In this document: positions 1-51,614 of the stretch, piece by piece | Layout of the letters: every line of letters starts with the position of its first letter | How positions within the stretch are numbered: position 1 is the stretch's first letter | Assembly (NCBI RefSeq): GCF_000568255.1 | Contig: NZ_KK037166.1 | Coordinates: 3,509,012-3,560,625, forward strand | Length of the DNA: 51,614 bases | From: Kutzneria sp. 744 | Lineage (GTDB): Bacteria; Actinomycetota; Actinomycetes; Mycobacteriales; Pseudonocardiaceae | Direction: 5' to 3' | Notes under the pieces: generated by a model | The model's input: the letters and a program-made list of their open reading frames with translations, nothing else | Database searches by the model: none | Told to the model about the DNA's origin: nothing | Position numbers and translations under genes: made by a program

Positions 1-500
1 CAGCGCCCGTAGAGCAGGCGGGACATGACCTCGACCGGCATCTCCTCGATCTCGCCCGACTCGACCAGCGCCGACACCGAGGCGCGGATCACCCCGAAGC
101 TGTAGTGCTCCTCGGCCTCGCGCCAGCGGGCCCAGCCCATCACCACCGGGCCCTCGTGCACCACGATGCGCTGGAAGGCGGGGTCGAGGCAGACCCGCAC
201 GTAGGCCCGCAGGCCGGCCATGGCCGTCTCCCACGGGTGGCCGGGACCGCTGACGATCTCGCCGAGGCGGCGCATCGCCTTCGTCTCCACGATGTCGAAG
301 GCCGCCTCGAACAGCGCCTGCTTGCCGCTGAAGTGGTGGTAGAGCGCGCCCTTGGTGACGCGGGCGCGCTTGGCCACCTCGTCCAGCGAGGTGCCGGCGT
401 AGCCCCGTTTGGTGAACAGCTCCACGGCGCTGTCCACCAGGGCGTCCCTGGTGGATTCCGAGTACTCGAGCCGTCTCGACCGCGCTGTCGCCACGCTCAC
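1..500 (-). CDS. TetR family transcriptional regulator (C-terminus cut by window edge)
   Basis: Reads from a GTG at 500 and runs off the left edge, so about 166 residues are visible. The N-terminal TetR DNA-binding domain is clear: a helix ending in AVELFTKRGYAGTSLDEVA, then the recognition segment VTKGALYHHFSGKQALFEAAF. The visible C-terminal half (VCLDPAFQRIVVHEGPVVMGWARW) resembles TetR proteins that sense a small hydrophobic ligand, but the ligand cannot be read from sequence. It is divergent from the small gene at 590, and the 89 bp between them carry three related palindromes, so autoregulation and control of that gene are likely. Family membership is certain; target and ligand are inference. 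Confidence 0.93.
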   Translation of the reverse strand, partial: MSVATARSRRLEYSESTRDALVDSAVELFTKRGYAGTSLDEVAKRARVTKGALYHHFSGKQALFEAAFDIVETKAMRRLGEIVSGPGHPWETAMAGLRAYVRVCLDPAFQRIVVHEGPVVMGWARWREAEEHYSFGVIRASVSALVESGEIEEMPVEVMSRLLYGR

Positions 501-511
501 AACTGTATCCA

Positions 512-567
512 CATACCGCCGGTACGTACCCGTGGTATGGTCCTCGTGTCGGACATACCGCGAGTAT
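512..567. promoter_or_regulatory. Cluster of three TetR-type operators
   Basis: Three related 15-bp imperfect palindromes lie at 512-526 (CATACCGCCGGTACG), 525-539 (CGTACCCGTGGTATG) and 553-567 (CATACCGCGAGTATG). They share the pattern CATACC-n3-GGTATG. They fill the space between the divergent TetR gene (start 500) and the gene starting at 590, which is the usual place for an autoregulatory TetR operator. Binding is inferred. Confidence 0.7.
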
Positions 568-589
568 GCCGAAGACCGGAGGTACGACG

Positions 590-1030
590 ATGAGCTGGAA
601 CGACTACTACCGTCGCCGGGACGTCATCGACGCCGTACTGGCCAACCCCGGCACGATCGAGGAGGCCTTCACCCAGGTCCCCGACGCTGCCGCCGTGTTC
701 GCCGACACCGACGAGCTGCTGCTGGCGCTGGACCACAAGTGGACCCGCGCGCTGACCGCTCGGATCGGGCTGGCCCTGTCGGACGCCGAGGGCGACCGGG
801 TGGACGCCGTGTCCGCCGCGTGGCGCCGCGCCGTCGCCGAGAACCCCACTCTTAGGCGTTTGCTCGATGACAACGCCACCGGCGTGCTGGCCGATGCCAC
901 CGCCCGCGAGCACCGGATGCTCGCCCTGGCCGCCGGCCTGGCCGAGTTCACCGAGCCCAACGAGGTTCTCGAGCGTGTCGGCGGCGCCTTCGCCGCGTTG
1001 CTGCGCGGCCGGGTGCCCGCCGCCGCGTGA
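590..1030 (+). CDS. Conserved hypothetical protein, likely TetR target
   Basis: A 146-residue soluble, Ala/Leu-rich, mostly helical protein beginning MSWNDYYRRRDVIDAVLA. I do not recognise a named family with confidence. It has no signal peptide, membrane segment or metal motif. The start at ATG 590 is chosen over an in-frame ATG at 566 because GGAGGT at 578-583 sits six bases upstream, and 566 lies inside the third operator palindrome. It is divergent from the TetR regulator, which probably represses it, and ends 36 bp before lipA. Cotranscription with lipA is possible. Function unknown. Confidence 0.85.
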   Translation: MSWNDYYRRRDVIDAVLANPGTIEEAFTQVPDAAAVFADTDELLLALDHKWTRALTARIGLALSDAEGDRVDAVSAAWRRAVAENPTLRRLLDDNATGVLADATAREHRMLALAAGLAEFTEPNEVLERVGGAFAALLRGRVPAAA

Positions 1031-1066
1031 CCCCGGACACGCTGGGGCGAAGCGTAAGGTGAGCGT

Positions 1067-2074
1067 GTGACAGAGGTCGTCCCCGAGGGCCGCAAGCTGC
1101 TGCGACTGGAAGTGCGCAACAGCCAGACCCCCATCGAGAAGAAGCCGTCCTGGATCAAGACGAAGGCCCGCATGGGCCCCGAGTACCAGGAGCTCAAGGG
1201 GCTGGTCCGCCGCGAGGGCCTGCACACCGTGTGCGAGGAAGCCGGCTGTCCCAACATCTACGAGTGCTGGGAAGACCGTGAGGCCACGTTCCTCATCGGC
1301 GGCGACCAGTGCACCCGGCGCTGCGACTTCTGCCAGATCGACACCGGCAAGCCCGCCGAGTTCGACCGCGAGGAGCCGCGCCGCGTGGCGGAGTCCGTGC
1401 AGGCCATGGGCCTGCGCTACTCCACCGTCACCGGCGTCGCCCGCGACGACCTGCCCGACGGCGGGGCCTGGCTGTACGCCGAGACCGTGCGCCAGATCCA
1501 CGCCATGAACCCCGGCACCGGCGTCGAGCTGCTGATCCCCGACTTCAACGCCGAGCCGGACCAGCTGGCCGAGGTCTTCTCCTCCCGGCCGGAGGTGCTG
1601 GCCCACAACCTCGAGACCGTGCCGCGCATCTTCAAGCGCATCCGCCCGGCCTTCCGCTACGAGCGGTCGCTGGAGGTCATCACCATGGCCCGTGAGGCCG
1701 GCCTGGTGACCAAGTCCAACCTCATCCTCGGCATGGGCGAGACCCCCGAGGAGGTCACCGAGGCGCTGCACGACCTGCACGAGGCCGGCTGCGAGATCAT
1801 CACCATCACCCAGTACCTGCGCCCCAGCGTCCGGCACCACCCCATCGAGCGCTGGGTCAAGCCCGAGGAGTTCGTCGCCCACTCCGCCGACGCCGAGAAG
1901 ATGGGCTTCTCCGGCGTGATGGCCGGGCCGTTGGTCCGCTCCTCGTACCGGGCCGGCCGCCTCTACGCCCAGGCCGTGCACAAGCGTGGCGAGCAACTGC
2001 CCGCCAACCTCGAACACCTGCTCAAGGCCGGCACCGCCGCCCAGGAAGCCAGCTCCCTGCTGGCACCCCGCTGA
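1067..2074 (+). CDS. lipA: Lipoyl synthase
   Basis: Radical-SAM enzyme that inserts two sulfurs into octanoyl-E2/GcvH to make the lipoyl cofactor, working after LipB. It is 335 aa, a normal length. The auxiliary [4Fe-4S] cluster motif is seen as [12 protein letters not shown], and the SAM-cluster motif CxxxCxxC as CTRRCDFC. The C-terminal SSYRAGRLY carries the conserved RSSY serine. Starts at GTG 1067, with GAAGCGTAAGG upstream as a weak ribosome site. A strong terminator follows directly. Its product is needed by the pyruvate dehydrogenase complex whose E1 gene lies at 41587, though lipB is not in the window. Confidence 0.98.
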
Positions 2075-2088
2075 CAGACGTCCCGAAC

Positions 2089-2121
2089 GGCCCCCTCCAC
2101 ACGCGGAGGGGGCCCGTTTTT
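2089..2121 (+). terminator. Rho-independent terminator after lipA
   Basis: GGCCCCCTCC at 2089-2098 pairs perfectly with GGAGGGGGCC after a six-base loop. CGTTTTTG follows, giving a classical hairpin plus U-tract. Confidence 0.9.
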
Positions 2122-2171
2122 GTTGTGCCTTCGCCCGATCGGAGCAATGCGTTTCGATCGCGTCACATCAC

Positions 2172-2201
2172 TTGACAGAACACCACACAAATGGGGTTAA
2201 T
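2172..2201 (+). promoter_or_regulatory. Candidate promoter of the methyltransferase gene
   Basis: A perfect -35 TTGACA (2172-2177) is followed after 17-18 bases by GGTTAAT (2195-2201) as the -10. It lies between the lipA terminator and the ATG at 2253, in locally AT-richer DNA. Confidence 0.5.
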
Positions 2202-2252
2202 TGCCGTTCGCGGTGCGGACGCTTATCCGAATTGAACAGCGGAGGGCAGCGG

Positions 2253-3122
2253 ATGGACTCGACCACGATGCAGGAACTGCTGCACAACTGGGTCGTCGTC
2301 CTCCTTCTCGTTCTGCTGGTGCTGCTGGCCGCGACCGCGACCGCACTGGCGTTCGTCCAGGGTCGAGAGGTTCAGCTCTGGCCCCCGAAATTCGGCGGCC
2401 GGCCGGCACAGAAGGCAAAATCGGGGTCGGGCAAGAAGGACGACGGGAAGCGGGCCGGCTATCATGAGTTCACCGTGGCCGACGCCCGCGACTTCTATGC
2501 GAAGATCGCCCCGAACTACGACCAGCGCAATTCCGGCGGGTTCCTGCGCACCCAGCTCAAGGTGGTCGCCCTCATCCGGAGCCAGTGGACCCGGGGTCGA
2601 CAGCTGCACGTGCTCGACCTCGGCGGCGGAACAGGCAAGCTCGTGGCCATCCCGTTCTTCGACGAGGAGGACATCAGGTGGACCTACGTCGACAATTGCC
2701 CGAGCATGGCCGCGTTGTTCCAGGATAACCTGGAGGGCAGTCGTCTTGAGGGCACCGCCGAGGTCCGCCTGTGGAGCGTCGCCACCGCCTGCGATCGCCT
2801 TTCCGCCGCCGCGTTCGACGTGATCATCCTTTCCTTCACGCTTTCCTCCATGACCGAATGGCCCGACTTCGTCAAGTTGCGACGACTGCTCAGACCTGAC
2901 GGCGTGGTCATCGTCTCCGACGCCGCCCATCACGGCGTCGAGAATCCACTCTATGAGGTGCCGGTCGACAAGACAGTTTACGCCCTGAAGATCAGGACCT
3001 TCTCCGTCGCCGAGCTCACCACCCGAGCCAAAAGCGCAGGTTTCGCCGTCGAGCTGCTCGACCACGTCGGCGTTGGCAACACCGACTATTCATTCGTCGT
3101 GAAACTGCGTAACCCGCGGTAG
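2253..3122 (+). CDS. Membrane-anchored class I SAM methyltransferase
   Basis: A 289-aa protein. The ATG at 2253 is preceded by GGAGGG (2241-2246). Residues about 13-35 (NWVVVLLLVLLVLLAATA) form one hydrophobic helix with few charges before it, and a Lys/Gly-rich linker follows. The rest is a class I methyltransferase: motif I VLDLGGGTGKL, a 'YVD' acidic end of strand 2, VIILSFTLSSM as motif IV region and GVVIVSDAAHH. The PNYDQRN segment before motif I resembles ubiquinone/menaquinone-type methyltransferases. A membrane anchor would suit a lipid or quinone substrate, but the substrate is unknown. Its 3' end overlaps the convergent hydrolase gene by 37 bp. Confidence 0.88.
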   Translation: MDSTTMQELLHNWVVVLLLVLLVLLAATATALAFVQGREVQLWPPKFGGRPAQKAKSGSGKKDDGKRAGYHEFTVADARDFYAKIAPNYDQRNSGGFLRTQLKVVALIRSQWTRGRQLHVLDLGGGTGKLVAIPFFDEEDIRWTYVDNCPSMAALFQDNLEGSRLEGTAEVRLWSVATACDRLSAAAFDVIILSFTLSSMTEWPDFVKLRRLLRPDGVVIVSDAAHHGVENPLYEVPVDKTVYALKIRTFSVAELTTRAKSAGFAVELLDHVGVGNTDYSFVVKLRNPR

Positions 3123-4285
3123 CCGGTGAACGAGCCGAAGGGGAACTCCACGGTGACGGCGTTGCCGTGGGCGCGAAGCCTGATGTCGGGGTCGTCGGCC
3201 GAGACGTAGGTGGCTTCATCCAGCGGCCGGAGGTGATGGGGCTTGCGCCCGAAGGTCGCCGTGCCGTCGGCCGAGATGGTGACGGCGCTGTCCTGGTCGC
3301 GATACGTGCCCACGAGCTCGGCCGGCACGGGGCCGGGAACCGGCACGACGGGTTCGGGCCGGGAAAGATGGGTCTCGACGAGGCGGCGGGTGAGGGCGTG
3401 GACATCGAGGCCCTCGCGGTTGCCGAGCACGATGAAGCCCAGTTGCTCGCCGGGAAACCTGAGGTAGTGGCTGACAAAGCCGTCGATGGAGCCGGTGTGG
3501 CCGGCGAACTCGACACCCCGATAGGCGCCGACGGACCAGCCGAGACCGTAGCCCTCGGTCCGGCCCGAAGACAGCGTGACCGGCATCCATGCGGCACGGT
3601 CGTCCTCGCGCAGCAGGAATCGGTCGAAGCGGATCAGGTCCTCAAGGGTGCTGACCATGCCACCCGCGGCTCCGGCGACGGTGACGCTCGGCATGCGAGT
3701 GGCGCCGCCGGACTCGGAGTAGCCACGGGCCCGGCGCGGGATGACGGCGTCGTCGGCGAGCACGCGGGTGTCGATCATCCCGGCGGGCCGCAGCACCTGC
3801 TCGGCGACGGCCTCGGCGAACGAACCGCCCGTGACCGCCTCGACGATCTGCCCCAACAGCCAGTAGCCGGTGTTGCTGTAGGAGAACCGGGATCCGGGGG
3901 CGAAGTCCAGGGGCAGATCGGCGAAGGCGGCGAGGATCTCCCCGGGCGTCTGCGGGAGATAGCTCCGGGCGTGAAAGCCGGGCACCTCAAGGAACTCCGG
4001 GATGCCCGAGGTGTGAGTCAGCAGCTGCCGGACCGTGACGTCCCGGCCCGCGGCCGGGTAGTTCGGGAGGTACGCGCCGATGGTCGTGTCGAGATCGATC
4101 AAGCCCCGCACGGTCAGCGCGGTGAACGGCTTGGTCACGGAAGCCAGCGCGAACACGGTGTCGGGGGCGACGGGTTGGCGCCATTCCAGGTCGGCGAAGC
4201 CCGTGCACTCCTGGTGGATCATCTCCCCGGCACGGATGACGGCGACGGCGGTTCCGGGGCTAGCCGACGGGGCTGAGGGTGACAC
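3086..4285 (-). CDS. Serine beta-lactamase-like hydrolase (class C / DD-peptidase fold)
   Basis: A 399-aa protein with the family's catalytic triad motifs: SVTK (Ser49, Lys52), YSN (about 136-138) and HTG in AGHTGSIDGF. It probably acts as an esterase or D-aminopeptidase-type hydrolase rather than a resistance enzyme. No signal peptide is seen, so it is likely cytoplasmic. A C-terminal lipocalin-like beta domain appears from about residue 300 (VPAELVGTYRDQDSAVTISA). The segment between SVTKPFTAL and GLIDLD looks about six residues shorter than usual for the helix after the nucleophile. The GTG start at 4285 lies inside the end of the upstream reductase gene (26-bp overlap), suggesting translational coupling. 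Confidence 0.88.
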   Translation of the reverse strand: MSPSAPSASPGTAVAVIRAGEMIHQECTGFADLEWRQPVAPDTVFALASVTKPFTALTVRGLIDLDTTIGAYLPNYPAAGRDVTVRQLLTHTSGIPEFLEVPGFHARSYLPQTPGEILAAFADLPLDFAPGSRFSYSNTGYWLLGQIVEAVTGGSFAEAVAEQVLRPAGMIDTRVLADDAVIPRRARGYSESGGATRMPSVTVAGAAGGMVSTLEDLIRFDRFLLREDDRAAWMPVTLSSGRTEGYGLGWSVGAYRGVEFAGHTGSIDGFVSHYLRFPGEQLGFIVLGNREGLDVHALTRRLVETHLSRPEPVVPVPGPVPAELVGTYRDQDSAVTISADGTATFGRKPHHLRPLDEATYVSADDPDIRLRAHGNAVTVEFPFGSFTGYRGLRSFTTNE

Positions 4286-5294
4286 CGTCCAACTCTGCCA
4301 CGAAGTCGGGGCCGAAGGCGGAGGACGGGGTGTGGGAGCCGGGCTGGGCGTCGCCGGCGATCAGCTTCAACCCGGCGCGCAGCGCGGAGTCGGCGGTGAG
4401 CAGGTAGGGGTTGGGGCCGGTGAGGGTCATGGACAGCTGACGGCCGGCGGCGTTGCGGACCTGGCCCCACACCTCGCAGCGGCTGCCGGCGCGGGTGCGC
4501 TCGGAGGGACCGGGGATGAAGCCGGCCAGGCGCTTGGCGAACTCCCTGGTGGCGGTGGAGCGGAACATGGGGGCGAGCAGGGTCTGGGCCTTGCCGGCGA
4601 ACTCGGGGACCACGGTGTAGGTGGTGATGGTGGGAATGCCGGTGGACCGGAAGGCGGTGCTGAGATCGCCCCACGGGACGGAACCCACACGGCGGGGACG
4701 TGAGGCGAACTCGGCGACCCGGGAGCGGTGGCCGACTGGGACTGTGACGAGGGCGCCGTCGACGCGGGCGCGGCCGCCGGTGGTGATGCCCTCGACGGTG
4801 GTCTTCATGGTGCCGGGGCTCATGCCGCCGCCGGCCAGGAAGGCGAGCTCCAGCTCGACGGCGTCGGGCAGCTCCCGGGCCAGGATGGCGGCGACGCCGT
4901 CGGTGGGCACGACGTCGAAGCCGGCGCCGGGCAGCAGCACCACGCCGGCGCGCTTGGCCTCGCCGTCACGGGTGAAGATGCGCTCGAAAACGTCGATCTC
5001 GCCGGTGATGTCGACGTAGTGGGTGCCGGTGGCCAGGCAGGCGTCGACCATGGGCTCGGACGTCACGGAGAACGGCCCGGCGCAGTGCACGACGGCGTCG
5101 ATGTCGCCGAGGGCCTCACACAGCCGGTCCTGGTCGTCGAGGGGGACGACCCGGTGTTCCAGCCCGAACTCACGGGCGAGGGGTTCCAGCTTCTCGGCCG
5201 AGCGCCCGGCCAGCACGGGGCGTTCGCCGCGCTGCCCCGCGAGCTGGGCGATGAGCCGGCCGGTGTAGCCGTTGGCGCCGTAGACCATCAACAT
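4260..5294 (-). CDS. Saccharopine dehydrogenase-like NAD(P)-binding reductase
   Basis: A 344-aa protein that starts directly with a Rossmann fold: MLMVYGANGYTGRLIAQ carries the GxxGxxG nucleotide motif. PFSVTSEPMVDACLATGTHYVDITGE is the signature of the saccharopine dehydrogenase / trans-acting enoyl reductase superfamily. The proteins of this family with known roles act in lysine metabolism or mycobacterial phenolic-lipid synthesis, but the substrate here is unknown. I chose ATG 5294 because it puts the first beta strand at the N-terminus, although the ribosome site is weak. It probably forms a two-gene operon with the beta-lactamase-like gene, which overlaps its stop. Confidence 0.88.
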   Translation of the reverse strand: MLMVYGANGYTGRLIAQLAGQRGERPVLAGRSAEKLEPLAREFGLEHRVVPLDDQDRLCEALGDIDAVVHCAGPFSVTSEPMVDACLATGTHYVDITGEIDVFERIFTRDGEAKRAGVVLLPGAGFDVVPTDGVAAILARELPDAVELELAFLAGGGMSPGTMKTTVEGITTGGRARVDGALVTVPVGHRSRVAEFASRPRRVGSVPWGDLSTAFRSTGIPTITTYTVVPEFAGKAQTLLAPMFRSTATREFAKRLAGFIPGPSERTRAGSRCEVWGQVRNAAGRQLSMTLTGPNPYLLTADSALRAGLKLIAGDAQPGSHTPSSAFGPDFVAELDGVTLSPVG

Positions 5295-5423
5295 GGCCCT
5301 GAGTATGCCGAGCCGGAGCCGCCGTTGCTGCTCCCACCTCAACAACGGCGGCCCGCGTCTCGATTCTGCTCACGCGGGCGCGCGCTCACCAGGCGCGATG
5401 GGGCAGGGCGGAGAGGAGATCGG

Positions 5424-6233
5424 TCAGTCCTTGGGGCCGAACCACCCGGTCATCCGCTCGGGATCGAGCACGGCGTTGCGGCGCAAGGACAACGGTGGGT
5501 GACTCAGCGCGCCCCACACCCGCACCAGCGGGTTGCGCGAGCGCCACTTGGTGAAGGCGTCCATGGCGGCGACACCGGAGCGCTGCCCGGCGCAGCGGGA
5601 GGCGATCCGGTCGCACTCCAGCTCACGCGTCCACGTGTACGTCACGGCCAGCGTGAGGGCGATGCACGCGACGACGGCGGCGACCGGCCAGGGCAGGACC
5701 CACAGTGACAAGGCCGACAGAGTGAGCAGGTACACGGCGACGACGGTCTGCCGCAGGGTGTCGTGCCGGGCCAGGTGCGCCAGCTCGTGGGCGACGACAA
5801 AGGTGGTGGCCAGCGGGATGCGGTCGAGCATCGAGTCGTTCAGCAGCACGACACCGTGCCGCCCGGCGCGATAGGACCGGCCGACGGCCCGCGAGCCGAC
5901 GCGGACCCGGACGTCGGGGATCCCGGCAAGCGCTATCCCGGCGGCCAGCTGGGGCGCCAGCAGCGCCGGCCGTAACCGGGTGCGGCGTTGCAGCTGGCGT
6001 AACCGGGCGACACGAACGAGGACGGCGGCGGCAAGCACGGCCATCGGGACGTCGACGACATATCCCAGCACCCGCAAGGCGTCCTCGCCCGCGAGCAGCA
6101 CCAGCACCAGCGCGGCCGCCAGGTAGCCGCCACCGGCCGCGACCAGCCACCGGACGAGGTCTCGGTCCCTGGGCAGCACGGAGCCGACCACCTGTTCGTC
6201 AGCCGGAACCGGCTGCCCCTCCACCGAAGACAC
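5424..6233 (-). CDS. Integral-membrane M48-type zinc metallopeptidase
   Basis: A protein of about 269 aa (GTG 6233 as start). HELAHLARHD contains the zinc-binding HExxH motif, and ELECDRIAS downstream provides the Glu (ExxxD) third ligand of M48 peptidases. Hydrophobic segments flank the motif: WLVAAGGGYLAAALVLVLLA and VDVPMAVLAAAVLVRVA near the N-terminus, and VAVYLLTLSALSLWVLPW and VAAVVACIALTLAV after HExxH. This matches the HtpX/Ste24 layout with a cytosol-facing active site. A role in membrane-protein quality control or signal-peptide processing is family inference. It stands alone, 129 bp beyond the reductase start. The start codon is uncertain. Confidence 0.85.
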   Translation of the reverse strand: MSSVEGQPVPADEQVVGSVLPRDRDLVRWLVAAGGGYLAAALVLVLLAGEDALRVLGYVVDVPMAVLAAAVLVRVARLRQLQRRTRLRPALLAPQLAAGIALAGIPDVRVRVGSRAVGRSYRAGRHGVVLLNDSMLDRIPLATTFVVAHELAHLARHDTLRQTVVAVYLLTLSALSLWVLPWPVAAVVACIALTLAVTYTWTRELECDRIASRCAGQRSGVAAMDAFTKWRSRNPLVRVWGALSHPPLSLRRNAVLDPERMTGWFGPKD

Positions 6234-6313
6234 GTGCGCAGCGTACTTCCGTTCGGTCCACAGCGGACCTCCGACGACAGACGTTATGAAGTCGATTCGC
6301 GACGGAGCGTGAA

Positions 6314-8617
6314 CTATGCGCCACGACCACACAAAACCGACACGGACAGCTCCGGGCTGGCGGTGATCTCCGCCTCGCCGAAGCGGTCCGGCACCCACCC
6401 GCCCCGGCCGTACAACACCGTCTGGTCGCCGTGGTGCGGCGAGGACGGGTCGGACGACTCAGAATAGGTGAGCAGGGTACGGGCCTTGGGCCCGTCCCGC
6501 GTCAGGCGCACGGCCATCACGAAGCTGGAACCCATGGTCACAGCGCCGAATCGGCCGTCGCTGCCCAGCAGCCCGGAGTCGGTGGCCGCGGTGATGTCAT
6601 AACAGCCCTCCACGTTTCCGCACCCCGGCACCGGCAGCTCGCCGCCGCCGACCGTGGTGTACTGGGCCGCCGAGAGCGGCGCGTCGACCGGGACATGCAA
6701 CTGTGCCAAGCGAAGCACCGCGTCGGCAAGCGCTTGCCGCACACCGGGGCTGTCCGTGTCGAGGGTGTTCGGCGTCGAGACGGGACGGCTCGGGTCGAAC
6801 GGAACGGACCACACCTCCGGCACCCGGGCCGCACGCAGCCAGAACTCGCGCCACAGCACGGCTCCGCGGTCGCCGACCGAGTTCCGGCCGCTCCACGCGG
6901 CCAACGCCGAGCAGCCCGCGCTCACGTCCACCTCCCGGCCGTCGCCCGACATGAGCAAGGGATCGTGCCGGCACATCGTCACCGCGGCGTCACGGGCCCG
7001 CTCGGCGCTCCAATTCCGTTCTGCCGTCAGCAACTCATCCATGTTCGCCAGTGTGAACCCGGTCCCGATCCGATCCTGGATCTGTTCCAGTCCGAGCTGC
7101 GTGCGCGGAAGTCGTTTGGTCCCGACCGGTCCGTAGATCGCCGGCAGGGACGTGATCGGCGCGGCCGGGTTGGTGAGCCACGAACTGTCGTTGCTGTTGG
7201 TGACGAAGTCGGCACGGCTGAGCGTGGGATACCGGCTCGGGCCGAAGATGCCGGGCACGACGGCGTCCGGATCGCTGCCCCATGCACAGTCCGAAGTGGA
7301 CCCGTCCAGCTCGATCTCGGTGGGGTACAGCGCTTTCGCCTCGGGCGTGTCGACGCAGCGGGCGGCCTGCTCGTCGGTGACGTGCGGAACCGCCGAGGCG
7401 TCGGCGAAGTAGGCGACACCGGTGGCGTCGGCGGCGATCGTGTTCACGAAAGGCACGCCCTGATACCGGTTCTGCGTCTCGCGCAGCTCGGCGACACTGT
7501 CGTCCTGGTCCAGCGACACCCACTCGTTGAAGGCCCGCCCGTTGTCGGCGCTGGCCCCACGCACGGCGACGGCGTGTGTCGCGGTCCAGCCGTCGGCCAG
7601 GACCGGCCCGTAACGCGACCTGTAAACCTTTGTGGTGACCGAGGATTCCGGCCCGGTCGGCACGGTGATATCCGTCTCGGTCATCCGCTCCGGCCGGCCG
7701 TCGACCAGGTAGCTGGTCGGGTCGCCGGGCACGAGATGCAGTTCGTACAGGGTGAATCGCTGCGCGGTGGACACGGTGTGCGTCCACGCCAGGTGCTGTG
7801 TGTGTCCGATCACGACAAACGGCGTGCCGTAGATGCTGGCGCCGCTGACGTCCATCACGCCGGGCACGGTCAGCTGCACCTGGTACATGCGATCCCCGCC
7901 CAGCCAAGGGAAGTGCGGGTTGGCCAGCAGGGCCGCGCCGTCGCCGCCGACAACACCGTGGGCTCCGATGGCCCCCCCGTTGCTGCCTTCCTCACCGGAG
8001 CGCGGATGGGGAATTGCCGCCCCGGTGGACCCGGCCGGCTTGGCGTCGGCGATGGCTCGCTGGAATTCGTGCAGGCCGCCGAACTGGCTGAACAGAAAGC
8101 CCATCTGCGTGATGTCGTCGGACGTGACCGGCCGCACCCACCGCGCCCCATGACAGGGCGCGGCGGCTTCGGCCACGTATCGATTGACTCCGGCCACGTA
8201 GCCGTCGATCAGCCGGCGGGTCTGGGCGTCCAGGCCCAACGGGGCGGGTTGGTCCATGACGCGGCGCAGGAAACCGTTGTTCAGCACGGAACGGACGAAC
8301 GTGTCGCTGGCCAGGTTGGTCAGCGGGCCGTAACTGAGATCACCGGCGTCGGCGTTCGGGCCGAACCAGCGGGACCGGTCCCCGTTGGCCGTCATCATGA
8401 TCTCTTCCAGCGCGCACAGATTGTCCTGCGCGAAGGCATATCCGTAGCCGTAGCCGGCGGAACCGATGTCCCGGGCCAGGATGTGGGGGATGCCGTGTTC
8501 GGTGCGGCGCACCGAGGCCGAGTAGATCGTCGCCGCTTGCCCCGTGCCGACGGCCGCGGCGGGCGCCGCGAGACCGAGCACGAGGCTTGCGGCGAGCACC
8601 AGGCGGAGCACTCGCAT
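6314..8617 (-). CDS. Secreted penicillin acylase / N-acyl-homoserine lactone acylase family protein
   Basis: A 767-aa Ntn hydrolase precursor. MRVLRLVLAASLVLGLAAPA is a signal peptide. A short alpha domain follows (RRTEHGIPHILARDIGSAGYG, AFAQDNLCALEE). The autoprocessing junction is GSNGGAIG near residue 211, where Ser of GSN becomes the N-terminal nucleophile of the beta subunit, as in aculeacin A acylase and PvdQ. HFPWLGGDRMYQVQLTVPG downstream is the conserved substrate-pocket strand. Substrates of relatives are acyl-homoserine lactones, echinocandins and penicillins; which applies here cannot be told. GAGAGG seven bases before ATG 8617 supports the start. It may be cotranscribed with the small membrane protein upstream (49 bp gap). 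Confidence 0.93.
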   Translation of the reverse strand: MRVLRLVLAASLVLGLAAPAAAVGTGQAATIYSASVRRTEHGIPHILARDIGSAGYGYGYAFAQDNLCALEEIMMTANGDRSRWFGPNADAGDLSYGPLTNLASDTFVRSVLNNGFLRRVMDQPAPLGLDAQTRRLIDGYVAGVNRYVAEAAAPCHGARWVRPVTSDDITQMGFLFSQFGGLHEFQRAIADAKPAGSTGAAIPHPRSGEEGSNGGAIGAHGVVGGDGAALLANPHFPWLGGDRMYQVQLTVPGVMDVSGASIYGTPFVVIGHTQHLAWTHTVSTAQRFTLYELHLVPGDPTSYLVDGRPERMTETDITVPTGPESSVTTKVYRSRYGPVLADGWTATHAVAVRGASADNGRAFNEWVSLDQDDSVAELRETQNRYQGVPFVNTIAADATGVAYFADASAVPHVTDEQAARCVDTPEAKALYPTEIELDGSTSDCAWGSDPDAVVPGIFGPSRYPTLSRADFVTNSNDSSWLTNPAAPITSLPAIYGPVGTKRLPRTQLGLEQIQDRIGTGFTLANMDELLTAERNWSAERARDAAVTMCRHDPLLMSGDGREVDVSAGCSALAAWSGRNSVGDRGAVLWREFWLRAARVPEVWSVPFDPSRPVSTPNTLDTDSPGVRQALADAVLRLAQLHVPVDAPLSAAQYTTVGGGELPVPGCGNVEGCYDITAATDSGLLGSDGRFGAVTMGSSFVMAVRLTRDGPKARTLLTYSESSDPSSPHHGDQTVLYGRGGWVPDRFGEAEITASPELSVSVLCGRGA

Positions 8618-8666
8618 CGCGGAACCTCTCGACGTCACTCGGTCACCGAGAGTACCAGTGCGTGTG

Positions 8667-17186: not shown

Positions 17187-17893
17187 GCCTTGGTCAGCTG
17201 GCTGAGCCAGCCGGCCTTGCTGATGTCGACCTGGTTGTCGCCGGACAGCACCGTGGGCGTGCCCTTGAAGTTCACCGAGTCGCGGGCCTTGTCGGTCTGG
17301 CCGCGGATCTCGGCGTCGAAGGCGCCGGCCTTGACCTCGTCCGCGAACTGCTGGCTCGTGATGCCCGCTTTGCGGCCGATGTCCACCAGCTGGTCATCGG
17401 TGTAGCCCGCCTGGCCTTCGGTCGGCTGCTGCTCGTACAGCGCGGCGTGGAACTCGGCGAACCGGCCGGCCTTGGCCGCGGCCAGCGCGGCATTGCCGGC
17501 ACGGAGCGAGTACCCGGCGGGCGTCGTCTCGTTGTCCAGCAGATCCAACACGTGGTAGTCGACCCGCAACGACCCGGCGGCGATGGCCTTGGTCATGTCC
17601 TTGCCGTAGGGGTCTTCGAGGTTGTGTTTGCAGTACGGACACAGGAAGTCCTCGTACACGTCCAGCGTCGCCTTGGCGTTGGCGCTGCCCGCCACGACCG
17701 TGCCGTCCTGCTGCACCGTGGTCGCATACGTCCCGCCGGCCTGCGGCACATCGGCCCTCGCGTGCGTGACGACCACGCCCCCGATCACCGCCGCCGCGAT
17801 CACTGCCACGGCCACCACCAGGATCAGGTTCCGCCGCCCGTCGCCCGCCCCTCGCGCCGCCGCGACTGCACCCCTGGTTCGATTCGCGCCCAC
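17183..17893 (-). CDS. Membrane-anchored DsbA/thioredoxin-fold protein
   Basis: A 236-aa protein. The N-terminus is basic, then a membrane helix (LILVVAVAVIAAAVIGGVVVT) anchors the protein with the rest outside the cell. The active site is FLCPYCKHN, with a CPYC motif, inside a thioredoxin fold with DsbA-like helical insertion. The cis-Pro loop is FKGTPTVLSGDN (TP). Relatives (DsbA/DsbG-like, actinobacterial 'thioredoxin domain' proteins) form disulfide bonds in exported proteins. The GTG start at 17893 has AAGGAG six bases upstream. A ClpN-domain gene lies 51 bp upstream on the same strand. Confidence 0.92.
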   Translation of the reverse strand: MGANRTRGAVAAARGAGDGRRNLILVVAVAVIAAAVIGGVVVTHARADVPQAGGTYATTVQQDGTVVAGSANAKATLDVYEDFLCPYCKHNLEDPYGKDMTKAIAAGSLRVDYHVLDLLDNETTPAGYSLRAGNAALAAAKAGRFAEFHAALYEQQPTEGQAGYTDDQLVDIGRKAGITSQQFADEVKAGAFDAEIRGQTDKARDSVNFKGTPTVLSGDNQVDISKAGWLSQLTKA

Positions 17894-17944
17894 CGAACAC
17901 TCCTTCCCGTCCGCCCACCACGACGGCCGGGAGGCGCGAACGGT

Positions 17945-18538
17945 TCAGCGACCGAGCCGGGCCAGCACCGCGGGCCGCAGCGCGTCGACGTCGACGCCCA
18001 GGTTGCGCAGCACTTTCACGCCCACGCCGGGCGCTTGTCGATCTCCGCCGTCGGCCGCCTCCACACTTTCCCCTTCCTCCTTTCTGTCGCTTTCGGCGAG
18101 GATGCCCAGGAGAAGGTGCTCGGGGCCGATGGTCTCGCTGCCCAGCTCGACCATCTGCCGGAGCGTGTGCTCCAACGCCCGCTTGGCCCGCGGGGTGAAC
18201 GGCGGGCGCGGGAAGTGGAACTTGCCGGGGCCGAAGGTCTCATCGGCGCGGCGGCGGATCTCGTCGACGTCGATGCCGATGGCGGCGAGGGCCTCGGTGG
18301 CGGCCTGGGGTCCGGCGTGGTGCGCGCCGCTGGCGACGAAGACCCTGGCGATCTCCTCACGGAGCGATGGCACGGTGACTCCGTTGTCGCGCAACACATC
18401 CCCGGCGACAGTGCCGGGCATTCCGGCCAGCCCGATGATCACATGCTCGGTCCCGATGTGGTCGTGGCCCTGCTCGATGGCCTCGTCCTGGGCCAGCACG
18501 AGGACCCGTTTGGCCGGGTCGGTGAACTTCTCGAACAC
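17945..18538 (-). CDS. Stand-alone Clp N-domain protein (ClpC N-terminal-like)
   Basis: A 197-aa protein made of the double Clp N-domain repeat with no AAA module. Repeat 1 is MFEKFTDPAKRVLVLAQDEA...HDHIGTEHVIIGL; repeat 2 is FTPRAKRALEHTLRQMVELG...IGPEHLLLGIL. An acidic linker and a short C-terminus follow. Such proteins could act as adaptors or decoys for ClpC/ClpP proteolysis, but this is inference. It is two bases downstream of an HTH gene on the same strand, and this pairing of an HTH protein and a ClpN protein is common in actinobacteria, so they are probably one operon. Confidence 0.9.
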   Translation of the reverse strand: MFEKFTDPAKRVLVLAQDEAIEQGHDHIGTEHVIIGLAGMPGTVAGDVLRDNGVTVPSLREEIARVFVASGAHHAGPQAATEALAAIGIDVDEIRRRADETFGPGKFHFPRPPFTPRAKRALEHTLRQMVELGSETIGPEHLLLGILAESDRKEEGESVEAADGGDRQAPGVGVKVLRNLGVDVDALRPAVLARLGR

Positions 18539-18539
18539 G

Positions 18540-18782
18540 TCAGGCCTCCTTGTACTGCGCCTTGCGGCGGTTGGCGTGCTTCTCGTGCACGGACTGGCGG
18601 CTGACCGCGAGCGCGGTGGCGATGTCCTGCCACGACCAGCCCTGTTCGCGGGCGCTGTCGACGTGCAGCCGTTCGAGCTCCTCCAGCAGCCGCCGCAGCG
18701 CCACGACCGCCCGCAACCCGACGGCGGGGTCCTTGTTGGTGATCTGGCCGGCCAGTTCGGCCGGCGTGCTCTCGTCCGTCAT
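18540..18782 (-). CDS. Small HTH DNA-binding protein paired with ClpN protein
   Basis: An 80-aa protein. Its C-terminal half is an HTH (REQGWSWQDIATALAVSRQSVHEKHANR), resembling sigma-factor region 4 or homeodomain-like HTHs; the N-terminal half is a helix (AVVALRRLLEELERLHVDSA). ATG 18782 lies just seven bases after a -10 TAACCT, so the mRNA is probably leaderless. A perfect 7-bp inverted repeat overlaps that -10, suggesting self-repression. It is the first gene of a two-gene unit with the ClpN protein. Confidence 0.85.
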   Translation of the reverse strand: MTDESTPAELAGQITNKDPAVGLRAVVALRRLLEELERLHVDSAREQGWSWQDIATALAVSRQSVHEKHANRRKAQYKEA

Positions 18783-18785
18783 GGT

Positions 18786-18829
18786 TGTCAGGTTAGCCTG
18801 ACACGGGCCGTTGTCAAGACACCCTGACA
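18786..18829 (-). promoter_or_regulatory. Promoter/operator of the HTH-ClpN unit
   Basis: On the minus strand: -35 TTGACA (18817-18812), 16-bp spacer, -10 TAACCT (18795-18790), ATG at 18782. A perfect palindrome with arms TGTCAGG and CCTGACA and a four-base centre covers 18786-18803, on top of the -10. A second pair of half-sites, TGTCA (18812-18816) and TGACA (18825-18829), covers the -35. Position and symmetry point to repressor sites; the protein that binds is not known, though the HTH product is the first candidate. Confidence 0.7.
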
Positions 18830-19612
18830 CTGCGGCTCAGCACGGCCGACTCGAAGCGGCGGGCCAGGGAGTCGGCGGGATTGGCGACCAGGCAGACGAG
18901 GTCACGGCCGAGCGGCGGATCCATCGGCACGACCACACCGGCGAAGCGAGCGCCGATGGCCGACCGGGGCACGATCGCGATGCCCACGCCGGCGGCGGCC
19001 AACGCGGCGGCGGTGACGGCCTGCCGAGTGCGCATCGCCACCGTGAGGACCACACCGTGTTGCGCCGCAACGGAATCCAGCCAGCCGGCGAACCCGTTGT
19101 CCACGTTGAGGTGCACAACGGGCTCGTCCCGCAGCTGCTCGAACGTGACCGCCGGTTGGTCGGCGAGCGGATGTCCTTGCGGCAGCACGACGACAACGTC
19201 CTCGTGGCCGATCAGTCCACTGTGGCCGGTCCAGCGGCTGGGCGTCGGACCGACGGCGATGTCGGTCTGACCGGAATCCAGTTGCTGCGCAAGGACATCG
19301 GCGCTGGTCGCCTCGGTGAGAACGATCCGCACGTCCGGATGACGCCGTCGCCACTGCCGCAGCACCGGGGCCAGGAGGCTGGCCGTCAGGCTCTCGGCGC
19401 AGCCTATGCGCAGCTGCCCGGCGGACCCTTTCGCGACGTCACGGCCGGTCGTGACGACCCGATCCGCGGCGGCGAGGGCGGTTCGGGCGTCCGCCTCGAT
19501 CGCGCGGCCGGCGGCGGTGGCCCGGACGCCTCGGGGCAGCCGCTCCACGACGGCGGTTCCCAGTTCCTTCTCCAGCGCGGCCAGTTGGTGCGAGAGCGCC
19601 GGCTGCGACATG
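18814..19612 (-). pseudogene. LysR-type regulator lacking its first helices (5'-truncated)
   Basis: From MSQPALSHQLAALEKELGTAVVERL onward (ATG 19612) this is a normal LysR protein: the end of the winged HTH, the linker helix and the substrate-binding domain (GQLRIGCAESLTASLLAPVL, LPQGHPLADQPAVTFEQL). The first 25-30 residues, which hold helix 1 and the start of the HTH (usually 'FVAVAEEGSFTRAAERLH'), are not encoded. Upstream sequence in frame reads RREDSGGRPGFCYGAH, unlike any LysR, and a little further the DNA becomes AT-rich. Without helix 1 the DNA-binding domain should not fold. It would normally control the divergent SDR gene. A rare functional reduced form cannot be excluded. Confidence 0.65.
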
Positions 19613-20088
19613 TGAGCCCCATAGCAAAAGCCCGGCCGGCCACCGGAATCCTCCCGGCGGTTTACCCGAATCACTTTTTGAACCGGTATCGGAGGGTTAT
19701 TACACATATGGTGTCACAAAGTGGCAAATCATCCTGCGGAAATGTATACTATGGCTGGACTAAACTGGCAGCACATGTTTGTGCCTATCAAAACACAGTG
19801 GCTGTTCCGAACTGGACGTTTATTCACCGATCGTTCGCGCCGGCAACCGCACCACGAGTGGTTAGTCAATCCCTGCTATGCTTGTAATGTGCGCCAATCA
19901 GGGAGACCAATCATTTTTTGTCTCGAGTTTTGCCGTGTCGAAAATTTTTGCGTATGACCAAAGGGACATGGTTGTGGTCCCGTCGGTTAATAACGGCAGA
20001 GCACTTACGTTCCAGGGCACGAAGCGTAGGCATTCGTTGATTCTATGGATACCCTCGAAAACATTCAGATTGCGACGGGATTCCTACG
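19613..20088. other. AT-rich island between truncated LysR and SDR genes
   Basis: About 430 bp (roughly 19660-20085) is visibly poorer in GC than all neighbouring DNA, with stretches like CATTTTTTG and GAAAATTTTTGCG. An open frame at 19721-19957 would give 78 residues with no recognisable fold, no good ribosome site and non-actinobacterial codon use; I do not call it a gene. The island adjoins the point where the LysR gene loses its start, so it may be the footprint of an insertion or deletion, or an Lsr2-bound regulatory region. Confidence 0.6.
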
Positions 20089-20775
20089 GTGAGCTGCGGC
20101 GTTACCCAAGACGTGAACCTCACCGACAAGAAGGTCCTGATCATCGGCGGCGCCTCCGGCATCGCCGCCCGGCTCAAGTCCGACCTGGTCGCCGCCGGCG
20201 CCGACGTCGTCCTGGTCGGGAGGAACAGCACGCCCGCCGTCGACCTGACCGACGAGGACTCGATCCGCCGCCTCGCCGAGGAACTGGGCGAGGTCGACCA
20301 CATCGTGTCCGTGTCGGCCGCGCACGCCAACGGGCCCGTCACCGAGCTGGACATGGACGCCGTGCACACTGCGCTGGACGTCAAGGTGGTCGGGCCGATA
20401 ATGGTGGCCAAGCACTTCGCCGGGCGCATCCGCCCCGGCGGCTCCATCCTGCTGTTCTCCGGCGTCGCCGGCTGGCGGCCCAGCCCCGGCCTGGTGGTCA
20501 TGGCCACCGGCAACGTCGCCGTCGCCGCGCTGGCCGAGGCCCTGGCCGTCGAGCTGGCTCCGATCCGGGTCAACGCCCTCTCCCCCGGCATCATCGACTC
20601 GGGCTCCTGGGACGGCCCCGACAAGGAGTCGTTCTTCGCCCAGGTCGCCGCGGCCAACCCCAGCCGAAGCATCGGCCACTCCTCCGACGTCTCCGCCGCC
20701 GTGTTGACGGTCCTGGCCAACCCGTTCATCAACGGCACCACCCTGCACGTGGACGGCGGGGCCCGGTTGGTCTGA
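20089..20775 (+). CDS. Short-chain dehydrogenase/reductase fold protein without YxxxK
   Basis: A 228-aa protein. KVLIIGGASGIAARL is the SDR Rossmann motif (GGxxGI), VSAAHANGP stands in for the NNAG strand, and ILLFSGVAG carries the catalytic Ser. Where Tyr and Lys should follow (13 and 17 residues later), the sequence reads PGLVVMATGNVAVAALAEAL, so both are absent. VELAPIRVNALSPGIIDSG and GTTLHVDGGARLV are standard C-terminal features. It may bind NAD(P) but cannot use the classical mechanism; regulators and non-catalytic SDRs of this type exist. The GTG start at 20089 or GTG at 20113 are both possible. Confidence 0.85.
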   Translation: MSCGVTQDVNLTDKKVLIIGGASGIAARLKSDLVAAGADVVLVGRNSTPAVDLTDEDSIRRLAEELGEVDHIVSVSAAHANGPVTELDMDAVHTALDVKVVGPIMVAKHFAGRIRPGGSILLFSGVAGWRPSPGLVVMATGNVAVAALAEALAVELAPIRVNALSPGIIDSGSWDGPDKESFFAQVAAANPSRSIGHSSDVSAAVLTVLANPFINGTTLHVDGGARLV

Positions 20776-20776
20776 A

Positions 20777-20898
20777 AACCCCGGCGAGTCACGCTCTCCG
20801 GCACACCGAAATACGGTTTCGGGCAGAACCGAGACCCGAGGCTCAGTTCTGCCCAAAACCGACATTCGCACTGCCTGAGAGCGTGACTCGCGGGGGTT
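20777..20898. repeat. Composite palindromic intergenic element, copy 1
   Basis: Outer arms of 22 bp (20777-20798 and 20877-20898) pair with one mismatch; they carry GCGAGTCACGCTCTC and its complement. An inner imperfect hairpin (arms about 20814-20830 and 20845-20861, GGGCAGAAC/GTTCTGCCC) sits inside. It lies between convergent genes, and its right end includes the GH95 stop codon. It shares GCGAGTC ends and an internal CACACCGAAAT with the element at 46453-46540. Confidence 0.75.
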
Positions 20899-23245
20899 AG
20901 AGGACCTTCTGGGCGCCGTTCATCGGCATGGTCACGGACTTCTGCCAGGTGCCGGACTTCACGACGGTTTTCGTACCGCCGACGCTGTGCAGGGTGAGGG
21001 CGGTGACCTTGCCGTTGCGCCACTCCAGGTCGAGTGTGAAGCCGCCGCGGGCGCCGACGCCGGTGACCCGGCCCGACCGGGCCCAGCCGGCCGGCAGGGC
21101 GGGCAGCAGGTCGATCTGCCCGGGGCGGGACTGGACCAGCATCTCCAGCATGGCGGTGGGGGCGCCGAAGTTGGCGTCGATCTGGAACGTCGTGCGCTCG
21201 CCGAAGGAGTACATGTCGAACAGGTTGGCGGCGCTGCCGTTGCCGAAGTTGACCGACGGCGTCATGACCGTGAGCACCATCTGGTACGCCTTCTCGGCGT
21301 CACGCAGGTGGGCCCAGCACGCGGCCCGCCACGCGCAGGCCCAGCCGAAGCTCTGCGTGCCGCGGGCGATGAGCAGGTTCCGCACGCCGTCGACGAGCTC
21401 CTTGGGGCTGGTGTCGACGCGAATCCGGTCGCCGGGGAAGAAGCCGATCAGCGGCGAGAGGTGCCGATGCTTGGTGTCGCCGAGGTTGTCGGGCGACATC
21501 CACTCCTCCAGCCACCCCGTCTTCGGGCTCACGACCGGCAGATACAGCTTGTCCCGCACGGCGGTGATGGTCTTGGCGTAGTCCTGATCCTGCCCCAGAA
21601 CGTCAGCGGCGGTCTGGAAGTGGGTGAACAGGTCCCACGCCAGCTCCTGCGAGTACGTGTTGCCGATGCCGTCCTGCGGCCCCTGCTCCGGCGACCAGTC
21701 GTGGTCGTCGTACAGCTTGCCGTCCTTCTCGACCAGCCGCGCCTCCCAGAACTGCACGGCCCCCTTGAGCAACGGGTAGATCTTCGCCAGGTACGCCTTG
21801 TCCTGCGTGAACTCGTAGTGCTGCCACAGGTTGTTGCACAGCCACGCGTTGCCGGAGGGGTGCCACCACCAGCCGCTGCCGCCGTAGGGGTTGGTGGAGA
21901 AGGCGACGGCCCAGCCGGCGATCTTGCCGCTGGTGTTGCGGAAACGGTTTCGGTTGTCGTTGAACGCCTTCTGGGTGGTGGCGGTCCACGACGGCAGCTG
22001 CGAGACGCAGTAGTCGGCGAAGGCGTCGAAGCAGCGGCTCAGGCCGGCCCGGTCGGGCAGCCAGTAGTTCATCTGGACGTTGATGTCGGTGTGGTAGTCG
22101 GCGTACCAGTCCGGATTGTTGTTGGACACCCACAGGCCCTGGAGGTTCAGCGGCAGGCTGTCCCGCGAGCCGGAGATCACCAGGTACCGCCCGAACTGGA
22201 GGTACATGGCCTCCAGCTCCGGGTCGGGCTCGGCGTGCGGCGCGGCCCGCTGCCACAGCCGGGCCCAGGTGTCCATGGACCGCTGCTGCGACGACGACCG
22301 TCCCAAGTCGACGGTCATCCGGTTGTACAACGCCTGGTAGTCCGCGACATGCGTGTTCAGGAGCACGGTCCCAGCCACGCCGACGGCCTTCGCGGCCTTC
22401 TGCCGGGCGATGGCCAACGGGTCGACGGCGGCGTCCTTGAAGGCGGTCGCGGCCGTGGCGGCGTAGTTCGTGCCGCCGCACACGATGATCAGCACCTCCC
22501 CGCAGCCGGTGAAGCCAACCTTGTTGCCCTGCACGGAAACGCTGCCGCCCTTGCCGGCGGCGGTGACCACGCTCGCGTACTTGAGGCCGTTGTCCAGGGT
22601 GCCGGCGAAGGAGATCGCCCCATTCGCGCCGGCCGTGGTCTCGCCATGGGTTCCGGCCAGCGAGACGGAGCCGGCGTAGCTGCCGCCGCCGGACTGGGTC
22701 AGCCGGATCACCAGCACGTCGTCGGGGTGGCTGCTGTACACCTCGCGGCGGTAGTGCACACCCTTGTACGTGTAGGTCGCCGTCACGACGCCGTTGCTGA
22801 GGTCGAGCCGCCGCCGGTAGTCCTTCACCGCCGACAGCGCGTGCGCCGGCACGTCGACGCCGACTCTGGCCAGTTGTCCGTAGCTGCCGAAGTGGGTGGA
22901 GTCGTAGTTGAGCTGCCCGTCGTCCTGGACGACGTCGTTCACGTCGCCGTTCCAGAACGTGATGTCGGTGAGGTAGACGAAGTCGCTGCCCGGATCCCCG
23001 CCGACCAGGCCACCGAGCCGTCCATTGCCCACGGGCAGGCCCTGCTCGATGATCCGACCTTCTTCGGCCGGCGCGGGGTACCACAGCGCCGTGGCGTCGT
23101 TGTCCGCCACCACCTCGGGCGTCCGTCGGCGGACCGGGTCGGCCTGCGCGGTGAACGGCCGCAGTCCCGTCATCGCAGCTGCTACGCCCAAAACGCCGCC
23201 GAGGCGTAGCGCGTCCCGTCGGGTGTGGCCAGCTGACTCGGTCAT
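20897..23245 (-). CDS. Tat-exported GH95 family alpha-L-fucosidase/galactosidase
   Basis: A 782-aa protein. The Tat signal is TRRDALRLGGVLGVAAA. The N-terminal beta domain opens with ALWYPAPAEEGRIIEQGLPVGNGRLGG, the GH95 signature, followed by TDITFWNGDVND. The (alpha/alpha)6 catalytic barrel contains LNLQGLWVSNNNPDWYADYHTDINVQMNYW in the centre, where the Asn/Asp residues of GH95 catalysis lie, and DDHDWSPEQGPQDGIGNTYSQE with the general-acid Glu region. Length is normal. Known GH95 enzymes remove terminal alpha-1,2-L-fucose or L-galactose from plant or host glycans. No sugar transporter is adjacent; the gene stands alone. Confidence 0.92.
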   Translation of the reverse strand: MTESAGHTRRDALRLGGVLGVAAAMTGLRPFTAQADPVRRRTPEVVADNDATALWYPAPAEEGRIIEQGLPVGNGRLGGLVGGDPGSDFVYLTDITFWNGDVNDVVQDDGQLNYDSTHFGSYGQLARVGVDVPAHALSAVKDYRRRLDLSNGVVTATYTYKGVHYRREVYSSHPDDVLVIRLTQSGGGSYAGSVSLAGTHGETTAGANGAISFAGTLDNGLKYASVVTAAGKGGSVSVQGNKVGFTGCGEVLIIVCGGTNYAATAATAFKDAAVDPLAIARQKAAKAVGVAGTVLLNTHVADYQALYNRMTVDLGRSSSQQRSMDTWARLWQRAAPHAEPDPELEAMYLQFGRYLVISGSRDSLPLNLQGLWVSNNNPDWYADYHTDINVQMNYWLPDRAGLSRCFDAFADYCVSQLPSWTATTQKAFNDNRNRFRNTSGKIAGWAVAFSTNPYGGSGWWWHPSGNAWLCNNLWQHYEFTQDKAYLAKIYPLLKGAVQFWEARLVEKDGKLYDDHDWSPEQGPQDGIGNTYSQELAWDLFTHFQTAADVLGQDQDYAKTITAVRDKLYLPVVSPKTGWLEEWMSPDNLGDTKHRHLSPLIGFFPGDRIRVDTSPKELVDGVRNLLIARGTQSFGWACAWRAACWAHLRDAEKAYQMVLTVMTPSVNFGNGSAANLFDMYSFGERTTFQIDANFGAPTAMLEMLVQSRPGQIDLLPALPAGWARSGRVTGVGARGGFTLDLEWRNGKVTALTLHSVGGTKTVVKSGTWQKSVTMPMNGAQKVL

Positions 23246-23642
23246 CGTCGACCTCCTGATGCGTACCGGGTGTCGGCCGTAGCCTGCTCAAACATCCGAT
23301 GAATGTCAATAAATCCTAATAAATTTGACCGGTAGCTGACGTGTTCTGCCGGCGAACCGGGATGCCAGGGGTCGGGGGATGCAGGGAAGGACGCCTTACC
23401 CGCGTTGAACGAGGGTAAGGCGTCCTTCCCTGCGTCAGCGGATCGCGGCCGTTCAGGCAGTCCGGTTGGACCGGGTGGTCGTGCGGCGGGTGCACTCTGC
23501 GCCGTTCGGCGTAGCGTCGAGGACGAGCGGCACCCGACCCCCGCGCTCGGTCGGGTGTCGCCGACACAATCCGTTGCGGGGCAAGCCAAGTCTGCACCTA
23601 GGGACATTGCCGGCGACGGCCCGGGCGGCCAGGATCCCCGGC
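23246..23642. other. Intergenic region with two hairpins
   Basis: 397 bp between divergent genes. Besides the 53-bp palindrome listed separately (23381-23433) it holds a second hairpin with arms CACCCGAC and GTCGGGTG at about 23530-23558. 23290-23335 is AT-rich and is the likely promoter region of the GH95 gene. No further gene is seen. Confidence 0.5.
23381..23433. repeat. 53-bp perfect palindrome, loop GCGTTGAACGA (copy A)
   Basis: Perfect 21-bp arms at 23381-23401 and 23413-23433 enclose the 11-base loop GCGTTGAACGA. The arm contains GGAAGGACGCCTTAC. The same design, with the same loop on the other strand and different but fully paired arms, occurs at 44378-44430. Confidence 0.9.
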
Positions 23643-24419
23643 ATGTCCCTGAAATCCTGGGCCGTTGCCACGGCGACGGTCGCCATGGTGGCCCTGGCCG
23701 CGCCGGCCGCGGCGGCGGTGTCCACAATCGACGGCAGCTACGCGTTCAACGGGAACGGGTGGGCCGGCACGCTGACGGTGAGCAACTCAGCCACCGGCTC
23801 GCCGGCGATCACCATGCACTACAACGAGTTAGGCCGCGACGAGCGGCTGTCCGGCAGCTGGTCGACGTCCACCCACACGCTGACCATCACGCGGCCGCTG
23901 GCCTGGAACGACCGCCAGACGTACACGCTCTACCTGGGCGACCACAAGGCGAACTCGCCGGTGTTCGGCGGGTTCTTCACGCAGTCCGATGTGCCCGGTC
24001 AGCGCTACGGCGTGTACGCCAAGGACTATCTGCCGCTGGGCACGCCCCGGCTGCAGGCGTTCAAGGCCAATGACACGCTGCCGGACGACCTGGTGGGCTA
24101 CTACGGCTTCAACGGCAACGGGTGGACCGGCACGATGAGCGTTCAGTTCACCCAGTGCCGGGTCCCGGAGATCAACCTGTGGTACGACGAGCTCGGCCGC
24201 ACGGAGCCGATCGCCCAGCGCACCTGGGATCCGGCCACGCACACGCTGACGTTCGTGCGGCCGCTCAGCTTCGGCGGCGTCACGCAGACCTACACGCTCT
24301 ACTTCGCCAACCGCCTGCAGAGCACCAAGATGTTCGGCGGCTACTTCACGGAGTCGGACGTGCCGGGCCAGCGCTTCGCCGCCTTCGCCTGGATCCAGCC
24401 GGGCGGCGTCGGCTGCTAG
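23643..24419 (+). CDS. Secreted protein of two tandem ~95-residue repeats, unknown function
   Basis: A 258-aa protein. MSLKSWAVATATVAMVALAA is a signal peptide, cleaved near AAAAVST. The mature part is two copies of one unit. Copy 1 has GSYAFNGNGWAGTLTV, YNELGRDERLSGSW, HTLTITRPL, TYTLYLGDHK, VFGGFFTQSDVPGQRYG. Copy 2 has GYYGFNGNGWTGTMSV, YDELGRTEPIAQRTW, HTLTFVRPL, TYTLYFANRL, MFGGYFTESDVPGQRFA. The units look all-beta, rich in Trp/Tyr/Gly, like carbohydrate-binding or jelly-roll modules, but I recognise no named family. The ATG at 23643 is preceded by CAGGA. The stop overlaps that of the convergent hydrolase gene by four bases. Confidence 0.85.
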   Translation: MSLKSWAVATATVAMVALAAPAAAAVSTIDGSYAFNGNGWAGTLTVSNSATGSPAITMHYNELGRDERLSGSWSTSTHTLTITRPLAWNDRQTYTLYLGDHKANSPVFGGFFTQSDVPGQRYGVYAKDYLPLGTPRLQAFKANDTLPDDLVGYYGFNGNGWTGTMSVQFTQCRVPEINLWYDELGRTEPIAQRTWDPATHTLTFVRPLSFGGVTQTYTLYFANRLQSTKMFGGYFTESDVPGQRFAAFAWIQPGGVGC

Positions 24420-25792
24420 TGACAGTCCTCAGTGGACGGTAGCGTGCCGTCCGCCAGGTAGGTGTCGATCGCGCCCGCGGCGCACGGCGCGTTGTCCAGG
24501 GCGCCGTGGCCGTCCACGGGCGCGATCACCACGTGCGATCCGGCGATCCGGGCACCGAGATCGGCGGCCCAGGCCGACGGGTTGATGGGATCGTCGGCCG
24601 TCGCCGTGACGAGCACGGGCGAGGCCGGAAAGACGTGGCCCGGCAGCCGATCGGCCAGCGCCGGACCGAAGGGCCAGCCGGTGCACGACTGCAAGGCGTC
24701 CCACTGCAAGGAAACGCCGCCGGTGTGCGGGGCCGCCGCGCGGACCTGACGGGCGAGGGCCGCGAGCCGCCCCGGATCGCTCGGGTGGTCCGTGCACGTC
24801 TGGGCGCGACTGGCCGTGTAGTCGGGTTCGGTGTAGGTCAGGGCGACGTAGGGCGCGAAATCGCTGGCGTTGCCGTCGTGAAGTGCCTGCGCGAGGCCCG
24901 GCCATGCGAACGGATAGCCGAGCAGGAACTGACCGACGGCGATACGCACCTCGTCGCCGGTCAGGCCCGGCACGCCCCGTATCCCCAATTCATCGAGCAC
25001 GGCGCCCATGTCCTGGCCGGCCACCGGGCACTGCTCGGGCGTCTGGTCGCACCAGGCGGCGAACCGGTTGAATGCGGCCTCCTCGGCGCGGGCCGTGTCG
25101 AGCACCCGTTGCGCGGCCGGCAGGAACGGGTCGACCGCGGTGTCCAGCGCCATCCGGCCGGTGTGGGCCGGGTGGCGGGCAGCGTAGACGACGCCCAGTT
25201 CGGCACCGGTCGCCTGGCCCAGGAAGTCCAGCCTCGGCGCACCGAGCGCCATGCGCACGGCTTCGAGGTCGTCGGCCTGCTCGGCGAGGCCGCTGTGGGC
25301 GATCAGCGGACCGGTGGCGGCGGCGCAGCGCAGATACACCGACGCCCCGTGCCGCGTGATCTGCTCGGTATCCGTTGGCGTGGCGGGGAACTCTGGCACA
25401 GCCGGGTCGTGCGCGGACAGTGGGCAGCGCACCGGCGTGCTCGCGCCGAGGCCACGCGGATCGACCAGCACGATGTCGTGGGTGCGGTGCGTCTGCGGCA
25501 GCCGGGCCAGGTAGTGGTCGCCGTGCTGGAGGAAGAAGTCGATCTGGCTGCCGCCGTAGCCGTCCGTCTCCTGCGAGTCGGCGAACACCGGCCCCTGTGA
25601 GGCCTCCGTGGCGGGAATCCGCAGCAGCGCGAGCGTCACGCCGCGGGTGACGAGGCTGGCGCACTCCGCGTGGTACTTCGCGGCCTGGGGCCGCGGGCAC
25701 GGCGACCAGCCCATCTCCGGCGCTGCCGACGCCGGCACAGGTGCCGTGACCAGCATCAACGCAGCCGCGACAGCAGTTATCACGCTTCGCAT
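24416..25792 (-). CDS. Secreted TAP-like alpha/beta hydrolase lacking the nucleophile Ser
   Basis: A 458-aa protein with a signal peptide (MRSVITAVAAALMLVTAPV). The overall layout is that of Streptomyces tripeptidyl aminopeptidases: VLVDPRGLGASTPVRCP, a helical cap, CTGWP and the C-terminal TAP-like half. The acid (TATADDPINPSAW) and His (PVDGHGALDN) are present. However, the nucleophile elbow, normally GxSYG, reads FLGQATGAELG near residue 194, so Ser is Ala. The oxyanion loop, normally NPGGPGGSG, reads TDGYGGSQ. It is therefore probably a non-catalytic relative. Divergent from MarR across a perfect palindrome; -10 TATAAT (minus strand, 25827-25822) and GGGGGTG before ATG 25792. Confidence 0.88.
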   Translation of the reverse strand: MRSVITAVAAALMLVTAPVPASAAPEMGWSPCPRPQAAKYHAECASLVTRGVTLALLRIPATEASQGPVFADSQETDGYGGSQIDFFLQHGDHYLARLPQTHRTHDIVLVDPRGLGASTPVRCPLSAHDPAVPEFPATPTDTEQITRHGASVYLRCAAATGPLIAHSGLAEQADDLEAVRMALGAPRLDFLGQATGAELGVVYAARHPAHTGRMALDTAVDPFLPAAQRVLDTARAEEAAFNRFAAWCDQTPEQCPVAGQDMGAVLDELGIRGVPGLTGDEVRIAVGQFLLGYPFAWPGLAQALHDGNASDFAPYVALTYTEPDYTASRAQTCTDHPSDPGRLAALARQVRAAAPHTGGVSLQWDALQSCTGWPFGPALADRLPGHVFPASPVLVTATADDPINPSAWAADLGARIAGSHVVIAPVDGHGALDNAPCAAGAIDTYLADGTLPSTEDCH

Positions 25793-25802
25793 CACACCCC
25801 CA

Positions 25803-25829
25803 TAATGTTTGATGATCAAACATTATACT
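25803..25829. promoter_or_regulatory. MarR operator overlapping divergent promoters
   Basis: A perfect 23-bp palindrome, arms TAATGTTTGAT (25803-25813) and ATCAAACATTA (25815-25825) around a central G. It overlaps TATAAT on the minus strand (25827-25822) and TATACT on the plus strand (25824-25829). The plus -10 is only seven bases from the marR ATG at 25837, so marR is probably leaderless. This is a textbook MarR operator position, and is strikingly AT-rich for this genome. Confidence 0.85.
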
Positions 25830-25836
25830 GGCACGC

Positions 25837-26298
25837 ATGCTCGCTCGGGACGACATCATCGCCGGACTCGGCGCGGCCATGGCCGACCTCCAGGCCGCCA
25901 TCGACGCCGACCACCAGGCGCTGGCCGACCGCCTCGGCGTGCACCGCACCGACCTGCGCTGCCTGGACCTGGTGTTCCGGCACGGGCCGCTGCCCGCCGG
26001 CCGGCTGGCCCGCATGCTCGGGCTGACCCCCGGCTCCGTGACCGCCCTGGTCGACCGGCTGGTCAAGGCCGACTACGTGCGCCGGATGCCCGACCCGACG
26101 CACGGCCGGCGGGTGCTGATCGTGCCCACCGACCGGGCCGCCCGCACCGTGACCGAGCTACTCGGGGCGCGGCTGGCCGAGGCCCATGCCGAAGTCGCGG
26201 ACTTCAGCGACACGGAACTCGACGCCATCGTCCGGTTCCTGCGCTCGGCGGCCGATCGGCACGAACGGTCCGCCGCCCAGCTCCGCGGACAGAGCTGA
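25837..26298 (+). CDS. MarR family transcriptional regulator
   Basis: A 153-aa protein. The central winged HTH reads LPAGRLARMLGLTPGSVTALVDRL, with the wing VRRMPDPTHGRRVLIVPT (DxRxR-like DPTHGRR). N- and C-terminal helices form the dimer interface. The start at ATG 25837 follows a -10 box directly. It should repress itself and the divergent TAP-like gene through the perfect palindrome between them. The ligand is unknown. The stop is four bases from that of the convergent dehydratase remnant. Confidence 0.94.
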   Translation: MLARDDIIAGLGAAMADLQAAIDADHQALADRLGVHRTDLRCLDLVFRHGPLPAGRLARMLGLTPGSVTALVDRLVKADYVRRMPDPTHGRRVLIVPTDRAARTVTELLGARLAEAHAEVADFSDTELDAIVRFLRSAADRHERSAAQLRGQS

Positions 26299-26302
26299 CC
26301 TA

Positions 26303-27245
26303 CTACCCCAACAACTCGGCGAACCGCTCCGGGCTGATGTTGCCACCGGAGAGGATCACGCCCACACGCCCGGAAAAGCCGCCGTGCAGCACGGCGGCCA
26401 GCGAGGTCGCGCCGCTGGGTTCGAGCACGATCTTCAAGCGCTCGAAGGCGAAGCGCATGGCGGCGCGGATCTCGTCCTCGGTGACGAGCACGACGTCGTC
26501 GACCAGCTTCTGGTTCACGGAGAAGGTCAGCTCGCCGGGAGTCTCGGCGGCCTGGCCGTCGGCGATGGTGCGGGGCACCGGGATCGACACCCGGTGCCCG
26601 GCGGCCAGCGACAGCTGGGTGTCGTTGCCGAGCTCGGGTTCCACGCCCACCACCCGAATCCGGCGGTCCAGTCCCTTGGCCGCGGTGGCGCTGCCGGCCA
26701 GCAGCCCGCCCCCGCCGATCGGCACCACGATGGTGTCGAAGGAACCGGACTCCTCGATCAGCTCCAGCGCGGCGGTGCCCTGCCCGGCCATCACGTGCGG
26801 GTGCTCGTACGGCGGGATCAGCGCCAGGCCCCGCTCCTCGGCCAGCGCAATGCCTATGGCCACACGGTTTCCGGTGTACCGGTCGTAGGTGACGATCTCG
26901 GCGCCGTAACCGGCGGTGGCGTCCATTTTGGACTGCGGGGTGTCCTCCGGCATCACGATCACCGCGCGGCTGCCGAACTCCCGGGCGGCCAGCGCGACGG
27001 CCTGGGCGTGGTTGCCGGACGAATAAGCGGCGATGCCCCGTGCCAGCTGCTCCGGCGACAGCCGGGACACGGCGTTGTAGGCGCCGCGGAACTTGAACGC
27101 CCCGATGCGCTGGAAAGTTCTCGCACTTGAGGAAGATCTCGGCGCCGGCCCGCCCGTCGAGAGTGCGGGAGCGCAGCACCGGCGTGCGGTGCGCGACGCC
27201 CTTCAGACGGGCGGCTGCTTCCTGGACATCGTCAAGGGTGAGCAT
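26303..27245 (-). pseudogene. Threonine dehydratase / serine racemase-like PLP enzyme, frameshifted
   Basis: The N-terminal fragment (ATG 27245) reads MLTLDDVQEAAARLKGVAHRTPV...IFLKCENF. The rest, in another frame, holds AYSSGNHAQAVALAA, the PLP-phosphate loop VPIGGGGLLAG and LSGGNISPERFAELLG, so the enzyme is otherwise full length (about 313 aa) and would make 2-oxobutanoate or pyruvate from Thr/Ser. The shift is at the AAA run 27114-27116: dropping one base gives NFQRIGAFKFRGAYNAVSRL, with the PLP-binding Lys in FKFRGA. As read, the Lys is out of frame with the start. A single-base error would explain everything. It overlaps the upstream DJ-1 gene by 14 bp. Confidence 0.85.
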
Positions 27246-27906
27246 GCTCCGACACTATCCGCCGGATCGTGTGCAGCCGACGCTCCGTGACCTCCGCCAT
27301 ATCGGCCCTGGCCTTGGCCAGCACCGACGGCGGCGCGGTGTCCGGAGTCCCGGCATTGAACGGCGGCTCGGGCGCGTACTGCATGTACAGCTGAAGTCCT
27401 TGCGCCACCTCGTCTCCGCACAGCCGGGCGGCCAGCGTCAACGCGCCGTCGATCCCGGAGGTCACGCCGGCGGCGAAGATCCAGTCGCCGTCCACGACGA
27501 CCCGCTCGTCGACGGCCTCGGCCCCGAACTCCGGGAGAAGGTGCAGCGAGGCCCAGTGCGTGGTCGCGCGCCGCCCGGCCAGCAGCCCGGCCGCCCCGAG
27601 CTGCAGCGCCCCCGTGCACACGGACAGCACCACGTTGCCCGACTGCTTTCGCAGCCAGGCAAGGACTTCCTCGTTCTCCATCAGCACGTCCACGCCCCGC
27701 CCGCCGGGCACGTGCAGCACATCCAGCGCCGGCGCGTCGCCGATGGCCGCGTCCGGCACGATCGTGAGGCCCCGAACGTCCCGCACCGGCTGCCCGGTGA
27801 TGCCGTAGACGCGGTGGTGCCCGCCCGGCAGGCGGGACAGCACCTCGAACGGACCGGTGAAGTCGATCTGGTCCATGTCGTCGAAAACCAGCGAACCGAT
27901 GTTCAT
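27232..27906 (-). CDS. DJ-1/PfpI family protein, isonitrile hydratase-like
   Basis: A 224-aa protein. The nucleophile elbow is VLSVCTGALQLGAAGLLAGRRATTHW, the signature of the cyclohexyl-isocyanide (isonitrile) hydratase branch of the DJ-1 superfamily; Cys in VCTG is the nucleophile, and an acidic residue near strand 1 (FDDMDQIDFTGPFEVL) assists. LHVPGGRGVD precedes it. Isonitrile hydratases turn R-NC into N-formamides. Substrate here is inferred from family only. It is divergent from a GlxA-type regulator with a sensor domain of the same fold, so the two likely form a regulated pair. ATG 27906. Confidence 0.88.
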   Translation of the reverse strand: MNIGSLVFDDMDQIDFTGPFEVLSRLPGGHHRVYGITGQPVRDVRGLTIVPDAAIGDAPALDVLHVPGGRGVDVLMENEEVLAWLRKQSGNVVLSVCTGALQLGAAGLLAGRRATTHWASLHLLPEFGAEAVDERVVVDGDWIFAAGVTSGIDGALTLAARLCGDEVAQGLQLYMQYAPEPPFNAGTPDTAPPSVLAKARADMAEVTERRLHTIRRIVSEHAHP

Positions 27907-27976
27907 GACCCCAGCCTCACCGTGTCGGACGGCGAGAACGAGTGGCAGGACTGCCCTACTTCGCTAGGATTCTGCC

Positions 27977-28906
27977 ATGCACCGGATCGTCGCCCTGGCC
28001 CTGCCGGACGTGGTCGCCTTCGACCTGTCCGTGCCGGCGCAGATCTTCGGGCACCGCGACGAGCGGGACCGCTACGACTTCACGGTCTGCTCCGAACACC
28101 CCGGCCCGGTGCCGACGACCACCGGCTTCAGCATCGAGGCCACGGCCGGCCTTGAGGCCCTGACCAGCGCGGACACGGTCATCGTGCCGGGCTTCTTCCC
28201 CCTCGACGCCCCACCCGAGCCGGTGCTCAACGCCCTCCGCGGCACCAGGGCCCGCATGGTGTCCGTGTGCACGGGCGCGTTCGCGCTGGCGGCGGCCGGC
28301 CTACTCGACGGCCGCACGGCCACCACCCACTGGCGCGACGCCAACGAGCTGAGCCAACGGTTCCCGGAGATCGACGTGCGGCCCGACGTGCTGTACGTCG
28401 ACGAGGGCGAGGTACTGACCAGTGCCGGCGTCGCGGCCGCGATCGACCTCTGCCTGCACCTCTACCGCATCGATCACGGCGCCGACCACGCCGCCCGGGT
28501 CGCACGCCGCATGGTCGTCGCCCCGCACCGGTCCGGTGGCCAGGCCCAGTTCGTCGACCGGCCGATTCCCGAGGGCACGGGTCTGGCCCAGACCTGCGCG
28601 TGGGTCGTCGAACGCCTGCACGAACCGACCACTGTGGACGATATGGCCCGGCATGCCGGTTATGCGCCAAGGACTTTCGCGCGGCACTTCCGCGCCGAGA
28701 CCAGTATGACGCCGTTGCGCTGGCTCACCGCGCAGCGCCTGCTGGAGGCCCGCCGGCTGTTGGAGGCGACCGGGATGAGCGTCGACGAGGTCGCCCGCCG
28801 CTGCGGCCTCGGCACCGCCGCCAACCTGCGGCTGCACCTGGCCCGCGAGGCCGCGACCACGCCGACCGCGTACCGCACCGCTTTCCGTGGCAGCACAATT
28901 CGCTGA
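27977..28906 (+). CDS. GlxA-type AraC family regulator with DJ-1-like sensor domain
   Basis: A 309-aa protein. Residues 1-180 are a DJ-1/PfpI-like domain (VVAFDLSVPAQIFG, IVPGFFP, VSVCTGAFALAAAGLLDGR) with Cys at the elbow. Residues about 205-305 are the AraC DNA-binding domain with two HTHs (TVDDMARHAGYAPRTFARHF and SVDEVARRCGLGTAANLRLH). This is the GlxA/FtrA arrangement. It is divergent from the isonitrile hydratase-like gene across about 70 bp, its likely target. The ligand is unknown. Confidence 0.93.
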   Translation: MHRIVALALPDVVAFDLSVPAQIFGHRDERDRYDFTVCSEHPGPVPTTTGFSIEATAGLEALTSADTVIVPGFFPLDAPPEPVLNALRGTRARMVSVCTGAFALAAAGLLDGRTATTHWRDANELSQRFPEIDVRPDVLYVDEGEVLTSAGVAAAIDLCLHLYRIDHGADHAARVARRMVVAPHRSGGQAQFVDRPIPEGTGLAQTCAWVVERLHEPTTVDDMARHAGYAPRTFARHFRAETSMTPLRWLTAQRLLEARRLLEATGMSVDEVARRCGLGTAANLRLHLAREAATTPTAYRTAFRGSTIR

Positions 28907-28941
28907 CAGGTTCCTCACAATCGCCTGCGACAGTGGCGGAC

Positions 28942-29532
28942 ATGAAGCTCGCGCTCTACGCCGGAGCCGCCCTGGCCGCGATCACGCTGGCCGCCTGCGG
29001 CTCGGAACCTCAGTCGCCCCAGGTGGCCTCGCTGGCCACGACCGACGCGCCCAGGACCAGCGCACCGTCCACTTCGGACGACTCGCAGCGACCGCAGCTG
29101 CGCATGGACAGCTCCGACGAGGACGTCAACGCGGCCTGGCGAGGCTACAACGTCTGCCTCAAGGACAACGGGCACCGCATGCTGACCGGCCGGGGCGACG
29201 CCCACTCCGGGCCGGCCGACGCCAACGGCCGCACCGACGGCAACAGCCCCGACATGAACGACGACAGCCCGGCCTCGGTCAACGCCCGCAAGGCGTGCAA
29301 GAACAAGCTGCCGCTGCAGCCGCCGGAGCTGGATCAGTCGAGGAATCCTCACTATCTCGATCAGTACCACGTGTACATGACCTGCCTGACCAGCCACGGC
29401 CTCATGGTGCACGCCACCGACCCGCTCGGCTCCGGCTGGACCTACGACGACGGCGTGACGCAGAAGCTCACCTCCGACCAGCAGACGAAGGTCGAGCACG
29501 AGTGCTCGCTGTCCTCATTCAAGCTGGGCTAG
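28942..29532 (+). CDS. Putative secreted lipoprotein, four conserved Cys in mature part
   Basis: A 196-aa protein. MKLALYAGAALAAITLAACGS is a lipoprotein signal with lipobox LAAC. A Ser/Thr/Asp-rich linker follows. The C-terminal part has two similar Cys-bearing segments (NAAWRGYNVCLKDNGHRM...ARKACKNKL and YHVYMTCLTSHGLMV...VEHECSL), suggesting two disulfide bonds. I recognise no named domain, though actinobacterial lipoproteins with this 'C-x-n-G...C' layout are common. GGCGGA precedes ATG 28942. Its stop overlaps the convergent double-LuxR gene by 18 bp. Function unknown. Confidence 0.82.
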   Translation: MKLALYAGAALAAITLAACGSEPQSPQVASLATTDAPRTSAPSTSDDSQRPQLRMDSSDEDVNAAWRGYNVCLKDNGHRMLTGRGDAHSGPADANGRTDGNSPDMNDDSPASVNARKACKNKLPLQPPELDQSRNPHYLDQYHVYMTCLTSHGLMVHATDPLGSGWTYDDGVTQKLTSDQQTKVEHECSLSSFKLG

Positions 29533-30780
29533 GTTCTCGCCGACGCCGTCCTCCAGCAGCCCCAGATCCTGCGCCGCGGCCAGGGCCGCCGCCTTGCTGT
29601 GCACGCCGAGCTTGCGGAACAGGCTGCTCTGGAGGTTTTCCACCGTGCGAACGGAGATCCCCAGCAGCCGGGCAGTCTGCTTGGCCGAGTGCCCGCGGCC
29701 GATGGACGCGATGATCTCCTGCTCGCGCCGGGTCAGCGACAGCTGCCAGCGCCACCACGTGCGGTCCGCCCCACGCGTGTTGCCCAGCAGCGAACGGGAA
29801 TGGGCCGCGTCCACCATCAGGTAGCCCTGGCTGGCCGCCCGCACGGCCGGCACGATCAGGCCGTCCACCCGCGCGGCCGGCAGCACCGCAACGCCCTCGG
29901 CAAGCGCTTTCATGGCATGCTGCAACGGAAGTTGCCGGCTGGCGACCACCACCGGCACCGAGCGGCTGACCACGACCGCCTGCCAGTCCTCGGGTTCCGG
30001 GTCGATCAGCACCGTGGCCACGCCCTGCTCGTCCGCGTCGACCACGGGAATGTCGTGCTCGCCGAGGATGCGTCGCACCCGGTCGGCGATCAGGCAGCCG
30101 GCCGTGCGCCCGGTGACGCACACCCGCAGCAGGTCCCGCAGCTGGCCGCTCTTCTGCCGGGGCAGCTCGATCACCGAGGCCATCAGCCCGAGCCGAGTGG
30201 CGCTCGCGGCGGCGTGGGCCTGGTTGTGCACGTCCAGCTTGGCGAAGATGCGCTGCTTGTGGTGCTCCACGGTGTGCAGGCTGATGCCGAGCTCGTAGGC
30301 CACCTGGCGCGGCGCGTAGCCGGCGCTGATCAAGTACAGCACCTCCAGCTCGCGAGTGGTCAGGGCCTGCCGGCTTCCCTTGTCCAGCCGCGTTATCTCC
30401 ACCGCGGCCGACGGCACCTTGATCGCCGCGACGAGCGCGTCGAGGCCCCGGGTGTAGGACACCAGCGCGCTGATGCCGGACTCGTAGGCGCGGATCACGT
30501 AGGCCGCGGGCAGCACCTCGTGCACGCCGACCATGCGCAGCCGGCGCCCGGGTTCCAGCAGCAGCGACACCAGCCGCTCGTTGCTCCACCGGGGCGTGTC
30601 GGCCTCGAACACGGCCACCTCGGGCCGGCACAGGTGGCACAGCTGCGCCAGTTCGGGGGCCGACGCCACCGTGCCGGCCAGGGCGATGCCCGGCTCGCGG
30701 GTCAGGTGGGTCGCCAGCAGTTCCCTGACCAGCCGGTTCTGATGCTGGAGGACGACGTTCACCTGGGGATGTGCGAGCAT
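29515..30780 (-). CDS. Double NarL-type regulator: two receiver-like and two LuxR HTH domains
   Basis: A 421-aa protein. The order is receiver-like 1 (VNVVLQHQNRLVRELLATHL...), LuxR HTH 1 (LTTRELEVLYLISAGYAPRQ...ISLHTVEHHKQRIFAKLDVH), receiver-like 2 (VRRILGEHDIPVVDADEQGVA...), LuxR HTH 2 (LTRREQEIIASIGRGHSAKQ...ISVRTVENLQSSLFRKLGVH). The first receiver has FEADTP where the phospho-Asp is expected, so it is probably not phosphorylated. Such two-HTH proteins resemble atypical orphan response regulators of secondary metabolism. ATG 30780 has GGAGGGAG upstream. No kinase is adjacent. Confidence 0.88.
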   Translation of the reverse strand: MLAHPQVNVVLQHQNRLVRELLATHLTREPGIALAGTVASAPELAQLCHLCRPEVAVFEADTPRWSNERLVSLLLEPGRRLRMVGVHEVLPAAYVIRAYESGISALVSYTRGLDALVAAIKVPSAAVEITRLDKGSRQALTTRELEVLYLISAGYAPRQVAYELGISLHTVEHHKQRIFAKLDVHNQAHAAASATRLGLMASVIELPRQKSGQLRDLLRVCVTGRTAGCLIADRVRRILGEHDIPVVDADEQGVATVLIDPEPEDWQAVVVSRSVPVVVASRQLPLQHAMKALAEGVAVLPAARVDGLIVPAVRAASQGYLMVDAAHSRSLLGNTRGADRTWWRWQLSLTRREQEIIASIGRGHSAKQTARLLGISVRTVENLQSSLFRKLGVHSKAAALAAAQDLGLLEDGVGENLAQLE

Positions 30781-31250
30781 TGCCGATTTCTCCCTCCGCC
30801 GCCCCCGACGAGGTAACCGCAGAAAACACCCAGGAGCGGTGCCGGTCAATACGACCAAAAGCACCATCCCGGCGGGCGTACAGACCAACCTCGAGAACCC
30901 GCAGTCATCGGATGAAATCGATTGCAACGGGTACCTCTTCGTGTGGCCCTCCACTATTTCCGAGAAAGGGGGTTGCATCTGTGGCACGGTGGCGGCGTCA
31001 ACAAGAACCCACTAGACGGCGGCCGAGTATGGCAGCGGCACGTGCAGGCGGCAACAATTGGCCCGTCAATTACCTAGGTATTCGTTCACGGCGGCGGCCG
31101 GCATTCGTGGCGGCGATGGTTCGATCGGCGCACGGCGCGCCTGCCAACGGTGCAGCCGGCGCTCCGCGGCGTCAACCGCGTACTAGGGAGAACACGCCAT
31201 ACCGGGCCGGACCACTGCGGACCTAACATTCGGACACCAACCTGCTGGGG
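30781..31250. other. Intergenic region between double-LuxR regulator and LLM monooxygenase
   Basis: 470 bp between divergent genes. It contains the perfect 10-bp palindrome TACCTAGGTA at 31071-31080 within AATTACCTAGGTATT, a plausible regulator site. I see no gene or clear promoter pair. Confidence 0.4.
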
Positions 31251-32162
31251 GTGGCGATGGGCCTGCTCGCATCGACACGTTTCCACTGGACGCTGCCGGC
31301 CGACGGCGATCCGGCGGAGTTCTGCCATGCGGCGCAGGACGGCGGCATGGACCAGGTGCTGCTGCCGTCGGCATTCCATCGGCCGGATCCGATCGCACTC
31401 GCCGCACATCTGGCCGGCGCCGTCAAGAACATCGGATTCATGATCTGCCCACGCACCGACATGCAGTCGCCGACGCACCTCGTGCGACAGGTGAACACGC
31501 TCTCGTCGGTGACCGACGATCGGGTGAGCGTGCTCGGGGCCTGTCCTTACGACAACGATTTCCGTGCGCATGACGAGTTCTGGACGGTGTGCGACGCGTT
31601 GTGGCGGGATCGCCGAATTCCCGTCAAACGGGATCGGCCCGAACTGTATTTCAGCGGTAGTTCGGGCGCGGCGTCCGACCTCGCGGTCCGGCACGGCGAC
31701 GTGCTGCTGCTCCTCGGCCCCGCGCCCGATGTGGTCGCCGGGCGCGGGAGCCGCGTGCGCGCCGCCGGCCGCGAGGTCGGGCTGCTGTTCTCCGTGGTGT
31801 GCCGGCGAAATCGGGCCGAGGCGGTCGACGCCGCCCACGCGCTGACCGAGATCGCCGGCGATAACGTCTACGCGGTCAGGGAACGCTTCCGGCGGCTGAC
31901 CGCCGAGGCGGTGGCGCTGACCGGCGGCTGGTGCGCCTCGCCGCCCGAGAACGCCGATCACTGGCCGCGGCCCTACCTGTGGACCGGGGCCATGCCGTTC
32001 CTCGGCCCGCTGGGCCTGGCGCTGGTCGGCACGCCCGACGAGCTGGCCGGAGCGGTCCTCGACTACCGGCGGGCCGGCGTCACGCACATCCTCGGCCACG
32101 GCGACGGGATGGAGCTGTTCGCGCAGGAGGTCCTGCCGCGGGTGCGTGACCGCGAGCGGTGA
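31251..32162 (+). CDS. LLM-class (luciferase-like) flavin-dependent monooxygenase
   Basis: A 303-aa protein. The opening STRFHWTLPADGDPAEFCHAAQDGG is typical of the SsuD (alkanesulfonate monooxygenase) branch; LPSAFHRPDPIALAAHLAG, MICPRTDMQSPTHLVRQVNTLSS and HGDVLLLLG follow the TIM-barrel strands. VGTPDELAGAVLDYRRAGVTHILGHG is the C-terminal family signature. It is shorter than SsuD (about 380). It uses FMNH2 or F420H2 as cosubstrate; which one and what substrate are unknown. GTG 31251 or ATG 31257 can be the start. Divergent from the double-LuxR gene. Confidence 0.85.
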   Translation: MAMGLLASTRFHWTLPADGDPAEFCHAAQDGGMDQVLLPSAFHRPDPIALAAHLAGAVKNIGFMICPRTDMQSPTHLVRQVNTLSSVTDDRVSVLGACPYDNDFRAHDEFWTVCDALWRDRRIPVKRDRPELYFSGSSGAASDLAVRHGDVLLLLGPAPDVVAGRGSRVRAAGREVGLLFSVVCRRNRAEAVDAAHALTEIAGDNVYAVRERFRRLTAEAVALTGGWCASPPENADHWPRPYLWTGAMPFLGPLGLALVGTPDELAGAVLDYRRAGVTHILGHGDGMELFAQEVLPRVRDRER

Positions 32163-32278
32163 GTTCGGCCGTTTCGCCGGTGCGGTCCGGATGTGCCCGG
32201 TACGGTGGAGATCGTTTGGCGATGACGTGCATGGGGCCGGCGTCGCCGGGCAGTCCATCGTTTCGAGCACTGGAGCGA

Positions 32279-33175
32279 ATGTTGAAGCGACTTCCCATCG
32301 CCGCCCTGGCCGCGTTCGCGGCGATCACCGCCATGGCCCCCGCGGCGTCGGCACAGATCGGCCCGCTGCACGTGGTCGCCATGGGCGACTCGTACGCCTC
32401 GGGCACCGGCGCCGGCGACTACCAGGCCGGCACCGAGGGCAACTGCTGGCGTAGCAACAACTCCTACTCCGAGCAGATCGTCGCCCGGGTCCGGGCCCGT
32501 GGCCAGAGCGTGCAGTTCACCAACGTGACGTGCAGCGGCGCGGCCACCTCCGACCTGTACAAGGACTTTCTCGGCCAGGGGCCGCAGCTGGACGCGCTGC
32601 AGGTCGACACCAACGTGGTGCTGCTGACCATCGGCACCAACGACATCGGCTACGCGGCGTACGGCGGGCTGTGCATCCAGGGCGACTGCTCGGGCGCGCC
32701 GACCCAGGCCATCACCGCGAAGCTGCCGGACATGGCCACCAACGTGAGCCGGCTGTTCAAGGACATCCACGCCCGCAGCCCGCACGCGAAGATCGTGCTG
32801 TCGGCCTACGGCAGCCAGCTCAGCCCCGACGCCAACGCCGCCGGCAAGCTGGACCCGATCTGCGACGACACGGTGTTCAGCGCGCAGGAGCGGACCGAGG
32901 GCAACGCCGTGGCCAGCCAGCTGGACAAGACGTTGCGGGACACCGTTTCCCGGGCCCGGGCCTACGGCGTCGACACGGCGTTCGTCAGCGAGTACGCCGC
33001 CGATTCCGTGCACCTCAACAGCGCCTTCGCCGGGCACTCGCTGTGCCAGGCGGGCACGCCGTTCTACCGCGGCTTCGACGCGCTGGCGCCCGGCCAGGAA
33101 GGCCCGGACGCCGTGCTGCACCTGAACAAGGACGGCCAGACCGCGCTGGCCGACCTGATCGTGGCCCAGGTCTGA
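32279..33175 (+). CDS. Secreted SGNH-family esterase/lipase
   Basis: A 298-aa protein. MLKRLPIAALAAFAAITAMA is a signal peptide ending near APAASA. Block I is VAMGDSYASGTGAGDY with nucleophile Ser. SGAATSD has the block II Gly, TIGTNDIGY the block III Asn. The end VLHLNKDGQTALADLIV is the block V position with His. Cysteines (NCW, VTC, LCIQGDC, ICDD, LC) suggest three disulfides, as in Streptomyces SGNH lipases. It probably hydrolyses esters of lipids or acetylated sugars. ATG 32279 is preceded by TGGAG. A hairpin terminator follows. Confidence 0.9.
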   Translation: MLKRLPIAALAAFAAITAMAPAASAQIGPLHVVAMGDSYASGTGAGDYQAGTEGNCWRSNNSYSEQIVARVRARGQSVQFTNVTCSGAATSDLYKDFLGQGPQLDALQVDTNVVLLTIGTNDIGYAAYGGLCIQGDCSGAPTQAITAKLPDMATNVSRLFKDIHARSPHAKIVLSAYGSQLSPDANAAGKLDPICDDTVFSAQERTEGNAVASQLDKTLRDTVSRARAYGVDTAFVSEYAADSVHLNSAFAGHSLCQAGTPFYRGFDALAPGQEGPDAVLHLNKDGQTALADLIVAQV

Positions 33176-33187
33176 GTCAGTCATGCC

Positions 33188-33227
33188 GGCTCGCCCTCGG
33201 GACCTCACAGGTCACCGAGGGCGAGCC
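33188..33227 (+). terminator. Hairpin terminator after SGNH gene
   Basis: GGCTCGCCCTCGG (33188-33200) pairs over 13 bp with CCGAGGGCGAGCC (33215-33227). There is no U-tract. Confidence 0.7.
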
Positions 33228-33229
33228 GT

Positions 33230-34505
33230 CGCGGTGGGACCGCACCCTCCCCGACCGGTCCCCGGGCATTCCCTCCTTCGATGCCGAGCGGGCCGATCTG
33301 TTGAGCAGGGCCCTGACCGAGTGGGACGGCCGGCCGTTCGCCGGCACGGACAGAGAGTGGCTGGACAGGCAGCGCACACAGCTGGAAGCGGAGCTGTTGG
33401 CGGCCCGGCTGGACCATCTGGAGGTTCGGTTGCGGGGCGGCGAGCCCGCCGGGACCCTGGCCGAGCTGACGGCGCTGCTTGGCGAACACCCGCTGGCCGA
33501 ACTGACGGCGCTGCTCATCCTTGCCCTGTACCGAAGTGGCCGCCAGGCCGGTGCCCTGCGCGAGTACGACCGGGTGCGGCGGCACCTCGCCGACGAGAAC
33601 GCGCTGGACCGGCTGTCCACCACGGTCACCGTGCTGCACGGTCCGGGCGGGATCGGCTGCCCGGTCTGGTGACCGCGCATGGGGCCCGCGCGCTGGCCGT
33701 GGACGTGCTCACCGAGGAAGAGTCCCGCGAGCTGCTGACCGGTCGCACGGGTTCGGCGGAACCCGAGGCGGAATCCGAGGCGGTGGCCGATCTGCTGGCC
33801 CGATGCGGCGGTTTTCCGTTGGCGCCCTGCAACGGGTTTCACTGATCCAGCAGGACGTGCCCGACCGCTGGCGGCTGCACGGCCTGATCGGCCTGTACGC
33901 CGCCGACCAGGCCGGCTCGGACGACGAGGCGCTCCGCCGGTTGGTCTCCTATTACGTGCGCTCGGCCTGCTGCGCCGATCAACTCCTGGACCCGCACCGA
34001 CAGCCGATCGATGTCGATCCGCATCCGTTGCCGTACAAGGCCGCCGCGCTCGGATGGTTCGCCGCCGAGCACGCGTGTCTGCTCGCCGCGCAGCAGCTGG
34101 CCGTCCGGCGCGGCTGGCACCTGGACGTGTGGCGGCTGGCCTGGGCGTTGACGACTTTCCACCGCCGGCAGGGACATCTGTCGACGAACCTGGAGTGTTG
34201 GCTGCTCGCGCTCGACGCCGCCGACCGGGTCGACGACGACCGGCCGGCGCTCGCGCACGCCGTCCGATCGCTTGAGCTGTACCGGGATCTGGACGAGCCG
34301 GAGTGGCAGGCGACCGCGCTCAACCACCCTGGACAGCCTCGGCCGTCTCAGCGTCGGCGGCGACGCGGTGCGGCACTTCGAGCAGGCATTGGCCCTGTAC
34401 AGGGATCTCGGCAACACCCACGACGAGGCCGACGTCCTGGACCGGTTGGCGCAGTTGCGTGACAGTGACCGCGTGCGGCGTGAACTTGGATCGTTCGGCC
34501 GATAA
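33230..34505 (+). pseudogene. Remnant of an AfsR/SARP-type regulator (BTAD, NB-ARC, TPR)
   Basis: Pieces of one large regulator in several frames. 33230-33672 gives most of a BTAD domain (RADLLSRALTEWDGRPFAGTDREWLDRQR, LRGGEPAGTLAELTALLGEHPL) and the start of the NB-ARC P-loop, LHGPGGIG. 33670-33845 gives NB-ARC end pieces (ARALAVDVLTEEESRELLTG, VADLLARCGGFPLA). 33845-34340 gives the winged-helix/TPR junction (DRWRLHGLIGLYAADQA, LGWFAAEHACLLAA). 34320-34505 has one TPR (HFEQALALYRDLGNTHDEAD). The N-terminal OmpR-type HTH and most of NB-ARC are missing, and frames switch at least three times. It is clearly not functional. Confidence 0.82.
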
Positions 34506-34558
34506 TTCGTGATCGCACGGCCGATGCCGGCGGCGCTTTACCCGGGCAGCATGGCCGT

Positions 34559-35758
34559 ATGCACGTACTCGACGTCGACGGCACAGACATCCAGGGCGAG
34601 GGCGCCCGGCTGCGGGACACCGGTTCCGCCGTGCCGGTGGGGCTACCCGGCGGCGTGCGGGCGTGGGCCGTGCCACGCATGGAGACGTTGAAGGCGTTGC
34701 TGCTGGATCCCCGTGTCTCCAAGGATCCCGAGCTGCACTGGGCGGCGTGGCGAGCCGGGGAGATCGCCGCCGACTGGCCGCTGCGGATCTGGGTGTCGGT
34801 GCGGAACATGTTCACCGCCTACGGCAAGGACCATCAGCGGTTCCGATCCCTTGTCGCGTCCGGCTTCACGGCGCGGCGGACCGCCGAGCTGCGGCCGTGG
34901 ATCGAGCGGGTCACCGAAGGCCTGCTGGACGAGCTCGCCGCCCACGGCCCGGCCGTGGATCTCCGGGCCCTGTACGCCTACCGCCTGCCGGTCGAGGTGA
35001 TCTGCCAGCTTTTCGGCGTGGCCAGGGAAAAGCGGGACGACCTGCGGCTTGTGGTCGACTCCGTCTTCGACACCACCCGCAGCCCGGCCGAGGCCGCCGC
35101 CAGCGCCGAGGACATGTACCGCATCTTCACGGAGTTGGCCGCCGACAAGCGTTCCCACCCCGGCGACGATCTCACCACCGCCATCATCCAGGCCTCGTCC
35201 GACCGCTACGCGCCGCTGACCGACGCCGAGGTCGTGGACACCCTCATCCTGCTGTTGACCGCCGGCCACGAGACCACCGTCAACCTCATCGACCAGGCCG
35301 TCACCGCGCTGCTCACCCATCCCGATCAGCTGGCGCTGGTGCTTGGCGGGCAACGGTCCTGGGCCGATGTCGTCGAGGAAACCCTGCGCTGGCAGGCTCC
35401 CGTGCCCTATCTGCCGCTGCGTTACGCCGTGGAGGACATCGACCTCGGCGACGTCGTCATTCCCCGCGGTGAGGCCATTCTCGCCGCCTACGCCGCCGCC
35501 GGCCGCGATGCCGCCGTTTTCGGCTCCACCGCTGACGATTTCGACCTCGCCCGTGACATCAAGCAGCACGTCTCCTTCGGCCACGGCGTGCACCACTGCC
35601 TCGGCGCCCCGCTGGCCCGCATGGAGGCCACCATCGCCCTGGAGGCGTTGTTCACGCGCTACCCGGGCCTGCACCTGGCCGTGCCAGGGGACGAGCTGCT
35701 CCCGATGCGCTCGTTCCTGTCCAACGGGCACCGGGAGCTGCCGGCGCTGCTGGGCTAG
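34559..35758 (+). CDS. Cytochrome P450 (gene 2)
   Basis: A 399-aa CYP107/CYP105-like P450. FGHGVHHCLGAPLARMEA has the heme Cys. The I helix is LLTAGHETTVNLI with the canonical AGHET. EETLRWQAPVPYLPLRYA is the K helix. KDHQRFRSLVASGFTARRT matches the C helix (HxxxR). The N-terminus GEGARLRDTGSAVPVGLPGGVRAWAV is typical of actinobacterial oxidases acting on macrolide or steroid-like molecules. Ribosome site weak; ATG 34559. It follows the AfsR remnant by 53 bp. The neighbourhood offers no biosynthetic core enzyme, so the substrate is unknown. Confidence 0.95.
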   Translation: MHVLDVDGTDIQGEGARLRDTGSAVPVGLPGGVRAWAVPRMETLKALLLDPRVSKDPELHWAAWRAGEIAADWPLRIWVSVRNMFTAYGKDHQRFRSLVASGFTARRTAELRPWIERVTEGLLDELAAHGPAVDLRALYAYRLPVEVICQLFGVAREKRDDLRLVVDSVFDTTRSPAEAAASAEDMYRIFTELAADKRSHPGDDLTTAIIQASSDRYAPLTDAEVVDTLILLLTAGHETTVNLIDQAVTALLTHPDQLALVLGGQRSWADVVEETLRWQAPVPYLPLRYAVEDIDLGDVVIPRGEAILAAYAAAGRDAAVFGSTADDFDLARDIKQHVSFGHGVHHCLGAPLARMEATIALEALFTRYPGLHLAVPGDELLPMRSFLSNGHRELPALLG

Positions 35759-35793
35759 GCGCTCGTCCAGAAGTTCCGCAAGAAAGCCGCAAG

Positions 35794-35821
35794 GTCCCCG
35801 GTCCAGTGTCTGACCGGGGAC
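35794..35821 (+). terminator. Hairpin terminator after P450 gene 2
   Basis: GTCCCCGGTC (35794-35803) pairs with GACCGGGGAC (35812-35821) around an eight-base loop. Confidence 0.65.
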
Positions 35822-35879
35822 TTCGGGAATCGACGACGGCCCCCCCTCCGTGACGCTTCTTTCGAGATGGGGGTTCGTG

Positions 35880-37353
35880 ATGCCGGTTGTGTCACCTGAT
35901 CGACCGTTCCTGAGAGGTTCGTGGCGCACTCGATTGGCGGTCGGGTTGGCGGCCGCCTGTCTGGTGGTGACGGCGCTGCCCCAGGTGGCGATGGCGTCGC
36001 CGCCGACGCCGAACTTTCCGGCGGCCATCGACGACTACGCCACCTATGACGGCCAGGACCAGTGTCTGCCCATCCAGAAGGGCACGGTCGGGCTGGGGAC
36101 CTGCTGAACCGGGCGTACGGCAAGCACGACTCGTCCATTGCCCGCGCGTGCGACTCAGGCGACACGAGTGAGCACAAGGAGGGCCGCGCCCTCGACTACA
36201 TGCTCAGCGTCGACGACCCGGCGGACAAGGCCGACGCCGAGGACATCATCAGGTGGTTGCTGGCCACCGACAAGTACGGCAACAAGAACGCGATGGCCCG
36301 CCGCCTCGGGATCATGTACATGATCTGGAACCGCCAGATGTGGCGGGCCTACGACTCGCCCGACCAGTGGCGGCCCTACGCGGGGCCCAACCCGCACACC
36401 GACCACATCCACTTCAGCCTGAGCTGGGCCTTGTGCCAAGGAGCAGACGTCCTGGTGGACCGCGCCCGAGGTGAGCCAGGAGCCGCGGGGTCCGCTGTAC
36501 AACCGCACGCGCTGGGCTTTTGGCACCTGGGAGCAGCGCCACCAAGGTCGACGGCAATGTGAACCTGATCGACACCGCCGCCGCGAGTGTGCCCAACAGC
36601 AACATGTACGTGTTCAACGTCGTGAAGGGCTCCGGCATCTGGTACCGCGGTCGGACCGCCGCCGGCGTCTGGGCCGGCTCGGCCACCCAGATCGACACCA
36701 ACCCCAACATCACCGCTGTCGTCGCCACCGGGCCTCAACGACGGCACCTTTGCACGTCTTCGCCATCGTGCCGGGTCAGCGGCGTCTGGCATCGCGACCG
36801 CGCCGTCGACGGCACCTGGTCCAACGCCTCGCTGGTCGACAGCAACCCTTACAGCGTGGCGATTGCGGCCACTGCGCTGCCCAACGGCACCATCTCGCTG
36901 TTCACCACGATCCCCGGCAGCGGCATCTGGACCCGGGCCCGGGCCACCGACGGAACCTGGGCTGCCTCGGCCACGCACGTCGACTCCAACCCGTACATCA
37001 CCTCGGTCGCCGCCACCAGCCTTCCGAACGGCACCGTGCACCTTTTCGCCGTCGTCCCGGACAGCGGCGTCTGGTACCGCAGCCGCACCGCCGGCGGGAC
37101 CTGGGCCGCCGCCGCCGACCTGATCGACACCAACAGCGCCATCCTGTCGGCCTCCGCCGGCAGCCTGCCCGACGGCACCCTCCACGTCACCACTGTCGTG
37201 CCGGGCAACGGCATCTGGGACCGCACCCGCTCCGCGGCCGGCGCCTTCACCAACGCCACGCGCATCGACACCAACAAGGACATCTTCGCCACCTACACCA
37301 CCGGCTTGAACAACAGCACCGTCCAGGTCGGCGGGCTCGTCAATGCGGCCTGA
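35880..37353 (+). pseudogene. Decayed secreted peptidase-like / beta-propeller lectin gene
   Basis: Parts in three frames. From ATG 35880: signal peptide (RLAVGLAAACLVVTALPQVAMA). After a frameshift near 36095 comes an ARB_07466-like / M15-type domain (DSGDTSEHKEGRALDYM, GPNPHTDHIHFSLSW with His and Asp ligands). After frameshifts near 36435 and 36530 come W-rich repeats nearly identical to those of the next gene. Three single-base insertions between about 36725 and 36772 (GGG, TTT, GGGT where the paralogue has GG, TT, GG) scramble and then restore the frame. About six indels in all, against none in the paralogue, indicate decay or locally poor sequence. Confidence 0.8.
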
Positions 37354-37381
37354 CCTCCCTGCGCGGCAAAGGAATTCCCTC

Positions 37382-38875
37382 ATGAACAGACAGATGACCG
37401 GACGGCTGCTCAGATCCGCCGCCGCAGCCGTCATCACGATCAGCGTCCTAGCCGTCCCGGCCCTGGCCACAACTTCCGGCCCTTCGGACGTCGCGGCGCC
37501 CTTGGCCGGCCTCCCGACCCTGCCGTGTGATCCTCAGGGGGCCAACAGCCGCGACGGCCAGCTGGCGGCGACCCTGAACGGCGAGCTGACCGGGACGCTG
37601 GCCGACAGCATGACCGCCTACCGGACGTCCTGCGCCCGCGTGGTCGTGAAGGCCGTCCATGACCGTGGACTGTCGGAACGGGCGGCGGTCATCGCGATCA
37701 CCACCACCATCGTGGAGTCGACGCTGAAGAACGTCGACGGCGGCGACGCCACCAGCATCGGCCTCTTCCAGCAGCAGAACGGTTGGGGCAGCCGGGAGAA
37801 CCGGCTCAAGCCCGTCTGGGCGGCCAATGCCTTCCTCGACGCGATGGAGCACGCCTACCCCGGCGGCTCCTGGCAGACCGCGCCGATCGGCGACGTCTGC
37901 CAGGAAGTCCAGCGCTCCGGCCACCCCGACCGGTACGCGCCGCAGGCGGCTGACGCGCAACGCATCGTCGCCCGCCTGTGGGACGACCAGCCCGTCGACG
38001 AGGCCGCCCGTGGTCCACTGTGGAACCGAACGCGGTGGGCCGCGGGCACTTGGGACACCAGCGCCACCAAGGTCGACGGCAGCATGAGCCTCACCGACAC
38101 CGCAGTGGCCAGCGTGCCCAACAGGAACATGTACGCCTTCAACGTCGTCAAAGGCTCCGGCATCTGGTACCGCGGCCGCACCGCCGCCGGCGTCTGGGCC
38201 GCCTCAGCGACCCAGATCGACACCAACCCCAACATCACCGCTGTCGCCGCCACCGGCCTCAACGACGGCACCCTCCACGTCTTCGCCATCGTCCCCGGCT
38301 CCGGCGTCTGGCACCGCACCCGCGCCGTCGACGGCACCTGGTCCAACGCCGCCCTGGTCGACACAAACCCTTACACCGTGGCAATCGCCGCCGCAGCACT
38401 CCCCAACGGCACACTGTCGTTGTTCACGGCCGTCCCCGGCAGTGGGGTCTGGGTCCGTGACCGCGCCACCACCGGAACCTGGGCTGCCTCGGCCACCCAC
38501 ATCGACTCCAACCCGTACATCACCTCGGTGGCCGCCACCGGCCTGCCCAACGGCACCCTGCACGTGTTCAACCTCGTGTCGGGCAGCGGCGTCTGGTACC
38601 GCAGCCGAACCGTCGGCGGGACCTGGGCCGCAGCAGCCGACCCCATCGACCTCAACGACTCGGTCAGTTCCGTCTCCGCCGCTGGTCTCCCCGACGGCAC
38701 CCTCCACGTCACCACAGTGGTCCCGGGCAACGGAATCTGGGACCGCACCCGCTCCGCGGCCGGCACCTTCAGCAACGCCACCCGCATCGACACCAACCCG
38801 AAGGCCTTCGGCACCTACACCGCCGGCCTCAACAACGGCACCCTCCAGATCGGCGCCTTGATCGACGTCACGTAG
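37382..38875 (+). CDS. Secreted lysozyme-like protein with six-repeat beta-propeller (PLL/tectonin-like) lectin
   Basis: A 497-aa protein. Signal peptide: LLRSAAAAVITISVLAVPALA. Residues about 80-200 form a lysozyme-like domain (AAVIAITTTIVESTLKN, SIGLFQQQNGWGSREN, WAANAFLDAM) with Glu in VESTLKN as the likely catalytic acid. From about residue 210 there are six repeats of about 48 residues with the consensus GVWYRxRTxxGTW...IDTNPxITxVAATGLPNGTLHVFxxVPGS, as in bacterial PLL/tectonin sugar-binding propellers. It probably binds glycans and cuts peptidoglycan. AAGGA precedes ATG 37382. It is a paralogue of the decayed gene just upstream, with a different N-terminal enzyme domain. Confidence 0.85.
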   Translation: MNRQMTGRLLRSAAAAVITISVLAVPALATTSGPSDVAAPLAGLPTLPCDPQGANSRDGQLAATLNGELTGTLADSMTAYRTSCARVVVKAVHDRGLSERAAVIAITTTIVESTLKNVDGGDATSIGLFQQQNGWGSRENRLKPVWAANAFLDAMEHAYPGGSWQTAPIGDVCQEVQRSGHPDRYAPQAADAQRIVARLWDDQPVDEAARGPLWNRTRWAAGTWDTSATKVDGSMSLTDTAVASVPNRNMYAFNVVKGSGIWYRGRTAAGVWAASATQIDTNPNITAVAATGLNDGTLHVFAIVPGSGVWHRTRAVDGTWSNAALVDTNPYTVAIAAAALPNGTLSLFTAVPGSGVWVRDRATTGTWAASATHIDSNPYITSVAATGLPNGTLHVFNLVSGSGVWYRSRTVGGTWAAAADPIDLNDSVSSVSAAGLPDGTLHVTTVVPGNGIWDRTRSAAGTFSNATRIDTNPKAFGTYTAGLNNGTLQIGALIDVT

Positions 38876-38883
38876 CCGGCACC

Positions 38884-38921
38884 GAGCGGCGGTCGCGGGC
38901 ACCACCCGCCGACCGCCGCTC
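38884..38921. terminator. Bidirectional hairpin between convergent genes
   Basis: GAGCGGCGGTCG (38884-38895) pairs perfectly with CGACCGCCGCTC (38910-38921). It lies between the stop at 38875 and the convergent stop at 38924, so it can serve both. Confidence 0.65.
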
Positions 38922-38923
38922 CG

Positions 38924-39946
38924 CTATCGACGCGACTCCGGCGGCACGTACTCGAACGACGGCCCCGCAGTGGTTTTCCCGTCCCCGGTGGGCATCCTCA
39001 TCAGCGCCGTGGCCTGCGCCTTGATCACGTACATGTGGCGCACCGCCGCACCCATCTGCGTCGGGTCTCCGTTGAACGTCTCGTGCAGCAGGTACAGCAG
39101 CAGGCTGTAGGCGTTGTTGAACTCCTCCTGCGCCTGCCGAATCGGGCTGCCTACGGGGTAATCAGCAATACGAGGGTTGGGCCGCATGGGCTGCACCCCG
39201 TCGTAGTCGACGCTGATCGCTTCGCCCGTGGGCCCGCTCTGCGGCGTGTCCCCACTCCGATAACGCCGACCGTGCTTGAGCTCTTGGAACCGGTAGAAGT
39301 GCGCCACTTCTTCCCGATCCGGATGGAAGACGTCCCGATCCCCGTCCCACACCTCCGTCCGGGCCGCCCCTTCCCCTTGTTCCACGATCTCCGCCAGCGC
39401 CGCCAGCCCCGACTTCAGGTCCGTCACCGGGAAGACCCGCCCCGCCCCTCCCCGGAAGTGCATCTCCCCCACCTGCCGGCCCGGATCCCCGGTGAAGACC
39501 GCCTCTTCCCCCAGCCTCTCGCACAGTTCCCGCAGCCCGCTCTCGATCGCCGCGTAGAACTGCCCGATCGTCCGATACCTGTCCCCTTGCTCCGGCGCAT
39601 CCGCCGACGCCGGCCGTTCGATCGCCAGAAAGAGCTCCAGCGCCTCCGCCCCGAACGGCCTCAGGTGCACCAGCACAGACCCATCGCTGTGCGGCAGCGG
39701 ATGCGGATACCTCGGCAGCATTTCCGCACTGTCCAGCCTCGGCTCCCCGCCCACCGCGTTCAGCAGGTTCGCCGCCAGCGCCAGGTGCAGCATCTCCTCG
39801 ATGAACACGCTCCCCACCACCCGCGCCACCTCGGGATTCCGCTCCTCGTCCACCGAGTACAGCGCGCACAGATACGGCGGGATCGTCGAGTGCTCCAATT
39901 CCACCGCCCACTGCAAATGCCTGCGCAGCTCCTCCACCGTCTCCAT
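38924..39946 (-). CDS. Ferritin-like enzyme of the VioB / iminophenyl-pyruvate dimer synthase family
   Basis: A 340-aa protein. The N-terminal ferritin-like bundle has the carboxylate/His motifs LQWAVELEHSTIPPYLCALY (ExxH) and VFIEEMLHLALAANLLNAVGG (ExxH). A C-terminal helical part follows (EVAHFYRFQELKHGRRYR, NNAYSLLLYLLHETFNG). This is the 'ferritin-like domain' found in the C-terminal half of VioB, RebD-associated and RiPP/indolocarbazole proteins; role here unknown, possibly a diiron or heme-free oxidation. METVEELRRH at ATG 39946 is chosen over ATG 39976 because GGGGTGG is better placed. No violacein-type partners are in the window. Confidence 0.8.
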   Translation of the reverse strand: METVEELRRHLQWAVELEHSTIPPYLCALYSVDEERNPEVARVVGSVFIEEMLHLALAANLLNAVGGEPRLDSAEMLPRYPHPLPHSDGSVLVHLRPFGAEALELFLAIERPASADAPEQGDRYRTIGQFYAAIESGLRELCERLGEEAVFTGDPGRQVGEMHFRGGAGRVFPVTDLKSGLAALAEIVEQGEGAARTEVWDGDRDVFHPDREEVAHFYRFQELKHGRRYRSGDTPQSGPTGEAISVDYDGVQPMRPNPRIADYPVGSPIRQAQEEFNNAYSLLLYLLHETFNGDPTQMGAAVRHMYVIKAQATALMRMPTGDGKTTAGPSFEYVPPESRR

Positions 39947-40098
39947 CAGCCACCCCAAGTCTCGCCGTCCCGACATCCCTCGTCGCCCAGCTAAGACAGC
40001 ACCCACCCACCACCTGTGACACATCACTTGGGGTCAAACAGCCAGCAAGACGCCAAACGGCACCCCACCGACCCGAAGGCGCAGCCGAGCCCGGGGGC

Positions 40099-40144
40099 GT
40101 GGGGGCGGAGCCCCCACATCGGGGGTCTGGGGGTCGCCCCCCAG
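40099..40144. repeat. Tandem GC-rich hairpins
   Basis: GTGGGGGC-GGA-GCCCCCAC (40099-40117) and CTGGGGG-TCG-C-CCCCCAG (40127-40144) stand side by side between a CDS and the tRNA gene. This G-run/C-run style is widespread in actinobacterial intergenic DNA and often acts as terminator material. Confidence 0.65.
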
Positions 40145-40201
40145 AAACGACGACGACCGACGCGGTCCGCGCTTTCTGCGGACACACGTCGGCCGAGGGC
40201 G

Positions 40202-40273
40202 TGGGCGCAGTAGGTTTCGAACCTACGACCTTCCGCTTGTAAGGCGGATGCTCTCCCACTGAGCTATGCGCCC
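40202..40273 (-). tRNA. tRNA-Val (anticodon TAC)
   Basis: The minus strand gives a full cloverleaf. The acceptor GGGCGCA (40273-40267) pairs with TGCGCCC (40209-40203), followed by discriminator A. The D arm is GCTCAGTGGGAGAGC. The anticodon loop CTTACAA with stem TCCGC/GCGGA gives anticodon TAC. The T arm is GTAGG-TTCGAAA-CCTAC. CCA is not encoded. Confidence 0.96.
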
Positions 40274-40275
40274 GT

Positions 40276-40308
40276 GACTCCCGGGCCGGCATCGGCCGGC
40301 CCGGGGTC
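40276..40308 (-). terminator. Hairpin after ahpE, before the tRNA
   Basis: CCCGGGCCGG and CCGGCCCGGG arms around a short loop, with flanking GAC/GTC pairing, lie between the ahpE stop (40320) and the tRNA gene, both on the minus strand. Confidence 0.55.
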
Positions 40309-40319
40309 ATGGTCTCACG

Positions 40320-40778
40320 TCACAGTGCCTTCAAGGCGCGCTTCCACTGGTCCTGGTCGCGGGGCTCGCCGGGCTGGTTGGCCTCGGCGAAGCGGATGAC
40401 GCCTTGCGTGTCGATGAGGAACGTGCCGCGCAGGGCCATGCCGGCCTTGTCGTTGAAGACGCCGTAGGCCTGGGCGGTGGCGCCGTGCGGCCAGAAGTCG
40501 GACAGCAGCGGGAAGGTGTAGCCCTCCTTCTCGGCCCAGGCTTTCAGGCTGAAGGGGGTGTCCACGGACACGCCGATGACCTGCACCTGGTCGTTCTGGT
40601 ACTCGGCCAGGTCGTCGCGCACCTGGCACAGCTCTCCGGTGCAGACACCGCTGAAGGCGAACGGATAGAACACCAGCAGCACGTTCTTCGCGCCGCGGAA
40701 CGACGACAGGGTGACTTCCTCCCTGTTGGCGTCCCTGAGCGTGAAGTCAGGGGCCTGGGTACCGACTTCCAGCGCCAT
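40320..40778 (-). CDS. ahpE: Peroxiredoxin of the AhpE type
   Basis: A 152-aa thiol peroxidase. VFYPFAFSGVCTGELCQVRD contains the peroxidatic Cys in the PxxxTxxC-like loop (AFSGVCTGE) of one-Cys AhpE peroxiredoxins. APDFTLRDANREEVTLSSFRG and GTFLIDTQGVIRFAE are standard fold elements. It reduces H2O2, peroxynitrite and organic peroxides in the cytosol, with mycoredoxin or mycothiol as reductant in relatives. Its place next to DUF3052 and aceE matches the M. tuberculosis order (Rv2238c, Rv2239c, aceE). ATG 40778. Confidence 0.95.
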   Translation of the reverse strand: MALEVGTQAPDFTLRDANREEVTLSSFRGAKNVLLVFYPFAFSGVCTGELCQVRDDLAEYQNDQVQVIGVSVDTPFSLKAWAEKEGYTFPLLSDFWPHGATAQAYGVFNDKAGMALRGTFLIDTQGVIRFAEANQPGEPRDQDQWKRALKAL

Positions 40779-40842
40779 GCTCGCGTTTCCTCCCGGTGGG
40801 CTCGGCAGTTGCCCGCCAAGCCTAGGCCACCGGTCGGCGAGG

Positions 40843-41274
40843 TCAGCGCTTGGTCTTGGCCGACTTCGGCGACACGAGCTTGATGCCCGCCCAGTCCTCG
40901 CCGACGCTCGCGTTGAGCGTCTGGGCCAGTCCGGCGGTGGGCACCGCCTCGGCGATGTCGCTGGGCTCCACGTAGCCGGTACGGCCCGTCTTCGGGGTGA
41001 GCACCCAGATGACGCCGTCCTCGGCCAGCGGCCCGGTCACGTCCATCAGCGTGTCGACCAGGTCGCCGTCACTTTCTCGCCACCACAGCAGCACGACGTC
41101 GACGACATCGTCCGACTCCTCGTCGAGCAGGTCACCGCCGATCCTCTCCTCGATCGCGGCGCGGACGTCGTCGTCGACGTCCTCGTCCCAACCGATCTCC
41201 TGGACCACCATGTCCGGCTCGATCCCGAGCCTGTCGGCGACGCCGACCTTGCCAGCGTCTCCCGCGGCCACCAC
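40843..41274 (-). CDS. DUF3052 family protein
   Basis: A 143-aa acidic protein. KVGVADRLGIEPDMVVQEIGWDEDVDDDVRAAIE and VVDVVLLWWRESDGDLVDTLMD...GVIWVLTPK are the hallmarks of the actinobacterial DUF3052 family. Function not established. It ends 64 bp before ahpE on the same strand, so the two are probably one operon. GTG 41274 is preferred over GTG 41283 because AGGAG then lies eight bases upstream. It is conserved next to aceE in related genomes, which suggests a housekeeping role. Confidence 0.92.
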   Translation of the reverse strand: MVAAGDAGKVGVADRLGIEPDMVVQEIGWDEDVDDDVRAAIEERIGGDLLDEESDDVVDVVLLWWRESDGDLVDTLMDVTGPLAEDGVIWVLTPKTGRTGYVEPSDIAEAVPTAGLAQTLNASVGEDWAGIKLVSPKSAKTKR

Positions 41275-41586
41275 GGCTTCCACTCCTCCAAGCTATGCCA
41301 AGAGCGGCGACTGGGCAGTCGCCGCACCTGTATTCAACACCGGTCGCGGCTAGCGAACACTGAGGGTGGCCACCTGCGCAACCACCCACACCGTGACACA
41401 CCGAAGACGACCCCGGGATCCGACCCCGCTTTGCCACCCGTTCGGGGCATCAGGCAAGCTCTACTTACCTCCTATACGCGCGCGCGAGCAGGCTACCGAT
41501 CGGTAGCACGGACTGATGGCGACCAGCCAGCGCCGAATGAGGGAGGATGGACGTGAACGAGTCGACACACCAGGCGAGGAGACCCC
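41275..41586. promoter_or_regulatory. Divergent regulatory region of DUF3052 and aceE
   Basis: 312 bp. A perfect 16-bp palindrome GCTACCGATCGGTAGC lies at 41492-41507, about 80 bp before the aceE start, and CGCGCGCGCG lies just before it. This symmetry is typical of TetR- or GntR-type operators. No other feature is clear. The aceE ribosome site is AGGCGAGGAGA at about 41572-41582. Confidence 0.6.
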
Positions 41587-44364
41587 TTGGCCCCGCAGAG
41601 CAACGGCGCTGGCAACGCGAGCACCCCGGAGCGGGTCCGGGTCATCCGCGACGGCCTCGCCGCCCATCTCCCGGACATCGACCCCGATGAGACCGCGGAG
41701 TGGCTTGAGTCCTTCGACGGCGTGCTGAAGGGCGGCGGGCAGCAGCGTGCCCGCTACCTGATGCTGCGACTGCTGGAGCGAGCCCGGGAGAGCCGGGTGG
41801 GCGTGCCGTCGCTGACCAGCACGGACTATGTGAACACCATCCCCACCGAGCAGGAGCCGTGGTTCCCCGGCGACGAGGAGACCGAGCGCCGGTACCGGGC
41901 GTGGATCCGCTGGAACGCGGCCATGACGGTGCACCGGGCGCAGCGGCCGGGCGTCGGCGTCGGCGGCCACATCTCGACCTACGCGTCCTCGGCGACGCTG
42001 TACGAGGTCGGCTTCAACTGGTTCTTCCGCGGCAAGGACCACCCGGGCGGCGGTGACCAGGTCTACTTCCAGGGCCACGCCTCCCCCGGCATGTACGCCC
42101 GCGCCTTCCTGGAGGGCCGGCTGTCGGCCGAGCACCTGGACGGCTTCCGCCAGGAGTACTCGCACGCCGGGCCGGGCGGCGGCCTGCCGTCGTACCCGCA
42201 CCCGCGGCTGATGCAGGACTTCTGGGAGTTCCCGACGGTCTCGATGGGTCTGGGCCCGATGAACGCGATCTACCAGGCGCGGTTCAACCGCTACCTGCGC
42301 GACCGCGGCATCAAGGACACGTCCGACCAGCACGTGTGGGCGTTCCTGGGCGACGGCGAGATGGACGAGGCGGAGTCGCGCGGCCTGATCCACGTGGCGG
42401 CCAACGAGGGCCTGGACAACCTGACCTTCGTGATCAACTGCAACCTGCAGCGCCTGGACGGCCCGGTCCGCGGCAACGGCAAGATCATCCAGGAGCTGGA
42501 GTCGTTCTTCCGCGGCGCGGGCTGGAACGTCATCAAGGTGGTCTGGGGCCGGGAGTGGGACTCCCTGCTGCACAGCGACCGCGACGGCGCGCTGATCAAC
42601 CTGATGAACACCACGCCGGACGGCGACTACCAGACGTACAAGGCCAACGACGGCGCGTACGTCCGCGAGCACTTCTTCGGCCGCGACCCGCGGACCAAGG
42701 AGATGGTCGCGGCGATGAGCGACCAGGACATCTGGAACCTCAAGCGCGGCGGCCACGACTACCGCAAGGTGTTCGCGGCGTACAAGGCGGCGCAGGAGCA
42801 CAACGGCCAGCCCACGGTCATCCTGGCCAAGACCATCAAGGGCTACGGCCTGGGCCCGCACTTCGCCGGCCGCAACGCCACGCACCAGATGAAGAAGATG
42901 ACCCTGGAGGACCTCAAGCTCTTCCGGGACGAGCTGCGCATCCCGATCACCGACGCCGACCTCGAGCGCGACCCGTACCTGCCGCCGTACTTCCACCCGG
43001 GGCCGGACTCGCCGGAGATCCAGTACGTGCTGGAGCGGCGCCGCCAGCTGGGCGGCTTCGTGCCGGAGCGGCGCGGCAAGTCCAAGGCGCTGGTGCTGCC
43101 GGGCGACAAGGTCTACGACACGATCCGCCGGGGCTCGGGCAAGCAGGAGGTGGCCACCACCATGGCCATCGTCCGGCTGATCAAGGACCTGATCAAGGAC
43201 CCGGAGATCGGCGGCCGGATCGTGCCGATCATCCCGGACGAGGCGCGGACCTTCGGCATGGACGCCATGTTCCCGTCGCAGAAGATCTACAACCCGCACG
43301 GGCAGCTCTACACCTCCGTGGACGCCAAGCTGATGCTGGCGTACAAGGAGAGCGAGCACGGCCAGATCCTGCACGAGGGCATCAACGAGGCCGGCTCCAC
43401 GGCGTCGTTCACCGCGGTGGGCACCTCGTATGCCACCCACGGCGAGCCGATGATCCCGATCTACATCTTCTACTCGATGTTCGGCTTCCAGCGGACCGGT
43501 GACGGCCTGTGGGCGGCCGCCGACCAGATGGCCCGCGGCTTCGTGCTCGGCGCCACCGCGGGCCGCACCACGCTGACCGGCGAGGGCCTGCAGCACGCCG
43601 ACGGGCACTCGCTGCTGCTGGCGGCGACCAACCCGGCGGTCGTGGCCTACGACCCGGCGTGGGCGTTCGAGATCTCGCACATCGTCAAGGACGGCCTCCG
43701 CCGCATGTTCGGCGACAACGCGGAGAACGTCTTCTACTACCTGACGATCTACAACGAGCCGGTGCAGCAGCCGGCCGAGCCGGAGAACCTGGACGTCGAG
43801 GGCCTGCTGCGCGGTCTGTACCGCTACGCGACGGCCCCCGGCGCCACCGGCCCGCGGGCGCAGATCCTGGTCTCCGGCGTCACCATGCCGGACGCGGTGA
43901 AGGCGCAGGCGCTGCTGGCCGAGGAGTGGGGCGTGCAGGCCGACGTGTGGTCCGCCACCTCGTGGGCCGAGCTGCGCCGCGACGCCGTCGAGGTGGACCG
44001 GCACAACATGCTGCACCCCGAGGCCGAGCCGCGGGTGCCGTACGTGACGCAGGTGCTGTCCGAGGCGGCCGGCCCGGTCGTGGCGGTGTCGGACTACATG
44101 CGCGCGGTGCCGGACCTGATCCGCCCGTGGGTGCCGACGGACATGGTGTCGCTGGGCACGGACGGCTTCGGCTTCTCCGACACCAGGCCGGCGGCGCGGC
44201 GCCACTTCCTGGTGGACGCGCAGTCGATCGTGGTCGGCGTGCTGACCGCGCTGTCCCGCCGCGGCGAGATCGACCACGACAAGGTGGTCGAGGCGACCCG
44301 CCGGTACCGGCTGGACGACCCGCAGGCCGCGGGCCCGTCGACCACGGACTCCGGCGCCGCCTGA
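41587..44364 (+). CDS. aceE: Pyruvate dehydrogenase E1 component, homodimeric type
   Basis: A 925-aa thiamine diphosphate enzyme, normal for single-chain AceE. It decarboxylates pyruvate and acetylates the lipoyl group of E2. [20 protein letters not shown] and [19 protein letters not shown] are active-site segments. The ThDP/Mg motif is [34 protein letters not shown] (GDG...N). [13 protein letters not shown]-like [40 protein letters not shown] marks the second domain. The start is TTG 41587, with a good ribosome site; no ATG/GTG is available nearby in frame. LipA (1067) supplies the cofactor for the same complex. A 53-bp palindrome follows the stop. Confidence 0.98.
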
Positions 44365-44377
44365 CCCGCCTGCTGAT

Positions 44378-44430
44378 GTCAGGAAGGGCCCCTTACTCTC
44401 GTTCAACGCGAGTAAGGGGCCCTTCCTGAC
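44378..44430. repeat. 53-bp perfect palindrome, loop TCGTTCAACGC (copy B)
   Basis: Perfect 21-bp arms (44378-44398 and 44410-44430) around loop TCGTTCAACGC, which is the exact reverse complement of the copy A loop. The arm contains GGAAGGGCCCCTTAC. It probably also terminates aceE. Confidence 0.9.
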
Positions 44431-44474
44431 GGTGAACGCCAGAATCGGTCCCTTGATCTTGGGGGGACGGTCTG

Positions 44475-45086
44475 ATGTTGCGGGTGGAAGGGCTGAGCAG
44501 AGGGTTCAGCGGGCTGCTGGTGCTGCACGAGCTGAGTTTCGAGCTGGCGCCCGGGGAGGGCGCGGCGGTGGTGGGGCCGAACGGCTCCGGCAAGACGACG
44601 CTGCTGCGGTGCGTGGCCGGCACCGATCTGCCGGACGCCGGGCGGATCACGATGAACGGGTTCCCGGTGCTGGAGACGTCGCCGGACACGCGGGCGGCGA
44701 TGGCCTGCGTGCTGGACGACGTGGACTTCTTCCCGGACCTGTCGGTGGGCGAGCACCTGGCGCTGTGCGCGCTGGCCCACGGCGCGCCGGTGGAGATCGT
44801 CGAGCCGGTGCTGGCTGAGCTGGGCATCACCGAGCAGCGGGACCAGCTGCCGGCGACGCTGTCGTCCGGTCAGAAGCGGCGGTTGGCGCTGGCCAGCTGT
44901 TTCGTGCGGCCGCGGTCGCTGCTGGTGCTGGACGAGCCCGAGCAGCGGCTGGACGTCGAGGGGCGGGCCTGGCTGGCGTCGCGGCTGAACGCCGAGAAGG
45001 CCAACGGGGTGTCGGTGCTGATGGCCTCGCACGACCCGGAGCTGATCGAGGCCGTGGCCGACGTGTACATCGAGGTCGGGCTGTGA
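44475..45086 (+). CDS. ABC transporter ATP-binding protein
   Basis: A 203-aa ATPase. Walker A: VGPNGSGKTTLLR; signature LSSGQKRRLALA; Walker B LLVLDEPEQRLD; H-loop LMASHDPE. It is small, as in antibiotic/peptide exporters (LanF-like). GTG of the membrane partner overlaps its stop (GTGA), so the two form one transporter operon. It lies directly before the lanthipeptide genes, on the opposite strand, so it may export or give immunity to that peptide. Confidence 0.94.
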   Translation: MLRVEGLSRGFSGLLVLHELSFELAPGEGAAVVGPNGSGKTTLLRCVAGTDLPDAGRITMNGFPVLETSPDTRAAMACVLDDVDFFPDLSVGEHLALCALAHGAPVEIVEPVLAELGITEQRDQLPATLSSGQKRRLALASCFVRPRSLLVLDEPEQRLDVEGRAWLASRLNAEKANGVSVLMASHDPELIEAVADVYIEVGL

Positions 45087-46453
45087 CTGTGGTCACGGCT
45101 CGGGCCGTGCGTTCGGAGCTGCGGAACATGCGGCGGCGCCGCAACCCGCGCTCGATCTTCCGGCGGCTGTACGACTTCTCCGACACCGCGCTGTACCTCG
45201 CCATGGCCGGCGGGCTGGTGACCGAGGCCGTGATCAAAACCCGGTCGGCGCCCGCGCTGTCGGTGGCCCCCACCCCGCACACCGCCGCGACCGTGTCGTG
45301 GATGGCCGTGGCGATCGCTGTGGCGGCCGTGGCCGCGTTCGGGCAGGCGCTGCTGGCAGTGGGGCCGATCTGGGCGGGTTCGGCCACTCAGACGTGGATT
45401 CTGGCCAGTCCCGTCGACCGGCGGTCGGCGCTGCTGCCGACGTACGTGCGGACGCTGCTCATCGCCGGGGTCGGCGGGGCGCTGCTGGCCGGCGGGCTGA
45501 CGGCGATCTACCCGCCGTGGCTGGTGAACCTGCTGTCGAACGGCATCAGCGGGTTCCTGGCGGCGGTGATCCTGGTCGCCGTCACCATCGAGGCTCAGAC
45601 CCGGGCTCGGGCGGTGCCGTTCGCGGTGCTGCTGGGTGTCGCGGTGGTGATGGGCGGCGTCGTGGCGTTGCAGCTGGACGTGCCGAGCCTGGCCGTGTCG
45701 ATGGATCTCGTGCCTCGTGTGCTGGCGCTGCCGGCGTTGTTGGCCGTGCGGGTCGGATGGGTGGCGTTGCGGCGGCTGCACCGCGGCGCGCTGTCCGCCG
45801 GCACCGATCTCGTGCAGGCCGCCGCCGTTTCCTCGGTGTGGCTGGACCTGTCGCTGGTGTCGTCGGCGTTGATGCTGCGCCGGGCCCGTCGCATCGGCCG
45901 GGTTCGTTCGGTACGTCTGCGCGGCAGCCGGGCCTTCGCGTTCGTCCTCGCCGATGTGGCCCGCCTGCGGCGGTATCCCGCCACCATCGCCGTGTGGGTG
46001 GCCCTGCTGCCGGTGCCGTTCTTCGCCGCCGTGTCGTTGCCGCCCATCGCCGTCGGGCCGGTGCAGCTGCTCTTCGCCTACGCCGCCGCCGACCGCTTCG
46101 CCGGCGGCCTGCGCACCATCAGCGGCTCCCCCGCCCTGCGTCGGTCCCTCGGCGGCACCGACGGCGAGTTGAAGGCCATCCACCTGACGCTGCCGGCCGT
46201 CGGGGCCGTGGTCTGGTGCGCGCTGACCTCCTTCGCCCTGCCCCTCGCGCCATCGGTGACGACCGTCATCTCCGCCGCCGGGGCCGTGGTCGTCGTCTAT
46301 GCCATGGCCACCCGCAAGCCCATGGACTACGGCGGCGGCGCCATCTTCGACACCGGCTTCGGCGTCGTCCCGGTCAACCTCATCCGCCAGCTCGTCCGCG
46401 GCCCCGCCATCCTCGTCGGCCTAGCCGCCCTCCAACTAATAGCCACCCAGTAA
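45083..46453 (+). CDS. ABC transporter membrane protein (DUF6297-like)
   Basis: A 456-aa protein with about ten hydrophobic helices (for instance AVAIAVAAVAAFGQALLAVGP, TLLIAGVGGALLAGGLTAIY, FLAAVILVAVTIEA, FAVLLGVAVVMGGVVALQL). The N-terminal LRNMRRRRNPRSIFRRLYDFSDTALY and the central RARRIGRVRSVRLRG are cytosolic. It resembles the DUF6297 membrane proteins paired with small ATPases in actinobacteria; that name is from memory. Translationally coupled to the ATPase. Substrate unproven; neighbouring lan genes suggest peptide export or self-protection. Confidence 0.88.
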   Translation: MTVVTARAVRSELRNMRRRRNPRSIFRRLYDFSDTALYLAMAGGLVTEAVIKTRSAPALSVAPTPHTAATVSWMAVAIAVAAVAAFGQALLAVGPIWAGSATQTWILASPVDRRSALLPTYVRTLLIAGVGGALLAGGLTAIYPPWLVNLLSNGISGFLAAVILVAVTIEAQTRARAVPFAVLLGVAVVMGGVVALQLDVPSLAVSMDLVPRVLALPALLAVRVGWVALRRLHRGALSAGTDLVQAAAVSSVWLDLSLVSSALMLRRARRIGRVRSVRLRGSRAFAFVLADVARLRRYPATIAVWVALLPVPFFAAVSLPPIAVGPVQLLFAYAAADRFAGGLRTISGSPALRRSLGGTDGELKAIHLTLPAVGAVVWCALTSFALPLAPSVTTVISAAGAVVVVYAMATRKPMDYGGGAIFDTGFGVVPVNLIRQLVRGPAILVGLAALQLIATQ

Positions 46454-46540
46454 CCCCCGCGAGTCCCGCTTAGCGTCACACCGAAATGCCGAATCCGTTT
46501 CACACATTCGGTGTGACTGTGGGCGGGGACTCGCGGGGGT
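46453..46540. repeat. Composite palindromic intergenic element, copy 2
   Basis: Outer arms ACCCCCGCGAGTCCCGC (46453-46469) and GCGGGGACTCGCGGGGGT (46523-46540) pair except for one extra base. An inner hairpin pairs GTCACACCGAAATG (46475-46488) with CATTCGGTGTGAC (46505-46517). It lies between convergent genes, like copy 1 at 20777-20898, with which it shares its end sequence and CACACCGAAAT. Confidence 0.75.
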
Positions 46541-47322
46541 CAGTGGAGGCCTAGGGAGCGGAGCCAGTGGGGGTTGGCGCCGTCGACGGTGAGGAGGGCG
46601 GCCAGGACGCCGCTGGCGCCGGTGAGCAGGGTCTCGTCCAGCGACGGGAGCAGGTCCAGGCGTTCCAGCAGGTACGCCCGCATCAGGTCCCGCAGGCCGG
46701 CGGCGCCGGTGACGCCACAGCGGGCGAAGGCGTCGGCGATGAGCAGGACGCCGGCGGCGCCGTGACAGATGCCGAGGCGGTCGGCGTCGCGGCCGTAGAG
46801 GTTCACCTCGGGATCGAAGGTCTGGCACAGGATCCGCACCAGCCGCACGGCATCGGCCCGGGCGCCGGCGGTCCACAGGGCCCAGGCGATGCCGGGAATG
46901 CCGTAGCACCAACCCTGCCGGCGTTGGTCCACAAAGGACTGCTCCAGCAACCGCGAGATGAGATCCGGCTGCGGCGACACGAGGAGCACGCCGGCGGCCC
47001 CATGGGCAAGGCCGGTGTCCTCGCCCGCGAACCACACCGGCTGCGGGTAGCCGGCCAGGCAGGCGCCGACCGCGCCGGAGACCAGGTCGAACTCCTCGAA
47101 CCGCCGCTCCCACAGCCAGCCGGAAACCCGTTGCGACAGGCGGGAAACGGGCGGATGCATCGCCGCGAGCAGTTCCAGGCCGAACAGGGTGCCGGCCATG
47201 CCGCCGTGCAGGCCGACGCGAGGCATCGGTCGCACGGCGGCATCGAGCCAGTCGGGCACGGCGGATCGCACGGCGGCCCGCACCGTGCGATCCGACGAGC
47301 CGGCCAGCAGCGTCGCGAGCAC
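46540..47322 (-). CDS. lanC: LanC-like lanthionine cyclase
   Basis: About 260 aa from GTG 47322. The alpha-toroid Gly motifs are regular: GLHGGMAG, DLVSGAVG, GLAHGAAG, CYGIPGIAW, GICHGAAG and TLLTGASG. Zinc ligands are Cys in GWCYG and Cys-His in ICHGAAG, all present, so it should cyclise Cys thiols onto dehydroamino acids. It is shorter than NisC (about 414). The start is uncertain: its frame stays open upstream across all of lanA to GTG 47508 (322 aa), and LALLSRAAGSPDLG just before 47322 looks protein-like. It follows lanA on the same strand as the last gene of the lan operon. Confidence 0.88.
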   Translation of the reverse strand: MLATLLAGSSDRTVRAAVRSAVPDWLDAAVRPMPRVGLHGGMAGTLFGLELLAAMHPPVSRLSQRVSGWLWERRFEEFDLVSGAVGACLAGYPQPVWFAGEDTGLAHGAAGVLLVSPQPDLISRLLEQSFVDQRRQGWCYGIPGIAWALWTAGARADAVRLVRILCQTFDPEVNLYGRDADRLGICHGAAGVLLIADAFARCGVTGAAGLRDLMRAYLLERLDLLPSLDETLLTGASGVLAALLTVDGANPHWLRSLGLH

Positions 47323-47357
47323 GCACGGACCCAGGTCCGGCGAGCCCGCGGCGCGAC

Positions 47358-47504
47358 TCAGCAGTGCCAGTGACTCATGTCGCAGCCGACGAGCGAGCAG
47401 ATCGCCGAGTCCGGCGCGCGGCCCTCCGGGACGACATCGGTCATCCGGGTGTCCAGTTCCTCGATGAGGCGGTCCAGTTCGGTGACGGCCAAGACGGATT
47501 CCAT
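47358..47504 (-). CDS. lanA: Lanthipeptide precursor, class I
   Basis: A 48-aa peptide. The leader is acidic and helical (VTELDRLIEELDTRMTDVV), with an LD-rich motif as in many class I leaders. The C-terminus is rich in Ser and Cys and ends in Cys: APDSAICSLVGCDMSHWHC. Three Ser (33, 37, 44) each precede one Cys (36, 41, 48), giving S-x2-C, S-x3-C, S-x3-C. Three separate lanthionine rings are therefore predicted. AGGAAGGGGA lies seven bases before ATG 47504. It sits between lanB and lanC and overlaps the lanB end by 64 bp in another frame. The cleavage site is unknown; no protease is adjacent. Confidence 0.82.
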   Translation of the reverse strand: MESVLAVTELDRLIEELDTRMTDVVPEGRAPDSAICSLVGCDMSHWHC

Positions 47505-49576
47505 CCACTTTCCCCTTCCTGATTCCCCACCGCGACGGCGGTGGTGGCTCGGCGGTGCGGCAGCCTCAGCAGCAACTGGCCCGCAACGGGCTCGCCGCGG
47601 TCGTCCCGCAGCGGCAGGTGGTCCGGACCGGGCAGCATCTCCTCGACGACGATCTCGTCGGGCGAGAGCCGGGAAAGGTCCCGCAGTGCCGCCAGGCTGT
47701 GCAGATCTACCGGCCGCGGCCGGAGGCCGGCCGCCCGTGCGAACACGAAGCGCGGCAGGTCGAGCGCGGCCAGGTCGTGGACGTTCCGCGGTGTGGGAAT
47801 TCGCCAATGTCGGCCGGAGAGCACAAGGCCGCCGGCGATCTCTATGCGTGGCAGGAAATCCCGCTCCGGGAAGGCCGCCATGCGGTTGCCGAACGAGATC
47901 GACGGGCCTCGCGGCGCGGCGGCGGTGAGCAGGGCGACGACCAGTCCCCACGGCCCGATCGGCGTACGAGTCGCGTGATACATGGGCCACAACACCGCGC
48001 CGGACGGATCCTCGGCGACGATCCGGTTGTCGACCCGACGGAGGGTGATCCGGTCCAGCGGCAGATATCGGCCAGCTGCGGGCAAGTAGCTCGAATGATC
48101 GGCGTCACCGGTCCATAGTGGACAGTACGAGGGTCTTCGCACGGCATTGGCGGCACGGTCGTCCAGCGGCGGCACGAGGATCTCCACGAGCTGGGCGCCC
48201 TCGCCCGATGCCTTGCGAGACAGGAATTCCCGGTAGGAACGGACCTGTGGCGGCTCGCCGCCGAGTTCCGTCAGCGCGGACGCGAAGCGGGCGTCCACCA
48301 CGCCGGCCGGGGCGATCGCCTCCAGCACGGCCAGCTCGACACCCTGGGCCATCGGCCGGACCAGGCAGTCCAGCGGCCACTCCGGCAGCTCGGCCGGCGG
48401 CAGGCCCATCTCGTCGAGCAGGTGCGGCGTCAGGACTTCGGGCAGGTCCGGCGATCTTCGCCGTTCGGACGACTCCGTCGGCGCGCCGGCCATGAACTCC
48501 GCCACGAGATCGGTGAGGGATCTTGGCGCGGAGCCGATCAACGACAGCACCGGATGGTCGGCCGGCCGCGGCAGCACGTCGACGAGCCGCAACGCCTGCA
48601 GGGCAAGGGAACTGGCCCGAGCAACGAAGTCGACCGGCACGGGGCCTTCGACGGACCGGTAGACGTCGACGAAGCCGTCGAGGGGAACGGTCCAGCTCGA
48701 TCGCGGCGGCCGGGACAGCTGGAGCACACCCAGATCGACCAGGTGCTTCAGGAAACCCCGCAGCACATCGCCGGCATCCGGGGCCAGGCGGCGGATCAGC
48801 TCGTCGAGGTCGTGCACGCCGTCCGCCAGCACGTTGCGGATCGCGTCCAGCAGCGGCGTCCGCCGGACCTCGACCACGCGGGTCACCGACCAGCAGCGCA
48901 GGCGGTCCCCGTCGACCCAGGTCAGGCCGTTCAGAGTGATCGTGGAGCCGTCGAGGCCGGCCTGTCTTCGGTCGGCGTTGATGTTGCTCACCCACTGCGC
49001 CGAGCACGCCCCGACCGACGGCCACGCCGCCGTCTCCGCCACCTCGGCCGAACCGACGTGGGCGAGGTAGCCGCGTGGGGTCGGCTTGGCGGCGCCCCGG
49101 GCGATCATGCGCAGCAGGTGCTCCGACCGCTGCCGCAAACGCTTGCCACCCCAGTTTTCCTCGGCCTCGACCCGCCGCGAGAGCTCACCGACCAGGTCCG
49201 GCACGGCCCACGTCACGGCCTCGTCGACCTGCGACCAAGGCAGCCTTCGTAGCCGCTCACGCTCCCGGTCGATGCCTTCGTTCACCGCCGCCCGCCGCAG
49301 TTCGAGCGCCATGGACCAGGCCACCGCACGGGACAGCTCCGGCATCGCGGTCGACACGGGACGGCCGTTGTGCAGGGCCCGGCGCAGAGCCAGCAGCTCT
49401 GCCCGCTCCTCGGCCTCGGGGATCACCGTGCCGAGCCAGTCGGCCAGCGAGCGGGCGTACGCGGCGTACTCCGCCTCCTCGGCCAGCAGTTCTCGCAGGT
49501 CGGCGACCAGTTCCGGGTTGCCGGCGGCGGTCCACAGGCGCATCGGCAGCCCGGCCACCCGCAGCAGCACGCTCAT
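47441..49576 (-). CDS. lanB: Lantibiotic dehydratase, N-terminal (glutamylation) part of split LanB
   Basis: A 711-aa protein, the tRNA-Glu-dependent glutamylation domain of class I dehydratases. MSVLLRVAGLPMRLW is the typical opening. SKKR-like positions are represented by PTPRGYLAHVG and the YREFLSRKASGEGAQLVEIL segment; ITLRRVDNRIVAEDPSGAVLWPMYHATR and RIEIAGGLVLSGRHWRIP are late conserved strands. It modifies Ser/Thr of LanA by adding glutamate. ATG 49576 overlaps the stop of the elimination-domain gene (ATGA). Its last 20 residues (WNPSWPSPNWTASSRNW) are an odd Trp/Ser tail read in another frame of lanA, so the original stop may have been lost. Confidence 0.88.
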   Translation of the reverse strand: MSVLLRVAGLPMRLWTAAGNPELVADLRELLAEEAEYAAYARSLADWLGTVIPEAEERAELLALRRALHNGRPVSTAMPELSRAVAWSMALELRRAAVNEGIDRERERLRRLPWSQVDEAVTWAVPDLVGELSRRVEAEENWGGKRLRQRSEHLLRMIARGAAKPTPRGYLAHVGSAEVAETAAWPSVGACSAQWVSNINADRRQAGLDGSTITLNGLTWVDGDRLRCWSVTRVVEVRRTPLLDAIRNVLADGVHDLDELIRRLAPDAGDVLRGFLKHLVDLGVLQLSRPPRSSWTVPLDGFVDVYRSVEGPVPVDFVARASSLALQALRLVDVLPRPADHPVLSLIGSAPRSLTDLVAEFMAGAPTESSERRRSPDLPEVLTPHLLDEMGLPPAELPEWPLDCLVRPMAQGVELAVLEAIAPAGVVDARFASALTELGGEPPQVRSYREFLSRKASGEGAQLVEILVPPLDDRAANAVRRPSYCPLWTGDADHSSYLPAAGRYLPLDRITLRRVDNRIVAEDPSGAVLWPMYHATRTPIGPWGLVVALLTAAAPRGPSISFGNRMAAFPERDFLPRIEIAGGLVLSGRHWRIPTPRNVHDLAALDLPRFVFARAAGLRPRPVDLHSLAALRDLSRLSPDEIVVEEMLPGPDHLPLRDDRGEPVAGQLLLRLPHRRATTAVAVGNQEGESGWNPSWPSPNWTASSRNWTPG

Positions 49577-50331
49577 GTGCTCGCCAGCGCTTCGGTGATC
49601 AGGGCCTGCCTCGCGGCGCTCAGCCGAGCCCGGTTCCAGTGAAAGACCACGTAGTAGGGCGCGACCTCGGCGGCGTCGACGCCAACCCGCTCCAGCGCCA
49701 CCCGCCAGCTCCGCGCCGCAGGCTCGACCGGCGCTCGCGTCGTCTCCCACACGGCCCGCAGCTCCGCGCAGGCCACCTCGACCGACCGGTCCTTGAGCGG
49801 CACCCGCCGGCCGCAGTTGTCCCGCACGCGCGGCCACGCCTGGCAGCACAGGCCGAGCCCGCCGAACACGGATCGCAGCAGCCGCATGGACACCAGCCAC
49901 GCCGGCAGCACCGGTCGCGCGTGATGATCCAGCCAGGCCACGGAATCCACCGTGAACAGGCGGTGCACGTGGTGCATCGACGCCGATCCGCCGAACAGGG
50001 CCGCCTCGGGTTCGTACACGCCGGGCACGATCCCGTCGACCAGGCCGTCCTCGCGCCAGCGCCGGGCCAGCCGGTTCGTCTCGGCCCGCACCCACGACTC
50101 GCGGCCGGGCGCGGCGGCGAACCGGACCCGCAGGCCGGGCGGCTTGTGCATGAAGAAGAAGTCGGTGATCCGGTCGCCCGCGAGCATCTCTCGCACTGCC
50201 ACCAGAAGTTCGCCGTAGAGACCGGTTTTCGGCCCGCTCAGGCCCCATTGCGTCCACGTCGGCGCGGCCGTGTCGCGCAGCGCGGCCAGGCCGCCGGCCA
50301 GGAAGGTGAGCCTTTCTTGCTGTGACAGCAC
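49573..50331 (-). CDS. SpaB_C-type elimination domain protein (split LanB C-terminal part)
   Basis: A 252-aa protein of the thiopeptide-type bacteriocin biosynthesis (SpaB_C) family, which removes glutamate from glutamylated Ser/Thr to give dehydroamino acids. WTQWGLSGPKTGLYGELLVAVRE, ITDFFFMHKPPGLRVRFAAAPG and HHVHRLFTVDSVAWL are conserved. It is the first gene of the lan operon; ATG of lanB overlaps its stop. GTG 50331 has GGAGGTG six bases upstream. With the 711-aa partner it makes one complete LanB as two chains, as is usual in actinobacterial class I and thiopeptide loci. Confidence 0.9.
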   Translation of the reverse strand: MLSQQERLTFLAGGLAALRDTAAPTWTQWGLSGPKTGLYGELLVAVREMLAGDRITDFFFMHKPPGLRVRFAAAPGRESWVRAETNRLARRWREDGLVDGIVPGVYEPEAALFGGSASMHHVHRLFTVDSVAWLDHHARPVLPAWLVSMRLLRSVFGGLGLCCQAWPRVRDNCGRRVPLKDRSVEVACAELRAVWETTRAPVEPAARSWRVALERVGVDAAEVAPYYVVFHWNRARLSAARQALITEALAST

Positions 50332-50364
50332 AGTTTCACCTCCGCCCGGCCGGGTTCCTCCTCG

Positions 50365-50428
50365 ACGTTAGGCGAACTTCGCGAGTTGTCCACAGGTGGT
50401 CAGTCGAAGGTGTGAACGGGTCTAACCT
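50365..50428. promoter_or_regulatory. Divergent promoters of lan operon and deacetylase
   Basis: Minus strand: -35 TGGACA (50392-50387), 16-bp spacer, -10 TAACGT (50370-50365), then the ribosome site at 50343-50337 for GTG 50331. Plus strand: -10 TAACCT at 50423-50428, seven bases before ATG 50436, suggesting a leaderless transcript. The 11-bp palindrome GCGAACTTCGC (50372-50382) lies in the minus-strand spacer and could be an operator. Confidence 0.5.
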
Positions 50429-50435
50429 GTCGCTC

Positions 50436-51308
50436 ATGGTGACCGGACAACCCTGGGAATGGCCGGAAACGGCCTGGCGGCAACAGGTCGGCCGGGTGCG
50501 CGCGGGCCGCAGCCTGCGTCCCGACCACTGGCCGGACGGGCGGCAGGCGGCGGTGGCGCTGTCCTTCGACTCCGACCACGAGACGATTCCGCTGCGGGAC
50601 GGGGAATTCAGCCCCTGCCAGCTGTCACAGGGCGAGTACGGCAGCCGCGTCGCCGTGCCGAAGATCCTGGAACTGCTGGCCGCACACGGAATTCCGGCCA
50701 CGTTCTTCGTGCCGGCGGTGTCCGCCCTGCTGCATCCGGCCGACATCGGGGCGTACGTGGACAACGGGCACGAGGTGGCGCTGCACGGCTGGATCCACGA
50801 GCGCAACACCGCGCTGCCGCCCGGCGTCGAGCGTGACCTGGCGTTCCGCGCCGCCGACACGCTCGAACGGCTGAGCGGAACGCGGCCGGTCGGGCTGCGG
50901 ACGCCGTCGTGGGACTTCAGCGCGGACACCCTGGCCGTGATCAGGGAGCTGGGGCTGCGCTACGACTCGTCGCTGATGGCCGACGACGACCCGTACGAGG
51001 TGATGGCCGACGGCGAGCCGACCGGGCTGGTGGAGATCCCGGTGGAGTGGATCCGCGACGACGCCCCGTTCTTCCCGCGCGACCCGACCCGGCCGAGTGT
51101 GCCGCCCCGCCAGATCCTGACCGTCTGGCGGGACGAGTTCGACGCGGCCTACGCCGACGGGGGCCTCTTCCAGCTCACCATGCACCCGCACGTGATCGGG
51201 CACCGGTCGCGGTTCGTGGCGCTGCGTCAGCTGGTCGAGTACATCACCGGGCACAACGTGTGGTTTGCGTCACATGCCGACGTTGCCGACTGGTGTCTGC
51301 GCGGGTGA
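50436..51308 (+). CDS. Polysaccharide deacetylase (NodB/PuuE-like) family protein
   Basis: A 290-aa CE4-type protein. ALSFDSDHET is the first NodB motif with Asp residues (FDxD), and HEVALHGWIHERN the second, with metal-binding His. GLRTPSWDFSADTLAVIRELG (RxPxW) and LTMHPHVIGHRSR (LxxHP) complete the set. Family members include peptidoglycan and chitin deacetylases and the urate/allantoin-pathway PuuE; the HGWIHE form resembles the latter. No signal peptide, so cytosolic. Divergent from the lan operon. Ends inside the convergent pnuC gene (39-bp overlap). Confidence 0.9.
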   Translation: MVTGQPWEWPETAWRQQVGRVRAGRSLRPDHWPDGRQAAVALSFDSDHETIPLRDGEFSPCQLSQGEYGSRVAVPKILELLAAHGIPATFFVPAVSALLHPADIGAYVDNGHEVALHGWIHERNTALPPGVERDLAFRAADTLERLSGTRPVGLRTPSWDFSADTLAVIRELGLRYDSSLMADDDPYEVMADGEPTGLVEIPVEWIRDDAPFFPRDPTRPSVPPRQILTVWRDEFDAAYADGGLFQLTMHPHVIGHRSRFVALRQLVEYITGHNVWFASHADVADWCLRG

Positions 51309-51614
51309 GGCCTGGGCGACCGCCTTGGCGCTTCGGGTCCAGTCCCGCCAGCCCTTGATCACCAGGGCCGTGAACACGATGTAGACGCTGGCGCTGAAGT
51401 ACAGGCCCGACGCGATCTGCAGCGGCACGCCGATGGCGTCGACCAGCAGCCAGACCAGCCAGAACTCGACCAGGCGCAGTCCCTGGGCGCCGTAGGCCAC
51501 GGCCGTGCCGATGAAGATCGCCGCGTCCGGCCACGGCGCCCAGGACGCGTCGGTCGCGGTCAGCAGCAGGGCCATGCCGACCGTGCCGACGACCAGGACG
51601 GCGGCCAGCGCCCC
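51270..51614 (-). CDS. pnuC: PnuC-type transporter (N-terminus beyond window)
   Basis: The visible 114 residues are the C-terminal part of a PnuC/RibM-like vitamin-precursor transporter: DAAIFIGTAVAYGAQGLRLVEFWLVWLLVDAIGVPLQIASGLYFSASVYIVFTALVIKG, where the WxxWxxVD pattern is family-typical. These proteins take up nicotinamide riboside, or riboflavin in actinobacteria. The frame is open to the window edge, so the start is not seen. It overlaps the convergent deacetylase. Confidence 0.85.
   Translation of the reverse strand, partial: GALAAVLVVGTVGMALLLTATDASWAPWPDAAIFIGTAVAYGAQGLRLVEFWLVWLLVDAIGVPLQIASGLYFSASVYIVFTALVIKGWRDWTRSAKAVAQASPAQTPVGNVGM

Follow-up and report, generated by a model that had tools for sequence, protein, structure and literature searches.

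Among described class I lanthipeptide systems, the closest to the locus reported here is spt, the Streptomyces cluster for SapT. Its genes run in the order Bb-Ba-A-C, its LanB is split, its lyase carries a Leu, a Lys and two Arg residues, and SapT has one lanthionine (Lan) and three methyllanthionines (MeLan), as given in PMC9011353, where SptA-based mining reported SptA homologues in Streptomyces only. In a published lyase network, syn lyases derived from split LanBs make up a group of considerable size, and a published rule takes the syn lyase signature to predict D-allo-L-MeLan. The coi system shares the syn-glutamyl-lyase (syn-GL) signature in the lyase domain of CoiSA but combines a full-length LanB with a lyase-methyltransferase fusion, whereas the split lyase of our locus is the only one there (PMC9486935). 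Actinobacterial class I lantibiotics such as NAI-107 have the same class I enzyme chemistry and a LanC cyclase, but MibB is a single chain with Arg in an ERYGG motif, whereas our locus has a split LanB with Leu. The comparison also draws on PMC9890492, PMC7268733 and PMC10880069, and PMC10232511 reports class I lanthipeptide clusters genus-wide in Kutzneria by antiSMASH.

Gene content and boundaries of the cassette

The window, that is, the whole 51,614-nt stretch of Kutzneria sp. 744 DNA that was analysed, holds a complete class I lanthipeptide operon of lanBb, lanBa, lanA and lanC, all on the minus strand and at the coordinates given in the first-pass annotation (Table 1). Both LanB domains and a separate LanC are present (PF04738, PF14028, PF05147), completing the class I enzyme set. 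The ABC pair, previously described as adjoining the operon, is indeed its neighbour, but it runs convergently and lies outside the operon. It is part of the inserted cassette, because K. viridogrisea (G004) has the same flanking genes at an empty site, with matches to both flanking proteins only 69 nt apart, aceE stop included. None of the six cassette genes is protease-like, and plasmid and phage collections gave no match to the precursor at E <= 0.01. Across Kutzneria, the DUF6297 permease occurs in four of seven genomes, exactly those with an intact window-type lanA, and the ABC ATPase adjoins lan genes at loci L051-L053, with no match at L054 or L055.

Table 1. Features of the lanthipeptide cassette, in window positions
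Feature	Position	Strand	Remark
lanBb	50331-49573	minus	elimination half of split LanB
lanBa	49576-47441	minus	glutamyl-transferase half of split LanB, 711 aa ORF
lanA	47504-47358	minus	precursor, 48 aa
RBS-like GGAAGGGG	47512-47519	minus	7 nt upstream of lanA ATG
putative core, residues 30-48, APDSAICSLVGCDMSHWHC	47361-47417	minus	leader cleavage point approximate; supported by conservation; three predicted Lan rings
lanC cyclase	46540-47361	minus	candidate start CTG at 47361
ABC ATPase, CcmA-like	44475-45086	plus	PF00005 1.4e-28
ABC permease partner, DUF6297	45083-46453	plus	PF19814 6e-81
inserted cassette	44365-50438		flanked by aceE and a polysaccharide-deacetylase-family gene

The split dehydratase and the cyclase

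LanBb matches Lant_dehydr_C (PF14028, 3.5e-15) and TIGR03891 (5.4e-21) and has Lys63, Arg68, Arg70, Glu109, Leu112 at the position of NisB R826, and an HWNR motif. An alignment of the window with 23 of the 25 loci having a lyase ORF (A3; the partial L058 and L066 omitted) shows Arg68 and Arg70, the pair that binds the glutamyl carboxylate, in 24/24 family members and Lys63, within HKPPGLRVRF, in 20/24. Where NisB has Arg826, a hydrophobic residue is expected of a syn lyase, and 21 of these 24 have Leu, the exceptions being two members with Arg and one with Lys. The published Lys number used here is that of CoiSA, and its equivalence to SptBb Lys92 is by alignment; Lys63, expected at the place of a Tyr in anti-lyases, faces Tyr in the MadB alignment and is offset by one residue in that with MibB. 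Syn lyases are expected to lack the canonical catalytic His; His231 of the FHWNR stretch lies two residues before Asn, as against four in the HLMCNR of a Tyr/Arg-type lyase from the same genome; SptBb also has FHWNR, and MAFFT sets its His against the anti-lyase His. As judged from Leu112, Lys63 and the two Arg, LanBb has the signature published for the syn-glutamyl lyase SptBb, and net syn-elimination is predicted.

Searches of the PDB with single proteins returned no LanB structure, and a profile search linked the lyase to MadB and MibB but gave no credible match to LanBa, so folds were compared instead. With the AF2 model of LanBb (pLDDT 89.4), Foldseek placed MadB and MibB on top, followed by pyridine synthases and NisB. 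LanBa matches Lant_dehydr_N (PF04738, 3e-14), and its model, of moderate confidence only (pLDDT 72.8), found TbtB best (3.2e-23), then GodF, MadB, MibB and NisB.

LanC matches LANC_like (PF05147, 3.2e-10). Near its homologous N-terminus there is no ATG, GTG or TTG, and the best candidate start is a CTG that overlaps the lanA stop (CTGA). In NisC and LANCL alignments, the Zn ligands in WCYG and ICHG line up with NisC; these ligands and the catalytic His of AHG are invariant in 14/14 aligned LanC proteins. Besides the window, alignment A2 comprised 13 of 18 loci and A4 20 of 32.

Both enzymes are short, LanBa having 711 aa against roughly 765-870 in most non-window-type loci and LanC about 273 aa against 336-396 in ten aligned non-window-type LanC proteins; at four more loci the LanC picks are 260-296 aa, with start positions uncertain. 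This shortening could signal a decaying cluster whose product is no longer made, as could the G002 copy, where a nonsense codon interrupts lanA, the lanBa frame is broken and the ABC pair is missing. Decay of the window-type cluster is nevertheless highly improbable: 4/5 window-type loci are intact, active-site and Zn residues are retained, and substitutions in lanBa and lanC obey coding constraint, with variation of 0.56 at third positions versus 0.18-0.26 elsewhere in the codon.

Precursor, predicted rings and relation to spt

The lanA frame translates to MESVLAVTELDRLIEELDTRMTDVVPEGRAPDSAICSLVGCDMSHWHC, and its third-codon-position G+C is 0.896 versus 0.66 and 0.45 in the two other frames. 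The lanBa 3' end overlaps it by 64 nt. An RNA structure over lanA, considered as an explanation of low synonymous variation, was unsupported (z-score 0.70). The precursor also hit the Pfam family MYRF_ICA (5.3e-5, below cut-off), but through its helical leader only, and this was judged to be chance.

Absence of the 48-aa frame beside homologous lanB and lanC was the finding that the first-pass annotation had named as fatal to its precursor call. The frame is present in 5/6 other Kutzneria genomes and lies between lanBa and lanC in 5/5, so the call survives. Identity is 77-94% in four of these genomes, although a stop codon interrupts one copy; K. viridogrisea shows 52%, and there too the frame lies beside the same genes; the sixth genome, G003, a fragmented assembly of 4.7 Mb in 210 contigs, gave no match. 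The GGAAGGGG stretch ahead of lanA is identical across five aligned Kutzneria loci. Residues S33-C36-S37-C41-S44-C48 stand at the positions previously claimed, their spacing is constant across the four intact window-type loci, and residues 30-48 contain no Thr. A class I lanthipeptide from a compact locus with a new precursor stays a well supported prediction, as do its three non-overlapping lanthionines and the lack of methyllanthionine, with S33-C36, S37-C41 and S44-C48 as the likely pairs. The last ring had also been singled out as rich in His and Trp. Its Trp is conserved in Kutzneria (SHWHC, SRWDC, SRWEC) and some relatives (SWYWHC, SWHWC, SWFVC and SWHWYC in Actinophytocola gossypii, Amycolatopsis and Actinokineospora spheciospongiae), but His is not the conserved feature, and further family members have no Trp in this ring.

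The spt cluster, located via the SapT core, has a homologous leader, homologous enzymes and the identical gene order. In the genome whose encoded core matches SapT exactly, SptBb has Leu at residue 142, agreeing with PMC9011353, and the FFFMHKPPGLRVRF stretch is identical between LanBb and SptBb. Family profiles match SptBb at 2e-96, SptBa at 8e-218 and SptC at 2.9e-99, and a leader profile built without SptA recovers the two SptA sequences (2.6e-6 and 1.3e-7) over a background whose best value, the window's own lanA excepted, is 0.12 among 1441 sequences (1000 SptA shuffles and 441 small ORFs from the window). The leader motifs are ELDxLIxxLExR in spt and ELDxLIxxLDxR in the window, neither cluster has a protease gene, and both cores have consecutive Ser/Thr-Cys pairs. 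In a tree whose root and long-branch outgroups are unsure, SptBb is nested among Pseudonocardiaceae lyases. Taken together, the lyase signature, leader and enzyme homology, gene order and nesting of SptBb suggest that the locus is very probably a SapT-type split-LanB class I lanthipeptide cassette, a kind that the first-pass annotation had not recognised. Points against this reading are the shortened LanBa and LanC, the non-standard LanC start, the broken G002 locus, the moderate confidence of the LanBa model, the resemblance of the LanBb model to pyridine synthases, and the Arg or Lys that three members have in place of the Leu.

It differs from spt in its host, in three predicted rings instead of four, in using Ser only, in a polar last ring with Trp, in shortened lanBa and lanC that both overlap lanA, and in the DUF6297 ABC pair beside the lan genes; of the three genes scanned directly after sptC, one encodes a phosphatase-family protein and the other two form a two-component pair, with no ABC pair among them.

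The same homology raises the idea that the product is a SapT-like morphogenetic surfactant aiding aerial growth, and the window ring sizes x2, x3, x3 equal, under one pairing rule, those of the last three SapT Ser/Thr-Cys pairs. We consider this function rather unlikely, because the window core is short with a polar end, DMSHWHC, whereas SapT is hydrophobic, and no intact precursor turned up in 2/7 Kutzneria genomes (broken G002 and fragmented G003).

Nisin rings A and B are spaced S-x3-C then S-x2-C. Several relatives of the window precursor have this spacing (SLLLCSxxC), and a tandem [ST]x2-3C[ST]x2-4C occurs in 18/23 precursors, as would suit a canonical class I lantibiotic like nisin or NAI-107, formed by anti-elimination and binding lipid II through a pair of rings. 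However, NisB R826 has no counterpart in the lyase, which groups with SptBb, the window spacing of x2 then x3 is the reverse of nisin, and no NCBIfam family, as a curated precursor model, matches the lanA product at E <= 1, making a canonical lantibiotic quite improbable.

Starting from the SapT-type assignment and from the observed genes, conservation, residue signature, spt homology and cassette boundaries, we infer a product with its ring pairing, chemistry, export, cleavage and activity. LanBa, directed by the leader motif, would use glutamyl-tRNA to glutamylate Ser33, Ser37 and Ser44 of LanA, and LanBb, as an SptBb-kind (syn-GL) lyase, would eliminate glutamate to leave three dehydroalanines. 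LanC would then add Cys36, Cys41 and Cys48 to form three consecutive lanthionines, and a protease encoded outside the cassette would cut off the leader. The peptide APDSAICSLVGCDMSHWHC would have a monoisotopic mass of 1976.78 Da after three dehydrations, against 2030.81 Da unmodified. The ABC pair probably serves peptide export or self-protection of the cell, and the product may be surface-active and morphogenetic, or antibacterial. With Thr absent from the window core, the product would be the same whether elimination runs syn or anti.

Threonine in the wider family

Ring partners were assigned in 23 family precursors as the nearest upstream Ser or Thr with at least two residues between, leaving aside G002, whose copy is truncated, another Longimycelium frame that is weak, and seven distant matches with different cores (L088, L089 twice, L090 twice, L091 and L096). 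This gave 56 Ser and 8 Thr partners and 2 unpaired Cys, one each in A. fastidiosa (scored Thr-free) and Longimycelium. By this rule 15/23 precursors look Thr-free at ring positions, no core Cys having Thr as its nearest partner; a wider pairing rule adds Thr partners in A. gossypii, S. tenebrarius and ring A of K. viridogrisea. Thus, the D-allo-L-MeLan rule often has no substrate in this family.

It is possible, and we propose it tentatively, that the syn-lyase lineage is mainly Ser-dehydrating and stereochemically silent, the (E)-Dhb and D-allo-L-methyllanthionine of SapT being a by-product of Thr entry. If so, Thr entered an old Ser pathway, and SapT stereochemistry was not the selected trait. 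The analysis places precursors of Kutzneria, Actinophytocola, Actinokineospora, Amycolatopsis, Saccharothrix, Longimycelium and Streptoalloteichus in the SapT kind; the open-access literature yielded no prior description of these non-Streptomyces precursors, and a text search of it with three core strings found no paper. Under the proposal, the Kutzneria system would give Lan-only peptides, and Thr37, the natural ring-B residue of the K. viridogrisea precursor, would expose a stereochemical switch. Two natural precursors of one genus with different ring-B residues thus offer a clean test of the purpose of a syn lyase.

A four-gene operon and its precursor

The first-pass annotation placed the two halves of a split LanB, the precursor gene lanA, and the cyclase gene lanC in one locus, and Pfam matches to lanBb (glutamyl lyase half), lanBa (glutamyl-transferase half), and lanC, together with the lanA frame, bear this out in the 11.6-Mb, one-contig genome. 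lanBb overlaps lanBa by 4 nt and lanBa overlaps lanA by 64 nt; the lanA/lanC overlap is 4 nt, provided that lanC begins at the CTG listed.

Positions of the lan genes in the window
Gene	Coordinates	Strand	Evidence
lanBb	50331-49573	minus	Pfam Lant_dehydr_C
lanBa	49576-47441	minus	Pfam Lant_dehydr_N
lanA	47504-47358	minus	frame with third-position G+C of 0.896
lanC	end at 46540; candidate CTG start 47361	minus	Pfam LANC_like

lanA is a genuine precursor gene. The third-position G+C of its frame is that of a real gene, which the other frames lack, and the 48-aa frame is kept beside homologous lanB and lanC elsewhere: in five of six other Kutzneria genomes it lies between lanBa and lanC. In a search of 60 relatives, lanA identity was 94% in G005, 88% in K. 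buriramensis (G001), 81% in Kutzneria sp. CA-103260 (G006), 77% with one stop in G002, and 52% in K. viridogrisea (G004); the sixth genome (G003, 4.7 Mb) gave no match, and other genera gave only weak ones, in 21 genomes (best, 0.0066). A precursor profile found more precursors adjoining homologous lanB genes in Actinophytocola, Actinokineospora, Amycolatopsis, Saccharothrix, Longimycelium, and Streptoalloteichus, with highly variable cores and a common leader motif, ELDxLVxxLDxRI. Of 249 genomes in the family, 28 have a LanBa homologue (E ≤ 1e-10). Leaders of the same kind, followed by Cys-rich cores of a different type (CTGSCPC, NSCCxxxSCHTF), also occur at more distant loci (L088, L089, L090, L096) in Streptomyces silaceus, Nonomuraea, Catellatospora, and Catelliglobosispora.

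Both LanBa and LanC are shorter than is usual in the family; the model of LanBa has moderate confidence (pLDDT 72.8), with TbtB as its best structural match. Upstream of the conserved PDLGP of LanC, the sole ATG, GTG, or TTG is a GTG located 4 nt ahead of the lanA ATG, from which the lanC frame stays open through the whole of lanA in all five loci. The CTG overlaps the lanA stop as CTGA, also in 5/5, and is our best guess for the lanC start. Across the four intact window-type loci, third codon positions vary at 7/48 in lanA versus 381/684 in lanBa (region 47361-47508; Fisher p = 1.6e-8); therefore, something beyond the lanA protein constrains this region. A likely cause is overlap of reading frames; dual coding or translational coupling is possible. 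A fold test did not support an RNA fold as the cause.

Lyase kind, ring pattern, and the spt cluster

As described in two reports (PMC9011353, PMC9486935), SptBb of the Streptomyces SapT cluster (spt) and the CoiSA lyase domain have a hydrophobic residue in place of NisB Arg826 (Leu142 in SptBb) and a conserved Lys at the anti-lyase Tyr position, and retain two carboxylate Arg. The window LanBb has Leu112, Lys63, Arg68, and Arg70, and among 24 aligned family lyases the Lys occurs in 20, the Leu in 21, and both Arg in all; in MadB and MibB the canonical Arg lies within ERYGG. Judged by these residues, LanBb is predicted to be a syn-kind lyase. Its model best matches the structures of MadB and MibB; pyridine synthases rank before NisB. 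Three lyases with the Lys differ at the position of NisB Arg826, where L040 and L062 have Arg and L041 has Lys; they may be intermediates between anti and syn lyases.

To anchor this comparison, the SapT core was sought in 295 genomes congeneric with Streptomyces silaceus; six match at E ≤ 0.01, one exactly, and residue 142 of the lyase ORF in that genome is Leu, agreeing with the printed SptBb. The spt gene order is as in the window, and SptA is homologous to the window precursor. SptBb and LanBb share an identical stretch, FFFMHKPPGLRVRF, and 42% identity over 282 columns, while SptBa matches LanBa at 46% over 330 and 30% over 369 columns, and SptC matches LanC at 29% over 326. In a 30-row tree with an uncertain root, SptBb nests inside the family, next to a group with Longimycelium and Streptoalloteichus (moderate support, 93/95). 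We judge the window locus to be a new SapT-type member outside Streptomyces, ordinary in class and specific in kind; mechanistic steps that go beyond the sequence we infer.

The spacing S33-x2-C36, S37-x3-C41, S44-x3-C48 is kept in all four intact window-type loci and equals that of the last three SapT pairs (x2, x3, x3) by the pairing rule rather than from a solved structure. The K. viridogrisea precursor has the same spacing but Thr37, so that the nearest Cys partners are S, T, and S, and also an extra Thr30 and Ser42. The window product is predicted to be Lan-only. Of the last ring, described earlier as His/Trp-rich, the Trp is kept in Kutzneria and the His is variable. That the product is a SapT-like morphogenetic surfactant seems unlikely, mainly because the window core is short and ends in polar residues, unlike the hydrophobic SapT; a weaker argument is that an intact precursor was not found in two of seven Kutzneria genomes.

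The cassette and other Kutzneria loci

The lan genes and a convergent ABC pair lie between aceE and a polysaccharide-deacetylase-family gene. Among seven Kutzneria genomes, the DUF6297 permease occurs in the four with an intact window-type lanA (G000, the source genome, and G001, G005, G006) and was not found in G002, G003, or G004; the CcmA-like ATPase accompanies it in L051-L053. In G004, aceE and the deacetylase gene are 69 nt apart, and its own SapT-type locus sits on a different contig. Therefore, the ABC pair and lan genes are one inserted unit of ~6 kb. The G002 cassette (L054) is decayed, with a lanA nonsense codon, a lanBa frame break, open lanC and lanBb, and no ABC pair, whose place is occupied by a short-chain dehydrogenase gene. 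Directly 3' of lanC, Actinokineospora spheciospongiae has genes on the same strand for an ABC ATPase and a probable ABC-2 permease (below the Pfam cut-off); a scan of the three genes that follow sptC found no ABC pair. No Pfam peptidase-family match was obtained for any of the six cassette genes.

A paralogous lanBa/lanBb pair occurs in Kutzneria (L058, G000:C1:7861000-7880000; L048, L049, L059, L060), with no lanA or lanC found nearby. The lyases of the latter four have Gly at the expected Lys position, and in L058 no start codon precedes the lyase match in its frame, the match starting at query residue 73. The source genome also has another class I type cluster at ~11.57 Mb (L117, G000:C1:11568000-11586000), which combines two lyases, one of the Tyr/Arg type and one carrying the syn-type Lys and FHWNR, with a LanC and recalls the coi cluster.
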